A stretch of 64,000 nucleotides of DNA from Paracoccaceae bacterium (GTDB lineage: Bacteria; Pseudomonadota; Alphaproteobacteria; Rhodobacterales; Rhodobacteraceae), in the NCBI GenBank assembly GCA_030148225.1, contig JASBTX010000038.1, positions 216,434 through 280,433 on the forward strand, given 5' to 3'. Below, piece after piece: positions 1 to 64,000 of the stretch. A program made the translations under genes and the position numbers. Under the pieces are notes generated by a model that searched no databases, was not told where the DNA came from, and saw only the letters and a program-made list of their open reading frames with translations. The first letter of the stretch is position 1; each line of letters begins with the position of its first letter.

Positions 1-1713
1 GACGGGCTGGCGGCGCTGGCGCGCGCGGGCTGGGTGCCGCCAGAGGTGGCAACCGAGTTAAGCGCGATCTACACCGAACATCGCCGGATCGAGCACCGGC
101 TGCAAATGGTCAATGACGCGCAGACCCACAGCCTGCCCCAGACGGAAGAGGGGTTTCGCCGTCTGGCCTGTCTGAGCGGTGAGGGTGACGTGACGGCGCT
201 GCGCGGGGCGCTGCGTGCGCGTCTTGCACGCGTGGCGGAACTGACCGAAGATTTTTTCGAAACCCGCGCCGCTGCCCCCCGCGAGGTTTCGCTGGCGCAT
301 GAGCAGATCACCGAACACTGGCCCAGCTATCCGGCGCTGCGCAGTCAGCGCGCGCAGGCCATATTCGACCGGCTGCGCCCCGATATCCTGTCGCGGCTCG
401 AGCGCGCCTCCAAACCGCAAGAGGCGCTGGTCCAGTTCGACCGGTTCCTCTCTGGCCTGCCGGCGGGGGTGCAGCTCTTCTCGCTTTTCGAGGCCAATCC
501 CCAGATCCTTGACCTGCTGGTCGATATCTGCGCCGCCGCGCCGGGGCTGGCACGGTATCTTTCCCGCCATTCGGGTGTGCTTGATGCGGTTCTGGGCGGT
601 GATTTCTTCAGCGACTGGCCGGGGCGGGCGGGTCTGGACCGACTGGTCAGCGATGCGCTGGCCCCGCTGGACGACTATGAGGCCCGGCTGGAAGAGATTC
701 GCCGCTGGCGCAAGGACTGGCATTTCCGGATCGGCGTGCATCATCTGAGGGGGCTGGCGGATGCCGAAACGGCGGCGCTGCAGTATTCCGATCTGGCCGA
801 GGTAAGTCTGAACGCGGTCTGGACGCCGGTGGTAGAGGCGTTCTCGGCCCGCCATGGCCCGCTGCCGGGGCGCGGGGCGGCGGTGCTGGGGATGGGATCG
901 CTTGGCGCGCGGGCGCTGAATGCGGGTTCCGATCTTGATCTGGTCATCATCTATGACGCGGCGGGCGAAGAGATGTCTTCGGGGCGCCGGCCGCTGGCGG
1001 TAAGGCTTTATTACGCGCGGCTGACCCAGGCGCTGGTGACCGCGCTCTCGGCGCAGATGTCCGAGGGGCGGCTCTACGAGGTCGATATGCGGCTGCGCCC
1101 GTCGGGCACGCAGGGCCCGGTGGCGGCCTCGATCACCAGTTTCCGGTCTTATCAGCAAAACGAGGCATGGACATGGGAGCATCTGGCGCTGACGCGGGCG
1201 CGGCCCGTGGCCGGCAGCCCTGCATTGATGGCGGAACTGGAGGATTTCCGGGGGCAGGTGCTGGATATGGAGCGCGATCCGGCGCGCATCCGCCACGATG
1301 TCGCCGAGATGCGCGCCAAACTGGCCGCCGCCAAACCCGGCGACGGCGCATGGGAGGCGAAATCGGGTGCGGGCCGGATGACCGATATCGCGCTGGTGGC
1401 GCAGATGCTGGCGCTTCTGACGCAAAGCAGGGGACGGCGGATTTTCACCCAGCTGGAGGCCGGGGTCGCAGGCGGATGGATTTCGGATGACGAGCGCGAC
1501 GCGCTGCATATGGCCTATGGGCTTTTTGCCACGGTATCGCAGGCGGTGCGCCTGATGACGCAAAACACCGCCGATATCGGGGAACTGGGCGCGGCGGGGC
1601 ATGATTTTTTGCTGCGGGAGACTGATTTTACGTCGCTTTCCGACCTTTCCGGCGCCATGGATCGTGCCACATCACGGACCATGAACATGATCGATGATAT
1701 CCTTGCACGATGA
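1..1713 (+). CDS. glnE: Bifunctional glutamine synthetase adenylyltransferase/adenylyl-removing enzyme, C-terminal part (5' end outside window)
   Basis: Open frame continues to window edge (DGLAALARAGWVPPEVATEL...); nucleotidyltransferase motif GMGSLGARALNAGSDLDLVIIYD and YEVDMRLRPSGTQGPVAAS typical of GlnE. Confidence 0.93.
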   Translation, partial: DGLAALARAGWVPPEVATELSAIYTEHRRIEHRLQMVNDAQTHSLPQTEEGFRRLACLSGEGDVTALRGALRARLARVAELTEDFFETRAAAPREVSLAHEQITEHWPSYPALRSQRAQAIFDRLRPDILSRLERASKPQEALVQFDRFLSGLPAGVQLFSLFEANPQILDLLVDICAAAPGLARYLSRHSGVLDAVLGGDFFSDWPGRAGLDRLVSDALAPLDDYEARLEEIRRWRKDWHFRIGVHHLRGLADAETAALQYSDLAEVSLNAVWTPVVEAFSARHGPLPGRGAAVLGMGSLGARALNAGSDLDLVIIYDAAGEEMSSGRRPLAVRLYYARLTQALVTALSAQMSEGRLYEVDMRLRPSGTQGPVAASITSFRSYQQNEAWTWEHLALTRARPVAGSPALMAELEDFRGQVLDMERDPARIRHDVAEMRAKLAAAKPGDGAWEAKSGAGRMTDIALVAQMLALLTQSRGRRIFTQLEAGVAGGWISDDERDALHMAYGLFATVSQAVRLMTQNTADIGELGAAGHDFLLRETDFTSLSDLSGAMDRATSRTMNMIDDILAR

Positions 1714-2003
1714 ACAGAACGCGCGATCCCGATGACCCAAGGGGGCTGATCCGCGAAGCCTATCGCATCGCGGGTATCACGGCGGGTGAATGCCGCTCGA
1801 TCTTTCTGGACTGGGCGCTGGGGCTGCCGGCCGGGGCGGAGACGGCACCGGTGGTCGGGCGGCTATTGGCACAATATGGCGACGATGCGCCGGATCATCC
1901 GATGACGGCGGTCCTGCGGGCGGCGCTGGCCCCGCCGGCGGTGGCGCGGCGGCGCGGCGGACGCGCGGCGCGGCAGGCTGACAGGGCTCGGGGCGGGGAT
2001 TGA
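1710..2003 (+). CDS. Conserved hypothetical protein, ATGA-coupled to glnE
   Basis: 97-aa ORF overlapping the glnE stop codon; MNRTRDPDDPRGLIREAYRIAGITAGECRSIFLDWALGLP. Confidence 0.6.
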   Translation: MNRTRDPDDPRGLIREAYRIAGITAGECRSIFLDWALGLPAGAETAPVVGRLLAQYGDDAPDHPMTAVLRAALAPPAVARRRGGRAARQADRARGGD

Positions 2004-2007
2004 TCAG

Positions 2008-2078
2008 GGTTCAGGGGGCGCTGCCCCCTCGGACCGGTTCCCGGCCCATACCCCCGAGGTATTTTTCGAACAATGAAG
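2008..2078 (+). repeat. Intergenic repeat copy 1 (hairpin AGGGGGC-GCT-GCCCCCT plus CCCCCGAGGTATTT..CGAACAATGAAG)
   Basis: Matches copies at 18410-18482 (reverse orientation) and 35095-35175; sits between convergent genes. Confidence 0.8.
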
Positions 2079-2083
2079 CCGGG

Positions 2084-2701
2084 TCAGCTGTCGGGTTCGA
2101 TCAGGCCGAGGCCGCGCAGGTAGATGCCGATGGCACTTTCGAGCAGGTCCTCGGGCGGGAAGGGCGCGCGTGATCCGACGCCGCCCCGGGTATAAAGCTC
2201 GACCACGCCATGGCTGAGCGCCCAGATATGGGCGCTGAACATCGCCGGTGGCGGGCGTTTTTCGGGCGGGATATGTTTGGATAGCTCAACGGCGGCGTTG
2301 GTCAGCACGTCCTGGGCGCGCGAGGCGAGGTGGTTGAGATCGGGATCGGCGGCGATCGGGATCCCGCTTTCGAACATGGCGACGTAGTGGCCGGGATATT
2401 TGCGCGCAAAGGCCAGATAGGCCCGACCGGTGGTCTCGAAGGCCGCCAGCGCACCCTGATTGCCCGAGGTATAGGCATATTCCATCAGGTCGGCGAAGAT
2501 TGCGTAACCCTGTTTGGCGATCTCGATGATCAGTTCTTCGCGGCCCGAGAAATGGCGGTAGACGGCGGCGGGGGTGACACCGGCGCGCTTGGCGGCTTCG
2601 GCAAGGGTAAAGCCGGTAGGGCCCTTTTCCTCGATCAGTTTCAGCGCGCTGTCGACCAGCGCCTGTCTGAGGTTGCCGTGGTGATAGCCGCGCTTACGCA
2701 T
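2084..2701 (-). CDS. TetR/AcrR family transcriptional regulator
   Basis: [57 protein letters not shown]: TetR HTH; internal ATG chosen over the longer ORF because the extension overlaps ppk2. Confidence 0.88.
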
Positions 2702-3563
2702 TCCAGATTTCGGGGCCTCCGCAAATCTGCCGGTCGCAACTGCCGATGGCTGCGTCGTCACGCCCGGCATAGTCGATGCTGCCCAGCACGTGGCGGATCG
2801 CCGCCAGCCTTGCGCGCCGCTTGTCATCGCTGCGCACGATCGACCATGGTGCCGCGCGGGTATGGCTGCGCTCCAGCGTCTCGCGGATGGCGTCGGTATA
2901 GGCATCCCAGCGGTTCAGCCCCTCGACATCGATCCAGCTCAGTTTCCACTGTTTGAGCGGGTCACGCTCGCGTTTGAGAAACCGGTTGAGCTGTTCAGCC
3001 TGACCGACATTCAGCCAGAACTTGGTCAGGTATATCCCCTCGTCGATCAGCAGCTTTTCGAAATCGGGCACCTGACGGAAAAAGGTCTGGCGCTGGTCGG
3101 GCGTGCAGAAATCGAACACCTGCTCGACCACGCCGCGATTGTACCAGCTGCGGTCGAAAAGCGTGATTTCACCGGCGCCGGGCAACTGGCGGATATAGCG
3201 CTGGAAATACCATTCGCCCTGTTCGCGTTCGGTCGGCTTGGCCAGCGCGACCACCCGGGCGATACGGGGGTTCAGGTTCTCGCGGAAGCGCTTGATCGTG
3301 CCGCCCTTGCCCGCCGCGTCCCGGCCTTCGAAGATGATGCAGACGCGGGCGCCCGTTTCCTTGACCCAATGCTGAAGCTTGACCAGTTCGATATGAAGAA
3401 GGGCGATATCGCGTTCGTAACTTTTGCGCGGCATTTTCTCGTCATAGGGATAGCTCTGATCGAGGATGCGGTTCCTGGTGGCATTGCGGATCGCTTCCTT
3501 GACCTCGGGCGGGGCGGCGGTGTCGTAAAAGGTGCTGATCGCACCGTCAAAGGGCAGGCTCAT
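2694..3563 (-). CDS. ppk2: Polyphosphate kinase 2
   Basis: Walker [53 protein letters not shown]. Confidence 0.93.
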
Positions 3564-3592
3564 CGGTCGGGTCCTTCTTTTGTGCCTTCAGC

Positions 3593-4615
3593 CTAGCGCC
3601 CGGGTGCGTTGCTGCGCAATCCGGCGCGGGCCGCGGCGCGGTCGATGGCAGCGAGTGTGGCCCCAGGGTCAGCATGATGGGGCATGTGACCGACACCGGG
3701 CAGCCGCGTCAGCCGGGCATCCGGTATCTGCCCCGCCAGCAGGGCCGAGTGTATGTCGGGGCCGACGGTAATATCGGCGTCGCCGTGCAGCAGTTCCACC
3801 GCAGCCTTGATATCGCCATAGCGCTCAACCATTTCAACCACCTGCGGCAGCAACGTCTGCACCTGACGCGCATTGGCCAGCAGCGCCCCCCGCCTGAGCG
3901 TGAGGGGTACGCCGAAATGCGCGCCATACCCGTCCGGCACGGCCTGCGGTGCAAAGACCCCGGCGAGGCTGGCATCGATGACGCGCTCGGGTGTCAGTGT
4001 CGTGACGAAACCGGCCAGAAGCGACCCCAGCACCGGATGGCCCATGATCGGGTAATAGGGTGAGAGGCCGCCCTCCCAGGGGTTGGAGACCGCGCCAAGC
4101 CCGACCAGACCGACCACCTGATCGGGCGCGTCAATGGCCCATCTGAGCGCCACGGCCCCGCCAAAGGAATGGCCCACCAGAATTGCCCGCTCGACCCCCA
4201 GCATCCGCGCCGCGCGTGACAGGATAAGGGCCTGTTCGGTCAGGCTCTCTGCCCTGGCCTGAAAGAACCGGCGATAGCCGGGCAGGCGGTCGGAATAGCC
4301 CAGCCCCGGTCGGTCAAAGGCGATCACGCGATAGGTGTCGGCCAGGCGATCCATCAGGTCAAAGGTGAAATCCCGGCTGCTGCCACCAGCCCCATGCAAC
4401 AGGATCACCACCGGGCCTGCGCCGCGCTCTACATAGTGGATGCGCGTGCCGTCCACGCTCAGGAACCGGCCCTCGGGCGGAAATTCGGCGCGGGCGCGTT
4501 TCTCGACGCTGCCGGCCCACAGGTTGACGCCGCCGATCAGCACCAGAAGGATCAGCGCCGGCAGCACAAGGGCCATGAAAATCAGCCGCCTAGGTCCCGA
4601 TTTTCGCGATGTCAT
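3593..4615 (-). CDS. Alpha/beta-fold hydrolase
   Basis: N-terminal TM segment; [14 protein letters not shown], nucleophile elbow [16 protein letters not shown]-terminal His in [12 protein letters not shown]. Confidence 0.88.
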
Positions 4616-5507
4616 ATGGCGTGGACTGATAGATCATGTTGATCCAGTTGCCGTAAAGCAGATGGGCGTGGCTGCGCCACCGGTTCTGGGGCGGCTGCGA
4701 CGGATCATCGCCGGGATAGTAATTCGTGGGCACGTTGATCGGTGTGCCGTTTTCAATATCGCGGTCATATTCCTGTTTCAGCGTCTCGTCGTCATATTCG
4801 AAATGATTGAATATATATATGGCCCGGTGATCGGGATCTTCCACAAGGCAGGGACCTGTATCGTCCGAGCCCAGCAGCGTTTTCAGTCCGCCCGCAGCGT
4901 CGATCTCGGGCTGGCGCATTTCCGTCCAGCGGCTGACCGGGATCACGCAATCATCCGAAAACCCCCTGAGATAGACCGAGGATTTCGCGAGGTTGCGGTG
5001 GCGGAAACAGCCAAAGGCCTTGGCGGGCAGCATGTGTTTGGGGATGTCGTGAAAATAATACATCATCGCCATGCCGCCCCAGCAGACACCGAATGTCGAA
5101 TGCACGTGGCTCTGGGTCCAGTCCATCACCTCTTTCAGCTCATCCCAATAGGTGACCTCTTCGAAGGGCAGATGTTCGATGGGTGCACCGGTGATGATCA
5201 GCCCGTCGAATTTCTCGTCCCGGACCTCGCGGAAGGGGCGATAAAACTCCTCCATATGCGCGGCGGCGGTGTTTCGGGAATAATGCTCGCTCATGCGGAT
5301 GAGGCTTAGTTCGATCTGCAGCGGTGTTGCGCCGATCAGACGGGCGAACTGGGTCTCGGTCTGAATTTTCTTGGGCATCAGGTTCAAAAGCCCGATCCTG
5401 AGCGGCCGGATATCCTGACGCGCCGCATCCGAACGCGACATGACCATGACGCCCTCGTCATTGAGCACGTCAAAGGCAGGCAGCGTCGCGGGCAGTGTTA
5501 TCGGCAT
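4590..5507 (-). CDS. metA: Homoserine O-acyltransferase (probably acetyl-CoA specific)
   Basis: [110 protein letters not shown]. Confidence 0.93.
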
Positions 5508-5533
5508 TCTCGGGCTCCTTCGGCTGTCAGGAC

Positions 5534-6406
5534 CTAGGCAGGTTGGGGTGCATTGCCAAGGGTGCGGGCGATCAGATCGACAAAACCGGGCGCGTCGCGC
5601 ACACCGGCGATATCGGCCGCATCGACCGCCACACCCCAGTTTTCCGCGATCCGGCGATAGAGCGGCTGACGGTGCGAAAGCGCGTTGCGATAGGTCCAGC
5701 GCACAAAGGCATCCGGGTCGACCTCGTCGGCTTCAAGCCCTTTGAGTTCCAGATATTCGCGCCATGACCGGTTGAGGAAATCCGGGTGGTAATACATGGG
5801 CTTGGGCGCCTTGTCGAAGCGGCGCGACAACTCGTCGGCATGCGCGTCAGAGCCGCGTATCCAGATCAGCAGCGCCACTTCCGACAGCGCGCGCAGCACC
5901 GGATCATCCGGATCATCGGGATCGACCACCTCGCAGATCGATCCGCTGGTGTCGCAGACGAAATGCGGATAGCTGTAAATATCCTGACTGCGGCGGATGA
6001 AATGTGCCGTATCCATCAGCGCGGCGATTTCGGCGGCGCGGTGCTGATCCTGACGGCGCGCGTATTCATCGAAGGCCAGCCCGCCCTTTTCCGGATTGCC
6101 CGGTTTTCCCAGATAGGTCGACAGGGGTGCCAGATTTTCAAAGCTGATATTGGAGCCGATAAAGATGGAATCAGTGCGCAGCAACTCGGCCAGAAAGGGC
6201 GATTTCATCGCTTCTTTCTTGGCGTTGTCGGCAATCGCCTCGCCCAGATAACGGGTGCCAATGCGGTAATCGACCGAATAGTGATACCAGCCGCCGCTGT
6301 CGCGCAGCATCTGCGAGATATAGGTCTTGCCCAGCCCTGACATACCCAAAAGAACGATGCGCCGGTTCCCGGCACCCAGCCATTCCTCTGCGGTCTGATA
6401 AATCAT
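5534..6406 (-). CDS. P-loop ATPase of unknown function
   Basis: Walker [15 protein letters not shown] at the N-terminus; no recognised domain beyond the P-loop. Confidence 0.7.
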
Positions 6407-6455
6407 CTTCTGCCCTTCCTGATGGCCGATTGCCTACAGGCAAGGCGCGCACCGT

Positions 6456-7373
6456 TCAAACAGAAATGCGTCGCCGGATCGTCCGCACTGCGCGCCCGTC
6501 GATGACGATCAGCCCTGCAGCCAGCAGCAGAAAGCCCAGATAGGCGGCACCGGGCAGCGTCTCATCGCGAAACCAGACCCCCAGCACGATGGCCACCGGC
6601 GGGATCAGCAGCGTGCACAGCATCAGATTGCCGCTGCCGGCCATGGCAAGGACGCGGTAATAGAGCAGATAGGCCAGCGCCGTCCCCAGAACCGAGAAAT
6701 AGGCAATCGCCCCCCATGTTGCAGGTGCGAGCGTCAGCGACGGCACGCCCTCGATCAGCAGTGTCGCGGGCAGGATGATCAGGCAGGAGCCGCTCAGCAT
6801 GCCCGCTGCCGCCAGTTCCGGCGCCAGACCGCCCAGCATCCTGCGCGCCCAGACCGATGCCGCCGCGTATGAAAGCGCGCCGCCCAATATGGCGATCTGC
6901 GCCAGAGAGGCGGGATCAAAGGACCAGAGCGCCTCGATCCCGATGGCGGTGACAACACCCAGAAAACCCAGCAGAACACCGGTCAGCCTGCGCCCGGTCA
7001 GCCGCTCGTCGGCAAAAAACAGCGTCGCCAGCAAGACCCCGAATATCGCCGTCGCGGCATTGAAGATCGAGGTCAGCCCCGACGCGACATAAAGCTGGCC
7101 CCAGGCCATCAGCGAAAACGGCAGGACATTGTTCAAAAGCCCCATTACCAGAAAGGCCAGCCACGGCCCGGCCCCGCGCGGCAGGGCAATGCCGCGCAGC
7201 CAGACCACGAGCCAGAGGACCAGCGTCGCCCAGAATACGCGATGCGCGACCGAGGTCAGGAACCCGATCTCGTCCAGCGCGATGCGGATCGACAGGAATG
7301 ACCCGCCCCAGATCAGGGCCAAAAGGATCAGTTCGGCCCATGCGCGGGGCGTGAGAATCTTCTGTGCGTTCAT
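6456..7373 (-). CDS. DMT superfamily (EamA) transporter
   Basis: Ten hydrophobic segments; WAELILLALIWGGSFLSIRIAL start typical of EamA. Confidence 0.85.
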   Translation of the reverse strand: MNAQKILTPRAWAELILLALIWGGSFLSIRIALDEIGFLTSVAHRVFWATLVLWLVVWLRGIALPRGAGPWLAFLVMGLLNNVLPFSLMAWGQLYVASGLTSIFNAATAIFGVLLATLFFADERLTGRRLTGVLLGFLGVVTAIGIEALWSFDPASLAQIAILGGALSYAAASVWARRMLGGLAPELAAAGMLSGSCLIILPATLLIEGVPSLTLAPATWGAIAYFSVLGTALAYLLYYRVLAMAGSGNLMLCTLLIPPVAIVLGVWFRDETLPGAAYLGFLLLAAGLIVIDGRAVRTIRRRISV

Positions 7374-7421
7374 GGCATCTTGCTAGCGTGGGATCAGGCC
7401 CGTGGCGATCCGGAACCTGCG

Positions 7422-8360
7422 CTATCCGACAGGCCGTCGCCCCCGCTGTTCCTGCCAGATATTGAGGTAATTGGCCGCGAATATCACGACCGCCCCCAGC
7501 AAGATCCACATGTCCAGCGCCTCGTTATAAACAAGCGCGCCGATGATGGCGATCACCGGCAGGCGCATGAAATCCATCGGCGTAACGATCGAGGCCGGCG
7601 CAAGCCTGAGCGCCATCGTCAGGCAAAGATGGGCAAACAACCCCGCAAGCCCCACCAGCACCACCCAGGGCCAGAGCGCCAGCGCGGGCCATGCGCCATC
7701 ACCGTCCCGGAACACCATGATCGTGCCAAAAAGCGCCTGCAGAACCGTGAGCCAGAAAAGGATCGAGGTGACGTTTTCGCTCCGTGTCAGCATCTTGGTA
7801 AATATCGCCGCCCCGGCAAAGCCGATGGCCGCCAGCGCCGCCGCAATCACACCGATACCGATTGTCACCGCGCCGGGCTGTGTGACGATCAGGACACCCC
7901 CAAACCCCAGCAGCACCGACAGCACCCGCACCCGCGTCAATGCTTCGCCCAGCAAAAGCGGTGCCGCCAGCGCCACCCAGATCGGCACGGTGAATTCCAG
8001 CGCAAAAAGCTGCGCCAGCGGGATCAGGGGCAGGGCAAAGAACCACAGGTTCTGACCGGCGAAATGGCTGATATTGCGGATGAAATGCAGGCCCATCCGG
8101 CGCGCGCGTATCTCGCCCAGCCGCCCGGTGCCCCATGCCACACCGACCACGACCGCAATCCCGATATAGGACCGGTACATCATGATCTCGAACGTATCGA
8201 GAGCCGGCGCCAATACCCGCCCGGCAATCGCCATGGACGAAAACGACACCATCGCCCCCAACATCCAGATTGCCGCCCGCCCGGGACGGGAAGCGGTCAT
8301 GGGGTGTCCGATTTCACCGCCTTGTCTGCTTTTTGATTTTTCAGCGGCGACATTAGCCAT
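7422..8360 (-). CDS. DMT superfamily (EamA) transporter
   Basis: Multi-TM EamA-like; alternative ATG start at 8300. Confidence 0.83.
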   Translation of the reverse strand: MANVAAEKSKSRQGGEIGHPMTASRPGRAAIWMLGAMVSFSSMAIAGRVLAPALDTFEIMMYRSYIGIAVVVGVAWGTGRLGEIRARRMGLHFIRNISHFAGQNLWFFALPLIPLAQLFALEFTVPIWVALAAPLLLGEALTRVRVLSVLLGFGGVLIVTQPGAVTIGIGVIAAALAAIGFAGAAIFTKMLTRSENVTSILFWLTVLQALFGTIMVFRDGDGAWPALALWPWVVLVGLAGLFAHLCLTMALRLAPASIVTPMDFMRLPVIAIIGALVYNEALDMWILLGAVVIFAANYLNIWQEQRGRRPVG

Positions 8361-8906
8361 AGGTAAGTTCCTGAACCTCTTGGCGTCGGCGTCTGATCCT
8401 TAAGGTGCAAATCTGTCTTGCCGATACTTTATCGACGACCCGAGGCCAAAAATTGCGAGCCATGCTCGTGGATCTTCCACCCATGAAGTTGCTCCTTTGT
8501 TCTTGGTAGTAAACTGATTAATGATAGCAAATAGGCGTTTATAGAAATTTTCTGATCTCTGGTTTGTCGTTTTGATCTGATCGAACTGAAATCGAAATTT
8601 GGTAGGCGTACTACCATCAAACGAGCGGTCGTATTAAATCTCAGCGGAACACTAGAATAATCAACTGATGGTAGTAAAGCCAAAGTAGAATAGAATTATT
8701 GAGACTGATTATCTCTCATCTTTGACCATCAAAATTGAGAAGCCTGCTTTGGTTTTTTGCAATGCCTCTATTGGTTAATTCTGATAGAAGATAGAGTAGA
8801 AGCCAACGAGCGGTCAGCGGCATAGTGACATCTATTGTCCGCGCAAATATTATACATGTGGTTGGTGTGCGCACATGCATATACAAGGCGAGGAACAAAG
8901 CTAAAA

Positions 8907-9584
8907 TTGGCGAAAAGTATATTGGTAGTCGTTGCTCACTCTGATGATGAAGCAATCGCAATGGGCGGCACGATAAGGAAACATGCCAACCTCGGCGACA
9001 AAGTCGCAGTCGTAAGCATGACCAACGGAGTTGGTGCGCGGGTGGGAACGACCAACAATCAAATCCAAAACAGAAAACTTGCCGCTGAATTGTCTAGTAG
9101 AGTTCTAGGATTCAACTGGTGCAATTGGTATGACTTTGCTGACAACGCAATGGACTCATACCCGCTATTGGACGTCGTCAGATGCATCGAAGAAGTGAAG
9201 GCAACTTGTCAGCCGGAAATCGTCTACACACACAGCAGCGCCGATCTCAATATTGATCACAGAGTTGTCGCGAACGCGACACTCACGGCATTTCGGCCTC
9301 ATCCTCGAGAATTGTGTCAAGAAATTCGTTTGTTTGAAGTCGCGTCCGCTACTGACTTCGGACACCCAGCCCTGACGGGCAGATTTACTCCAAATTTGTT
9401 TGTTTCTGTTGAAAATGAATGGAATGCAAAAAAAATGGCGCTGAATGGCTACGACGATGAAATGCGTGACTATCCACACAGCCGGTCAATCGAGAGCATT
9501 AAGAACCTTGCTAAAGTCCGGGGCAATCAGGTTGGGATGAGACTTGCCGAGGCCTTTGAAGTAGTACGCAAGATTGAGCGCTAA
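8907..9584 (+). CDS. PIG-L/LmbE family deacetylase
   Basis: VVAHSDDEAIAMGGTIRKH (AH-x-DDE motif) and HSSADLNIDHRVVANA; likely TTG start after AGGAAC; ORF extends upstream to 8835. Confidence 0.85.
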   Translation: MAKSILVVVAHSDDEAIAMGGTIRKHANLGDKVAVVSMTNGVGARVGTTNNQIQNRKLAAELSSRVLGFNWCNWYDFADNAMDSYPLLDVVRCIEEVKATCQPEIVYTHSSADLNIDHRVVANATLTAFRPHPRELCQEIRLFEVASATDFGHPALTGRFTPNLFVSVENEWNAKKMALNGYDDEMRDYPHSRSIESIKNLAKVRGNQVGMRLAEAFEVVRKIER

Positions 9585-9585
9585 G

Positions 9586-10251
9586 ATGAGATTGGTAATT
9601 TGTAACTCAAAAAAATGGTTTAAGCTGGACCAAAAAATTTTAAAGCAGCATGAAATATTGCCGGTTCGGGACACAGACGAATTGACAGTAGAAATGCTCA
9701 GAGAGTTCGATCCCGACCTTGTATTTTTTCCACATTGGAACTGGGTCGTATCGGAGGAAATTTTTAACTGTTACAGGTGTATTGTATTTCACACAGCGCC
9801 ATTACCCTTTGGTCGTGGAGGTAGCCCTATTCAAAATTTGATCCTGAATGGACACTCAAGTACACCTGTGTGTGCAATTGAAATGAAGCAAAAAGTTGAT
9901 TCTGGAGCAATTTACTTGAAAGAAGAAATCAGCCTCGCCGGTCCATTGTGGCAAATATTTGAAAGATTGAACCGGGCAGTAAACAACCTCATCATTACCC
10001 TTACCGAAAATTTGCTAGAACCAGTTCCTCAGGAAGGAAATGTTGTCGAGTTCAAGCGACTTTCGATTGAGGACAACGAACTCTTACCATTACTAACACT
10101 CGATGAAATCTACGACAGAATAAGAATGGTCGACGCACCATCATATCCTTCGGCATTCATTAATTTTGGTGATCATGTAATTGAGTTTTCTGATGTAACA
10201 AGAGACGACGACGCCATTGTAGGAAAGATGCGGATCAAAAGTAGGAACTAA
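9586..10251 (+). CDS. Formyltransferase-family protein (Met-tRNA/sugar N-formyltransferase-like)
   Basis: IVFHTAPLPFGRGGSPIQNLILNG...KVDSGAIYLKEEISLAGPLWQIFERL is the formyltransferase core; start 1 nt after the deacetylase stop (TAAGATG). Confidence 0.82.
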   Translation: MRLVICNSKKWFKLDQKILKQHEILPVRDTDELTVEMLREFDPDLVFFPHWNWVVSEEIFNCYRCIVFHTAPLPFGRGGSPIQNLILNGHSSTPVCAIEMKQKVDSGAIYLKEEISLAGPLWQIFERLNRAVNNLIITLTENLLEPVPQEGNVVEFKRLSIEDNELLPLLTLDEIYDRIRMVDAPSYPSAFINFGDHVIEFSDVTRDDDAIVGKMRIKSRN

Positions 10252-10348
10252 TATCGGTTTGTATCAATTCTGCAATCTTTTTTTGTCGCCAATTTTTCGC
10301 GGTATGACTTTGATCGTTTGGAAAATCTGATATTTTTAAACAGATAAC

Positions 10349-10831
10349 TTAGTTGAGTTTGTAATAATCGATATTCCCGAGACGTTGAAATTGTGTAAAT
10401 CCTGCTTTCTCAAAAGCGTTTCTACTCGCATGATTATTTGGTAGAATTTCGGCTATAATGGACAGATTGCAGTTGGACAGTTTTCGAAATTTTGTCACCG
10501 CCATGATCAGGCAGCTAGCCCCCAATCCTCTTCCCCGGAAACTTGGAGACAAGTTTATGGAGATCAGAACGTGGCCTTCTTCAATTTCAAAACGCACAAC
10601 CCCTACGCTTAACAATTTGTCAACGGATTCGCAGATAAACAGGTATTTGTTCCGGTCACGCATGGCTTTGGAAAACCAATTCTGGTGCGTGCCCCATTCT
10701 ATCGCATCTGAATTATGAAATGACCGCCTAGCCATAGGATCATTTCGCCATTCAAATATATCGCGGCAGTCGCTATCATTCGCCAACCGCACCTGAGTAC
10801 TAAGGGTTTTATACCAACCGTCAGTTGGCAT
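10349..10831 (-). CDS. GNAT family N-acetyltransferase (PseH-like)
   Basis: LANDSDCRDIFEWRNDPMARRSFHNSDAI...LSPSFRGRGLGASCLI...NNHASRNAFEKAGF. Confidence 0.83.
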   Translation of the reverse strand: MPTDGWYKTLSTQVRLANDSDCRDIFEWRNDPMARRSFHNSDAIEWGTHQNWFSKAMRDRNKYLFICESVDKLLSVGVVRFEIEEGHVLISINLSPSFRGRGLGASCLIMAVTKFRKLSNCNLSIIAEILPNNHASRNAFEKAGFTQFQRLGNIDYYKLN

Positions 10832-10990
10832 TCTTATATTGCTCTAATTCAGTCATTTATGAGGCAGCCCTCAAGGATTAAACGCCATTAAATCCAAATT
10901 TGTCAAAGTATATTCCAAAGTTATTGCACTCGCACCCAGCAAATGCACTGATCCGATGTTACCGCACTGGCGTAGAACGCGTAACGGTTG

Positions 10991-11879
10991 TCATGGCACC
11001 TTGGCGACCGCGACCAATGTATCGGTTGCGTCCATTCGCGCCAACGATCCCTGATAAGCATCAAAAAGCGCTGCGGAATCCATCACCGAAAGAGGCGTCT
11101 TATGACCCCCGGGTCGGCCCTCGGACATCCAGTAGAGATGGTTTGACAGCGGGTATCTCTGAACGCCAATGACCTCAATATCGCTAAGCCCGACATAGCT
11201 CAGGGTACGCTTTAGCGACTCCTTGGTGTGCAGCACAAGGTGCTGGCTCCAGAGTGTGAACTTCTTGAACGCTTCGCACCCCAGCGTCGTTAGAAGAAAA
11301 TCGCGGGCATGGGGAACCTCGATCAGGATCGTTCCACCGCTTCTGACTTTGCTCTTCATTTCATCCAGCGTCTCTAACGGGTTAGGAAGATGTTCGATAA
11401 CATGAAACGAGACCATGACATCAAGCGATGCAGGGGCAATGTCAGAAAGGTTCTGCGTGCAATCGATACCGGCGTCAATCAACTAACTGGTCGACATAAT
11501 CTCTCTGGAGTTCAATACCGGTAATGTTTTTGCAATAAGGTTGCGCGAGCTTCAGGAAATCTCCGCTGCCGCATCCGAAATCTGCCAAGTCTTTGCCGGC
11601 GACGAACTTCAGATTGGAAGCGAAACGTCTTTCGGCATCAACCACTCTCTCGAGGTCGGGTTTGCCCGCGCCCAGAGTTCGCGACTTTTCGTCCCTGTAG
11701 TTTCCGTCAATATAGGCGCTATCTCCGGTATAGAACTCGTCGATGTAAATCACTTCCGAGACCCTATCACGCCACACCTGCAGCCCTTCTACATCGCGGG
11801 TTCCGTCGCTGAAGAGCGTGCGGCTTTCCTTTGAGGTCAACTTCAGTTTTTCAAGCGTTTCAAAAATGCTGCCCGACAT
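10991..11879 (-). pseudogene. SAM-dependent methyltransferase disrupted by a frameshift
   Basis: N-terminal ORF (motif I LADFGCGSGDFLKLA) ends ...DYVDQLVD*; the C-terminal half continues in another frame (VDAGIDCTQNLSDI..VSFHVIEHLPNPLETLDEM). Tandem TCAATCAA at 11475-11482 accounts for the shift. Confidence 0.82.
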
Positions 11880-11954
11880 TGGAACGTCCTTTAAGTTCGT
11901 CCATCCAAACCCTACGCATTTCCGGCGATTGGGCAATTCGCACGTAAACCACGC

Positions 11955-13511
11955 TCACTCCCATTCGATCGTTCCCGGTGGTTTCGATGTGATGTCGTAG
12001 GTCACACGGTTGATGCCCTGGACCTCGTTGATGATCCGTGTGGCGGTTTCGCCAAGGAATGTATGGCTGAACGGGTAATAATCTGCGGTCATGCCGTCGA
12101 CACTGGTGACCGCGCGCAGCGCGCAGGCATAATCATAGGTCCGCCCGTCGCCCATCACGCCCACGGTGCGCACCGGCAGGATGGCGACATAGGCCTGCCA
12201 GATCTCGTCATACAGCCCATGTTTGCGGATCTGGTCGATATAGACGGCGTCCGCCTCGCGCAGGATGTTCAGCTTCTCGCGGGTAATCTCGCCGGGGCAG
12301 CGGATCGCCAATCCGGGGCCGGGAAAAGGGTGGCGGCCGATAAAGCCGGCGGGCAGGCCCAGCTCGCGCCCCAATGCGCGCACCTCGTCCTTGAAAAGCT
12401 CACGCAGGGGTTCGACCAGTTTCAGGCCCATCTTCTCGGGCAGACCGCCGACATTGTGATGGCTCTTGATCGTCACCGAAGGCCCGCCCGAAAACGAGAC
12501 GCTTTCGATCACATCCGGATAAAGCGTGCCCTGGGCCAGAAACTCGGCTCCGCCGACGGCGCCCGCATGTTTCTGAAACACATCGATAAAAAGCTTGCCA
12601 ATGATCTTGCGTTTGGTTTCCGGATCGCTTTGCCCGTCGAGCGCCGACAGGAACAGCTCCTGCTCATCGGCATGAATCAGCGGCATGTTGTAATGGTCGC
12701 GGAACATGGTCACGACCTCTTCGGCCTCACCCTTGCGCAACAGGCCATGATCGACAAAGACGCAGGTCAGCTGATCGCCGATTGCCTCGTGGATCAGCAC
12801 CGCCGCGACCGAACTGTCGACCCCACCCGAAAGGCCGCAGATTACCTTCTTGTCGCCGACCTGATCACGGATCGCCTGAATGGCCTGTTCTCGGTAGGCA
12901 CCCATGGTCCAGTCACCGGAGAACCCGGCGATGCGGACAAAGTTTTCATAAAGCCGCGCACCGCGCGGCGTGTGATGCACCTCGGGGTGGAACTGAACGG
13001 CATAGAATTTGCGCGTCAGATCGGCGGTGATGGCAAAAGGTGCGTTGGGCGAGGTGCCGAACACTTCAAAGCCCGGCGCGATCCGGCTGACATGATCGCC
13101 ATGGCTCATCCAGACCTGCTCATCCCCGTCCTCGAACCAGCCGCTCAGCATGGGCAGCGATCCGCGCGCCGACACGAATGCGCGCCCGAATTCCGCCGTG
13201 CCGTGCCCGCGCTCGACCTTGCCGCCCAGCATCTGCATCATGACCTGCTGGCCATAGCAGATGCCCAGAATCGGCACGCCAAGGTCGAACACAGCCTTGG
13301 GCGGGCGGGGTGAGCCCGCGTCGATCACGCTGGCAGGCCCGCCGGAAAAGATCACCGCCTTGGGATCGAAAGCCGTCAGTAAGGCATCATCGACATTCTG
13401 ATAGGGGTGAATCTCGCAATAGACATTCAGTTCGCGCAGCCGACGGGCGATCAGCTGGGTCACCTGGCTGCCGAAATCGATGATCAAAAGGCGGTCGTGA
13501 GAGGCTGTCAT
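11955..13511 (-). CDS. guaA: GMP synthase (glutamine-hydrolysing)
   Basis: [48 protein letters not shown]-terminus [18 protein letters not shown]. Confidence 0.98.
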
Positions 13512-13604
13512 GCGCGCGGGTTTATGTGCGGTGCGCGCCGATGTCGAGAGGCATGATCAAACCCGCCCCTTGCCCCGCCGCTGCCGGGGCGCAATGATGT
13601 GCAG

Positions 13605-14066
13605 ATGCCGGTCCGCGTCACATTCTGGTTCAATGTCTCCCTAGTATGGTTGCTGGCGGTGTTTGCCTTGCCGGTCTGGGCCCAGACACAGGCCTGTGCG
13701 TTGCCCGAGCGGTTATTTGCCGGGGCCGCCGGGGGCGAGGCTGCCGAAGGTGCCGCGCCCTGGGCCGCGGCGCTCAGCCCCGGCAGGGCACCCGCATCCT
13801 GCACTACTGATCGGGGCGGGCCATTCTGCCGCTGGGAATTCGACCTCGGGCAGGGCGGTTCACGAACGCTATTCGACACGCTCTCGGCGCGGATGGAGGC
13901 CTGCATCGCCTCGGGCAGCATCGCCCGCGACCCAGGCGTCAACCATCCCGACAGCTACCGTGTGCTGATCCTGACCCGATCAGGCCATGTGCTGACGCTT
14001 GTGCTCAAGGACAAATCGGCGCTGGGTCAGAGCTTTGTGACATTGCGCGTTGCGACCGAACCATAG
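13605..14066 (+). CDS. Hypothetical secreted protein
   Basis: Signal peptide VTFWFNVSLVWLLAVFALPVWAQ followed by a Cys-containing domain; no recognised family. Confidence 0.55.
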   Translation: MPVRVTFWFNVSLVWLLAVFALPVWAQTQACALPERLFAGAAGGEAAEGAAPWAAALSPGRAPASCTTDRGGPFCRWEFDLGQGGSRTLFDTLSARMEACIASGSIARDPGVNHPDSYRVLILTRSGHVLTLVLKDKSALGQSFVTLRVATEP

Positions 14067-14175
14067 GCCAATTCCGGCGGGCAATGTCGCTTTCGCCCTA
14101 GAACCGACGCAATTTGAAACCGGAACGCGCCCGTGCCGGGCTATGACGCCTCTAACCTATCTGGAGGGTCAGGAC

Positions 14176-15714
14176 ATGGCAGAGGCAAGAACACGCAGAC
14201 GCGGCGGCGGCGGTGCCGCGCGCCGGGCCGAACGGTCAGCCACCCGCATCGAAACGGCGCGTTTCATCGAGCGCAACATTCCCAATCTGGACATTCTCAA
14301 CGACGAGGCACTCGAGATCATCGAGGCCAATGCCGAAATCGTTCTCGAAGAGATCGGCGTGAATTTTGTCGACAACCCCGAAGCGCTGAAGCGCTGGCGC
14401 GACGCCGGTGCCGAGGTCGATGGCGAGCGGGTCCATATCCCGCGTGGACTGGCGCGCGAATTGTGCAAGACCGCGCCATCCACCTTTACCCAGGTTGCGC
14501 GCGACCGCAGCAAAGATGTGGTTATTGGCGGGAATAATCTTGTCTTTGCACCGGTTTACGGCCCACCTTTCGTGCGTGATATCGAAGATGGCCGACGCTA
14601 TGCCACGATCGAGGATTTCCGCAATTTCGTCAAACTGGGCTATATGTCGAAATGGCTGCACCATTCCGGCGGCACGGTATGCGAGCCGACAGATGTGCCG
14701 GTTAACAAGCGTCATCTCGACATGCTCCTGGCGCACATGACGCTGTCGGATAAACCCTTCATGGGTTCGGTCACCGAACCCTCGCGTGCCCAGGACAGCG
14801 TGGATATGTGTAACATCCTCTGGGGCGAGGATTTCGTGCAGCAAAACACCTGCATGACGTCGCTGATCAACATCAATTCACCCCTGACATTCGACAATGT
14901 CATGATGGGTGCGCTCGAGGTTTTTGCCCGGAACAACCAGGGCTCGATCATTTCACCCTTCATCGTCGGGGGCGCGATGGCCCCGGTCAGCGTGGCAGGC
15001 ACGCTCACGCAGGTTCTGGCCGAGGTTTCCGCCGGTGTCGCCTATTCCCAGCTTATCCGGCCTGGCGCGCCGGTGATCTTCGGCACATTCGTGACGTCGA
15101 TCGACATGAATTCCGGCGCCCCCACATTCGGCACCCCCGAAGCATCGCAGATCACCTATGGCGCCGGTCAGCTTGCGCGCCGTATGGGGCTGCCCTACCG
15201 CTCGGGCGGGTCATTCTGCGGCTCCAAATTGCCGGATGCACAGGCGGCCTACGAAACGGCGAACACGCTGAACAATGCGCTGCTGTCAGGCGTGAACTTC
15301 ATGCTGCATTCCTGCGGCTGGCTCGAAGGCGGGCTGGTCTCGTCCTACGAGAAATTTGTCATGGATGCCGATCAGCTGGGCATCTATCACCACATGGCGC
15401 GCGGCGTAGACATGTCGCCAGATGCGCAGGCGATGGACGCCATCCGCGAGGTCGGCCCGGGTGGCCACTATCTGGGCTGCGCCCACACCCAGGCCAATTT
15501 CAAAACCGCCTTCTGGCGCTCGGACCTGCTGGATTACAAACCGTTCGAGACCTGGGCGGATGAAGGCAGCCGCGATACGCAGGCCCTGGCGAGTGCTCGT
15601 GTGCACAAGCTCCTGTCGGAATACCAGACCCCGCAGATGGATCCGTCAACACATGAAGCGCTGAATGACTATGTGCGCCGGAAAAAGGATTCCATGCCAG
15701 ACGCTTTCGTCTGA
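14176..15714 (+). CDS. Trimethylamine methyltransferase (MttB) family protein, non-pyrrolysine type
   Basis: ARFIERNIPNLDILNDEALEIIEANAEIVLEEIGVNF..., IISPFIVGGAMAPVSVAGTL, uninterrupted ORF with no in-frame TAG. Confidence 0.88.
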   Translation: MAEARTRRRGGGGAARRAERSATRIETARFIERNIPNLDILNDEALEIIEANAEIVLEEIGVNFVDNPEALKRWRDAGAEVDGERVHIPRGLARELCKTAPSTFTQVARDRSKDVVIGGNNLVFAPVYGPPFVRDIEDGRRYATIEDFRNFVKLGYMSKWLHHSGGTVCEPTDVPVNKRHLDMLLAHMTLSDKPFMGSVTEPSRAQDSVDMCNILWGEDFVQQNTCMTSLININSPLTFDNVMMGALEVFARNNQGSIISPFIVGGAMAPVSVAGTLTQVLAEVSAGVAYSQLIRPGAPVIFGTFVTSIDMNSGAPTFGTPEASQITYGAGQLARRMGLPYRSGGSFCGSKLPDAQAAYETANTLNNALLSGVNFMLHSCGWLEGGLVSSYEKFVMDADQLGIYHHMARGVDMSPDAQAMDAIREVGPGGHYLGCAHTQANFKTAFWRSDLLDYKPFETWADEGSRDTQALASARVHKLLSEYQTPQMDPSTHEALNDYVRRKKDSMPDAFV

Positions 15715-15716
15715 TC

Positions 15717-16013
15717 TCAGCCCCCCGGCACCCGCCCGCGCGACAAGAGACGCGCCTCGGCCACCATGGCCACCAGCACCTCGATATGCCGCCCGGCACG
15801 ATAGGCAGCATCGCCTTCCTTGCGGGCGTCGTTCAGCATTTCTTCTTCGTGGCAAAGCCGGTCAAAGGCCGCGCTGGGGCGTAGGGGCCGGTCCCGGCCC
15901 AAAATCCGTCTGAGGTCACGCTCGCGGTGATAACCCGCGAGGCCTGCGCGTACCGCCGCGATCAGCAATCCCGGCCTTTTCAGGTTTTTGATGATGTCGG
16001 TCGCAGATGTCAT
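15717..16013 (-). CDS. DUF6477-like conserved protein
   Basis: MTSATDIIKNLKRPGLLIAAVRAGLAGYHRERDLRRILG...; divergent to the DUF6456-like gene; family name from memory. Confidence 0.65.
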   Translation of the reverse strand: MTSATDIIKNLKRPGLLIAAVRAGLAGYHRERDLRRILGRDRPLRPSAAFDRLCHEEEMLNDARKEGDAAYRAGRHIEVLVAMVAEARLLSRGRVPGG

Positions 16014-16023
16014 ACGCAGCTCC

Positions 16024-16032
16024 TGTGGATAA
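16024..16032 (-). promoter_or_regulatory. DnaA box (TGTGGATAA, complement TTATCCACA)
   Basis: Exact match to consensus TTATCCACA; partner TTTTCCACA in opposite orientation at 16166-16174. Confidence 0.5.
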
Positions 16033-16206
16033 GTCCTACAGTAGGTTAAACAACCATAACGGGTGTTGCGCGTTGCGTTTTTCCGCCGCACGGGCCGGTA
16101 AGGATTGTTTATCTTTTGGAAACAATTGGCCAAAATTTAACAAATCCGTAACCAAATAACCTGAGTTTTCCACAGGATCTGCGCGCTCACCCGGGGAAAT
16201 GCAACG

Positions 16207-17355
16207 GTGTCCACCATCAGAAATACAACTATAACGTGTTTACCTGACTGGCTGCCAGCGCCCGCACGGCACTATCTGGCCCATGTCGATCAGGGCATTT
16301 CCCTGCGGTCGCTGGCCCGATCGGGCCGCGTGGCACCTTCCACCATCCTGCGCCAGGTCCGCCGGTACGAGGCCCGCCGCGACGATCCGCTGATCGATGG
16401 CGCGCTCAACCGGCTTTCGCACCGCTTTGCCCAGACTTACCAACCCAAGGACCCGACATCCATGAACAAACCCCTCTCTGCCAACAGGTTCGCGTCCCCG
16501 TCCGACGAGATCGAGCGCGAGGCGCGTCGCATCCTGCGCCGCCTCTGCGAGAGTGACGCCACGCTCATCGTCTCGCCCAGCCTTGAAAAGGCGGTCGTCC
16601 TCAGGGGCGCCGCATCCGAGAACCCGGTCAAAACGGCGGTGACGACACGCGAAATGGCCGAAATCTTCGCGCTGCGCGACTGGATTTACCGGGTCCGTCA
16701 GGGACGTGTGGCGCGGTACGAGATCACCAGTGCCGGACGTGCGGCACTCAGGCGGCTCATCGCTGCCGCCCCTTCCGGCGGCGCACGCGGCATGGCCGAG
16801 GCCGCGACACCCTTTGGCGAGCAGCATCGCGACTGGGGTGCGCGACGTGTGCCGGGCGAAGATGGCCGGCGCAAGACGGTGCGCTACAATCTCGCCGAAT
16901 CGCCCGTTTCGCTGCTGGCGCGGCGCAAGGACAAGGACGGTCAGCCCTTCCTGTCGCCCGCGCTCGTGCGCGCCGCCGAACGCCTGCGCGAGGATTTCGA
17001 AGTCGCTGCAATGGGCCCGCGCGTCGGACAGAACTGGGACAGGTTCCTCACTGGTGGCACACAGGGCGGCCCGGCAACCGCGCGCGGCCCCGCCGAAGGC
17101 CCGGCAGATGCCCGCGCCCGCGTCGGCGAGGCGTTGGCGGCGGTGGGTGCTGGGCTTGGCGATATCCTGTTGCGCTGCTGCTGCTTTCTCGATGGGCTCG
17201 AGACCGCGGAAAAACGTCTCGGATGGTCGGCGCGTTCGGGCAAGATCGTGCTGCGGATCGCGCTGACACAGCTTTGCCGCCACTATGACAGCCTCGGCAC
17301 TGATCCGCAGGGCGGCGCGGACAAGGCCCCCATCAGCCAACCGGATGGCGCATAG
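16207..17355 (+). CDS. DUF6456-like protein with N-terminal HTH-like region
   Basis: LPAPARHYLAHVDQGISLRSLARSGRVAPSTILRQVRRYE (HTH-like) and C-terminal GPRVGQNWDRFLTGG...GLGDILLRCCCFLDGLETAEKRLGWSARSGKIVLRIAL; domain name from memory. Confidence 0.72.
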   Translation: MSTIRNTTITCLPDWLPAPARHYLAHVDQGISLRSLARSGRVAPSTILRQVRRYEARRDDPLIDGALNRLSHRFAQTYQPKDPTSMNKPLSANRFASPSDEIEREARRILRRLCESDATLIVSPSLEKAVVLRGAASENPVKTAVTTREMAEIFALRDWIYRVRQGRVARYEITSAGRAALRRLIAAAPSGGARGMAEAATPFGEQHRDWGARRVPGEDGRRKTVRYNLAESPVSLLARRKDKDGQPFLSPALVRAAERLREDFEVAAMGPRVGQNWDRFLTGGTQGGPATARGPAEGPADARARVGEALAAVGAGLGDILLRCCCFLDGLETAEKRLGWSARSGKIVLRIALTQLCRHYDSLGTDPQGGADKAPISQPDGA

Positions 17356-17448
17356 GTGCCATGCAGCGGGTACCGGCGGGGCCATCGGGGCTGGTCAATC
17401 ACCCCTCGGGGTGCCATTTATGGCCAAACCAGCCACGAGCCCTGTCCG

Positions 17449-18405
17449 ATGAAATCCCGCGATCTGAAAATCCCCGCTCAGCGTCACCCCGAAAAGGCAC
17501 GCCGCCCCGACAATGACCAGCCGCGCAAACCCGACTGGATCCGTGTCAAGGCCCCGACCTCCGAAGGCTACCGCCAAACCCGCGACATCCTGCGCAACAA
17601 CAGCCTCGTGACCGTCTGCGAAGAGGCCGGCTGCCCCAATGTCGGCGAATGCTGGAGCCAGGGCCACGCGACCATGATGATCATGGGCGAGGTCTGCACG
17701 CGCGCCTGCACCTTCTGCAATATCGCCACCGGCAAACCACCCGAGGCGCTGGACGTGTTCGAGCCGGGCCGCGTGGCCGATGCGGTGCGCAAGCTGGGCT
17801 TGAAACACGTGGTCATCACCTCGGTCGACCGTGATGATATCGCCGATGGCGGTGCTGCGCATTTCGCCCAGACCATCCGCGCCGTCCGCCGCCAAAGCCC
17901 CGATACCACCATCGAAATCCTCACCCCGGATTTCCTGAAATGCGACCCGTCCGTCCTTGAAACCGTGGTCGCGGCGCGGCCTGACGTCTTCAACCACAAT
18001 CTTGAAACCGTGCCCGGCCTCTATCCCGAGGTCCGCCCCGGCGCCCGCTATTTCCACTCGCTCCGCCTGCTGCAGCGGGTCAAGGAGCTGGACCCGTCCA
18101 TGTTCACCAAATCGGGCATCATGGTCGGCCTGGGCGAGGATCGTCAGGCCGTGCACGCGGTCATGGATGATATGCGCGCCGCCGATATCGATTTCCTGAC
18201 CATCGGCCAGTATCTCCAGCCCACGCCCAAACATCACCGTGTCGACCGCTTTGTGACACCCGATGAATTTGCCGCCTATGAAAAGGCCGCTTATGGCAAG
18301 GGGTTTCACATGGTCTCGGCCACACCGCTGACGCGCTCATCCTATCATGCCGGCGATGATTTCGCCCGGCTGCGCGCCGCGCGCCTGAAATCCCTGGGCA
18401 AATAG
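17449..18405 (+). CDS. lipA: Lipoyl synthase
   Basis: [26 protein letters not shown] radical SAM motif, [17 protein letters not shown]. Confidence 0.97.
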
Positions 18406-18409
18406 CCCC

Positions 18410-18482
18410 GCTTCATTGTTCGCCAAATACCTCGGGGGAAGGGCCGGGAACCGGCCCGTGGGGGCAGCGCCCCCTGACCCCG
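18410..18482 (-). repeat. Intergenic repeat copy 2 (inverted relative to copy 1)
   Basis: Reverse complement GGGGTCAGGGGGCGCTGCCCCCACGGGCCGGTTCCCGGCCCTTCCCCCGAGGTATTTGGCGAACAATGAAGC closely matches copy 1. Confidence 0.82.
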
Positions 18483-18521
18483 TATCCGCCACCGCGCCCC
18501 GACGCCCGGGCAGCGCAGGGC

Positions 18522-19058
18522 TCAGGTGAACCTTACCTTGCCGATATAGGGCAGGTTGCGGTTGCGCTGTGCGTAATCGATGCCGTAGCCCACCACGAAT
18601 TCGTCAGGGATCTCGAAACCGGTCCATGTCGCGCGTATATCGACCTCGCGCCGCGACGGCTTGTCCAAAAGCGCGATCGTCTCGATGCGCGCCGGGCCGC
18701 GTGACTTCAACAGGTTCATCACATGCGACAGCGTAAAGCCGGTATCGACGATATCTTCCACCACCAGCACGTCGCGCCCCGATATTTCGCCGCGCAGGTC
18801 CTTCAGGATCCGCACCTCGCGCGAGCTTTCCATGCCGTCGCCATAGGATGAGGCCTCCAGAAAATCGACTTCGACCGGCAGATCCAGTTCGCGCACCACA
18901 TCCGAGATGAACACGAATGACCCCCGCAGCAGCCCGACCACGATCAGCTTGTCCGTGCCCTTGAAATGCGCCTGGATTTCCCGCGCCAGTTCCTCGACCC
19001 GCGCCGCGATGGATTTGGCCGAGATCATCTCGTCGATCACATAAGGACGGTCCGTCAT
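18522..19058 (-). CDS. hpt: Hypoxanthine phosphoribosyltransferase
   Basis: [36 protein letters not shown] (PRPP motif), [21 protein letters not shown]. Confidence 0.94.
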
Positions 19059-19140
19059 TTTGCCTCACTTGATTTTTCCGCCGCATCCTACGACATGGGG
19101 CGCGGGTGTCCATCCGATATCCCTCACCATGGCCGAAGAG

Positions 19141-19602
19141 ATGACAATCCACCGCGAAACCCGGATATTGCCCTACAGCGCCGCGCAAATCTATGCGCTG
19201 GTCGCCGACGTGGCGGCCTATCCGGAATTCCTGCCATGGTGCGCGGGTGCACGCCTGCGCGGCAGCCGCGAAGCAGACGATCACACCGTGCTTGATGCCG
19301 ATCTGGTGATCAGCTTCAAGGTCTTTCGCGAAAAATTCACGAGCCGGGTCATCCTCTGGCCAAAGCAGAACCGGATCGACACGGAATATCTCGACGGGCC
19401 TTTTCGCTATCTCCGCGCCAACTGGCATTTCACCCCCGTCGCGGGCGGCACCGAGGTTAGCTTCTTTGTCGAGTTCGAGTTTCGCAGCATTGTCCTGCAA
19501 AAGCTGATCGGCGTGGTCTTCAACGAGGCGATGCACCGGATCGTCGCCGCCTTCGAAGCGCGGGCGCATCAGCTTTACGGTGCCGGGAATCGCGCGGTCT
19601 GA
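19141..19602 (+). CDS. START-like RatA/COQ10 family protein
   Basis: RILPYSAAQIYALVADVAAYPEFLPWCAGARL...; Coq10/RatA hallmark. Confidence 0.88.
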   Translation: MTIHRETRILPYSAAQIYALVADVAAYPEFLPWCAGARLRGSREADDHTVLDADLVISFKVFREKFTSRVILWPKQNRIDTEYLDGPFRYLRANWHFTPVAGGTEVSFFVEFEFRSIVLQKLIGVVFNEAMHRIVAAFEARAHQLYGAGNRAV

Positions 19603-19635
19603 GGCCGGGTCAGGCACCCGCCAATCGTAAAGGGG

Positions 19636-19654
19636 CGGCCCAAAGACCGCCCCC
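19636..19654 (-). terminator. Probable Rho-independent terminator of amt
   Basis: Minus-strand hairpin GGGGCGG..CCGCCCC followed by a short T run, 20-40 nt after the amt stop. Confidence 0.45.
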
Positions 19655-19676
19655 CCAGGTTTCAATTCACCAAACT

Positions 19677-20858
19677 TTACGAGGTCATGTCATAGGCACG
19701 CTCACCATGCGCCGTCAGGTCCAGACCGGTGATCTCGTCCTCGCGGTCGGCCCGGATCGGCAGGACCGCGCGCACCACCAGCACGATGATCGTGGTCACG
19801 ACCACCGTCCATGTGCCGACAACGATCAGCCCGCCCACCTGCGCCGTCCAGCTGGCGTGGCCAAAGACCGCCAGCATCAGGATGCCGAACATGCCGCCGA
19901 TACCGTGCACGGCAAAGACATCCAGCGTATCGTCCAGGTTCATCCGGTTTTTCACCACGCCGCACATCTCCTGGCAGAGAATACCGGCCACCGCCCCGAT
20001 AAAGAGCGCCTCGACAGGCCCGACCGATCCCGATGCGGGCGTGATCGAGGCCAGGCCGGCAATCGTACCCGTGACCATCCCCACCAGCGAGGCCTTGCCA
20101 TAGCGGAAACGTTCCCATGCCGCCCAGGTCAACGATGCTGTCGCCGCCGAGATATGGGTGACGGTCAGCGCCATCGCCGCCGTGCCATCCGCTGCAAGCT
20201 GCGAGCCGCCGTTGAACCCGAACCAGCCGACCCATAGCATCGCCGCCCCGATCATGACCATGCCGGGATTATGCGGCGGCTTGGACTTGTCCGAGCGCGG
20301 GCCAAGGAAATAGGCAATCACCAATGCCGCCAGACCGGCGGTCTGGTGCACGACGATCCCGCCGGCAAAATCATTGACCCCGTCGGCGAATAGTGACCAT
20401 TCCGCGCCCGCCAGCAGGCCACCGCCCCAGATCCAGTGCGCCACCGGCGCATAGACGATCAGCATCCAGAGGCCCGAAAAGGCCAGCACGAACCCATATC
20501 CGATCCGCTCGACATAGGCGCCCACGATCAGCGCGGGTGTGATGATGGCAAAGGTCATCTGGAAGGCAAAGAACAGCACCTCAGGGATCGAGCCCGAGAC
20601 GGTTTCGCTGTCGATCCCATTCAGAAAGGATTTGCCCAGACCACCCCAAAAGGCGTTGCCGTCGCCAAAGGCGATGGAATAGCCGACCGCCAGCCAAAGC
20701 ACGCTCATCAGACAGGCGACCGAGAAACACTGCATGAATACGCTCAGCACGTTTCGCGCCCGTACCAGCCCGCCGTAAAACAGCGCCAGTCCGGGTAATG
20801 TCATAAACAGGACCAAGGCTGTCGCTACGATGATCCAGGCTGTATCCGCGCCGTTCAT
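19677..20858 (-). CDS. amt: Ammonium transporter
   Basis: GLALFYGGLVRARNVLSVFMQC, YAPVAHWIWGGGLLA, DFAGGIVVHQTAGLAALV. Confidence 0.96.
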   Translation of the reverse strand: MNGADTAWIIVATALVLFMTLPGLALFYGGLVRARNVLSVFMQCFSVACLMSVLWLAVGYSIAFGDGNAFWGGLGKSFLNGIDSETVSGSIPEVLFFAFQMTFAIITPALIVGAYVERIGYGFVLAFSGLWMLIVYAPVAHWIWGGGLLAGAEWSLFADGVNDFAGGIVVHQTAGLAALVIAYFLGPRSDKSKPPHNPGMVMIGAAMLWVGWFGFNGGSQLAADGTAAMALTVTHISAATASLTWAAWERFRYGKASLVGMVTGTIAGLASITPASGSVGPVEALFIGAVAGILCQEMCGVVKNRMNLDDTLDVFAVHGIGGMFGILMLAVFGHASWTAQVGGLIVVGTWTVVVTTIIVLVVRAVLPIRADREDEITGLDLTAHGERAYDMTS

Positions 20859-20976
20859 GGCACTCCCTCCATGTTATTGTTGCCGTGTATTCACTCGGCG
20901 CGTCATTGCGAAACCGGATCGCCCGATAAAGAGGCAATGCCCCGGACAGACGCCCAAATTTCACTCAAACTTCAAA

Positions 20977-20995
20977 TTGCCTAATAATTAGGCAA
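20977..20995. promoter_or_regulatory. 19-bp dyad TTGCCTAA-TAA-TTAGGCAA upstream of amt (candidate NtrC operator)
   Basis: Perfect 8-bp inverted arms; the same arms and spacing recur at 23179-23197 upstream of dusB-ntrBC. Confidence 0.6.
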
Positions 20996-21027
20996 GATAC
21001 GGCCCTAGGGATGCAGATTTGTGCAGA

Positions 21028-21516
21028 TCAGGAAATATCGCGGAGCGCCCGGGCACAAAGCATCAGCGCGTGCCCGACCGCGGCGCGGCGGACCGCTGAT
21101 CGCCCCAGCGCACCAAATTCGACCGTGTCCACATCGGTCGCCATGCCCCGTCGGGCAAGGCCGAAACAGACGCGCCCCTCCGGCTTTGGCCCGGACGCGC
21201 CGGGTCCGGCCACGCCCGTCACCGACACCGCGATATCGGCCCCGGATGCGTTTAGTGCGCCCTCGGCCATTTCACGTGCCACGGGTTCGGACACCGCACC
21301 GAATTGCCGCAGGCTTTCGTCGCTGACCTGCAACAGGTCCTGTTTCGCCGCGTTTGAATAGGTGACAAATCCACATCCGAATACCGATGACGCCCCCGCC
21401 ACTTCGGTCAGGGTCGCCGCCACCAGACCACCCGTGCAGCTTTCGGCGGTACTCAGCCAAAGACCGCGCCGCGTCGCACCCTCGACGATCTCGGCGGCCA
21501 GTTTCAGGTGATCCAT
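21028..21516 (-). CDS. cinA: CinA-family protein (nicotinamide-nucleotide amidohydrolase domain)
   Basis: LSTAESCTGGLVAATLTEVAGAS, DIAVSVTGVAGPGASGPKPEGRVCFG. Confidence 0.92.
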   Translation of the reverse strand: MDHLKLAAEIVEGATRRGLWLSTAESCTGGLVAATLTEVAGASSVFGCGFVTYSNAAKQDLLQVSDESLRQFGAVSEPVAREMAEGALNASGADIAVSVTGVAGPGASGPKPEGRVCFGLARRGMATDVDTVEFGALGRSAVRRAAVGHALMLCARALRDIS

Positions 21517-21962
21517 ATCAATCCCGCCATGATCAGCCCGGCGGCCAGCCCGGCCAGCAGATCATCCAGCATCACCCCCAGCGCGTCGCCACGCCGGTCA
21601 GCCCAACCGATCGGGCCGGGCTTCAGCACGTCAAACAGACGAAAGAGCAGAAAGGCCAGACCCACCTGCCAGAGCGGCGGCCAGCCCGCATAGGCAAATG
21701 CCAGCGGCCAGAGCGCGATCCACTGCCCGGCAAGCTCGTCAATCACGATCTCGGAAGGGTCATGATCGGAAGCGCCCCGGATCATTTCAGCCGTCGCCCA
21801 GACCCCGGCAGCCGCCGCCAGAATGGTCAGCAGCACCAGCCAGACAGGCCCGAGCAACCACCAGACCAGCCCCCCCAGCAGAACGGCGGCCAGCGACCCC
21901 CATGTGCCCGAAGCGGGGCGCATGTAGCCGACATAAGCGACGGTGGCGATAAAACGGATCAT
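21504..21962 (-). CDS. pgpA: Phosphatidylglycerophosphatase A
   Basis: [44 protein letters not shown]...[11 protein letters not shown]. Confidence 0.93.
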
Positions 21963-23104
21963 GCCTGCACCAATGTTGCTGTTGCCATCGCCGCGATACC
22001 TTCGCCCCGGCCGGTAAAACCCAGCCGTTCGGAGGTGGTGGCCTTGACGCTGACACGGGCCGGGTCGATCCCGGCAATCCCGGCCACCGCAGCGCGCATG
22101 GCCCCCTGATGCGGACCAATTTTCGGCAATTCGCAGATCAGCGTGCAATCGATATGGGTCAGCGTGAAACCCCGTTCGCGGGCCATGCCGACGGCATGTG
22201 CCAGAAACCGGTCCGATGACGCCCCGCGCCATTCGGGATCAGAGGGCGGAAAATGCTGGCCGATATCACCCTCGGCAAGCGCGCCGTAAATGGCATCCGT
22301 GATGGCATGCAGACCGACATCGGCATCCGAATGGCCCTGCAGACCCCGCCCGAAGGGCAGGCTGACCCCGCAAAGCATGACGTGATCGCCCGGTCCGAAC
22401 CGGTGCACGTCGAATCCATTTCCTGTTCGCACATCCATCAGGCGCGAACCTACCACCCGTTCGGCGCGGGTGAAATCCTCGGGCGTGGTCACCTTGAAAT
22501 TATCCGCTGACCCGGCGGTGATCCTGACCGCGATCCCCTGCGCGCGCGCAGCGCCAACATCATCGGGCAGCGTGTCGTCGGCATGCGCATGTGCGGCGCG
22601 AATGGCCTCGGTCAGGAAACCCTGCGGTGTCTGCGCGTGATAAAGCCCGTCGCGCGCCACACCACCCGCCACCATCCCCGCGTCACCGGACCAGAGCGCA
22701 TCGGTTACCGGCAGTGCGGGCGCGGCGGCGTCCGCAGTATCAAGCGCGGCAATCACGTCATCGATGATCCGGCGCGACACAAAAGGGCGCGCGCCATCAT
22801 GGATCAGAACATGTTGGCCCGTGACCTCTGCCAGCCCCGCGCGGACGGAAAGCGCCCGCGTCGCGCCACCTTCGACCAGCCGGATGCGCACGTCACCGAT
22901 GATTTCGCCCGCCTGGGCCGTGTCGCCCGCCGGGATGACCGCGATGACCTCATCAATATCGGAATGGGTGGTAAATGGCGCGACCGCGCGTTTCAGCATC
23001 GCGACGCCGCCGATCTCCCGATATTGCTTTGCCGGGCCGCCGCCAGCGCGCGTGCCGCGCCCCGCCGCGACGATCAGCGCCGAGATTTTCCTGTTCTGCC
23101 CCAT
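21959..23104 (-). CDS. ispDF: Bifunctional IspD/IspF (MEP cytidylyltransferase / MECDP synthase)
   Basis: [25 protein letters not shown] (IspD) fused to [41 protein letters not shown] (IspF). Confidence 0.96.
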
Positions 23105-23178
23105 GACCGGTTCCTTATCTGGGTGTGTGTTTAATTGGCGCGTTCGTGGTGGGCAATGACCGGAATGCACCGAGGTAT

Positions 23179-23197
23179 TTGCCTAAAAATTAGGCAA
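23179..23197. promoter_or_regulatory. 19-bp dyad TTGCCTAA-AAA-TTAGGCAA upstream of dusB-ntrB-ntrC (candidate NtrC operator)
   Basis: Identical arms and spacing to 20977-20995; lies about 35 bp upstream of TTGAAA-N17-CTAGCT (23233-23261). Confidence 0.6.
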
Positions 23198-23285
23198 TGC
23201 ACTATTTTTCACCGAATATTTCGGGCTAAATGTTGAAACCGACACGGCATTCAGCCTAGCTCGGGCTGTCAAACCGGATCGAGAC

Positions 23286-24281
23286 GTGTTTCTGAAAATC
23301 GCCCATATCACCCGGACCCCACCTGTCTTTCTCGCGCCGCTTGCGGGAATTACCGATCTGCCGTTCCGGCGGCTGGTCAGCCGCTTTGGTGCCGGGCTGG
23401 TCGTGTCGGAAATGGTCGCCAGCAAGGAAATGGTAGAGGCCAAGGCCTCGGTGCGGGCGCGGGCCGAGCTGGGTTTCGACATGGAAAACACCGCCATCCA
23501 GATCGCAGGGCGCGAGGCATACTGGATGGCCGAAGCGGCCCGGCTGGCCGAAGCCGGGGGTGCCTCGAGCATCGATATCAACATGGGTTGCCCGGCCAAG
23601 AAGGTGACGAGCGGCTATTCCGGCTCGGCGCTGATGAAGGATCTGGATCATGCGACCGAGCTGATCCGGGCGGTGGTAGCCGCGGTATCGGTGCCCGTGA
23701 CGCTCAAGACGCGGCTGGGCTGGGATGACGATCTGCGCAACGCGCCCGAACTCGCGCGCCGCGCTGCCGCCGAAGGCGTGGCCATGATCACGATCCACGG
23801 GCGCACCCGCTGCCAGTTCTACAAGGGCCGTGCCGACTGGCACGCCATCCGCGATGTGACCGAGGCTGTCAAGATACCGGTCATCGCCAATGGCGATATC
23901 GTCGATGCCGGAACTGCGCGCCGGGCACTTGATGCCTCGGGCGCGGCAGGCGTCATGGTCGGGCGGGGCGCGCAGGGGCGGCCATGGATACTGGCCGCGA
24001 TCGCGCATCGCCTTTTTGGCACGGCGGCACCCGATATCCCCCGGGGGGCGGCGCTGGTCGACATGATCAGCGCGCATTACGAGGATATGCTGGGCTTTTA
24101 TGGCACCCAGCTGGGCAACCGGGCCGCACGCAAGCATCTGGGCTGGTACATGGATGATGCTCAAATTGACCCGTCTGCGCGGCGCGAGATCCTGACCGCG
24201 ACCGATCCGGCGCATGTCCTGCACCGCATTGCGGCAGTATTCGGTGCCGGGGTCGGGCCGGAAAAGGGGCAGGCGGCATGA
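23286..24281 (+). CDS. dusB: tRNA-dihydrouridine synthase B (NifR3)
   Basis: PVFLAPLAGITDLPFRRLV, DINMGCPAKKVTSGYSGSALM, ITIHGRTRCQFYKG. Confidence 0.95.
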   Translation: MFLKIAHITRTPPVFLAPLAGITDLPFRRLVSRFGAGLVVSEMVASKEMVEAKASVRARAELGFDMENTAIQIAGREAYWMAEAARLAEAGGASSIDINMGCPAKKVTSGYSGSALMKDLDHATELIRAVVAAVSVPVTLKTRLGWDDDLRNAPELARRAAAEGVAMITIHGRTRCQFYKGRADWHAIRDVTEAVKIPVIANGDIVDAGTARRALDASGAAGVMVGRGAQGRPWILAAIAHRLFGTAAPDIPRGAALVDMISAHYEDMLGFYGTQLGNRAARKHLGWYMDDAQIDPSARREILTATDPAHVLHRIAAVFGAGVGPEKGQAA

Positions 24282-25351
24282 GGGACATTTCCGAAACGAT
24301 CTGGATTTCCCTGCCCATCCCCGGGCTGATCCTTGACCGCGATGATCTGATCCGCGAGATCAATCCCGCCGCCGAGCAGTTTCTGAACACCTCGGCGCGT
24401 TCGCTGAAAGGTCAGCCGGTCTGGGACAAGCTTTTTGTCGATGCGCCGCTTGAACACAGCTTTGAGCGGGTGCGCGCCCAGCAGGCCCCGCTATTCGTCA
24501 ATGATGTCGATGTCGGCGGTGGCGAAAAGGCCCCGGTCCAGTGCAGCGTCCAGATCGCGCCCCTGGCCGATAACAGTGATGAAGTGCTCCTGCTGCTTGA
24601 GCCACGCGAGATTGCCGACAGGCTGGGGCGGGCGCGCTCGACCCAATCGGCGGCGCGGTCGGCCATCGGCATGGCCGAGATGCTGGCCCATGAAATCAAG
24701 AACCCGCTGGCGGGGATCACCGGTGCGGCGCAGCTCTTGTCGATGAACCTTGGCGCCGAGGATCAGGAGATGACCGACCTGATCGTGGCCGAGACCCGGC
24801 GCATCCTGAAACTGATCGAACAGGTCGAACAGTTTGGCAATGTCCGCCCGCCCGAACGGCGCGCGGTCAACCTGCATGATGCGCTGGATCGCGCACGCAA
24901 GACATCGCTAGTGGGCTTCGCGGCACATATGAAGATCGTCGAGGAATACGACCCCTCGCTGCCCGCCACATTTGCCGATAGCGACCAGTTACAGCAGGTG
25001 TTTCTGAATCTTCTGAAAAACGCGAGCGAGGCCAATCCCGCCGGTGGCACGATCCGCATCCGCACCTTCTACGAGCAGATGCTGCGCGTGAAGGACAAGG
25101 ATGGCAGCGGGCGGGCGGTGCCACTGCATGTCGAGATCATCGATGACGGCCCAGGTCTGCCGCCCGAGATTGCCGCCGAGATATTCGAACCCTTCGTCTC
25201 GGGCCGCGAGAACGGCACCGGGCTTGGCCTTGCGCTGGTCTCCAAGATCATTGCCGAGCATTCGGGCTGGATATCGCTGTCCTCGGTGCCCGGGCGCACC
25301 GTGTTTCGCATTTCCCTGCCCGTGGCCCCAGCAGACAAGGATGAAAGCTGA
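24278..25351 (+). CDS. ntrB: Nitrogen regulation sensor histidine kinase NtrB
   Basis: PAS-like N-terminus, H-box [55 protein letters not shown]; overlaps dusB. Confidence 0.95.
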
Positions 25352-26721
25352 TGGATGGAACCGTACTTGTTGCCGATGATGACCGCACAATCCGCACCGT
25401 GCTGACCCAGGCACTGACGCGGGCGGGCTGCCGGGTGCACGCAACGTCATCGCTGATGACGCTGATGCGCTGGGTGGATGAGGGCAAGGGCGATCTGGTC
25501 ATTTCCGATGTAATCATGCCCGACGGCAACGGTCTGGAAACATTGCCGGAAATCACACATCGCCGCCCCGGCATGCCGGTGATCATCATCTCGGCGCAGA
25601 ACACGATCATGACGGCGATACAGGCCGCCGAGGCCGAGGCCTATGACTATCTGCCGAAACCGTTTGACCTGCCTGATCTGATGAAACGGGCGGCGCGGGC
25701 GCTTGAGACCAAGCGCCGCGCCACCCCGACGCCCGAGCCGCGCGGCAGCGAGGGTGAAGGTGATGACCTGCCGCTGGTCGGGCGTACACCCCAGATGCAG
25801 GGGCTCTACCGTCTGGTCGCGCGCGTGATGAATACCGAACTGCCGGTGCTGATCACCGGCGAAAGCGGCACCGGCAAATCGCTGATCGGGCGCGCCATCC
25901 ATGATTTCAGCGACCGGCGCACATTGCCCTTTGTCACCGTGTCAGCCGCCGATCTGGTCAGCGTCGACAGCCCGTCGATCATCCTGTCCAAGGCGCGGGG
26001 CGGATCGATCATGCTGGACGAAGTTGGCGATCTGGATGCCGAAGCACAGGCCCGTGTGGTGCGCATGATGGATGGTCTGGCCGAGAATGCGCCGCGTATC
26101 CTCGCCACGAGCCAGCAGGAACTGGGCGAAAAGCTCGAGGCGGGCGTCTTTCGTCAGGATCTCTTTTACCGGCTGGGCGGCGTGACGATCCATGTGCCGG
26201 CCCTGCGCGAGCGGGTCGAGGATATTCCGCTCCTTGCAGATCATTTTCTCGCCCGGATCGAGCGCGAGGGCGGCCCGCCCCGCAAGCTGAGCCGCGAGGC
26301 GGCGGAACTGATCCGCGTCTACAGCTGGCCCGGCAATGTCCGTCAGCTGGAAAACAGCATGCGCAGGCTGGTGGTGACCGCGCTTGAAGAGGAAATCTCG
26401 AAATCCGAGGTCGAGGCCGTGCTGGGCAATCAGCCCGCGATCGAGCCCCTGATGGGCGGGGGCAGCACCGACAAGCTCTCGGCGTCGGTACATGCGCATC
26501 TGCGGCGCTATTTCGATCTGCATGGCGGCGCGCTGCCCGCGCCGGGGCTCTATCAGCGCATCCTGCGCGAGGTCGAGGCGCCGCTGATCGACATCGCGCT
26601 TGAGGCGACGGGCGGCAATCAGGCCAAATGCGCCGCCCTTCTGGGGATCAACCGGAATACGCTCAGAAAGAAGATCACCGAGCTGGATATTCGCGTGACA
26701 CGCCGCCGCAAATTGATGTAA
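25351..26721 (+). CDS. ntrC: Nitrogen regulation response regulator NtrC lacking the GAFTGA motif
   Basis: Receiver domain; Walker [40 protein letters not shown] has no GAFTGA loop; C-terminal Fis [25 protein letters not shown]. Confidence 0.95.
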
Positions 26722-26799
26722 AAGCGCAACAGGTGCGTTGCCGAATTAGCGCAGCGTGGCCGAAGGCAAGGATTTGCGGCAGGCAGGACGAGGGGAATC

Positions 26800-29052
26800 G
26801 TGCTCGACACAGCGCGACATGGTGTCTTTACCGAACTGAACAGGCGCCGCAAGGATCGGCGCGTGCAGACGATGCTGACATTCGGCCTCGTCGTGCTGGG
26901 GCCAGTGCTGGCGCTTTTGACATTTCTGGTGCTGGGGCCGGTTCAGCAGGGTGCGTCCTCGGATGTGCTCCGCGCGGTGATTCTGGCCGATCTGGTCTAT
27001 ATTCTCGTGGTCGCGGCGATGGTGATGATGCGGGTCGCGCGCATGATCACCGACCGGCGCAATGCCGAAGCCGGTTCGCGTCTGCACCTGCGGCTGGTGG
27101 GTGTCTTTACCTTTGTCGCGCTGGTGCCCACCGTTGTTGTCGCCATTTTCGCCACGCTCAGCCTGAATATCGGGCTCGAGGGGTGGTTTTCCGACCGGGT
27201 GCGCAACGTGGTCGGCAATTCGCTGGACGCGGCGCAGGCCTACGAGTTCGAGCATCGCAATGACCTGACCGAGGATGCGCTGGCGCTGGCCGGGTTCCTC
27301 AACCAGCAGAAACAGGCAACATTTTTCCTGACCGATGGCGATCTGCGCAGTCTGCTGACGCGTGGACAGCTCGGCATTCAGCGCGGCCTGCGCGAGGCCT
27401 ATGTCATCGATAGCGCGGGTACGATCCGGGCGCGGGGCGAACGTTCGTATCTCTTTGACTTTGACGCGCCGGCCCCTGACCTGATCGAACGGGCACAAAG
27501 CGAGGGGCCGCAACTGATCGAGGACTGGCCAAATAACGAGTTTCGGGCGCTGATCTTTCTCGATGCCTATGTCGACCGTTTTCTCTATGTCTCGCGCGAG
27601 GTTGACGGGCAGATCCTGAACCTTCTCGACGACACGCAGGAAACCGTGCGACTCTACGAACAGCTCGAAAGTCAGCGCGGCCGCCTGCTGTTCGAATTTG
27701 CTATGCTCTATACCGGCTTTGCCGTGATCATGATCCTTGCGGCCATCTGGTTTGGCCTCTGGTTCGCAGAAAGACTCTCTCGGCCGGTGGGGCGGCTGGC
27801 CAGCGCCGCGCAGCAGGTGGGCAAAGGTAATCTGGACGTGCAGGTGCCAGAGGCGGACGGCAAGGATGAAATTACGACTTTGGGTCGTATTTTCAACCAG
27901 ATGACGGACCAACTTAAAGGACAACGTGATAGCCTGATCGAAAGCAACCGCCAATCCGAGCGTCGTCGGAGGCTGTTTGATTCCGTGCTCAGCAACGTGA
28001 CCTCGGGCGTCGTCGGACTGGATGCAAGAGGGCAGGTCGATTTCATGAACCGTTCGGCACAGAACCTGCTGGGTGTTGAGCAGATGTCCGATATTCACAA
28101 GGATCTGAGTCTGATCGTCCCTGAATTCGCCCCCCTTTTTGGTGAGTTGACATCGGGCCGGCGCGAGGCGGCGCAGCAGGAAATCAAGCTGACGCGCCGC
28201 GGCAAACAGGAAAGCCTGCTCGTGCGCATGAACAAGCGCTACAATTCCCGCAACGAGCTTGAGGGTTATGTGGTTGCCTTTGACGATGTGACCGATCTGG
28301 TCAGTGCCCAGCGCATGGCCGCATGGGGCGATGTGGCGCGGCGTATCGCGCATGAAATCAAGAACCCGCTGACACCGATCCAGTTATCGGCAGAACGGCT
28401 CAAGCGGAAATTCACACCGCTTCTGGCCGATGAGGCCGAAAATCTGCATCAGATGACCGATGTCATCATCCGCCAAACAAATGATCTGCGCCGTATCGTC
28501 GACGAGTTTTCGAAATTCGCCCGCATGCCCGAGCCCGAACGCAGATCCGAGGATCTGCTGACATTGGTGCGCGACGCGACCGTGCTGCAGCGCAACGCCC
28601 TGTCTGATGTCGATCTGCGCGATGATCTGCCCGCCGAACCCGTTTGGGCTGAGGTGGACGCAACGATGATCTCGCAGGCGCTGATCAACCTGATCAAGAA
28701 CGCGGGCGAAGCCATCGAAAGCCTGCGCCACAAGGATGCCGATCTGAAATTCCGGCCCGAGATCCTGGTGGAACTGAAACAGGCAGATACGCGCGCGGTC
28801 ATCACCATTGCCGATAACGGCATCGGCCTGCCCGAAGACCGCGCCAAGCTTTTTGAACCATATGTGACCACGCGCGCCGAGGGCACGGGCCTTGGTCTGC
28901 CCATCGTCAAGAAGATCATCGAGGAACATGGTGGCACGCTCTCGCTCGAGGACGCGCCGCCCTTTGACGAAACCGGTCGTGTGGGTGCGATGGCGGTGAT
29001 TGAGCTGCCGCTAGATCTGTCGGGAAAACACGCCGCGAAAAACGTGGCCTAG
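26800..29052 (+). CDS. ntrY: Sensor histidine kinase NtrY
   Basis: Multi-TM N-terminus, [38 protein letters not shown]. Confidence 0.95.
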   Translation: MLDTARHGVFTELNRRRKDRRVQTMLTFGLVVLGPVLALLTFLVLGPVQQGASSDVLRAVILADLVYILVVAAMVMMRVARMITDRRNAEAGSRLHLRLVGVFTFVALVPTVVVAIFATLSLNIGLEGWFSDRVRNVVGNSLDAAQAYEFEHRNDLTEDALALAGFLNQQKQATFFLTDGDLRSLLTRGQLGIQRGLREAYVIDSAGTIRARGERSYLFDFDAPAPDLIERAQSEGPQLIEDWPNNEFRALIFLDAYVDRFLYVSREVDGQILNLLDDTQETVRLYEQLESQRGRLLFEFAMLYTGFAVIMILAAIWFGLWFAERLSRPVGRLASAAQQVGKGNLDVQVPEADGKDEITTLGRIFNQMTDQLKGQRDSLIESNRQSERRRRLFDSVLSNVTSGVVGLDARGQVDFMNRSAQNLLGVEQMSDIHKDLSLIVPEFAPLFGELTSGRREAAQQEIKLTRRGKQESLLVRMNKRYNSRNELEGYVVAFDDVTDLVSAQRMAAWGDVARRIAHEIKNPLTPIQLSAERLKRKFTPLLADEAENLHQMTDVIIRQTNDLRRIVDEFSKFARMPEPERRSEDLLTLVRDATVLQRNALSDVDLRDDLPAEPVWAEVDATMISQALINLIKNAGEAIESLRHKDADLKFRPEILVELKQADTRAVITIADNGIGLPEDRAKLFEPYVTTRAEGTGLGLPIVKKIIEEHGGTLSLEDAPPFDETGRVGAMAVIELPLDLSGKHAAKNVA

Positions 29053-29074
29053 AGGAAGAGCCAGGGGGAAGAGA

Positions 29075-30490
29075 ATGAGCGATATTCTGATCGTCGATGA
29101 TGAGCGGGACATCCGCGAGCTGATCTCGGATATCTTGAAGGACGAGGGCTACAGCACGCGCCTTGCGTCAAACTCTACCGAATGCATGCGCGAGGTCGAG
29201 GACGATATCCCGGGGCTGATGATCCTTGATATCTGGCTTAAGGATAGCGACATGGACGGGATCGATATCCTGAAAAAGGTCAAGCGCGATCATCCCGAAG
29301 TGCCGATCGTGATCATCTCGGGTCATGGTAATATCGAAATCGCCGTCGCCGCCATCAAGCAGGGGGCCTATGACTTTATCGAAAAGCCGTTCAATATCGA
29401 TCAGTTGATGGTTGTCATCGCCCGCGCGATGGAGACGTCGCGGCTCAGGCGCGAAAATACCGAACTCAAGAAGTCGGACGCCGAAAATATCGAGATGATC
29501 GGATCAAGTACGACGTTGAAGTCATTGAAATCGCAGTTGGACAAGCTGACGCGCTCAAACGGTCGGGTGATGCTCACCGGGCCTGCCGGGGTCGGCAAAG
29601 AGGTCGCCGCGCGCTATATCCACGCCAATTCGGACCGTGCCGATGCCCCGTTTGTCACCGTGGGCTGCGCCAGTATCGAGCCCGATCAGATGGAAGAACT
29701 GCTCTTTGGCCGCGAGACCGGGCGCCGGGGCGATGGCAAAGGGCTGCTGGAGCAGGCCAATGGCGGCGTGATCTTTTTCGACGAGATCGCGGATATGCCG
29801 CTTGGCACGCAATCCAAAATCCTGCGCGTGCTGGTCGATCAGCAGTTTCTGCGCGTCGGCGGTGCCGACAAGGTCAGCGTTGATTTCCGGGTAATCTCGG
29901 CCACCAACCGCGATCTGAACGCGGCCATCGCCGAGGGGCAGTTCCGCGAAGAACTGTATCACCGGCTGAATGTCGTGCCGATATCGGTGCCGCCGCTGGA
30001 CGAGCGGCGCGAAGATATTCCGGAACTGGCAGAGCATTTCATCAGCAATTTCAACAAGTCGCAGGGCCTTCCGCAGCGGGCGCTGGGGTCGGATGCGCAG
30101 GCGCTGTTGCAGACGATGGTCTGGCCGGGCAATGTGCGGCAGCTCAAGAACGTGATCGAACGGGTGCTGATCCTTGGCCCTGAAAGCGGCGAGATCGAGA
30201 TCAAAGAGCTTCTGGACAATGAGCCCGAAGGTGCGGGTGATGGCGGGGCAGGCATATCGGCCAGCATGGCAGCGCTGCCGCTGCGCGAGGCGCGCGAGCT
30301 TTTCGAGCGGGAATATCTGATGACCCAGATCAACCGTTTCGGCGGCAATATCAGCCGCACCGCGACATTTGTCGGCATGGAACGCTCGGCGCTGCACCGC
30401 AAGCTCAAGTCGCTCAACGTTGTCACCTCGCAGAAAAGCGGGGCGCGCGTGGCCAGCAACGACGAAAGCGACAGCGCACCGGCAGCGTGA
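29075..30490 (+). CDS. ntrX: Response regulator NtrX lacking canonical GAFTGA
   Basis: MSDILIVDDERDIRELISDILKDEGY; ELLFGRETGRRGDGKGLLEQANGGVIFFDE; HTH RTATFVGMERSALHRKLKSL. Confidence 0.95.
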   Translation: MSDILIVDDERDIRELISDILKDEGYSTRLASNSTECMREVEDDIPGLMILDIWLKDSDMDGIDILKKVKRDHPEVPIVIISGHGNIEIAVAAIKQGAYDFIEKPFNIDQLMVVIARAMETSRLRRENTELKKSDAENIEMIGSSTTLKSLKSQLDKLTRSNGRVMLTGPAGVGKEVAARYIHANSDRADAPFVTVGCASIEPDQMEELLFGRETGRRGDGKGLLEQANGGVIFFDEIADMPLGTQSKILRVLVDQQFLRVGGADKVSVDFRVISATNRDLNAAIAEGQFREELYHRLNVVPISVPPLDERREDIPELAEHFISNFNKSQGLPQRALGSDAQALLQTMVWPGNVRQLKNVIERVLILGPESGEIEIKELLDNEPEGAGDGGAGISASMAALPLREARELFEREYLMTQINRFGGNISRTATFVGMERSALHRKLKSLNVVTSQKSGARVASNDESDSAPAA

Positions 30491-30555
30491 TTGACGCCAA
30501 TCGGGCAACCTGTCAAAGGTTCCCCTGAACACCGTCAAAGGCCAAAGGCGAAAAG

Positions 30556-31932
30556 ATGAAAGTCATCATTTGCGGCGCGGGGCAGGTCGGCTGGCAAATT
30601 GCGCGGCAATTGTCCGGCGAAGACAATGACGTGACAGTGGTCGACAATAATCCCAACCTCGTGGCGCGGGCGACCGATACGCTGGATGTGCAGGGGATCA
30701 CCGGTTTCGCATCCTATCCCGACGTGCTGGAAATGGCGGGTGCGCGCGATGCGGATATGGTTATCGCCGCCACCTTTTCGGACGAGGTGAACATGGTCGT
30801 CTGTCAGGTGGCGCATTCGGCCTTCAGCGTCCCACGCAAAATCGCACGGCTGCGGGCCCAAAGCTATCTGACGGCGATCTATTCCGATCTTTACCGCCGC
30901 GATCACATGCCGATCGATGTCGTGATCAGCCCCGAGCGCGAGGTCGCGGCGGCGGCGCTGAACCGGCTCCAATCGCCGGCCTCGTTCGACAAGGAAAGCT
31001 TTCTGGACGGCGATGCGCAGATGGTGGGGATCGACATCCCCGAGGATTGCCCGGTGCTGAACACGCCGTTGCGCCAGTTATCCGAACTTTTCTCGACATT
31101 GCGCGCCATCGTCGTTGGTATCCGGCGCGACGGAAACCTGTTCGCGCCCCAGCCCGACGATCAGGTCTATGCCGGTGATCAGGCCTATATCTTCACCCAT
31201 ACCGAGGATGAAGCGCGCCTGCTGGAAATCTTTGGCAAACACCCCAAAAAACAAGAGCGCGTGGTCATCCTTGGCGGCGGCAATGTCGGGCTGGCGGTCG
31301 CCAAAAAGCTGGAAAAACACGCCTGGCGCATCCGCGCCAAAGTGATCGAGAAAAACCGGGTCTGTGCCGAACGCGCGGCTGACGCGCTCGAGCGGACGGT
31401 GGTGCTGCATGGTGACGGGCTGGACCAGGAATTGCTGAACGAGGCCAATGTCGCCCGCGCCGACGCCATTCTGGCGGTCACGGATGACGACAAGACCAAC
31501 ATCCTTGCCGCCGTGCGCGCGAAATCTGCCGGTTGCGCCATGGCGATCTGTCTGATCAACGATCCGTCGCTTGTCCCGCTTCTGAGTACCCTGGATATCG
31601 ATGCTTATATCAATCCGCGTGCGACGACGGTGTCCTCAATCCTCAAGCATATCCGTCAGGGGCGGGTGCGCGGCATCTATGCGGTGGGCGATTCCGAAGC
31701 CGAGGTGATCGAGGCCGAGGTGCTTTCGACCTCACCCATCGCGGGCGAGCATATCCGCGATATCGACTGGCCCGAAGGCGCGATTGTGGGTGCAGTGAAA
31801 AGCGACGGCAAGGTGATCCGGCCCTCGGGTTCTACGCGCATACACGAGGGCGATATTCTGGCCATCTTCACGCTCAGCGCCGATGTCTCGGAAGTGCAGC
31901 GCCTGCTGCAGGTCAGCGTCGACTTTTTCTGA
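30556..31932 (+). CDS. trkA: Trk system potassium transporter TrkA
   Basis: MKVIICGAGQVGWQIARQLSGEDNDVTVVDNN; duplicated TrkA-N/TrkA-C. Confidence 0.96.
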   Translation: MKVIICGAGQVGWQIARQLSGEDNDVTVVDNNPNLVARATDTLDVQGITGFASYPDVLEMAGARDADMVIAATFSDEVNMVVCQVAHSAFSVPRKIARLRAQSYLTAIYSDLYRRDHMPIDVVISPEREVAAAALNRLQSPASFDKESFLDGDAQMVGIDIPEDCPVLNTPLRQLSELFSTLRAIVVGIRRDGNLFAPQPDDQVYAGDQAYIFTHTEDEARLLEIFGKHPKKQERVVILGGGNVGLAVAKKLEKHAWRIRAKVIEKNRVCAERAADALERTVVLHGDGLDQELLNEANVARADAILAVTDDDKTNILAAVRAKSAGCAMAICLINDPSLVPLLSTLDIDAYINPRATTVSSILKHIRQGRVRGIYAVGDSEAEVIEAEVLSTSPIAGEHIRDIDWPEGAIVGAVKSDGKVIRPSGSTRIHEGDILAIFTLSADVSEVQRLLQVSVDFF

Positions 31933-33441
31933 GTGATGCGCTGGTTCCTTCGCCTGCCGCTTTTCGTCGTGCTGATGGGGCTGGGCGCCGGTGCGATGAT
32001 CCTGCCCGCGCTCTTTGGCCTCGCCGTACGTGATTACGCAACAGCACGGATATTTCTTTATACCGCGCTTCTTCTGATCGGGCTGACCGGTCTGGTCGGG
32101 CTGGCCACACAGCGCCCGCCGGGCCCGACACGGCCTCACAATCAGCTCATGGCGCTGGTGGCGGCATTTGTGTTCCTGCCGGTGATGCTGGCAGCGCCTG
32201 TGGTGCAGGCGGTTCCCGACACAACCCTGCTGAATGCCTATTTCGAGATGCTCTCGAGCCTGACCACGACAGGTGCGACCGTGTTCGAGACGCAGGACAG
32301 GCTGCCCGACGCGGTGCATCTCTGGCGGGTGCTGGTGGGCTGGCTGGGCGGTGCGCTGATGTGGATTGCCGCCATCGCCGTGCTGGCACCGGTTGATCTG
32401 GGCGGGTACGAGGTGACAGCGCGGCTGAGCGGTGCGCGTTCATTGCAGAACCAGCAGATCCAGCGCATCGCCGACCCGGCCGAGCGTCTGATCAGCTTTG
32501 CCCTGGCCTTTGCCCCGATCTACGGCTTTCTGACCATGCTTCTCTGGGTGATACTGATCCTGACCGGTCAGCCGCCGTTTCTGGCGATCTCCTATGCGAT
32601 GTCGACGCTCGCGACTTCGGGCATCCTGCCGGTGACGCATACGCTTGATCTGGGATTTCCGTCCGAGGTCGCGATATTCCTGTTTTTCTATTTCGCGCTG
32701 TCGCGGCGGACCTTCAGTACCGACCAGCGCCGCGACAACCTGCCGATTTTTCAGGATCCCGAAATCAGGCTGGCTGGAATCATTTTGCTGGTGTTGCCGG
32801 TGCTGTTGTTCCTGCGCCACTGGATCGGCGCCAGCGAGGTCGCCGAGGGCGAAGACCTGCGCTCGGCCGCGCGGGCGCTTTGGGGCAGCCTGTTTTCCGT
32901 GGCCTCATTCCTGACCACAACCGGGTTCGAATCTGCCGACTGGCAACTGGCGCGCAACTGGTCGGGCCTCAGAACGCCGGGGCTCATACTGATGGGGCTG
33001 GCCATATTGGGCGGCGGTGTGGCGACGACGGCAGGCGGGATCAAACTCTTGCGGGTCTTTGCGCTCTATAAACACGGGATGCGCGAGATTGAGCGGCTGG
33101 TTCATCCATCCTCGGTCGGCGGGTCGGGGCTGGCTGCGCGCCAGATACGCCGCCAGGGCGCGCAGATTGCGTGGATATTCTTCATGCTCTTTGCCATGTC
33201 GCTGGCCGCCATCACCACCGCGCTGGCCCTGAGCGGCCTGACCTTCGAGGCCGCGATCAGCCTGTCGATTGCCGGGCTGACAAATACCGGCCCGATCGCG
33301 CAGATCGCGCTGGACAGCCCCATCAGCTATGCGGTGCTGCCCGATATGGCCAAGATCGTCCTGATGGTCGCGATGGTGATGGGACGTTTGGAAATGCTGG
33401 CGATTATCGCGCTTTTGAACCCGAATCTGTGGCGAAGGTGA
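31933..33441 (+). CDS. trkH: TrkH family potassium uptake protein
   Basis: EMLSSLTTTGATVFE, ASFLTTTGFESADW, multi-TM; immediately follows trkA. Confidence 0.93.
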   Translation: MMRWFLRLPLFVVLMGLGAGAMILPALFGLAVRDYATARIFLYTALLLIGLTGLVGLATQRPPGPTRPHNQLMALVAAFVFLPVMLAAPVVQAVPDTTLLNAYFEMLSSLTTTGATVFETQDRLPDAVHLWRVLVGWLGGALMWIAAIAVLAPVDLGGYEVTARLSGARSLQNQQIQRIADPAERLISFALAFAPIYGFLTMLLWVILILTGQPPFLAISYAMSTLATSGILPVTHTLDLGFPSEVAIFLFFYFALSRRTFSTDQRRDNLPIFQDPEIRLAGIILLVLPVLLFLRHWIGASEVAEGEDLRSAARALWGSLFSVASFLTTTGFESADWQLARNWSGLRTPGLILMGLAILGGGVATTAGGIKLLRVFALYKHGMREIERLVHPSSVGGSGLAARQIRRQGAQIAWIFFMLFAMSLAAITTALALSGLTFEAAISLSIAGLTNTGPIAQIALDSPISYAVLPDMAKIVLMVAMVMGRLEMLAIIALLNPNLWRR

Positions 33442-33563
33442 CGCGCTGGCGGCATTTTCGGCGCAGAACCGGTCCTTTTGGGCTGGAAGTTTCCAGAAAG
33501 CATCGCCATAGTTTACCAAGATTGCGGCTAAAAACCCGGCTTTGAGAAGAATAAGAGGCAAAA

Positions 33564-33797
33564 ATGGCTTCAGACAAACAGAATTTGCAGGACGCATTCC
33601 TTAACCATGTCCGCAAGACCAAGGTTCCCGTCACCATATTCCTGATCAACGGTGTCAAGCTGCAGGGGGTCATCACCTGGTTTGACAATTTCTGCGTGCT
33701 GTTGCGCCGTGATGGTCAGTCGCAACTGGTCTACAAGCATGCGATTTCGACGATCATGCCGTCGCAGCCGATCAGCCTCTATGAGGGTGAAGAGTAA
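33564..33797 (+). CDS. hfq: RNA chaperone Hfq
   Basis: [60 protein letters not shown]. Confidence 0.98.
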
Positions 33798-35077
33798 TCA
33801 CCACCATCCCGACCGGCGATGAGAAGACCCGCGCATGGGTACTTTATCCCGATATTCAGAACACCGGCGGGCGGCGTCTGCCTGAACACGCGCTGGCCGA
33901 GGCGGCATCGCTGGCGCGGGCTTTGCCCTTTCTTGATCTGGTGGGCGAGAGCATCGTGCCCCTGCCCAAGGTGCGGCCCGGAGAATTGTTCGGTTCGGGC
34001 AAGATTGCCGAGCTGAAAGATCTCTTTGGTGCGCAGGAGGTCGAGCTTGTCGTGATCGACGGGCCGCTGACACCGGTGCAGCAACGCAATCTGGAGCGGC
34101 GCTGGAAGGTCAAGATCCTGGACCGCACCGGGCTGATCCTCGAGATTTTTTCCGATCGCGCCCGTACGCGCGAAGGGGTGTTGCAGGTGGAGATGGCGGC
34201 ACTCAGCTATCAGCGGACGCGGCTGGTGCGGGCATGGACCCATCTGGAACGCCAGCGCGGCGGGCTGGGTTTCGTGGGCGGCCCCGGCGAGACCCAGATC
34301 GAGGCTGACCGGCGTGCCATCGATGAGGCGCTGAACCGGCTGCGCCGACAACTGGACAAGGTCGTCAGGACCCGTGATCTGCACCGCAAATCGCGCAAGA
34401 AAGTGCCGTTTCCGGTGGTGGCGCTGGTGGGCTATACCAATGCGGGCAAATCAACCCTCTTTAACCGGCTGACCGGCGCGGATGTGATGGCGCGTGATAT
34501 GCTTTTCGCCACGCTGGACCCGACGATGCGGGCGGTCGAACTGGAAAATGGTCTCAAGGTCATCCTGTCGGATACGGTCGGCTTTATCTCGGACCTGCCG
34601 ACGCATCTGGTCGCGGCGTTCCGGGCCACGCTCGAGGATGTGCTGGATGCCGATCTGATCCTGCATGTGCGCGATATCGCGCATCCCGAAAGCGCCGCGC
34701 AGGCCGCGGACGTGATGCAGATTCTGACCGGGATGGGCATCGGTGAAGAGCGGGCGCTGATCGAGGTCTGGAACAAGCTTGACCTTTTGACGCCCGAGGA
34801 TCGGGACAGCATGGCCGATCTGGCGCGCAGTGCTGCGGATGTGGTCGGGGTCTCGGCATTGACGGGCGAGGGGTTTGACACGCTTCTGGCGATGATCCGC
34901 GCCCGGCTGGATGCGCCGCGCCTGCGCGAAGAGATCACGCTTGGCTATGACGAGGGCCGCAGGCGGGCCTGGCTCTATGCGCGCGATCTGGTCGAGGCGG
35001 AGCGCGCGCAAGAGGACGGATTTGCGCTGGTGGTCAACTGGACGGCGCGCGAAAAGGCGCGGTTTGCCGGGCTGTGA
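33797..35077 (+). CDS. hflX: GTPase HflX (start codon uncertain: ATC at 33797 or TTG at 33923)
   Basis: GERETQIEAD-type motif GPGETQIEADRRAIDEALNRL, G1 VGYTNAGKSTLFNRLTG, DTVGFISDLP; HflX-like N-terminus TRAWVLYPDIQ... lies upstream of the first TTG. Confidence 0.9.
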   Translation: MTTIPTGDEKTRAWVLYPDIQNTGGRRLPEHALAEAASLARALPFLDLVGESIVPLPKVRPGELFGSGKIAELKDLFGAQEVELVVIDGPLTPVQQRNLERRWKVKILDRTGLILEIFSDRARTREGVLQVEMAALSYQRTRLVRAWTHLERQRGGLGFVGGPGETQIEADRRAIDEALNRLRRQLDKVVRTRDLHRKSRKKVPFPVVALVGYTNAGKSTLFNRLTGADVMARDMLFATLDPTMRAVELENGLKVILSDTVGFISDLPTHLVAAFRATLEDVLDADLILHVRDIAHPESAAQAADVMQILTGMGIGEERALIEVWNKLDLLTPEDRDSMADLARSAADVVGVSALTGEGFDTLLAMIRARLDAPRLREEITLGYDEGRRRAWLYARDLVEAERAQEDGFALVVNWTAREKARFAGL

Positions 35078-35094
35078 TGCGCGGATAGCTGTCG

Positions 35095-35175
35095 GGCAGG
35101 GGGAAGGGGGCGCTGCCCCCTCTCTGCCGCGCGGGCGCGGCATATTCACCCCCGCGGTATTTCGCGAACAATGAT
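35095..35175 (+). repeat. Intergenic repeat copy 3 (diverged)
   Basis: AGGGGGCGCTGCCCCCT... CCCCCGCGGTATTTCGCGAACAATGATG between convergent hflX and penicillin acylase genes. Confidence 0.72.
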
Positions 35176-35189
35176 GTTTCGGGGTTTTG

Positions 35190-37658
35190 TCAGAATTCCT
35201 CGGGGATGAGGAGGGTGACGCCGACGGCACCGGCGCGCGCGAGTTCCTGATCAAGCGACATCGGGATATATTCGCCCCGACGCCAGAGCACGCCGAGATC
35301 ATCGTAGAAGCGTGACAGGAAATGGCCGGACTGGCCGGTCGACATGATGAAGACCGAACTGTCGGGATTGGCGAAATCATAAACGGCGCGGAAGAGCCCG
35401 GCATTGACATTTTGGTAGGGCGCATCGGGGTCGCCGCCGGTCTGGCCACGGTTCAGCGTATAATCGCCGCCGCTGGTGGACTGTCGGATATTCACAAGCC
35501 ACGAGATGAAGGGCATGTCGCCCAGCACGGGGTGTTTGTGGATCGCCTCATGCGCGTCACCCCAGCGCCAGCTTTCGATATTGCGGCCATATTTCGTATC
35601 GAGTTCTAGGAGAGCGGCGGTCAGCGCCTTTTGCGCGGCGGTCGTGCAATCCTCGGTCGCCGTGGACTGGATGATATCGCACCAGGCCGAGGCGCCACCG
35701 ATATCGCGGTAGACCCGTTCGATGAAGACGGGATCGGGCCGGGTGAATTCATCGGCCAAAGGGCCGAGTTCATCGCGAATGAGCACCTGTTGCAGATTGC
35801 GCATCCATGCGGCGTAGATCAGGGGTTCGGGCAGGTGTTCGTTCATCTCGCCGTTCCAGTCGGCCAGAAGCGCCAGTGCGCGCTTGCGCTGATCCTCGAT
35901 CGTGCCCTCTTCGGTCGGGGCTTCCTTGAACCAGAGGTCACGGGCCACGAGCGGCAGGAGCGTGCGCGCGGCGACGCTGACCTCGTCAAGCTGCGCCTCG
36001 ATAAAGCTTTCGCGGGTATGCACCTGACGGTCCTGCATCAGCTTCTGCCAGCGCTGGACGCGCTGGGTGCCGCCCCAGTTATAGCTGACATGTTCGGGGA
36101 AGGGGCGGTCGATGATCTTGTTGTTCATATTGCCGAGGATGCCGCCCTCGGGATTTTCAAAGACCGGATTGGTGGTGAAGGGAAAAAGCCCGCGCCAGCG
36201 GTTGGCGTCGATCCAGCCCGGCGCGGGCAGGCGGCCCTGCGTCTGGCTGTCGGGGTCGCGGTTGGGAATGCGCCCGATCAGCTGTAGCGCGATATTGTCG
36301 CGATCGGCCACGACAAGGTTCAGCCCCGGCGCCACGACATAGCTGCCGGCGCGGCGGGCGGCCTCGGTTGTCTGGGCGCGCATCAGCGCGACAAATCCGG
36401 TCATGGTTGTGTCGGCGGCGACTGAGCCTGTCCAGCTGAGCGCGGCGACGTGCCCGGGCGGGGTGATGGTACCGATATCAAAGAGCGAGGGCGGCAGGAT
36501 CGGGCCGTTATCGCTCCAGCGCAGGGTGGTGGTCACAGGGGCGGCATCCTTGACCCCGATGATCGACTGGCGGGTCCTGAATTTCTTGAAACCGGCAGGG
36601 GTGCGGTATTCCTCGGGATTTTCGGGGTTCAGCTGTTCGATCAGCAGGTCCTGATCATCGGTATAGCTGGCCGTCAGCCCCCAGCCGATTTTGGTATTGC
36701 GCCCGATCAGCACGGTGGGGCCGCCGGGGATCGTGGCCCCGATCACACCGCCGGTCGACAGTTCCAGCCGCGCGAGATACCAGGGCGAGGGGGCCTCGGT
36801 CGCGAGATGCGGATCGGTCGCCAGAAGTGCGCCGCCGGCGGCGCTGCGTTCGGGCATGGCCGCCCAGGCATTGGAGGCCCCGGCGCTGCCGCGCGGCGGA
36901 AAGGGCGAGAGCGGATCGCGTGGTGTGAAAGCCGCATATCGCGGTGTCGGATCGAGCGTCGGGAAAAGTGCCGCGAAATCGGGGGTGACGGTGGCGGTCA
37001 GATCGGGGGCGTCGGGCAGGATATCGCTGAGCCGCGCACCAGGCAGGATGAGCGACAGCCGCGCGCGCAGCACGTCGGTTTCGAGCTGGCTGGTCTGGCG
37101 CAGGGCCATGAGTTTGCCGATGGCGATGGAATCGGCAGGCTGCCAGGGGGCGAGCGCATTGGAAAACAGGAAAAACTCTGGCGCGCCGCGCCCGAGCGCC
37201 TGTTCGTTCACCGTTTTGAGCCATGCATTGACCCCGGCGGCATAGGCGCTGAGTGCCTCCATCGTGTTGGCGTCCTGCACCTCAACCGCTTGAAGAGACA
37301 GGTTATAGAGATCGAGCCGGCGCATATAGTCATCGATCTGAAGCGTACGCTCGCCAAAGAGTTCCGACAGGCGGCCCTGGGCCGTCCGCCTGAGCATGGT
37401 CATCTGCCAGAGCCTGTCCTGGGCATGGGCAAAGCCGAGGCCGAAATAGACATCCGCGTCATTGCCGGCAAAGATATGCGGCACATTGGCGTTATTGCGT
37501 ACGATCTCGACCGGGCCGAACACGCCATCGACGCTGAACTCGGCGTCATAATCGGGCAGTGAACGCGAGGCGAACATGTAGGCAATCAGCAGCGCGCCGA
37601 GGATCAGGAGCAAGCTGGCGGTCAACAGCCTGACGGCCCATGTGAATATTATGGCCAA
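35190..37658 (-). CDS. Penicillin acylase family protein (Ntn hydrolase)
   Basis: FGPVEIVRNNANVPHIFAGNDADVYFGLGFAHAQDRLWQM; Ser nucleophile context GASNAWAAMPERSAAGGALLATDPHL; start uncertain (ORF to 37757 would overlap the divergent neighbour). Confidence 0.9.
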   Translation of the reverse strand: MAIIFTWAVRLLTASLLLILGALLIAYMFASRSLPDYDAEFSVDGVFGPVEIVRNNANVPHIFAGNDADVYFGLGFAHAQDRLWQMTMLRRTAQGRLSELFGERTLQIDDYMRRLDLYNLSLQAVEVQDANTMEALSAYAAGVNAWLKTVNEQALGRGAPEFFLFSNALAPWQPADSIAIGKLMALRQTSQLETDVLRARLSLILPGARLSDILPDAPDLTATVTPDFAALFPTLDPTPRYAAFTPRDPLSPFPPRGSAGASNAWAAMPERSAAGGALLATDPHLATEAPSPWYLARLELSTGGVIGATIPGGPTVLIGRNTKIGWGLTASYTDDQDLLIEQLNPENPEEYRTPAGFKKFRTRQSIIGVKDAAPVTTTLRWSDNGPILPPSLFDIGTITPPGHVAALSWTGSVAADTTMTGFVALMRAQTTEAARRAGSYVVAPGLNLVVADRDNIALQLIGRIPNRDPDSQTQGRLPAPGWIDANRWRGLFPFTTNPVFENPEGGILGNMNNKIIDRPFPEHVSYNWGGTQRVQRWQKLMQDRQVHTRESFIEAQLDEVSVAARTLLPLVARDLWFKEAPTEEGTIEDQRKRALALLADWNGEMNEHLPEPLIYAAWMRNLQQVLIRDELGPLADEFTRPDPVFIERVYRDIGGASAWCDIIQSTATEDCTTAAQKALTAALLELDTKYGRNIESWRWGDAHEAIHKHPVLGDMPFISWLVNIRQSTSGGDYTLNRGQTGGDPDAPYQNVNAGLFRAVYDFANPDSSVFIMSTGQSGHFLSRFYDDLGVLWRRGEYIPMSLDQELARAGAVGVTLLIPEEF

Positions 37659-37741
37659 GCCATCCTCGCTGCGATTGACGTTCCGGGTGCGGTCGTTAGT
37701 TACTGAGCCATACGCATAAGCGCAAACATTCGGAGGGGCAA

Positions 37742-38614
37742 ATGGCGCGGATAACATTTTTGGGATTGGGCGTCATGGGATATCCGATGGCCGGGCATCT
37801 GGCCGCCGCCGGGCATGACGTGACCGTTTACAACCGTACCACCGCCAAGGCCGAGGCCTGGGTGGCAGAGCATGGGGGCGCGTTGGGCAAGACGCCGCGC
37901 GCGGCGGCAGAGGGGGCCGAGTTTGTCATGGCCTGTGTCGGCAATGACGATGATCTGCGCGCGGTCTGCCTGGGTGATGACGGGGCCTTTGCGGCGATGG
38001 CATCCGGGGCGGTATTCGTCGATCACACGACCGTGTCGGTGAAGGTGACGCGCGAGCTATATGCTGCTGCCGCCGCGATTGGCGTGGGGTTTGTTGATGC
38101 GCCGGTATCGGGTGGTCAGGCCGGGGCGGAAAACGGCCAGCTGGGCGTGATGTGCGGCGGGGATCAGGCCACATATGACGCGGTCGAGCCGATCATCGAT
38201 GTCTATGCCAAGGCCTGTCGGCGGCTGGGTGACAGCGGCGCCGGTCAACTGACCAAGATGGTCAACCAGATCTGTATTGCCGGACTGGTTCAGGGCCTGT
38301 CCGAAGGCCTGCATTTCGCCGAGAAGGCCGGGCTGGATATCCGCGAGGTGGTGCAGGTGATCAGCCAGGGCGCGGCAGGGTCTTGGCAGATGTCGAACCG
38401 GTATCAAACCATGGCCGATGATGCGTTTGATTTCGGTTTCGCGGTTGACTGGATGCGCAAGGATCTGGGGATCTGTCTGGATACGGCGGATGAAAACGGC
38501 GCATCGCTGCCCGTGACGGCGCTGGTCGATCAGTTTTACAAGGATGTGCAGAAACTGGGCGGCGGGCGGTGGGATACCTCCTCGCTGATCAGGCGGCTGC
38601 GCGCACTGGGATAG
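37742..38614 (+). CDS. NAD(P)-dependent beta-hydroxyacid dehydrogenase (HIBADH family)
   Basis: ITFLGLGVMGYPMAGHLAAAGHDVTVYNRT, FVDAPVSGGQAGAENGQLGVMCGG. Confidence 0.92.
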   Translation: MARITFLGLGVMGYPMAGHLAAAGHDVTVYNRTTAKAEAWVAEHGGALGKTPRAAAEGAEFVMACVGNDDDLRAVCLGDDGAFAAMASGAVFVDHTTVSVKVTRELYAAAAAIGVGFVDAPVSGGQAGAENGQLGVMCGGDQATYDAVEPIIDVYAKACRRLGDSGAGQLTKMVNQICIAGLVQGLSEGLHFAEKAGLDIREVVQVISQGAAGSWQMSNRYQTMADDAFDFGFAVDWMRKDLGICLDTADENGASLPVTALVDQFYKDVQKLGGGRWDTSSLIRRLRALG

Positions 38615-38949
38615 CGGGCCGGGACCGGTTTGCCGCCGCCCCGGTGCACGGGCAAAACGCGGGCGACAGACTGGTCAGCGGCCAAAATCCGATAAGCTGG
38701 CTCCGAAGGTGAAGGTGCTGATCTAAAGAGGCCGCTCATTCCGCCGGATTGCCCGTGACCCCGGGATATCGAAAAAAACCGCGGCCGATAGTGTTAGACG
38801 GTAAAGGCAGGCTGCGTGCTGTACGCGCCTATTCCCGTGCCTGATCAGAAATGGCCGTATGTGCAGCGAATGGTGGAAGAGGAAAGAGGGGCCAGAATAA
38901 CCGATGCCGCACAAACGATGAATGACAGCTTTCAGGGAGAGATCAGACT

Positions 38950-39831
38950 TCAGTCTTCTGTAATACAATACGACGGCGGAGAGTCCGAGTTGCATATCTC
39001 TGGGTCTGTTTCATTCAAACCGCCAGGTCCACGAACGTAGATTAAGCTGCCCAATACGTTATACAGTAGGTTGGCACGTCCGCCTTGCCAAAGGTCGCTG
39101 CCGATTTGCCAGATAGCAAAAGCTTCGCTTACTTCTTTTCCAGAAACCGGATCAAGTGCAGTCAACTGACAGAAGGTTGCTATGTCTGAAACTGGCTGAA
39201 GAGATATCAAGCCGTCTTTGCCGATAATATGGTAGACAGGTATCTTTGAAGCGCGGCTAGCCCCAAACCAGGTGTGCCTTAGCGTCAATCCAGGCGAATA
39301 AATCCGCTTTATGTCGCTCACTCTTTCATCTTCCGGAGGCAAGAAGACAGCCCTGTTGTCGAGCCAACCACCCTCCCAATCCTGAGGGATGGCAAAGGTC
39401 GCGACCTCACTTCCGCCAAACTCTGCAACAGTTATTGGCCTGTCCGATTGGTCTTCAACTGTTGTGGACCAAACTCGAAAAGGCTCTTCATAGTCGACAA
39501 TCTTTTCGTCAATTCTGCTGGCCGCAACGCACTTCAAAACTGGATCAATGATCAGCCGCCGTTCGCCTAGGTTTGAGACATCGAAGGTAACGCTGCGTTC
39601 AGATACCGCCCTAAGGTGCGCGCTAAATTTGGGAGGTGACGGAAACCACGCCGACTTGATCTGCGGAGAAATCGAAAAAACAAAAGCCAGAAACGCTAGG
39701 AGAAATCCGAGAAGCGGTGTCCACACTTTGATATGCCGACGCCAATCTTGATGAGACCCGCACTCGACGCAGAGTTTCGCGGCCGTCTCAATTTCTCTTT
39801 GGCATTCGATGCACTTTTTCAACTCTGCCAT
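38950..39831 (-). CDS. Zinc-ribbon membrane-anchored protein of unknown function
   Basis: CIECQREIETAAKLCVECG (two CxxC), single TM VWTPLLGFLLAFLAFVFSI, novel C-terminal domain; locally lower GC. Confidence 0.65.
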   Translation of the reverse strand: MAELKKCIECQREIETAAKLCVECGSHQDWRRHIKVWTPLLGFLLAFLAFVFSISPQIKSAWFPSPPKFSAHLRAVSERSVTFDVSNLGERRLIIDPVLKCVAASRIDEKIVDYEEPFRVWSTTVEDQSDRPITVAEFGGSEVATFAIPQDWEGGWLDNRAVFLPPEDERVSDIKRIYSPGLTLRHTWFGASRASKIPVYHIIGKDGLISLQPVSDIATFCQLTALDPVSGKEVSEAFAIWQIGSDLWQGGRANLLYNVLGSLIYVRGPGGLNETDPEICNSDSPPSYCITED

Positions 39832-40071
39832 TCTTGAATTGCTTTACTGCGAAACTTGAGCTTTTACCCTCACCGAGAGTGCCACGTGCCGTCTCGAACG
39901 ACAAGCAAAGCAGACATTTTACATTGGGATTAGAACGTCCGCTTCGTCCGCACAGCGGTCATTCACGTTGGATGGCGTGAACGTCCTCATTTCCTCATGA
40001 TACGTTTCTGCCCCCGCCCGTAATCGACCCCCCTGTTGTGCCGGAGCCATCCACCACGCCACGTTCCGGCA

Positions 40072-41181
40072 CTACCCGTCATCGCTCAGGCTGAAGGTGA
40101 TCTCGAACGCATGCTGGCCCATGGGAAACTGCATGGTCTGCGACTGGCCCGACTCCATGATCGGCAGTGCCATGGTGCGCGCACCCGGTCCGGGAAAGGC
40201 CTGCACCAGCCGCCCCAGCGCCACGGCAAAGAGGTTGGGAAAGCTCTGCGTGCTGGGCCGCCCCTGCACGACGAAATTCATCACCGAATTCGGAAAGGGC
40301 CCGGCGGTTGGTGACAGATCGATCAAGAGCTGGTCGCCATTGCGGCTGAAATTCGCGGCAAGCTGCGGCGTGACGGTCGCGACGCTGACCAGTTCGCCCG
40401 AGGGTGTGTTTTCAAGCTCCGACGAGGTCAGCGCACCGGTGACGGCGCCGCCGGGCTGTTCATCGGCCACAATGCCGATCTGGCCGATATGGCTCCAGCC
40501 GGTGGTGGCGTCAAAGACCGAGGTCGGGTTGAACTTGAAGGTAATGGTGATCGTGCCGGTGATGGACTGATCGACCCGGCAGATATTGAGCTGCACGGAT
40601 GAGTAGCCATTGACGGGTATGTCGCGGCTGTCCTCGGTCCGGTAGGCGAAATCAAACCCCACGCCGTCGGGCAGGGGGATGTCGGAAATCAGCGGGCGCA
40701 CCATGATCGTCTGGGGCGGGATCAGCACGGTGGTATCGACCGGGCCGCCGAAATCGGCGGTGTTTGAACGGCATTCACCCTCTTCCTCGGGCAGGGGGCC
40801 GGTCAATGTGGCCGCGATCGAGGGTATTTCGGCGATCTGGTTATCGACCGTGTTGCTGACCATGACGGCATTGGCGTTTTGCGAATTGCCCCAGATGATG
40901 GGAAAGAGCAGCTGATGCGCGGGCAGGGTGATGGAATCGCCCGGGATCATGGTCTGGAATACCGGGATATTGGGGATACCGTCGCTCAGGTTGACGGCCT
41001 CGGCGCTCATCGGGCCGAAGACAAGCCCGCCATGGGGAAAGCTCGTCTGCGCGAAATCGAAGCGGTGGCCCTCCTCCATCTCGCCGCGCGTGCCCTCGGC
41101 ATGTACGGTATAGATGGGCTGGGCCATGGCCGGAACGGCCAGCAATATCAGCAGAAACAGCGCCCGGATTAACCGCAACAT
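40072..41181 (-). CDS. Secreted hypothetical protein
   Basis: Signal peptide MLRLIRALFLLILLAVPAMAQ; beta-rich sequence; no recognised family. Confidence 0.65.
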   Translation of the reverse strand: MLRLIRALFLLILLAVPAMAQPIYTVHAEGTRGEMEEGHRFDFAQTSFPHGGLVFGPMSAEAVNLSDGIPNIPVFQTMIPGDSITLPAHQLLFPIIWGNSQNANAVMVSNTVDNQIAEIPSIAATLTGPLPEEEGECRSNTADFGGPVDTTVLIPPQTIMVRPLISDIPLPDGVGFDFAYRTEDSRDIPVNGYSSVQLNICRVDQSITGTITITFKFNPTSVFDATTGWSHIGQIGIVADEQPGGAVTGALTSSELENTPSGELVSVATVTPQLAANFSRNGDQLLIDLSPTAGPFPNSVMNFVVQGRPSTQSFPNLFAVALGRLVQAFPGPGARTMALPIMESGQSQTMQFPMGQHAFEITFSLSDDG

Positions 41182-41266
41182 CAGACCCTCCCGTCGGTGG
41201 CTCCAGCCTAGCCCTGATGTGTGGACCTGTCCAGAAAACCGCCAGCGGGCGGAATCGTGGTGTGCC

Positions 41267-41830
41267 TCAGGGAATGATCCGCGAGTATTTGGTGCCTTCG
41301 AGCGTTGCGCCGACGATCAGGCCGGCCTGGCCGAAGATGATCGCGATGATCGGCTCGGTCACGGTGTTGGTGTCGATGCCAAGGCTCGCACCTTCGGCCT
41401 TGAGCGCGTATTTGACATCCGCCCCGGCGGCCCAGCCGCGTGACTGTCGAAAACCCGCGAGCGACTCTTCGGTCATGAAAAAGAGCGCATGCGCATATTG
41501 TTGCGCCCCGATCTGAAATCCGAACGTGCCCTGAAGTGCCGAGTAGTAATCGACAGGCACATCATTGACCAGCAGCGCCCCCCGGCCATAGGAGGCACCC
41601 AGTCCAAAACCCGCCTCGGTCACCAGTGGCATGATCAGCGAGCCCGATGCTTTCCAGTGCAGATCCTCGCTGCCGGGGATATTCTCGAACATGAAGGTCT
41701 TGGCCGCGTCAACGCGCTGGTCCAGCCGTTGCTGCCCGGCGCTGCCGATGCCATTGCCGCAGGCCGCCGTTGTCGCCAGCGCGCCCGCGCCCAATACAAA
41801 ATTCCGCCGTGAGGTACCGCTCATATCCAT
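41267..41830 (-). CDS. SYLF/YSC84-family lipid-binding protein
   Basis: TAT/lipoprotein-like N-terminus (RRNFVLGAGALATTAAC), ALLVNDVPVDYYSALQGTFGFQIGAQQYAHALFFM. Confidence 0.8.
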   Translation of the reverse strand: MDMSGTSRRNFVLGAGALATTAACGNGIGSAGQQRLDQRVDAAKTFMFENIPGSEDLHWKASGSLIMPLVTEAGFGLGASYGRGALLVNDVPVDYYSALQGTFGFQIGAQQYAHALFFMTEESLAGFRQSRGWAAGADVKYALKAEGASLGIDTNTVTEPIIAIIFGQAGLIVGATLEGTKYSRIIP

Positions 41831-41912
41831 TTCCTCAATATCGCTGCCGATCTTGTGTCGGTCATTCTGCGGGGTTTCTACAGGAAAGGGGGCGGCCTGT
41901 CACCACCCCTGA

Positions 41913-42917
41913 TCAGGCCCGCCCGTTCAAAAGTCGCGCCGCATCGGGGGCGAAATAGGTCAGGATGCCGTCGCAGCCCGCGCGTTTGAAGGCCAGCAGG
42001 CTTTCCATCATCACTTTTTCCCCGTCGATCCAGCCGTTTTGCGCCGCCGCCCGGATCATCGCGTATTCGCCCGAGACCTGATAGGCGAATGTCGGCACGC
42101 CGAACCGGTCTTTGACCCGGCGGCAGATATCAAGATAGGCCAGCCCGGGTTTGACCATGACCATATCGGCACCCTCTGCCAGATCGCGGGCAATCATCCT
42201 GAGCGCTTCATCGCCATTGCCGGGGTCGATCTGATAGGTGGCCTTGTCGCCCTTGAGCGCGCCCGACGCGCCGACCGCGTCGCGAAACGGGCCGTAAAAG
42301 GCCGAAGCATATTTGGCCGAGTAGCTCATGATCGTCACATGCTGATGGCCCTTGGCCTCGAGCGCGTCGCGCATCGCACCGATGCGGTGGTCCATCATGT
42401 CCGACGGGCCCAGAATATCGGCCCCGCTATCGGCCTGGGCCAGCGCCATCCGGACCAGCGCCTCGACCGTTTCGTCATTGACGATCTCGCCGTCACGCAC
42501 GATGCCGTCATGCCCGTTGGCATTATAGGGATCAAGCGCGATATCGGTCATCACCGCGATGTCGGGCACGGCGGATTTGATGGCGCGAATGGCGCGGTTG
42601 GTCAGGTTGTCGGGGTTCCAGGCCTCTTCACAAAGCTCGGTTTTGACCGCCGGGTCCGTATAGGGAAAGAGACAGATCGCCGGGATGCCCAGATCGACGG
42701 CGCGCTTGGCGGCCAGCACCACACGGTCGACCGAGAGGCGATTGACACCGGGCATGGAGGCGATGGGTTCTGACATGTCGGTGCCGTCGCGCAGAAAGAC
42801 GGGCCAGATCAGATCGCTGGTGCCAAGCCGGGTTTCGCCGACCAGCGCCCTTATCGAAGGGGTGCGGCGCAATCTGCGGGGGCGTGCGCGCGGAAAGCCG
42901 GCCTGGGGGGATGTCAT
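41913..42917 (-). CDS. hemB: Delta-aminolevulinic acid dehydratase
   Basis: LIWPVFLRDG, DIALDPYNANGHDGIV, VSGEYAMIRAAAQNGWID. Confidence 0.97.
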   Translation of the reverse strand: MTSPQAGFPRARPRRLRRTPSIRALVGETRLGTSDLIWPVFLRDGTDMSEPIASMPGVNRLSVDRVVLAAKRAVDLGIPAICLFPYTDPAVKTELCEEAWNPDNLTNRAIRAIKSAVPDIAVMTDIALDPYNANGHDGIVRDGEIVNDETVEALVRMALAQADSGADILGPSDMMDHRIGAMRDALEAKGHQHVTIMSYSAKYASAFYGPFRDAVGASGALKGDKATYQIDPGNGDEALRMIARDLAEGADMVMVKPGLAYLDICRRVKDRFGVPTFAYQVSGEYAMIRAAAQNGWIDGEKVMMESLLAFKRAGCDGILTYFAPDAARLLNGRA

Positions 42918-43004
42918 GGGAACCTCTTTTCTGATCCGCCATTCCTATCCTGCCGCCGGTCGCATCTCAAGCCTTGGCGGATACGCGGCCCGGTGGTTGA
43001 CCGG

Positions 43005-43469
43005 CTAGATCGGGATCTCACTCGAGAGCTTGATGCGCTGCATCGGCACTTCGGTTTTGACGCTTTGGACGCCCGGCAGGACGTTCAGATGTTCGATCTG
43101 AAAACGGCGGTAATCCTCGATATCACGGGCGAGGATGCGCAGCAGAAAATCGCAATCCCCGGCCATGAGATGGCATTCGACGATATTGGGCAGGCGGCTG
43201 AGTTCGGTCGTGAACCGGTCAACGGTCGCGCCATCCTGCCCGGTCAGCCAGACCCGCGTGAAAAAGGTCATGCCGTATCCCAGAACCGTCGGATCAAGGA
43301 TCGCAACATAGCGGTCTATGGCGCCGGCCTTTTCAAGAAGGCGGATGCGCCGCTGGCAGGGTGTCGGCGACAGGCCGACCTGATCGGCAATCTCGGCAAT
43401 GGTCTGTCTGCAATTGCGCTGAAGGCTGCGCAGTATCTTCAGATCGATGGCATCAAACCGGTATTCCAT
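43005..43469 (-). CDS. Lrp/AsnC family transcriptional regulator
   Basis: DLKILRSLQRNCRQTIAEIADQVGLSPTPCQRRIRLLEKAGAI. Confidence 0.93.
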   Translation of the reverse strand: MEYRFDAIDLKILRSLQRNCRQTIAEIADQVGLSPTPCQRRIRLLEKAGAIDRYVAILDPTVLGYGMTFFTRVWLTGQDGATVDRFTTELSRLPNIVECHLMAGDCDFLLRILARDIEDYRRFQIEHLNVLPGVQSVKTEVPMQRIKLSSEIPI

Positions 43470-43504
43470 ATGGCGGCCCCTTGGTGAATTAGTTTAGTAT
43501 ATCG

Positions 43505-43525
43505 GATATTACTGGTAATAATATC
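43505..43525. promoter_or_regulatory. AT-rich dyad GATATTACTGGTAATAATATC in divergent promoter (candidate Lrp/AsnC site)
   Basis: Inverted repeat GATATT...AATATC with nested TTAC-TG-GTAA between the regulator and the divergent dehydrogenase. Confidence 0.4.
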
Positions 43526-43617
43526 TAACACACTCTCATATCTTGATGAAGTTTGGTGATAATTGCCCGTCCTTTGATGTCATTCTTGCCCCCGGATGCA
43601 ACACAGGAGATGGCAAG

Positions 43618-44517
43618 ATGCAGAAGATCGGATTTATCGGGCTTGGCGTGATGGGCCTGCCCATGGCGGCAAATCTGGCGCGGGCGGGATACCCGCTCGT
43701 GGTCTGGAACCGAAGCCAAAAGGACCTGCAATCACTGGGCGATGCGGCGCGCATCACGCAGGCCGGGTCACCCGATGCGGTCATCAGTGCCTGCGAAATC
43801 ACCATTCTGATGCTAGTCGATCAACAGGCGATCGATGCCGTGCTGAACCGCGGGGCCGCGGATTTTGCCGACAGGGTCCGGGGACGCATGATCATCTGCA
43901 CGAGTTCGGTCACACCGCAATATTCCGAGGCGCTGGCCCGCGAGATCACGCGCGCGGGCGGTCAATATATCGAGGCGCCGGTATCCGGCTCGCGCGGGCC
44001 GGCAGAGGCGGGTGAACTGGTCTGCCTGATCGGGGCGGATGCGGCGCTTGTGGCAGACGCATCTCCGATCCTTTCGGCCATGTGCTCATCATTGATCCAT
44101 TGCGGCGGGGCAGGTCAGGGGCTGCGGATGAAGCTTGCGATTAACCATTATCTCACAGCGATGTTGGCCGCGCTGGCCGAGGCGGCAAATTTTGCGAGGC
44201 TGGCGGGCGTTTCGGGGCAGGGGTTTCTGGATGCGCTCTCTGCCGGGCCGATGAACAGCGCCTTTGCCACGCTCAAACTCTCCAGAATGATTGCACGTGA
44301 CTTCTCGCTTCAGGCGGCGGTGTCGGATGCCTATGCCAGCACAAGGCTGATTGCCGGGGAAGCGCGCCGCGTCGGGGCGGCGACGCCGCTTCTTGATGTC
44401 AGCTCTGCGCTCTATGGGGAGGCCGCGGCGGCAGGGGACCCGCGCGCCGACATGGCCAGCGTGCTGATCGCGCTGGAACGGGCCGGCAGCCGGCCCGCCG
44501 GATCGGACGCCGCCTGA
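43618..44517 (+). CDS. NAD(P)-dependent beta-hydroxyacid dehydrogenase (HIBADH family)
   Basis: MQKIGFIGLGVMGLPMAANLARAGYPLVVWNRS, EAPVSGSRGPAEAGELVCLIG. Confidence 0.92.
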   Translation: MQKIGFIGLGVMGLPMAANLARAGYPLVVWNRSQKDLQSLGDAARITQAGSPDAVISACEITILMLVDQQAIDAVLNRGAADFADRVRGRMIICTSSVTPQYSEALAREITRAGGQYIEAPVSGSRGPAEAGELVCLIGADAALVADASPILSAMCSSLIHCGGAGQGLRMKLAINHYLTAMLAALAEAANFARLAGVSGQGFLDALSAGPMNSAFATLKLSRMIARDFSLQAAVSDAYASTRLIAGEARRVGAATPLLDVSSALYGEAAAAGDPRADMASVLIALERAGSRPAGSDAA

Positions 44518-44599
44518 GCGTGGCGGATGCGCGAACGGGCTGGGCAATCCGGCAATCAGGGATTATAGGGGGCGGCGAACAAAACGACCGAGGCTGGTC

Positions 44600-45127
44600 T
44601 TGGATATTTTCGGACCGATTTTCCTGCTGATCGACCTGAGATCATTCGATAATCTCTGGTTCTGGATCGCGCTTGCCGTGATGTGGTCCAGCGCGTCGCA
44701 CTGGGTGCTGGGCGTACCCTATGACAGCGTCATGCGGGCGCGGCGCAATGGCGGCATCGCCCAGAGCGATCTGGAAGCGCTGGTCAATATCAACAGCCGC
44801 CGGGTACGCTATATCGCCGACACGGCGGGGCTGATCGTGGTGGCGGTCGTCTGTTTCCTGCTGTCGCTTCTGGCGATACTGGGATTTTCCTACAATGTCG
44901 AATTCGCGCAGGCTGTTTTCCTGCTGGCCTTTCCGATGATGATCGTCTGGTGGATGTCGACGCGGACCGCCGACAAGATACTCAGCCATGAATTGCAGGG
45001 GGCGGCCATATTCGTCGTGATGCGCAATCTCAGGCTGCGGATACAGATCATTGGCCTGATCTCGATCCTTGTGACCTCGGTCTGGGGGATGTACCAGAAC
45101 GTTCAGGGCGGGCCGCTGACGGGCTGA
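44600..45127 (+). CDS. Conserved membrane protein (often annotated 'component of SufBCD complex' in Rhodobacterales)
   Basis: LIDLRSFDNLWFWIALAVMWSSASHWVLGVPYD; four TM segments; annotation name from memory. Confidence 0.6.
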   Translation: MDIFGPIFLLIDLRSFDNLWFWIALAVMWSSASHWVLGVPYDSVMRARRNGGIAQSDLEALVNINSRRVRYIADTAGLIVVAVVCFLLSLLAILGFSYNVEFAQAVFLLAFPMMIVWWMSTRTADKILSHELQGAAIFVVMRNLRLRIQIIGLISILVTSVWGMYQNVQGGPLTG

Positions 45128-45149
45128 TCGCCAGGGCGGCACGGGGTTC

Positions 45150-48100
45150 ATGTCAGTAAAATCAGAGCATATCCGGCTGGGCGGTGCGCCCGAGGGGTTT
45201 GACGCCCGCCTGCTGAGCGAGGAGGTCCGCCGCCGTGACGGGCCGGTCTGCCACGTGGCGCGCGATGACAAGCGTCTGGCCGCGATGCAGGATGCGCTGT
45301 CGCTTTTCGCACCCGACCTGCCCGTGCTGACCTTTCCGGCATGGGACTGCCTGCCGTATGACCGCGTCTCGCCCAATGCCGATGTGTCAGCCGCGCGCAT
45401 GGCCTGCCTTGCCGCCCTTGCGCAGGGGATCGGGGCGGGGGTTGTCATCCTGACCACGCTGAACGCGCTGACGCAGCGGGTGCCGGCGCGCGCGCTTCTG
45501 ACCTCGGCATCATTTGCCGCCGCCGTGGGCGAGCGCATCAACGCCGATGACCTGCGCGGATTTCTGGTGCGGATGGGTTTCGTTCAGGCCCCCACCGTGA
45601 CCGAGGCGGGCGATTACGCCATTCGGGGCGGTCTGATCGATGTATTCCCACCCGGCGATACCGGCCCGGTGCGACTGGATCTTTTTGGTGACGTGCTGGA
45701 CGGGATCCGGCGGTTCGACCCGGCAACCCAGCGCACGACCGACACGCTGAACCGGATCGAGCTGGCGCCGGTATCCGAGGTGGTGCTGGATGAGGCGGCG
45801 ATCACCCGCTTTCGCCAGAATTACCGCATCGCCTTTGGTGCCGCCGGAACCGATGATCCGCTCTATGAAGCTGTCAGCGCCGGGCGCAAGCATCAGGGGG
45901 CGGAACACTGGCTGCCGCTTTTTCAGGACGATCTGGAGACACTGTTCGATTACCTGCCCGACGCCGCGTTCATGCTTGATGACCAGATTGCGCCCATGCA
46001 GGTAGCGCGCTGGGAACAGGTCGTGGATCAGTATGCCGCCCGGCATGAGGCGCTCGAGGCGCGCGCCCGTCTTGATACGGTCTATAAACCCTGCCCGCCC
46101 GAAAGGCTCTATCTGGACGAGGCGGCGTTTCAGGCCCATCTGGCGCGGTTTCGGGTGCTGAACCTTTCGCCGCTGCCGCAGGGCGTGGGGCCGGGCGTGG
46201 TGGATGCAGGCGGGCGGATCGGGCGCAATTTCGCCCCCGAACGCCAGCAGGAAAACGTGGGTCTCTTTGATGCGCTGGCCACCCATATCCGGGCGCGTCA
46301 GCAGGAGGGCGCGGTTGTCATCGCGTCCTATTCGGGCGGCGCGCGCGAGCGTTTGCAGGGGCTTCTGGAAGATCAGAACATCGCCGATACCACCCCGATC
46401 CGGACGGTGCAGGATATTCCGGCGGGCGCGCATGGCGTCTATCTGATCGTCTGGGCGCTGGAAGAGGGGTTCACCGCCCCCGGCCTGACGGTGATTTCCG
46501 AACAGGACGTGCTGGGTGACCGCCTGATCCGCCAGCCCAAGAAACGCCGCCGGGCGGAAAACTTCCTGACCGAGACCCAGTCGCTGAGCGTTGGTGACCT
46601 GATCGTGCATGTCGATCACGGCGTCGGCATCTACCAGGGTCTGGAAACCGTGACGGCGGCGGGTGCGCCGCATGAATGTATTGCGCTGGAATATGCCGGT
46701 GGCGACCGGCTGTTCCTGCCGGTGGAAAATATCGAACTCCTCAGCCGCTATGGCCATGACGAGGGGCTGCTCGACCGGCTGGGCGGCGGGGCGTGGCAGG
46801 CCAAGAAGGCCCGGCTCAAGCAGCGCATCCGCGACATGGCCGACCGGCTGATCCGTGTGGCGGCCGAGCGTGCGCTCAGATCTGCGCCGATACTGGAACC
46901 ACCCGCCGATATCTGGGATGCGTTCTCGGCCCGGTTTCCCTATCAGGAAACCGATGATCAGCTCAGCGCGATCGAGGATGTGATCGCCGATCTGGCGCGC
47001 GGTCTGCCGATGGACCGGCTGATTTGCGGCGATGTCGGTTTCGGCAAGACCGAGGTGGCCATCCGCGCCGCCTTTGTCGCGGCGATGTGCGGAATGCAGG
47101 TGGCGGTGATCGCCCCGACCACGCTGCTGGCGCGCCAGCACTACAAGAGCTTTGCCGAGCGGTTCCGCGGCTTTCCGGTCGAGGTGCGGCAATTGTCGCG
47201 TTTTGTCGGCACCAAAGAGGCCAACGCCACGCGCGAGGCCATGTCGCGGGGCGTTGTTGATATCGTGGTGGGGACGCATGCGCTCTTGGCCAAGCAGGTC
47301 CGGTTTCAGAAGCTGGGGCTGCTGATTATTGACGAGGAACAGAAATTCGGTGTCCAGCACAAGGAGCGGCTTAAGCAGATGCGCTCGGACATTCATGTGC
47401 TGACGCTAAGCGCCACGCCGATCCCGCGTACATTGCAGCTGTCGCTGTCAGGGGTGCGGGAATTGTCGGTAATCGGCACACCACCGGTTGATCGCCTGTC
47501 GATCCGGACATTCGTCAGCGAGTTCGACGCGGTGACGCTGCGCGAGGCGCTTTTGCGTGAACATTATCGCGGCGGTCAGAGCTTCTTTGTCGTCCCCCGC
47601 ATCAAGGACCTGCCGGAGATCGAAGAGTTTCTGCGCGAGCAGGTGCCCGAGGTCAGTTTCGTCGTCGCCCATGGCCAGATGTCGCCCGGCCAGCTTGATG
47701 ACCGGATGAACGCTTTTTACGATGGCAAATTCGATGTGCTGCTGGCCACGACCATCGTGGAATCGGGGCTGGATATCCCGACCGCCAACACCATGATCGT
47801 GCACCGGGCCGATATGTTCGGGCTGGCGCAGCTTTACCAGATCAGGGGCCGCGTGGGACGGTCCAAGACGCGGGCCTATGCCTATCTGACCACGCGCGCG
47901 CGCACCCGCCTGACGCCCACAGCAGAAAAACGCCTGCGCGTGCTCGGCTCGCTCGACACGCTGGGGGCCGGGTTCACGCTGGCCTCGCAGGATCTGGATA
48001 TCCGGGGGGCGGGCAACCTTTTGGGTGAAGAGCAGTCCGGCCATGTGCGCGATGTGGGGTTTGAACTGTACCAGTCGATGCTGGAAGAGGCGATTGCCAA

Positions 48101-48623
48101 GATCAAATCGGGTGAAATGGAGGGGCTGTCGGATGCCGATGACCAGTGGGCGCCGCAGATCAATCTGGGTGTGCCGGTTCTGATCCCCGAGGCCTATGTG
48201 CCCGATCTGGATGTGCGGCTGGGGCTTTATCGGCGGCTTTCGTCGCTTTCGGGGAAGGTCGAACTGGAGGGATTTGCCGCCGAACTGATCGACCGGTTCG
48301 GCAAATTGCCCAAGGAGGTCAACACGTTGCTACTGGTCGTGCGTATCAAGGCCATGTGCAAGCGTGCCGGTATCTCCAAGCTGGATGGCGGCCCCAAGGG
48401 CGCGACGATCCAGTTTCACAACGACAAGTTCGCGGCCCCCGCGGGGCTGGTCGAGTTCATTCAGGATCAGCGCGGTCTGGCCAAGGTGCGTGACAACAAG
48501 ATCATCATCCGCCGCGACTGGAAAAAGGACAGCGACAAGATCAAGGGTGCCTTTGCCATTGCCCGTGACCTCGCCGAAAAGCTGAATATCAACAGGCCTG
48601 CCCGCGCCGCCGCCAAACGCTGA
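45150..48623 (+). CDS. mfd: Transcription-repair coupling factor
   Basis: RLICGDVGFGKTEVAIRAAF, DEEQKFGVQHKERLK, LSATPIPRTLQLSLSGVREL, QIRGRVGRSKTRAYAYL. Confidence 0.97.
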   Translation: MSVKSEHIRLGGAPEGFDARLLSEEVRRRDGPVCHVARDDKRLAAMQDALSLFAPDLPVLTFPAWDCLPYDRVSPNADVSAARMACLAALAQGIGAGVVILTTLNALTQRVPARALLTSASFAAAVGERINADDLRGFLVRMGFVQAPTVTEAGDYAIRGGLIDVFPPGDTGPVRLDLFGDVLDGIRRFDPATQRTTDTLNRIELAPVSEVVLDEAAITRFRQNYRIAFGAAGTDDPLYEAVSAGRKHQGAEHWLPLFQDDLETLFDYLPDAAFMLDDQIAPMQVARWEQVVDQYAARHEALEARARLDTVYKPCPPERLYLDEAAFQAHLARFRVLNLSPLPQGVGPGVVDAGGRIGRNFAPERQQENVGLFDALATHIRARQQEGAVVIASYSGGARERLQGLLEDQNIADTTPIRTVQDIPAGAHGVYLIVWALEEGFTAPGLTVISEQDVLGDRLIRQPKKRRRAENFLTETQSLSVGDLIVHVDHGVGIYQGLETVTAAGAPHECIALEYAGGDRLFLPVENIELLSRYGHDEGLLDRLGGGAWQAKKARLKQRIRDMADRLIRVAAERALRSAPILEPPADIWDAFSARFPYQETDDQLSAIEDVIADLARGLPMDRLICGDVGFGKTEVAIRAAFVAAMCGMQVAVIAPTTLLARQHYKSFAERFRGFPVEVRQLSRFVGTKEANATREAMSRGVVDIVVGTHALLAKQVRFQKLGLLIIDEEQKFGVQHKERLKQMRSDIHVLTLSATPIPRTLQLSLSGVRELSVIGTPPVDRLSIRTFVSEFDAVTLREALLREHYRGGQSFFVVPRIKDLPEIEEFLREQVPEVSFVVAHGQMSPGQLDDRMNAFYDGKFDVLLATTIVESGLDIPTANTMIVHRADMFGLAQLYQIRGRVGRSKTRAYAYLTTRARTRLTPTAEKRLRVLGSLDTLGAGFTLASQDLDIRGAGNLLGEEQSGHVRDVGFELYQSMLEEAIAKIKSGEMEGLSDADDQWAPQINLGVPVLIPEAYVPDLDVRLGLYRRLSSLSGKVELEGFAAELIDRFGKLPKEVNTLLLVVRIKAMCKRAGISKLDGGPKGATIQFHNDKFAAPAGLVEFIQDQRGLAKVRDNKIIIRRDWKKDSDKIKGAFAIARDLAEKLNINRPARAAAKR

Positions 48624-48697
48624 AACCGGCCTGCCCGCGACGCGTGGATGTCGTGAATGGCACAGACGCCGCGCCCGGGCCGCGTCAGCCTGACGGG

Positions 48698-49597
48698 ATG
48701 CGCTCTCAAGCCGATATCACCCATCGACGGGGCATGATTCTGGTCTTTCTGGCCGGGGTTTTATGGTCGACCGTGGGGCTGGGCGTGCGGCTGATCGACG
48801 AGGCCGTGGTCTGGCAGATCCTGCTCTATCGCTCGGTCAGCCTGTCGCTGTTTCTCTTTCTCGTGATCCGCCTGCGCTCGGGCATCAGCCCGTTCACGAT
48901 GGCGCGCAGGACAGGACGGGCCGGGCTGGTCGGGGCGGTTGGCCTCGTCATGGCCTATTCCGGTGGTATATTCGCGCTGCAGCACACAAGCGTCGCCAAT
49001 GCGATGCTGCTTTTTGCCGTCGCCCCCTTTGCCACGGCGGTGCTGGGCTGGGTTCTTTTGGGGGAACGTGTGCGGGTGGCGACATGGATTGCCATCGGTT
49101 TCGGCCTGCTGGGCATTCTGGTCATGGTGGTCGACGAGTTTGGCACGGGATCTATGGCCGGCAATATTGCGGCGTTTCTGTCGGCGATGGGCTTTGCCTT
49201 TTTCACCATCGCGCTGCGCTGGGGGCGGGCAGGGGATATGCTGCCGGCGGTGTTTCTGTCGGGGCTGATCGGGTTTGGCGCGATGCTGATCATATGTCTG
49301 GTGCTGGGCCTGCCCCTGATCCTGACACCACGCGACGGCGGGATCGCGATGATCATGGGTGTGGCGCAGGTGGGGGCGGGGCTTCTTCTTTATACCATCG
49401 GGTCGCGCGCGCTGCCGGCGGTGGAACTGACGCTTCTGTCACTGGCCGAGGTGGTGCTGGGCCCGGTCTGGGTCTGGCTCTTGTTGGGTGAGCGGATTGC
49501 GCTGAACACGGTTCTGGGGGGCGCGATCCTGTTGGCCGCGATTGTCGGCAATGCCGCCAGCGGGGCAAGGCGCAAACCGCCCGTGACGCTGGCCTAG
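48698..49597 (+). CDS. DMT superfamily (EamA) transporter
   Basis: Ten-TM EamA-type; GTG alternative start at 48644. Confidence 0.85.
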   Translation: MRSQADITHRRGMILVFLAGVLWSTVGLGVRLIDEAVVWQILLYRSVSLSLFLFLVIRLRSGISPFTMARRTGRAGLVGAVGLVMAYSGGIFALQHTSVANAMLLFAVAPFATAVLGWVLLGERVRVATWIAIGFGLLGILVMVVDEFGTGSMAGNIAAFLSAMGFAFFTIALRWGRAGDMLPAVFLSGLIGFGAMLIICLVLGLPLILTPRDGGIAMIMGVAQVGAGLLLYTIGSRALPAVELTLLSLAEVVLGPVWVWLLLGERIALNTVLGGAILLAAIVGNAASGARRKPPVTLA

Positions 49598-49633
49598 TGA
49601 CACCGCCCTGGTGACGCTGCCTTAGCCGCCTAT

Positions 49634-50917
49634 CTATGCCGGGCCGGTATCGGTCAGCGGTCTGGCGGGGCGTTCCATACCGGCAGCGTTCAGCGCCATC
49701 AGCAAAAAGGCCACGATCCCGAATACAGCCGCCGCCGACAAGAGGGGCAGCGCCGATCCGTCAAAGGCCAGCCCGATGGGTACGGCAAAGACCAGCGAAC
49801 TGATCGTGACCGTCCCGGTCGCGACCGAGGCCGCCATGCCCGCGATATGGCCCATCGGTGCCAGCGCCAGCGCGTTCAGATTGTTGATGATAAAGGCAAT
49901 TGACAGGAAAACCGTGGCCTTCCAGAGGATATAGCCCGGAAAGAGCAGCGGTTCGGGCAAAAGACGGAAACCCACCAGCAGAACGGCGGCAACGGATACC
50001 GCGCTTTGGACAAAGAGCGCCCGCAAGATCAGTGCCCGCATGCCAAGCCGCCCCACAAGTGCGGCATTGGCCAGTGCCGCACCGCCCCCTGCAAGCGAGA
50101 TCGCCCCCATGTAATAGGCGAAATCCGCCGGGCGGCCAAAGACATGCTCGAATATCGGCTGCGATGTCGTCAGCGTTGAAAAAAGCACGCCGTAAACCAG
50201 CGTCTGGGCAGCGATGCAGGTCAGGACCTGACGATGCGTCAGGACCTCGACCAGCGCCGCCCGTAGCGCGCCCGCGTTCAGCGGTCGGCGGTTTTCGGGC
50301 GCCAAAGTTTCGCCTTGACGCAGGCCGAACCAGAGCGAGGCGATGATCGCAAAGGCAAAGAAGGAAAAGAACACTGCGCGCCAGCCGAAACCAAGCGCGA
50401 TCCATTCGCCGATCACAGGTGCGACGCCGGGGACAAGCGTGAAGATCATCAGGCTCAGCGACAGGATGCGCGCCATCTGGCGGCCCGCGAAACGGTCGCG
50501 CACGATGGCGATGGCCGCGACGCGGGGACCAGCCGCGCCCAGCCCCTGCAGGATACGGCCAACGATCATCACCTCGAGAGAGGGTGCCTGCCATGCAACA
50601 AACGCACCGAATGTATAGAGCGCCAGACCTCCCAGCACGATCCGCCGCCGCCCAAACGCATCCGACAGCGGCCCGGCAAGAAATGTCCCGAGCCCCATGC
50701 CGAGGATGAAAGCGGTGATGACGAATTGCGCCCGATTGGCCATCGCGGGGCTGAGATCGGCGGCGATACGTGGCAGCGATGGCAGCATCGCATCCATCGA
50801 ATAGGCAAGCACCGCATACATGCAGGCGATCAGCGCGGCAAATTCGGCGGTGCCGAGGGGGGATTTCCGGATCATGCAGCGATCACGCGGCGGGCTGGCT
50901 GGGCTCTGCCGTGGCAA
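49634..50917 (-). CDS. MFS transporter, Bcr/CflA-like
   Basis: YSMDAMLPSLPRIAADLSPAMANRAQFVITAFILGMGLGTFLAGPLSDAFGRRRIVLGGL. Confidence 0.9.
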   Translation of the reverse strand: MPRQSPASPPRDRCMIRKSPLGTAEFAALIACMYAVLAYSMDAMLPSLPRIAADLSPAMANRAQFVITAFILGMGLGTFLAGPLSDAFGRRRIVLGGLALYTFGAFVAWQAPSLEVMIVGRILQGLGAAGPRVAAIAIVRDRFAGRQMARILSLSLMIFTLVPGVAPVIGEWIALGFGWRAVFFSFFAFAIIASLWFGLRQGETLAPENRRPLNAGALRAALVEVLTHRQVLTCIAAQTLVYGVLFSTLTTSQPIFEHVFGRPADFAYYMGAISLAGGGAALANAALVGRLGMRALILRALFVQSAVSVAAVLLVGFRLLPEPLLFPGYILWKATVFLSIAFIINNLNALALAPMGHIAGMAASVATGTVTISSLVFAVPIGLAFDGSALPLLSAAAVFGIVAFLLMALNAAGMERPARPLTDTGPA

Positions 50918-51533
50918 GTTCGTCGAGCACCTGTGCCCAGAGTTCGGGCGGTTGTGCCCCCGGCAGCACGTGCTGATTGCCCAGAACGAATGTCGGCACG
51001 CCCGTCACACCGCGCTCGCGGGCATGGGCATCGCGTGCGCGGATATCCTCGGCATCTGCATCGCCCGAGAGAAGCTGGGCGATCATCGCCCGGTCCAGCC
51101 CGGCCTCTTCCGCGATATCGAGCAGGGTGTCGGTATCGCCGATATCGCGACCCTGCTGGAAATAGGCGCGGAACAGCGCATCGACGACCGGCGTCTGGCG
51201 ACGCTCGATCCCGGCCCAGTGGATCAGGCGATGCGCGTTCAGCGTGTTGGGCGTGCGCCGGATGGCATCGAAATCGATCTCGATCCCGGCGGCACGCGCC
51301 GTATCGGCGATCCGGCCATAGACCTGATCGGCACCGCTCTTGCCGCCAAATTTCCCCTCCAGATAGGCCCGCCTGTCCATGCCCCCGGCAGGCATGTCGG
51401 GGTTGAGCTGAAAGGGATGCCATTCGAGCACAAAGGGATGGTCGGGATGGTCGGCCAGCGCCCGGTCAAGATGGGTCTTGCCGATCAGGCACCAGGGGCA
51501 GATCGGATCGGACAGGATATCAAGCTTGATCAT
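50883..51533 (-). CDS. DsbA family oxidoreductase (FrnE-like)
   Basis: LDILSDPICPWCLIGKTHLDRAL (CPWC), GVTGVPTFVLGNQHVLPGAQPPE. Confidence 0.9.
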   Translation of the reverse strand: MIKLDILSDPICPWCLIGKTHLDRALADHPDHPFVLEWHPFQLNPDMPAGGMDRRAYLEGKFGGKSGADQVYGRIADTARAAGIEIDFDAIRRTPNTLNAHRLIHWAGIERRQTPVVDALFRAYFQQGRDIGDTDTLLDIAEEAGLDRAMIAQLLSGDADAEDIRARDAHARERGVTGVPTFVLGNQHVLPGAQPPELWAQVLDELATAEPSQPAA

Positions 51534-53058
51534 GGTCTGCCTCATAGCTCTCGCGCAACACGCGACGGTTGATTTTGCCATTGGCACTATGTGGCAGTTG
51601 CGGCAGGGGAATGTAAAGGCGGGGCTGTTTATAGCGGGCCAGCCTATCGGTGGCCCTTGCCCTGAGCGTGGCCTCATCCGGTGCGCCCGCACTTCTGTAG
51701 AACAGGGCGATTAGGCTGGTATCTGCACGCGGCCGGACCTCGGCTGCGGCGCATTCCAGCCCGTCAAAGACGGCAAAGCAGCGCTCAACCTCAACTGGTG
51801 AGACGCGGAAACCACCGGCATTCATCATGTCGTCATCGCGTCCGAGATAGGTAATCTCGTCATCCGCGCCCATGGTGACCGTGTCGCCGGTCAGAAACCA
51901 GCCATCCCGCCTGCGTTCGGCGGGGATGACGGGTTTGCCCCCGTCCAGATAGCCCAGCATCAGCCCCGGATCATCCAGTGCCACGGCAAGGGTGCCGGGC
52001 TGCCCCCGGTCGACGGGACCCGCCGCGTCTATGACCGCGACGCGCCGTCCTGTCTGGGGCCGACCCAGCGCGGGGGGCAGGACATCCCGTCCCGGCCCGG
52101 ATGAGATAAAGGTCGAGCATTCCGACATGCCAAGCGCCTCGTAAATCGGGCAGCCGGTTGCATCAGTCCAGGCCGTGGCGATGTCGGGGGGCAGCTTTTC
52201 GCCCGCCGACAGCCCGTGGCGCAGATGGGTGAGGGCCATACGGGGATGGGCGCGCAGCATCTGGCGGTAGACACCCGGCGCAGCGGCAAAGATCGTCGCC
52301 GCATGCTGCTGCATCAGAGCGGGCAGATCGGCAGGTACGGCGTGTGGCGCTGGCACCAGCGCGGTGGCGCCGATGCTCCACGGGTCCATCAGCCCCGTGC
52401 CGAGCGTGTAGGTCCAGTTGAATGCGCCTGCATGCATCAGCCGGTCATCTGATTTCAACCCGTACCAGTCGCGCCACATCATCCGGCGCGCCCAGATCGC
52501 CCGGTGGGCATGTATCACGGCACGGGGCCGCCCGCCTGTGCCCGAGGTATAGATGATATAGGCGGGCCTGTCCGGATCGCCCATGGCCGGCTGGCGGGGG
52601 GCTTCGTGCTGCATGACCCCCAGCGCATCGATGCTCACCACCGGGCAGGTGGTGTCGGGCAGCGGCAAGGACGGGTCATGGCAGATTGCAGATGGCGCAA
52701 GTTCCCGCAGGATCGGCGCGATTTCAGCTGTGGTCAGCTGCGATGACAGGGGAACCGGGATGATATCTGCGGCGATGGCCGCCAGAAAGGCCAGCGGAAA
52801 TTCCACGCTGTTACCCAGCCTGAGCACCAGTCGGTCGCCCGGCCCGAGACTGGCAGCACCGAGCGCTGCGGATAGCCCCATGACGCGGCGGTGGAGATCG
52901 CGGTAGGTGAGGCGCGCGCCGCCCTGGGCACCCGCGATGATCAGCGCCGTCTGATCGGGCTGATCCATCGCATGGCCCAGCACATAGGCGGCCATGTTGA
53001 ACGGCGCAGGGCAGGGCGGCGGTGGCCCTGCATCAAAAATCGCGGGATTTTCGGTCAT
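51520..53058 (-). CDS. AMP-binding acyl-CoA synthetase
   Basis: PAYIIYTSGTGGRPRAVIHAHRAI, GWFLTGDTVTMGADDEITYLGRDDDMMNAGGFRVSPVEVE, NGKINRRVLRE. Confidence 0.9.
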   Translation of the reverse strand: MTENPAIFDAGPPPPCPAPFNMAAYVLGHAMDQPDQTALIIAGAQGGARLTYRDLHRRVMGLSAALGAASLGPGDRLVLRLGNSVEFPLAFLAAIAADIIPVPLSSQLTTAEIAPILRELAPSAICHDPSLPLPDTTCPVVSIDALGVMQHEAPRQPAMGDPDRPAYIIYTSGTGGRPRAVIHAHRAIWARRMMWRDWYGLKSDDRLMHAGAFNWTYTLGTGLMDPWSIGATALVPAPHAVPADLPALMQQHAATIFAAAPGVYRQMLRAHPRMALTHLRHGLSAGEKLPPDIATAWTDATGCPIYEALGMSECSTFISSGPGRDVLPPALGRPQTGRRVAVIDAAGPVDRGQPGTLAVALDDPGLMLGYLDGGKPVIPAERRRDGWFLTGDTVTMGADDEITYLGRDDDMMNAGGFRVSPVEVERCFAVFDGLECAAAEVRPRADTSLIALFYRSAGAPDEATLRARATDRLARYKQPRLYIPLPQLPHSANGKINRRVLRESYEADHDQA

Positions 53059-53123
53059 AACCCCGGCTATTGATCCGGTAAGAAAGTTGCAAGCCCATTG
53101 GGGCTGACATATGAAGCGTGTCC

Positions 53124-53741
53124 ATGACAAATGAACCTGCCATACTGACGCTGGGGCGCGGTGATGACGAGCCTTCGGTTGTTGAACCGCTCAATCTCGC
53201 GCAGCGCGTGCGCAGCCTGCGCAAGGAACGCAACTGGACGCTGGAACAGGCCGCGCGCCGGGCCGGGCTGGCGCGGTCGACCCTCTCCAAGATCGAGAAT
53301 GGCCAGATGTCGCCCACTTATGAGGCGCTCAAAAAGCTGGCCGAGGGGCTGAACATTTCCATCCCGCAGCTATTTTCGCCCCCGGCAGAGCCGCGCGTGA
53401 ACGGGCGCATGGCGGTAACGCGGGCGGGCGAGGGTCAGGCGCTGATCACCACGACCTACGAGCATGAGTTGCTGGCCAACACCATGAAAAAGAAGGCGAT
53501 GCTGCCCTATCGTACACGGGTGCGCGCCCGGTCGATGGAGGATTTCGGGGATTGGGTCCGCCATGGTGGCGAAGAATTTCTGCTGGTGCTGACCGGGGTG
53601 ATCCGGCTGTTTACCGAGTTTTACGAACCCGTTGACCTCAGACGCGGCGAAAGCGCCTATTATGACGCTTCGATGGGCCATAACGTGATTTCCGTCAGCG
53701 ATGACGACGCGACGATCCTCTGGATCACCTCTCTGAAGTGA
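53124..53741 (+). CDS. XRE family regulator with C-terminal cupin domain
   Basis: LAQRVRSLRKERNWTLEQAARRAGLARSTLSKIENGQMSPTYEALKKLAEGL plus cupin GGEEFLLVLTGVIRLFTEFYEPVDLRRGESAYYDASMGH. Confidence 0.9.
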   Translation: MTNEPAILTLGRGDDEPSVVEPLNLAQRVRSLRKERNWTLEQAARRAGLARSTLSKIENGQMSPTYEALKKLAEGLNISIPQLFSPPAEPRVNGRMAVTRAGEGQALITTTYEHELLANTMKKKAMLPYRTRVRARSMEDFGDWVRHGGEEFLLVLTGVIRLFTEFYEPVDLRRGESAYYDASMGHNVISVSDDDATILWITSLK

Positions 53742-54378
53742 ATATCAGCGGCAGGATCAGTGCCGCGACACCGACGCCGATCACCTGCATCAGGATGATC
53801 ATCGGCACATGGGCGGGATCGATGCCCGCGAATGTATCCGACAGGCCGCGCGCGATGGTCACGGCGGGATTGGCAAAGCTCGTTGATGAGGTGAACCAGT
53901 AGGCCCCGGTGATATAGAGCCCCACCAGCGCGGGAATGGCATCGGGCCGGTTCTTCAGCCCGCCGAAAATTACGAAAAGCAGCCCGAACGTGGCAAGGAT
54001 TTCCGACACCCAAAGATTGGCACCGGTGCGGCTGGTGGCAGAGAATTGCAGAACCGGCAGGTCAAACATGACATGGGTCAGCCAGACCCCGGCGATACCA
54101 CCTGCGATCTGCACCCCGACATAGGCCAGCGCGAGGCCCGGCAGGATGTCGCGGCGCAGGGCAAAGGCCAGCGTCACCGCCGGGTTAAAATGCGCGCCCG
54201 AGACGGGGCCAAGCGTGGTGATGATCGCATAAAGCATGCATCCTGTGGCAATCGCATTGGCCAGAAGCGCGAGCGCCACATTGCCGCCCGAGAGCGCGTC
54301 GCCCATGATGCCCGATCCGACCACGCCGATCAGCAGAAAGGCCGTGCCGATGAATTCAGCGAGGAGTTTTGATGTCAT
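53725..54378 (-). CDS. aqpS: MIP/aquaglyceroporin (AqpS-like)
   Basis: Two NPA motifs: SGAHFNPAVTLAFAL and SFANPAVTIARGLSDTFAGI; overlaps arsC. Confidence 0.82.
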   Translation of the reverse strand: MTSKLLAEFIGTAFLLIGVVGSGIMGDALSGGNVALALLANAIATGCMLYAIITTLGPVSGAHFNPAVTLAFALRRDILPGLALAYVGVQIAGGIAGVWLTHVMFDLPVLQFSATSRTGANLWVSEILATFGLLFVIFGGLKNRPDAIPALVGLYITGAYWFTSSTSFANPAVTIARGLSDTFAGIDPAHVPMIILMQVIGVGVAALILPLIFTSER

Positions 54379-54851
54379 GTCAGACGTCCGATGTCATTGA
54401 GCGCACCCAGTAGATTTTCGGGTGTCATATCCTCAAATTCCAGCGCCAGAAATGCCTTGGCACGGTTGGCCAGCAAATCATATGCGGCCCTGAACCCGGC
54501 GGCCTGTTCATCGGCGGGCAGGGCGGCGGGGTCATCGACGCCCCAGTGCACCCGCAGCGGTGCACCATGCCAGATCGGACAGGTTTCACTGTCAGCATTG
54601 CCGCAGACGGTAATCACCAGATCCAGTACCGGCGCGCTGGTGGCGGCAAAGACGTCCCACGATTTGGAGCGCAGCCCGGAGGTGTCATAACCCCGGGCGT
54701 CAAGGAGTTGCAGCGACATCGGGTGCACCCGGCCCACGGGCTGCGATCCGGCCGACCATGCCGAGATCCGGCCCGCGCCATGGCGGTTCAGGATCGCCTC
54801 GAGCAGGATCGAGCGGGCGGAATTGCCGGTGCAGAGCACAAGGATATTCAT
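54375..54851 (-). CDS. arsC: Arsenate reductase, LMW-phosphatase type
   Basis: VLCTGNSARSILLEAIL, VITVCGNADSETCPIW...HWGVDDPA. Confidence 0.9.
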   Translation of the reverse strand: MNILVLCTGNSARSILLEAILNRHGAGRISAWSAGSQPVGRVHPMSLQLLDARGYDTSGLRSKSWDVFAATSAPVLDLVITVCGNADSETCPIWHGAPLRVHWGVDDPAALPADEQAAGFRAAYDLLANRAKAFLALEFEDMTPENLLGALNDIGRLT

Positions 54852-54922
54852 GACCCCGCGTTAGTCGCCGGATGTAACAGTTTCGCGACAGATGCCGCGT
54901 CCGCCTGCGTCAGAGACGCGGC

Positions 54923-56737
54923 TCAGCCCTCTTCGTACCACCAGACATCGGGCTGGAAACCCAGCCAGTCCCCATACATCGGCAGCCTGTCGGGGTATTT
55001 CAGCTCTTTGACATGGGCGATGGTCGAGATGTCGCGAAACCAGAAGGGGATCACATAGCGCCCCGAGGTCAGGACACGGTCCAGCGCCTTGGTCGCGGCC
55101 AGAAAATCCGAGCGCTCGGTCGAGGTCAGCAAAGTGTCGATCATTGCTTCTGCCGCCGGTGAATTCATCCCCATCCAGTTGCGTGTTCCCGGTGCCTCGA
55201 TCCCGTCCGATCCCCAATAGAGCTTTTGTTCATTGCCGGGCGACAGCGACAGGCCGCGCCAGTAATAGGCCATCTCGAAATCATAGACATTCGTGCGCTC
55301 TTTGTACTGGGCGCTGTCGATCATGGTGATGGTGACTTCGACGCCCAGCCGTTTGAGCGCCTCGGTATAGATCGACGATATCGTGCGGTTCTCATCGGCA
55401 CCCTGTTTCAGCAGGATTTCAAAGGCAAAGGGCGCGCCATCAGGGCCGGTCATCACCCCATCCTCTACCGTGTATCCGGCATCTTCGAACAATTTCAGTG
55501 CCTTGCGGATATTGGCGCGGTTGCCTTCGCTGCCGTCGGATACCGGCAGAACATAGCCCTCTAGCGCGCCGGGCATCAGCGTATCGCGGAACGGCTCAAG
55601 CAGTTCCCTGACCCGTCCTTCGGCAGGCCCGGGGGCCATGCCAAGCACGGAATTCGAGAAATAGGAGGTGATGCGCGGCTTTTTCCCGCCATTGACCGTC
55701 TGGTTGATGAATTCGAAATTGAACGCCGTGATCAGCGCCTCGCGCACCCGCCAGTCGGCAAATTTCGGGTTGCGGGTATTCATGACGAAACCGGCAATTC
55801 CCGAAGGCCGTTTGTGCGGGAATGTCGATTTCACCACTGCGCCGGAGCTGACCAGCGGAAAATCATAGGCGGTTTCCCACTTGGCCTCGTTGAATTCGCG
55901 ATAGGTCGTGATTTCCCCGGCCTTGAACGCCTCGAAGACGACGCCGCTATCGCCGAAATAATCATAACGGATCTCATCCAGATTGGCCTGCCCGCGCATG
56001 AAGGGCACGTCATTACCCCAGTAGTCCGGATTGCGTTTGAAAATGATGAAACGACCCGCTTCAAAACGGTCAACGACATAGGCGCCGGTGCCGATGGGCA
56101 CATCCAGCGAGCTTTCTTTGAAATCGCGGCCTTCCCATTGGGACTTCTTGAGGATGGGGCGCAACCCCATCAGAAGCGCCAGTTCCCTGTCCTCGACCGC
56201 AAAGGTGATGCGCAGGCTGCGCGGGCCGGTCTGTTCGATCGTGTCGATATTGCCCCATGAACGGGTGTAGCGGGGTGAACCTTCGGTGCCGAGTGTCCGG
56301 TAGCTCCAGATCACATCCTCGACGGTGACGGGGGAACCATCCGAGAATCGCGCCTCTTCGCGCAGGGTGAATTCAACCCAAGACCTGTCCTCGGGTGTCT
56401 CAACCGATTCGGCCAGCAACCCGTAAAGAGTGAAAGGTTCATCCCAATTACGGCCCATAAGGCTTTCATAAACATGAACTCTCACGCCCCAGGGTGCGCG
56501 GCCTTTGAGGATGTAGGGGTTGAGCGAATCATAGCTGCCACCCTCACCGATCACGATTCGTCCGCCCCTGGGCGCATCGGGGTTCACATGCGCCAGAGAC
56601 ACAAAATCGGGTGGTAGGGCGGGCTCTCCGTACATAGCTATGCCATGTTTCGGCTGCGCGATTGCCGCGCCACCCAGCGAAATCATCGCAAAAATTGCGC
56701 CTGCGCTGGCGAATTTGCGTAAAAATTCAGTTCTCAT
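54923..56737 (-). CDS. ABC transporter substrate-binding protein, family 5 (YejA-like)
   Basis: Signal peptide; HGIAMYGEPALPPDFVSLAHVNPDAPRGGRIVIG; LLAESVETPEDRSWVEFTLREEARFSDGSPVTVEDV. Confidence 0.92.
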   Translation of the reverse strand: MRTEFLRKFASAGAIFAMISLGGAAIAQPKHGIAMYGEPALPPDFVSLAHVNPDAPRGGRIVIGEGGSYDSLNPYILKGRAPWGVRVHVYESLMGRNWDEPFTLYGLLAESVETPEDRSWVEFTLREEARFSDGSPVTVEDVIWSYRTLGTEGSPRYTRSWGNIDTIEQTGPRSLRITFAVEDRELALLMGLRPILKKSQWEGRDFKESSLDVPIGTGAYVVDRFEAGRFIIFKRNPDYWGNDVPFMRGQANLDEIRYDYFGDSGVVFEAFKAGEITTYREFNEAKWETAYDFPLVSSGAVVKSTFPHKRPSGIAGFVMNTRNPKFADWRVREALITAFNFEFINQTVNGGKKPRITSYFSNSVLGMAPGPAEGRVRELLEPFRDTLMPGALEGYVLPVSDGSEGNRANIRKALKLFEDAGYTVEDGVMTGPDGAPFAFEILLKQGADENRTISSIYTEALKRLGVEVTITMIDSAQYKERTNVYDFEMAYYWRGLSLSPGNEQKLYWGSDGIEAPGTRNWMGMNSPAAEAMIDTLLTSTERSDFLAATKALDRVLTSGRYVIPFWFRDISTIAHVKELKYPDRLPMYGDWLGFQPDVWWYEEG

Positions 56738-56816
56738 TTCAGCAACAATCCCCGATCTGCCTTGTTTTCTTAATGATCAGCCTACGGGGCGTTTACAAAC
56801 AATTCAAACTTTTAGC

Positions 56817-56845
56817 TTGGACCTTTCAGGGCAAAGCTTTATAAG
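56817..56845 (+). promoter_or_regulatory. Sigma-70-type promoter TTGGAC-N17-TATAAG
   Basis: -35 at 56817-56822, 17-nt spacer, -10 at 56840-56845. Confidence 0.55.
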
Positions 56846-56851
56846 GGGGTC

Positions 56852-56927
56852 ACTGCTCGATAGGTTTCTTGCCTGTATGAAACCTGCCTCAATAACTTAA
56901 CGCCGGCTTCGTGCCGGCGTTTTTTTT
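56852..56927 (+). ncRNA. Candidate intergenic sRNA (about 75 nt)
   Basis: Downstream of the predicted promoter; hairpin AGGTTTC-N10-GAAACCT (56862-56885) then Rho-independent terminator; no plus-strand CDS served by this terminator. Confidence 0.55.
56900..56927 (+). terminator. Rho-independent terminator ACGCCGGC-TTCGT-GCCGGCGT-TTTTTTT
   Basis: Perfect 8-bp stem, 5-nt loop, and T-run. Confidence 0.88.
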
Positions 56928-57014
56928 GGGGGTCGGCGGGTCGCCCGGGCACCGCAATGCGCCGCCCGGTTTTCCATCAGATTGTGCAACCCGTATTTCG
57001 CAGCTGCAAAATTA

Positions 57015-57025
57015 CTGCTATGCAG
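57015..57025. promoter_or_regulatory. PhaR-type site CTGC-TAT-GCAG upstream of 3-hydroxybutyrate dehydrogenase
   Basis: Matches the CTGC-N3-GCAG motif recalled for Paracoccus/Rhodobacter PhaR; about 40 bp upstream of the start codon. Confidence 0.5.
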
Positions 57026-57064
57026 CCGCAGAAACATCCGCTGATCAACGCACAGGAAAATCCC

Positions 57065-57838
57065 ATGTCATTCGAAGGAAAAACCGCTGTTGTCACAGGC
57101 TCCAATTCCGGCATCGGTCTGGCCGCTGCCCGTGTGCTGGCCGAGAACGGCGCATCGGTCGTGCTGAATTCGTTCACCAACTCCGACGAAGATCACGCGC
57201 TCGCCGCGTCGCTGGCGAAAGAAACGGGCAGGGCAGTGCGCTATATTCAGGCCGACATGTCGCGGCCCGAAGAATGCCGCCGCCTGATTTCCGAGGCGGG
57301 GCAATGCGATATCCTTGTCAACAATGCCGGGATCCAGTTCGTGTCTCCGGTCGAGGAATTTCCGGTGGATAAATGGGATGCGATCATCGCCATCAACATG
57401 AGCGCGGCCTTTCACACGACGGCTGTTGCGCTGCCGATGATGCGCGCGGCGGGCTGGGGCCGGGTGATCAATATCGCCTCGGCACACGGGCTGCGTGCCT
57501 CGCCCTATAAATCGGCCTATGTCGCGGCCAAGCACGGCGTGATCGGCCTGACCAAGACCGTCGCGCTGGAAACTGCCGCTGAGCCCATCACCTGCAACGC
57601 GATCTGCCCGGGCTATGTCCTGACACCGATCATCGAAAAGCAGATCCCCGATCAGATGAAGACCCACAACATGGATCGCGAAACGGTGCTGCGCGATGTC
57701 ATTCTGGTCAAGCACCCTTCGCGGCAATTCGTGACGATGGAGGCGGTGACGCAGACGGTACTTTACCTGTGCTCGCCCGCGGCGGACGAGATTCGCGGCA
57801 CCTCGATCAGCCTTGATGGTGGCTGGACCGCGTCCTGA
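57065..57838 (+). CDS. bdhA: 3-hydroxybutyrate dehydrogenase (SDR)
   Basis: KTAVVTGSNSGIGLAAARVLAENGA, ILVNNAGIQFVSPVEEFPVDKWDAIIAINMSAAFHTT, INIASAHGLRASPYKSAYVAAKHGVIGLTK. Confidence 0.93.
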   Translation: MSFEGKTAVVTGSNSGIGLAAARVLAENGASVVLNSFTNSDEDHALAASLAKETGRAVRYIQADMSRPEECRRLISEAGQCDILVNNAGIQFVSPVEEFPVDKWDAIIAINMSAAFHTTAVALPMMRAAGWGRVINIASAHGLRASPYKSAYVAAKHGVIGLTKTVALETAAEPITCNAICPGYVLTPIIEKQIPDQMKTHNMDRETVLRDVILVKHPSRQFVTMEAVTQTVLYLCSPAADEIRGTSISLDGGWTAS

Positions 57839-57853
57839 GAACAGGGCGCGCGG

Positions 57854-58462
57854 TCAGACCGAGCCGAGCAGCCGCGCGGCGATTGCCCACATGATCACGC
57901 CGATGCCGATATCGAGCCGCCGCCAGACACGGGCGCTTTGGAAATAGGGGGCAAGGCGGCGCGCGCCATAGCCAAGGCCAAAGAAAAAGACGAATGAGGC
58001 CGCCGCCGCCGCGATGCCAAAGGCCCATTTCTCGGCCACCGGTTCGAACTGGGTCGAGACCGCACCGATCAGGACAAGCGTGTCCAGATAGACATGCGGG
58101 TTGAGCCATGTCAGTGCCAGACCGACCATCAACGCCTTGCCGAGCGATCCCGGCCGGGCCGCCGCCGCGCCCACATAGTCACCGCGCCACGCGGCGGCGA
58201 ACCGCAGAAGGCCATAGTAAAACAGGAATATCGCCCCGCCGATGGCCATGATCACGGGCAGCATCGGCACCAGCGTCACGACCGTACCGAAACCGGCCAC
58301 GCCAAGCGCGATCAGCGTGGCGTCAGAGACGGAAAAGAGCAGGCAGAGCCAGAAGATATGCGCGTTCAAAAGCCCCTGACGGATGACAAAGGCATTCTGC
58401 GCGCCAATCGCGAGGATCAGGGAAAAACCGGTGAAAAAGCCGGTCAATGCGGCTTCGGTCAT
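57854..58462 (-). CDS. LysE/ArgO family amino acid exporter
   Basis: GFSLILAIGAQNAFVIRQGLLNAHIFWLCLLFSVSDATLIALGVAG, LTWLNPHVYLDTLVLIGAVS. Confidence 0.93.
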   Translation of the reverse strand: MTEAALTGFFTGFSLILAIGAQNAFVIRQGLLNAHIFWLCLLFSVSDATLIALGVAGFGTVVTLVPMLPVIMAIGGAIFLFYYGLLRFAAAWRGDYVGAAAARPGSLGKALMVGLALTWLNPHVYLDTLVLIGAVSTQFEPVAEKWAFGIAAAAASFVFFFGLGYGARRLAPYFQSARVWRRLDIGIGVIMWAIAARLLGSV

Positions 58463-59214
58463 GTGGGTTCGGCGACAGCGCTTTCAGGGGCCTCGGGTGG
58501 CGTGCTTGGGTCCTTGGCATTGGGATAGACAAGCCCGGCTGAAATCACGAGCTTGGCCGCATCCTCGACCGTCATATCCAGTTCGATCACATCGCTTGCC
58601 GGGACAAAAAGCAGAAAACCCGAGGTCGGGTTGGGCGTCGTGGGCAGGAAGACACTCAGCACATTCTGATGGGGAAGCTTTTCCTGCACCTCGCCCTTGG
58701 CCGGGGTCGAGACAAAGGCGATGGCCCAGATGCCCCGGCGCGGATATTGCACGAGAACCGCCTTGTCAAAGCTCTTGGAGCTTTGCGAAAGCGCGGTTTC
58801 GACCAGTTGTTTGGCACCGTTATAGATCGACCGGACAATCGGCATGCGGTCGACCAGATGTTCGAGATAACGCACAAAGACCCGGCCCAGAAACCCCTTG
58901 GCGATCCAGCCGATGATAACGGTAAATATCAGGAATACGATCACACCCAGCCCGCGGATGTTGATCGTCATCTCGGGGGCGATATCGATGCCGATCGCCC
59001 GCAGGGCCTGTGACAAAAGGCTGGACGGCTCCAGCCGGGCCGGCACCAGCGGCAGCACCCACCCGTCTATGACCCCTGTGACCGCCCAGATCAGCCAGAT
59101 CGTCAGGGCGACGGGGATGACAACGATAAGACCGGCAAGGAAATTACTTCTCAATCTGGAAAACAATCCTGGTTTGCGCGCGACGTGCGGCTTGGTGGGA
59201 TCTTCGGATGACAT
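58459..59214 (-). CDS. DUF502 domain membrane protein
   Basis: NFLAGLIVVIPVALTIWLIWAV, GLGVIVFLIFTVIIGWIAKGFLG, FLPTTPNPTSGFLLFVPASDVIELDMTVEDAAKLVISAG. Confidence 0.9.
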   Translation of the reverse strand: MSSEDPTKPHVARKPGLFSRLRSNFLAGLIVVIPVALTIWLIWAVTGVIDGWVLPLVPARLEPSSLLSQALRAIGIDIAPEMTINIRGLGVIVFLIFTVIIGWIAKGFLGRVFVRYLEHLVDRMPIVRSIYNGAKQLVETALSQSSKSFDKAVLVQYPRRGIWAIAFVSTPAKGEVQEKLPHQNVLSVFLPTTPNPTSGFLLFVPASDVIELDMTVEDAAKLVISAGLVYPNAKDPSTPPEAPESAVAEPT

Positions 59215-59282
59215 GTCAATCCTCTAGCGCCTTCGTGCTTGTGTCGCAATTCCAAAGCTTGGCAGCACATCGCGATAGGGGG

Positions 59283-60190
<908 letters not shown>

Positions 60191-60194
<4 letters not shown>

Positions 60195-61087
60195 GCGGTT
60201 TCACTCCCACCCGCGACATATTCTGCCGCCGCGTCCAGCGCAAAGCGCAGCGCATCCTTGGGCGTGGCGTCGGCCTCTTCGGCGGCGATATGGGCGGCCA
60301 TGAAGGTGTCACCGGCGCCGGTCACACGGGTGACAAGCACCGCGCGCGGCTCCTGCGTGATCAGGTGATCCGGTGTCGCCTCGCTTGCCGGGTCGGCGCC
60401 ATGTGTAACAATCACGCGGCGCGCGCCACGTCCGATCAGCGCCTTGGCCGCATCCGGGCTGGTGGTGAATTTCTGCTGACAGAGCAATCCGGCCTCTTCG
60501 AGGTTGACATAAAGCGTGGCGTTTTTGAGCGGCAGGAGGGGCAGAAGCCGAAGCGCCTTGCCCGGTGAGGCGGGCGCGATACGCAGATCAGCGGCAGCAA
60601 AAAGCGGACCTTGGGCGATGTCGGCCAGAAGCGCCTCGGTCAGGTTGCCGTCGAGTGCGATCGGCCCTGAATAAGGGTTCTCAGCAGTGCCTAGCCGCCC
60701 GTCGGAAAGCGGCGCCAGTATCTTGGCCCCCGCCGCCTCGAGCGAATGTGCATCGGCGATGGCCGCAATCAGGCCATTGGCACCCTCGATCGCCATATAG
60801 CGGTCGGTCGGCAGATCGTCGGAGCGATAGACATATGATGTATCGAGACGATGGCGTGTGCAGGCGGCCAGCAATTCGTCGCCTTCCTCGTCCCGGCCGA
60901 TGGCGGTCAGGATGGCCGGTCTGAGGCCGAAACGACCCATCGTCATGGCGATATTCAGCGCCACACCACCGGGAATGCGGGTGATCCGGCCCGGCACGTC
61001 ATTGCCGGCGCGCATGTGAATAGGCGCGCGGCCGATAATGTCCCAGAGGACCGAGCCGATGCAGAGGATATCCGATTTGTCAGACAT
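60191..61087 (-). CDS. psuK: PfkB-family kinase, probable pseudouridine kinase
   Basis: [50 protein letters not shown] overlap with psuG. Confidence 0.85.
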
Positions 61088-61310
61088 GAGGCGCCTTTCT
61101 GAACCAGCCCCCGCCAAACGGCAAGGGCGGGTAGATGGCAAAGCGCGGAAATCATACGCAGGGGGCTTGCAAATGCGGGCAGGGGGGGATAATGCGCCCA
61201 CACTTCACAGGCAAAGCTTGGGCCAAGCGGGGAGACATCCCGCAAGGTCCGCCGGTTGGGCATCTGCCCTGATGGCTTTGCCGAGGCGCAAACCGGAAAG
61301 GAATTTGGAC

Positions 61311-62120
61311 ATGGCGCTCCCTGAATTTACGTTGCGTCAGCTTTTGGAAGCTGGCGTTCACTTTGGTCACCAGACACAGCGCTGGAACCCGAAGATGCAA
61401 GAGTTCATCTACGGCGACCGCAACGGCATCCACATCTTTGACCTGACGCAGACGCTGCCCATGCTGGATGCGGCGCTGAACGCCGTGCAGCAGACCGTTG
61501 CCAAGGGCGGGCGTATCCTGTTTGTCGGCACCAAGCGTCAGGCGCAGCGGCCCATCGCCGAAGCCGCCGAACGCTGCGCACAGTATTACATGAACCACCG
61601 CTGGCTGGGCGGTACGCTGACCAACTGGAAAACCGTGTCGAACTCGATCAACCGGCTGAAGGCGATTGACGAACAGATGGCCGAGGGTGCCGACGGGCTG
61701 ACCAAGAAGGAACGCCTTGGCATGGAGCGCGAACAGGCCAAGCTGCAGGCATCGCTGGGCGGTATCCGCGACATGGGCGGTGTGCCTGATCTGCTTTTCG
61801 TGGTTGATGTGGCCAAGGAAGACCTTGCCATCGCGGAAGCGCGCAAGCTGGGCATTCCGGTTGTCGGCATCGTCGACACGAACTGTTCGCCCGACGGCGT
61901 CGATTATATCGTGCCGGGCAATGACGACGCGAGCCGGGCCATTGCGCTTTATTGCGATCTGGTCGCACGCGCGGCGCTGGACGGCATGTCGGCGCAGCTG
62001 GGCGCGGCGGGCATCGATCTGGGGGCATCGGACGAAGCACCGGCCGAAGACGTGCTGAGCGAAGAGGCCCCTGCCGAAGCCGCAGCGGCCGAAACCGCGG
62101 AAGCCGCGGCCGAAAGCTGA
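61311..62120 (+). CDS. rpsB: 30S ribosomal protein S2
   Basis: [45 protein letters not shown]. Confidence 0.98.
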
Positions 62121-62138
62121 GCCGGGACTGATCCCGAA

Positions 62139-62159
62139 GGGGCAGGCGGGACCTGCCCC
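62139..62159 (+). promoter_or_regulatory. Intercistronic hairpin GGGGCAGG-CGGGA-CCTGCCCC between rpsB and tsf
   Basis: Perfect 8-bp stem with no T-tract. Confidence 0.5.
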
Positions 62160-62192
62160 ACATCACCAGATAAGAATGAGGAGAGCCACGTA

Positions 62193-63065
62193 ATGGCAAT
62201 CACAGCTCAACTTGTGAAAGCGCTGCGCGAAAAATCGGGCGCAGGCATGATGGATGCCAAAAAGGCACTGACCGAAACCGACGGCGATATGGAAGCGGCC
62301 ATGGACTGGCTGCGCACCAAGGGCCTGGCCAAAGCGGCAAAGAAATCGGGGCGTACTGCCGCCGAGGGGCTGGTTGCGGTCGCGATTGACGGTGGCACGG
62401 GTGTTGCCGTCGAAGTGAACTCGGAAACCGATTTCGTCGCCAAGAATGCCGAGTTTCAGGGCATGGTTTCAGCCATTGCCGCTGCCGCAGTCGGCGCGCC
62501 GGATATCGATGCGCTGAACGGCGCCCAGATCGGGGGTAAATCGGTTGCCGATACGCTGACCGACAAGATTGCGACCATCGGCGAGAACATGACGCTGCGC
62601 CGCATGGCCAAGCTGGAGGCGGAAACGGTTGTGGCTTATGTCCATAACGCTGCGGCTGACGGCATGGGCAAGATCGGCGTGCTGGTCGGACTGAACGGTG
62701 CCGATAATGGCATTGGCCGTCAGATCGCGATGCATGTCGCCGCAGCAAGCCCGGCATCGCTGAGCGAGGCGGATCTGGACCCGGCCGTTGTCGAAAAGGA
62801 AAAGTCGATCCTGACCGAGCAGGCCCGCGAATCCGGCAAGCCCGAGCAGGTGATCGAAAAGATGATCGAAGGCCGGATGAAGAAATTCCTGGCCGAGGTG
62901 ACGCTGCTGGGTCAGGCCTTTGTTGTTGATCCTGACAATTCGGTCGGGACGGCTGCCAAGAACGCCGGGGTCGAGATCACCGGTTTCGTGCGCATGGAAG
63001 TCGGCGAAGGCATCGAGAAGAAGGAAGAAAACTTTGCCGAGGAAGTGGCAAAGATGAACACCTGA
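62193..63065 (+). CDS. tsf: Elongation factor Ts
   Basis: [55 protein letters not shown]. Confidence 0.98.
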
Positions 63066-63085
63066 TCAATCTTTGGTCAGCATCA

Positions 63086-63118
63086 GGCGGCGTGGTGGGT
63101 ACACTGCGCCGCTTTTTT
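63086..63118 (+). terminator. Rho-independent terminator after tsf
   Basis: GGCGGCG-N14-CGCCGC followed by TTTTTT. Confidence 0.7.
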
Positions 63119-63399
63119 AGTGGATGTAAGGGAGCGGTCCTGCAGTTGCCGGCGCTGGTGTGGAAATACACAGCCGCCGCCGACGCCCGGAAAAACCGGA
63201 TGACCCGCCGTCGACCCTGAATACTGAACCCCCGACAGATCATTTCAGTTCCATGGCCTAATGCCACCACTCACGGAACGTCACGATATTGCCGTGAAAC
63301 GCTTTGTTTGAGAAGTCTTCAACCCACTGAATAGTGGTAGAAAACCGCGATTTCATGCGAAAATATTGCCGATTCCGGGGTTGACTTTGGTCTTCCGCG

Positions 63400-63834
63400 C
63401 TATAGGAGCGGCGAAATCGCGTCCAGTGCCAGCTGATACCCGTTAGCGCCGAATCCCGCAATCACGCCCACAACCACAGGGGCAATCATGGATCTGTGGC
63501 GGAATTCTTCGCGCGCATGAACATTCGAGAGATGCAGTTCGATACAGGGCCGTTCCATCGCGATGATGGCATCATGCAGCGCGATCGAGGTATGCGTATA
63601 CGCCCCGGCATTCAGGATGACGCCATGATGCTCGGTGCGTGCCGCGTGCAAGAGATCGATCATCCGGCCTTCGTGATTGCTCTGTTCAAAGGCGAGTGCG
63701 ATGTTCAGCGCCTTGGCCTTGGCTGCGCAGGCCGCGTGGATATCCTCCATCGTCGTGCTGCCATAGATTTCAGGCTGTCGCGTACCCAGCATGTTCAGGT
63801 TCGGGCCGTTCAGGATCAAAACAGATTTCATCAT
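63400..63834 (-). CDS. aroQ: 3-dehydroquinate dehydratase, type II
   Basis: VLILNGPNLNMLGTRQPEIYG, LAFEQSNHEGRMIDLLHAA, GVILNAGAYTHTSIALHDAI. Confidence 0.96.
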   Translation of the reverse strand: MMKSVLILNGPNLNMLGTRQPEIYGSTTMEDIHAACAAKAKALNIALAFEQSNHEGRMIDLLHAARTEHHGVILNAGAYTHTSIALHDAIIAMERPCIELHLSNVHAREEFRHRSMIAPVVVGVIAGFGANGYQLALDAISPLL

Positions 63835-64000
63835 TCACCTCGTTCCTGTCGCGGTGTTTAACGGCGAGCGCGGTGATTTGAAAGACATGGGGCGGATGCC
63901 CGGCGCGTATTGTTGCATTATCCGAAAAGAGGCCCAAAGTCGGCATCAACGGCGCATTCTAATGTATTATTAGTAATGGGAATATATAATATATAAACAT

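Follow-up and report, generated by a model that had tools for sequence, protein, structure and literature searches.

The locus and its predicted transcript

The window (the whole 64,000-nt stretch of DNA that was analysed) carries, between a gene for a family 5 solute-binding protein and a bdhA-like gene, what appears from sequence comparison to be a free-standing small-RNA gene (Table 1). An earlier sequence-only reading of this DNA had described a TTGGAC-N17-TATAAG promoter, a 7-bp hairpin, a linker and a terminator with its T-run, and all of these were found as described. The transcript, which that reading put at about 75 nt, is predicted to run for ~76 nt from A56852 (the A of ACTGCTCG, 7 nt past the -10 element) to the end of the T-run, and the next plus-strand gene, bdhA, does begin 138 bp beyond the terminator. 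The predicted 5' start reads ACUGCUCG, and GGTTTCATACAGGCAAGAAACC would serve as a probe sequence for the RNA. The presence of hfq in the window was likewise confirmed; Hfq is a candidate chaperone of the small RNA, its binding to the RNA and any dependence on it being inferred.

Table 1. Features of the predicted small-RNA gene and of the genes around it, in window coordinates
Feature	Position	Strand	Remarks
hfq	33564..33797	+	77-aa Hfq-like ORF directly upstream of hflX; recognised by sequence
Family 5 solute-binding protein gene	54923..56737	-	divergent neighbour, outside the unit; adjoins the small RNA in most of 122 loci
Upstream box CAAACTTTT	56805..56813	+	directly before the -35 element; columns -47 to -39 76-95% conserved
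-35 element TTGGAC	56817..56822	+	TTG 91-100% conserved, fixed spacing
-10 element TATAAG	56840..56845	+	TATA 91-97% conserved; 17-nt spacer from the -35 element
Small RNA, ~76 nt	56852..56927	+	predicted transcript, A56852 to end of T-run
Near-invariant 40 nt ACTGCTCGATAGGTTTCTTGCCTGTATGAAACCTGCCTCA	56852..56891	+	98-100% per column, 117 distinct loci
CTGCTCG	56853..56859	+	complementary to leader CGAGCAG; paired in most predicted duplexes
5' hairpin UAGGUUUC / GAAACCUG	56861..56886	+	8 pairs, 10-nt loop UUGCCUGUAU; arms AGGTTTC (56862-56868) and GAAACCT (56879-56885)
GGTTTCTT	56863..56870	+	predicted in many duplexes to pair with leader AAGAGAUC after hairpin opening
Main pairing segment UGCCUGUAUGAAACCUG	56870..56886	+	complementary to CAGGUUUCAUACAGGCA of the dcw leader / UpsM
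Linker GCCTCAATAACTTA	56886..56899	+	between 5' hairpin and terminator
Linker part CCUCA	56887..56891	+	end of the invariant part
Intrinsic terminator	56900..56927	+	9-pair stem with changes on both sides; ACGCCGGC-TTCGT-GCCGGCGT at 56900-56920, T-run to 56927
bdhA (3-hydroxybutyrate dehydrogenase-like SDR)	57065..57838	+	downstream neighbour, outside the unit; ATG at 57065

The small RNA folded to -29.2 kcal/mol, compared with -16.4 kcal/mol for shuffled sequences (z -4.7; 0/200 shuffles as good), and has a U-rich 3' tail. The bare consensus elements are unremarkable: the small-RNA promoter was not among the sites listed by the promoter scan, and terminator-like sites in the region were no commoner than in shuffled sequence. 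The unit stands above chance because it is conserved, and the claim of an orphan sRNA with its own promoter and terminator is supported on that ground, its expression being inferred in the absence of transcript data. The promoter looks like an ordinary TTG/TATAA promoter and is not recognisably of RpoH type; the RpoHII signature C-14 T-13 A-12 (PMC3441632) is not evident in it, and the matter is undecided. The box CAAACTTTT, found in 84 of the 118 loci of the column profile, may be a site for an activator, or a UP-like element, that controls the small RNA.

A seven-codon ORF, MKPASIT (ATG AAA CCT GCC TCA ATA ACT TAA; window 56878-56901), was considered as a peptide gene and rejected. Its stop or frame is lost in L004, L009, L013, L022 and L027, and no conserved peptide is therefore encoded.

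Conservation and distribution

A covariance search against Rhodobacterales, which the sequence-only reading had proposed as a check, was run with a model built from 30 genera and found the small RNA in 159 of 159 genomes, with one strong copy apiece. Hairpin and promoter, whose absence from relatives would have counted against that reading, are conserved, and the small RNA is universal in the Rhodobacterales sampled. By BLAST, a 118-nt query was matched in 36/37 genomes of the same family (E 4e-13 or better), while in 24 genomes of other families it gave only short matches at chance level. In a class-wide sample of 241 genomes, strong covariance matches were confined to its three same-family genomes, and those elsewhere were weak (25-34 bits); the small RNA was thus not convincingly found in other alphaproteobacterial families. 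A pattern scan of named genomes matched, among others, Ruegeria, Roseobacter, Sulfitobacter, Paracoccus, Gemmobacter, Rhodovulum, Thioclava, Jannaschia and Neomegalonema.

The column profile (118 loci, 117 distinct) shows TTG at -35 to -33 and TATA at -12 to -9. Conservation begins abruptly at 56852, at a fixed distance from the conserved promoter, holds at 98-100% from +1 to +40, and then drops to 86% and 74% at +41 and +42. Some of the profile loci had been found with a 22-nt pattern lying inside +13 to +34, so that the profile is biased; the BLAST and covariance counts are free of that bias. Across the 30 genera the terminator stem varies by compensatory changes, with four pairs changed on both sides. 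Judged from these alignments, the pattern is that of an RNA gene, and the gene with its start and end is supported by comparison. In one genome, G033 (L260), which is 74% complete, no small RNA was detected; its dcw leader keeps UUUCAUACAGGCA, and the missing small RNA is probably an assembly gap.

No Rfam family reaches its threshold for the small RNA, and no description of it was found in the open literature searched, in keeping with the earlier claim that the RNA is uncharacterised. Supplements and subscription papers lay outside that search, so that a listing in supplementary RNA-seq data is possible. Searching text for six fragments of the RNA likewise brought up no relevant paper. The small-RNA locus could not be matched to the sRNA lists published for P. 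denitrificans and R. pomeroyi (PMC5107571, PMC4809877).

Relation to bdhA

The sequence-only reading had kept open the alternative that the unit is a leader attenuator of bdhA, which follows co-directionally in the window, as it does at many other loci, the usual order being solute-binding-protein gene (divergent), sRNA, bdhA. Gene order in relatives makes this highly improbable. An attenuator should be constantly linked to a co-directional downstream gene, and that is not the case: bdhA was matched in 93 of 122 loci, yet it is separable from the small RNA, lying ~0.9-2.2 kb from an intact unit in L004, L031, L079, L081, L097 and L107. In L002, L046, L057, L083 and L101 the unit is intact and the next gene found is convergent, and on account of such species the small RNA is not taken for a bdhA leader. 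The 40 nt at its 5' end are moreover invariant, whereas the DNA from the terminator to bdhA is free to vary.

A complementary site in the dcw leader and UpsM

The BLAST table of the 118-nt query contained a second recurrent match, to TGCCTGTATGAAACCTGC, at places upstream of mraZ and on the strand opposite mraZ. Because mraZ lies on the opposite strand, the shared motif is a complementarity and not a same-sense repeat: the sequence in the mraZ/dcw leader RNA is CAGGUUUCAUACAGGCA, which is complementary to the sRNA. In Rhodobacteraceae the dcw 5' UTR is 268 nt long, and its premature termination gives UpsM, an RNA of 206 nt that RNase E cuts to a 130-nt piece; UpsM is reported to be the most abundant sRNA of exponential phase, with ~1% read-through into mraZ (PMC5089854). 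This likely target, the dcw leader and UpsM, does not figure in the sequence-only reading.

A complementary leader site was present in nearly every family genome examined, and a 15-mer search allowing one mismatch mostly returned only the sRNA and the dcw leader in each family genome. A bipartite pattern, GGTTTCATACAGGC followed 18-48 nt on by GCGAGCAG, was met in 73 of 150 family genomes, and the reversed pattern, used as control, had no match. Other genomes miss the bipartite pattern by a substitution or indel, including the window's own genome, which has AGGTTTCGTACAGGC with a G-U pair. Divergent leaders (G001, G004, G011, G015, G026, G033) still have 10 nt or more of the main site, and G030 has a version of that site extended into the sRNA linker, although in all of these much of the leader is not preserved. 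The match to the sRNA is poorer in the leaders of G014 and G008, and A-C mismatches or indels occur in the leader site of G015, G023, G025, G028, G034, G076 and G117; the poorer matches and A-C mismatches weaken the case without being fatal to it.

In G029 (L258) the sRNA and the dcw leader have both drifted, and the leader sequence UUUCGAGCAU matches the changed 5' end of the sRNA. What is left of the main site is found downstream of UUUCGAGCAU there, so that the order of the two sites is reversed. The sRNA loop is altered in G017 also, and AGGTCTCAAACAGGC of that genome was tried as a compensating site and rejected: it is not next to mraZ, and the mraZ contig of G017 ends before the leader.

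Predicted pairing and structure of the target

Energies of the predicted sRNA-leader duplexes, which include long interior loops, ranged from -38 to -51 kcal/mol, against ~-31 kcal/mol for shuffled leaders (z -2.1 to -5.8), and 27 of 29 leaders did better than the 1% point (-39.1) set by 6000 unrelated windows of 210 nt taken from family DNA. The predicted duplex usually has up to three parts: CUGCUCG/CGAGCAG, GGUUUCUU/AAGAGAUC, and UUGCCUGUAUGAAACCUG with the main site. The pairing of GGTTTCTT with AAGAGAUC is, as modelled, weaker than the other two segments. In some species the leader stem carries UGAGG in its 5' strand, and the linker CCUCA may pair with it as well, an inference from cofolds obtained for some of the genomes.

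Of 35 leaders, 32 have the main site inside a stem that comprises at least 6 pairs but varies in sequence from leader to leader (examples are GAUGAGGCGGG/CCCGUUUCAUC, GAUAAGACGGG/CCCGUUUUGUC and GCGCCCGCCGG/CCGGCGGGCGCC), so that the site usually has around it a stem that stays paired as its sequence changes. The stem corresponds to R1 in the published fold of UpsM, a region whose stem is ~11 nt long. Counted 130 nt back from the terminator end, the RNase E cut lies in the 3' strand of this stem, ~5-7 nt past the main site. On cofolding, the segment was unpaired at 0.30 alone and at 0.48 in the complex. This predicted opening of the stem agrees with an exposure of the RNase E site, but it is partly forced and gives weak support only, because a nested-fold prediction has no way of holding a loop closed around an intermolecular duplex. 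On comparison of genomes the complementarity is conserved and specific, the enclosing stem is conserved, and the pairing is well supported, without binding data.

The 15-17 bp common to the two loci might instead be a DNA site for a protein, with no contact between the RNAs, and a double-stranded DNA site could stand in either orientation at each locus. This is very doubtful: the conserved stretch of the sRNA is 40 nt, a second complementary site exists in an order consistent with antiparallel pairing, the leader site sits in a conserved stem-loop, and some leader substitutions (G000, G016, G021) retain pairing by G-U.

Comparison with known RNAs

StsR (RSs0827) of R. sphaeroides is an orphan sRNA of 72 nt, transcribed from its own promoter and ended by its own terminator. 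It pairs with both UpsM and the dcw leader and promotes cleavage by RNase E (PMC8307010, PMC11354728, PMC8625941); its binding exposes a formerly double-stranded RNase E site in UpsM (PMC8307010, PMC8625941). The small RNA likewise has its own promoter and terminator and a pairing with UpsM and the dcw leader that is predicted only, and on that prediction it would work like StsR without being StsR. Identity with StsR was rejected: locus and sequence differ, and the complement of the StsR probe GGACAGTGAAGGTAGAACGG is absent. StsR is RpoHI/RpoHII-dependent, whereas the promoter of the small RNA is ordinary-looking. Cleavage of UpsM in R. sphaeroides needs RpoHI/RpoHII (PMC5089854) and this promoter is not recognisably of RpoH type, so the small RNA alone cannot explain the cleavage. 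The full StsR probe was matched in only 2 of 397 family genomes, L172 (G117) and L173 (G076), both of which also carry the small RNA, and in 4 within 2 mismatches; control of UpsM by StsR therefore looks lineage-specific.

UpsM, the predicted partner, is found throughout the Rhodobacteraceae; unlike the small RNA it has no gene of its own, being a terminated leader of 206 nt, and its sequence is complementary and not homologous to the small RNA. Among alphaproteobacterial sRNAs in Rfam, the SorX and BjrC1505 alignments show, like the small RNA, a hairpin, a CCUC-type linker and a terminator. The small RNA was nonetheless rejected as SorX, BjrC1505 or suhB/mmgR, in no case reaching the gathering score (22.3 vs 46.6, 24.8 vs 50 and 21.6 vs 41 bits, respectively). 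RNA sponges and sRNA-targeting sRNAs offer a further likeness, in that an sRNA has as its partner a second sRNA derived from an mRNA UTR; the pair described here differs from RNA sponges in general in that it can be followed through a whole bacterial order.

Proposed mechanism

The unit has the marks of a trans-encoded sRNA, namely its own promoter and an intergenic intrinsic terminator (by conservation, not by transcript mapping) and conserved complementarity to an RNA encoded elsewhere. The best explanation, and probably the right one, is that it is a trans-acting sRNA of ~76 nt, transcribed from its own promoter and universal in Rhodobacterales, that pairs with the dcw leader and UpsM, a fall in dcw output being an inferred consequence. 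The hairpin loop GCCUGUAU would act as a single-stranded toehold, pairing with AUACAGGC in the leader and UpsM, and the duplex would continue into the 3' arm of the hairpin (GAAACCU with AGGUUUC). The 5' half of the sRNA, thereby freed, could contact the further leader sites AAGAGAUC and CGAGCAG. Pairing, which in cells is itself an inference, would remodel the stem that has the RNase E cut in its 3' strand; UpsM and dcw mRNA would then be cleaved and dcw output would fall. Hfq is presumed to assist the pairing, and abundant UpsM may in turn titrate the sRNA.

The direction of the effect, with the leader opened to RNase E and dcw output lowered, is a guess by inference; an outcome like that of StsR, with the RNase E site exposed, is the simplest one by analogy. 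The opposite sign would follow if binding shielded the leader from RNase E or favoured read-through, and the duplex could protect, the site ending ~6 nt before the mapped cut. This seems unlikely but cannot be set aside, and the one precedent that has been studied, StsR acting on this leader, is a case of promoted cleavage (PMC8625941). Another logic for the same pairing is that UpsM is a sponge that keeps the sRNA from other mRNAs, effects on dcw being secondary, and this has a serious though lesser chance of being correct. It would fit the abundance of UpsM and its ~1% read-through into mraZ (PMC5089854). The sRNA is more constant than the leader site and therefore probably has further targets, as far as conservation can tell, and this too would suit a sponge; against it, neither the 5' end of the sRNA nor the 15-nt core was found to have a further long and conserved complementary site, shorter seeds being outside the search.

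On the preferred reading of a trans-acting sRNA, the predicted pairing is with the leader of the cell-division and cell-wall operon, and the small RNA would thus probably help to set the time of division. A wider proposal, put forward tentatively and at somewhat less than even chances, is that of an order-wide division riboregulator in which the sRNA invades the dcw stem-loop and sets its fate with RNase E, UpsM is a reciprocal sponge, and StsR, with its narrow distribution, is a later addition to an older circuit. Such constancy across an order is uncommon among bacterial sRNAs, as is a single target site traceable through so many genomes. If the reading is right, RNA control of the division and cell-wall cluster is general in Rhodobacterales instead of being peculiar to R. 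sphaeroides, and what the unusually long dcw leader is for can be tested directly; the small RNA would also give Rfam a new RNA family.

MraZ-box-like repeats (TTCCCA/TTTCCA) were also observed directly upstream of the dcw leader (L189, G000:C42:72000-75500), and autoregulation by MraZ close beside the sRNA site is possible.
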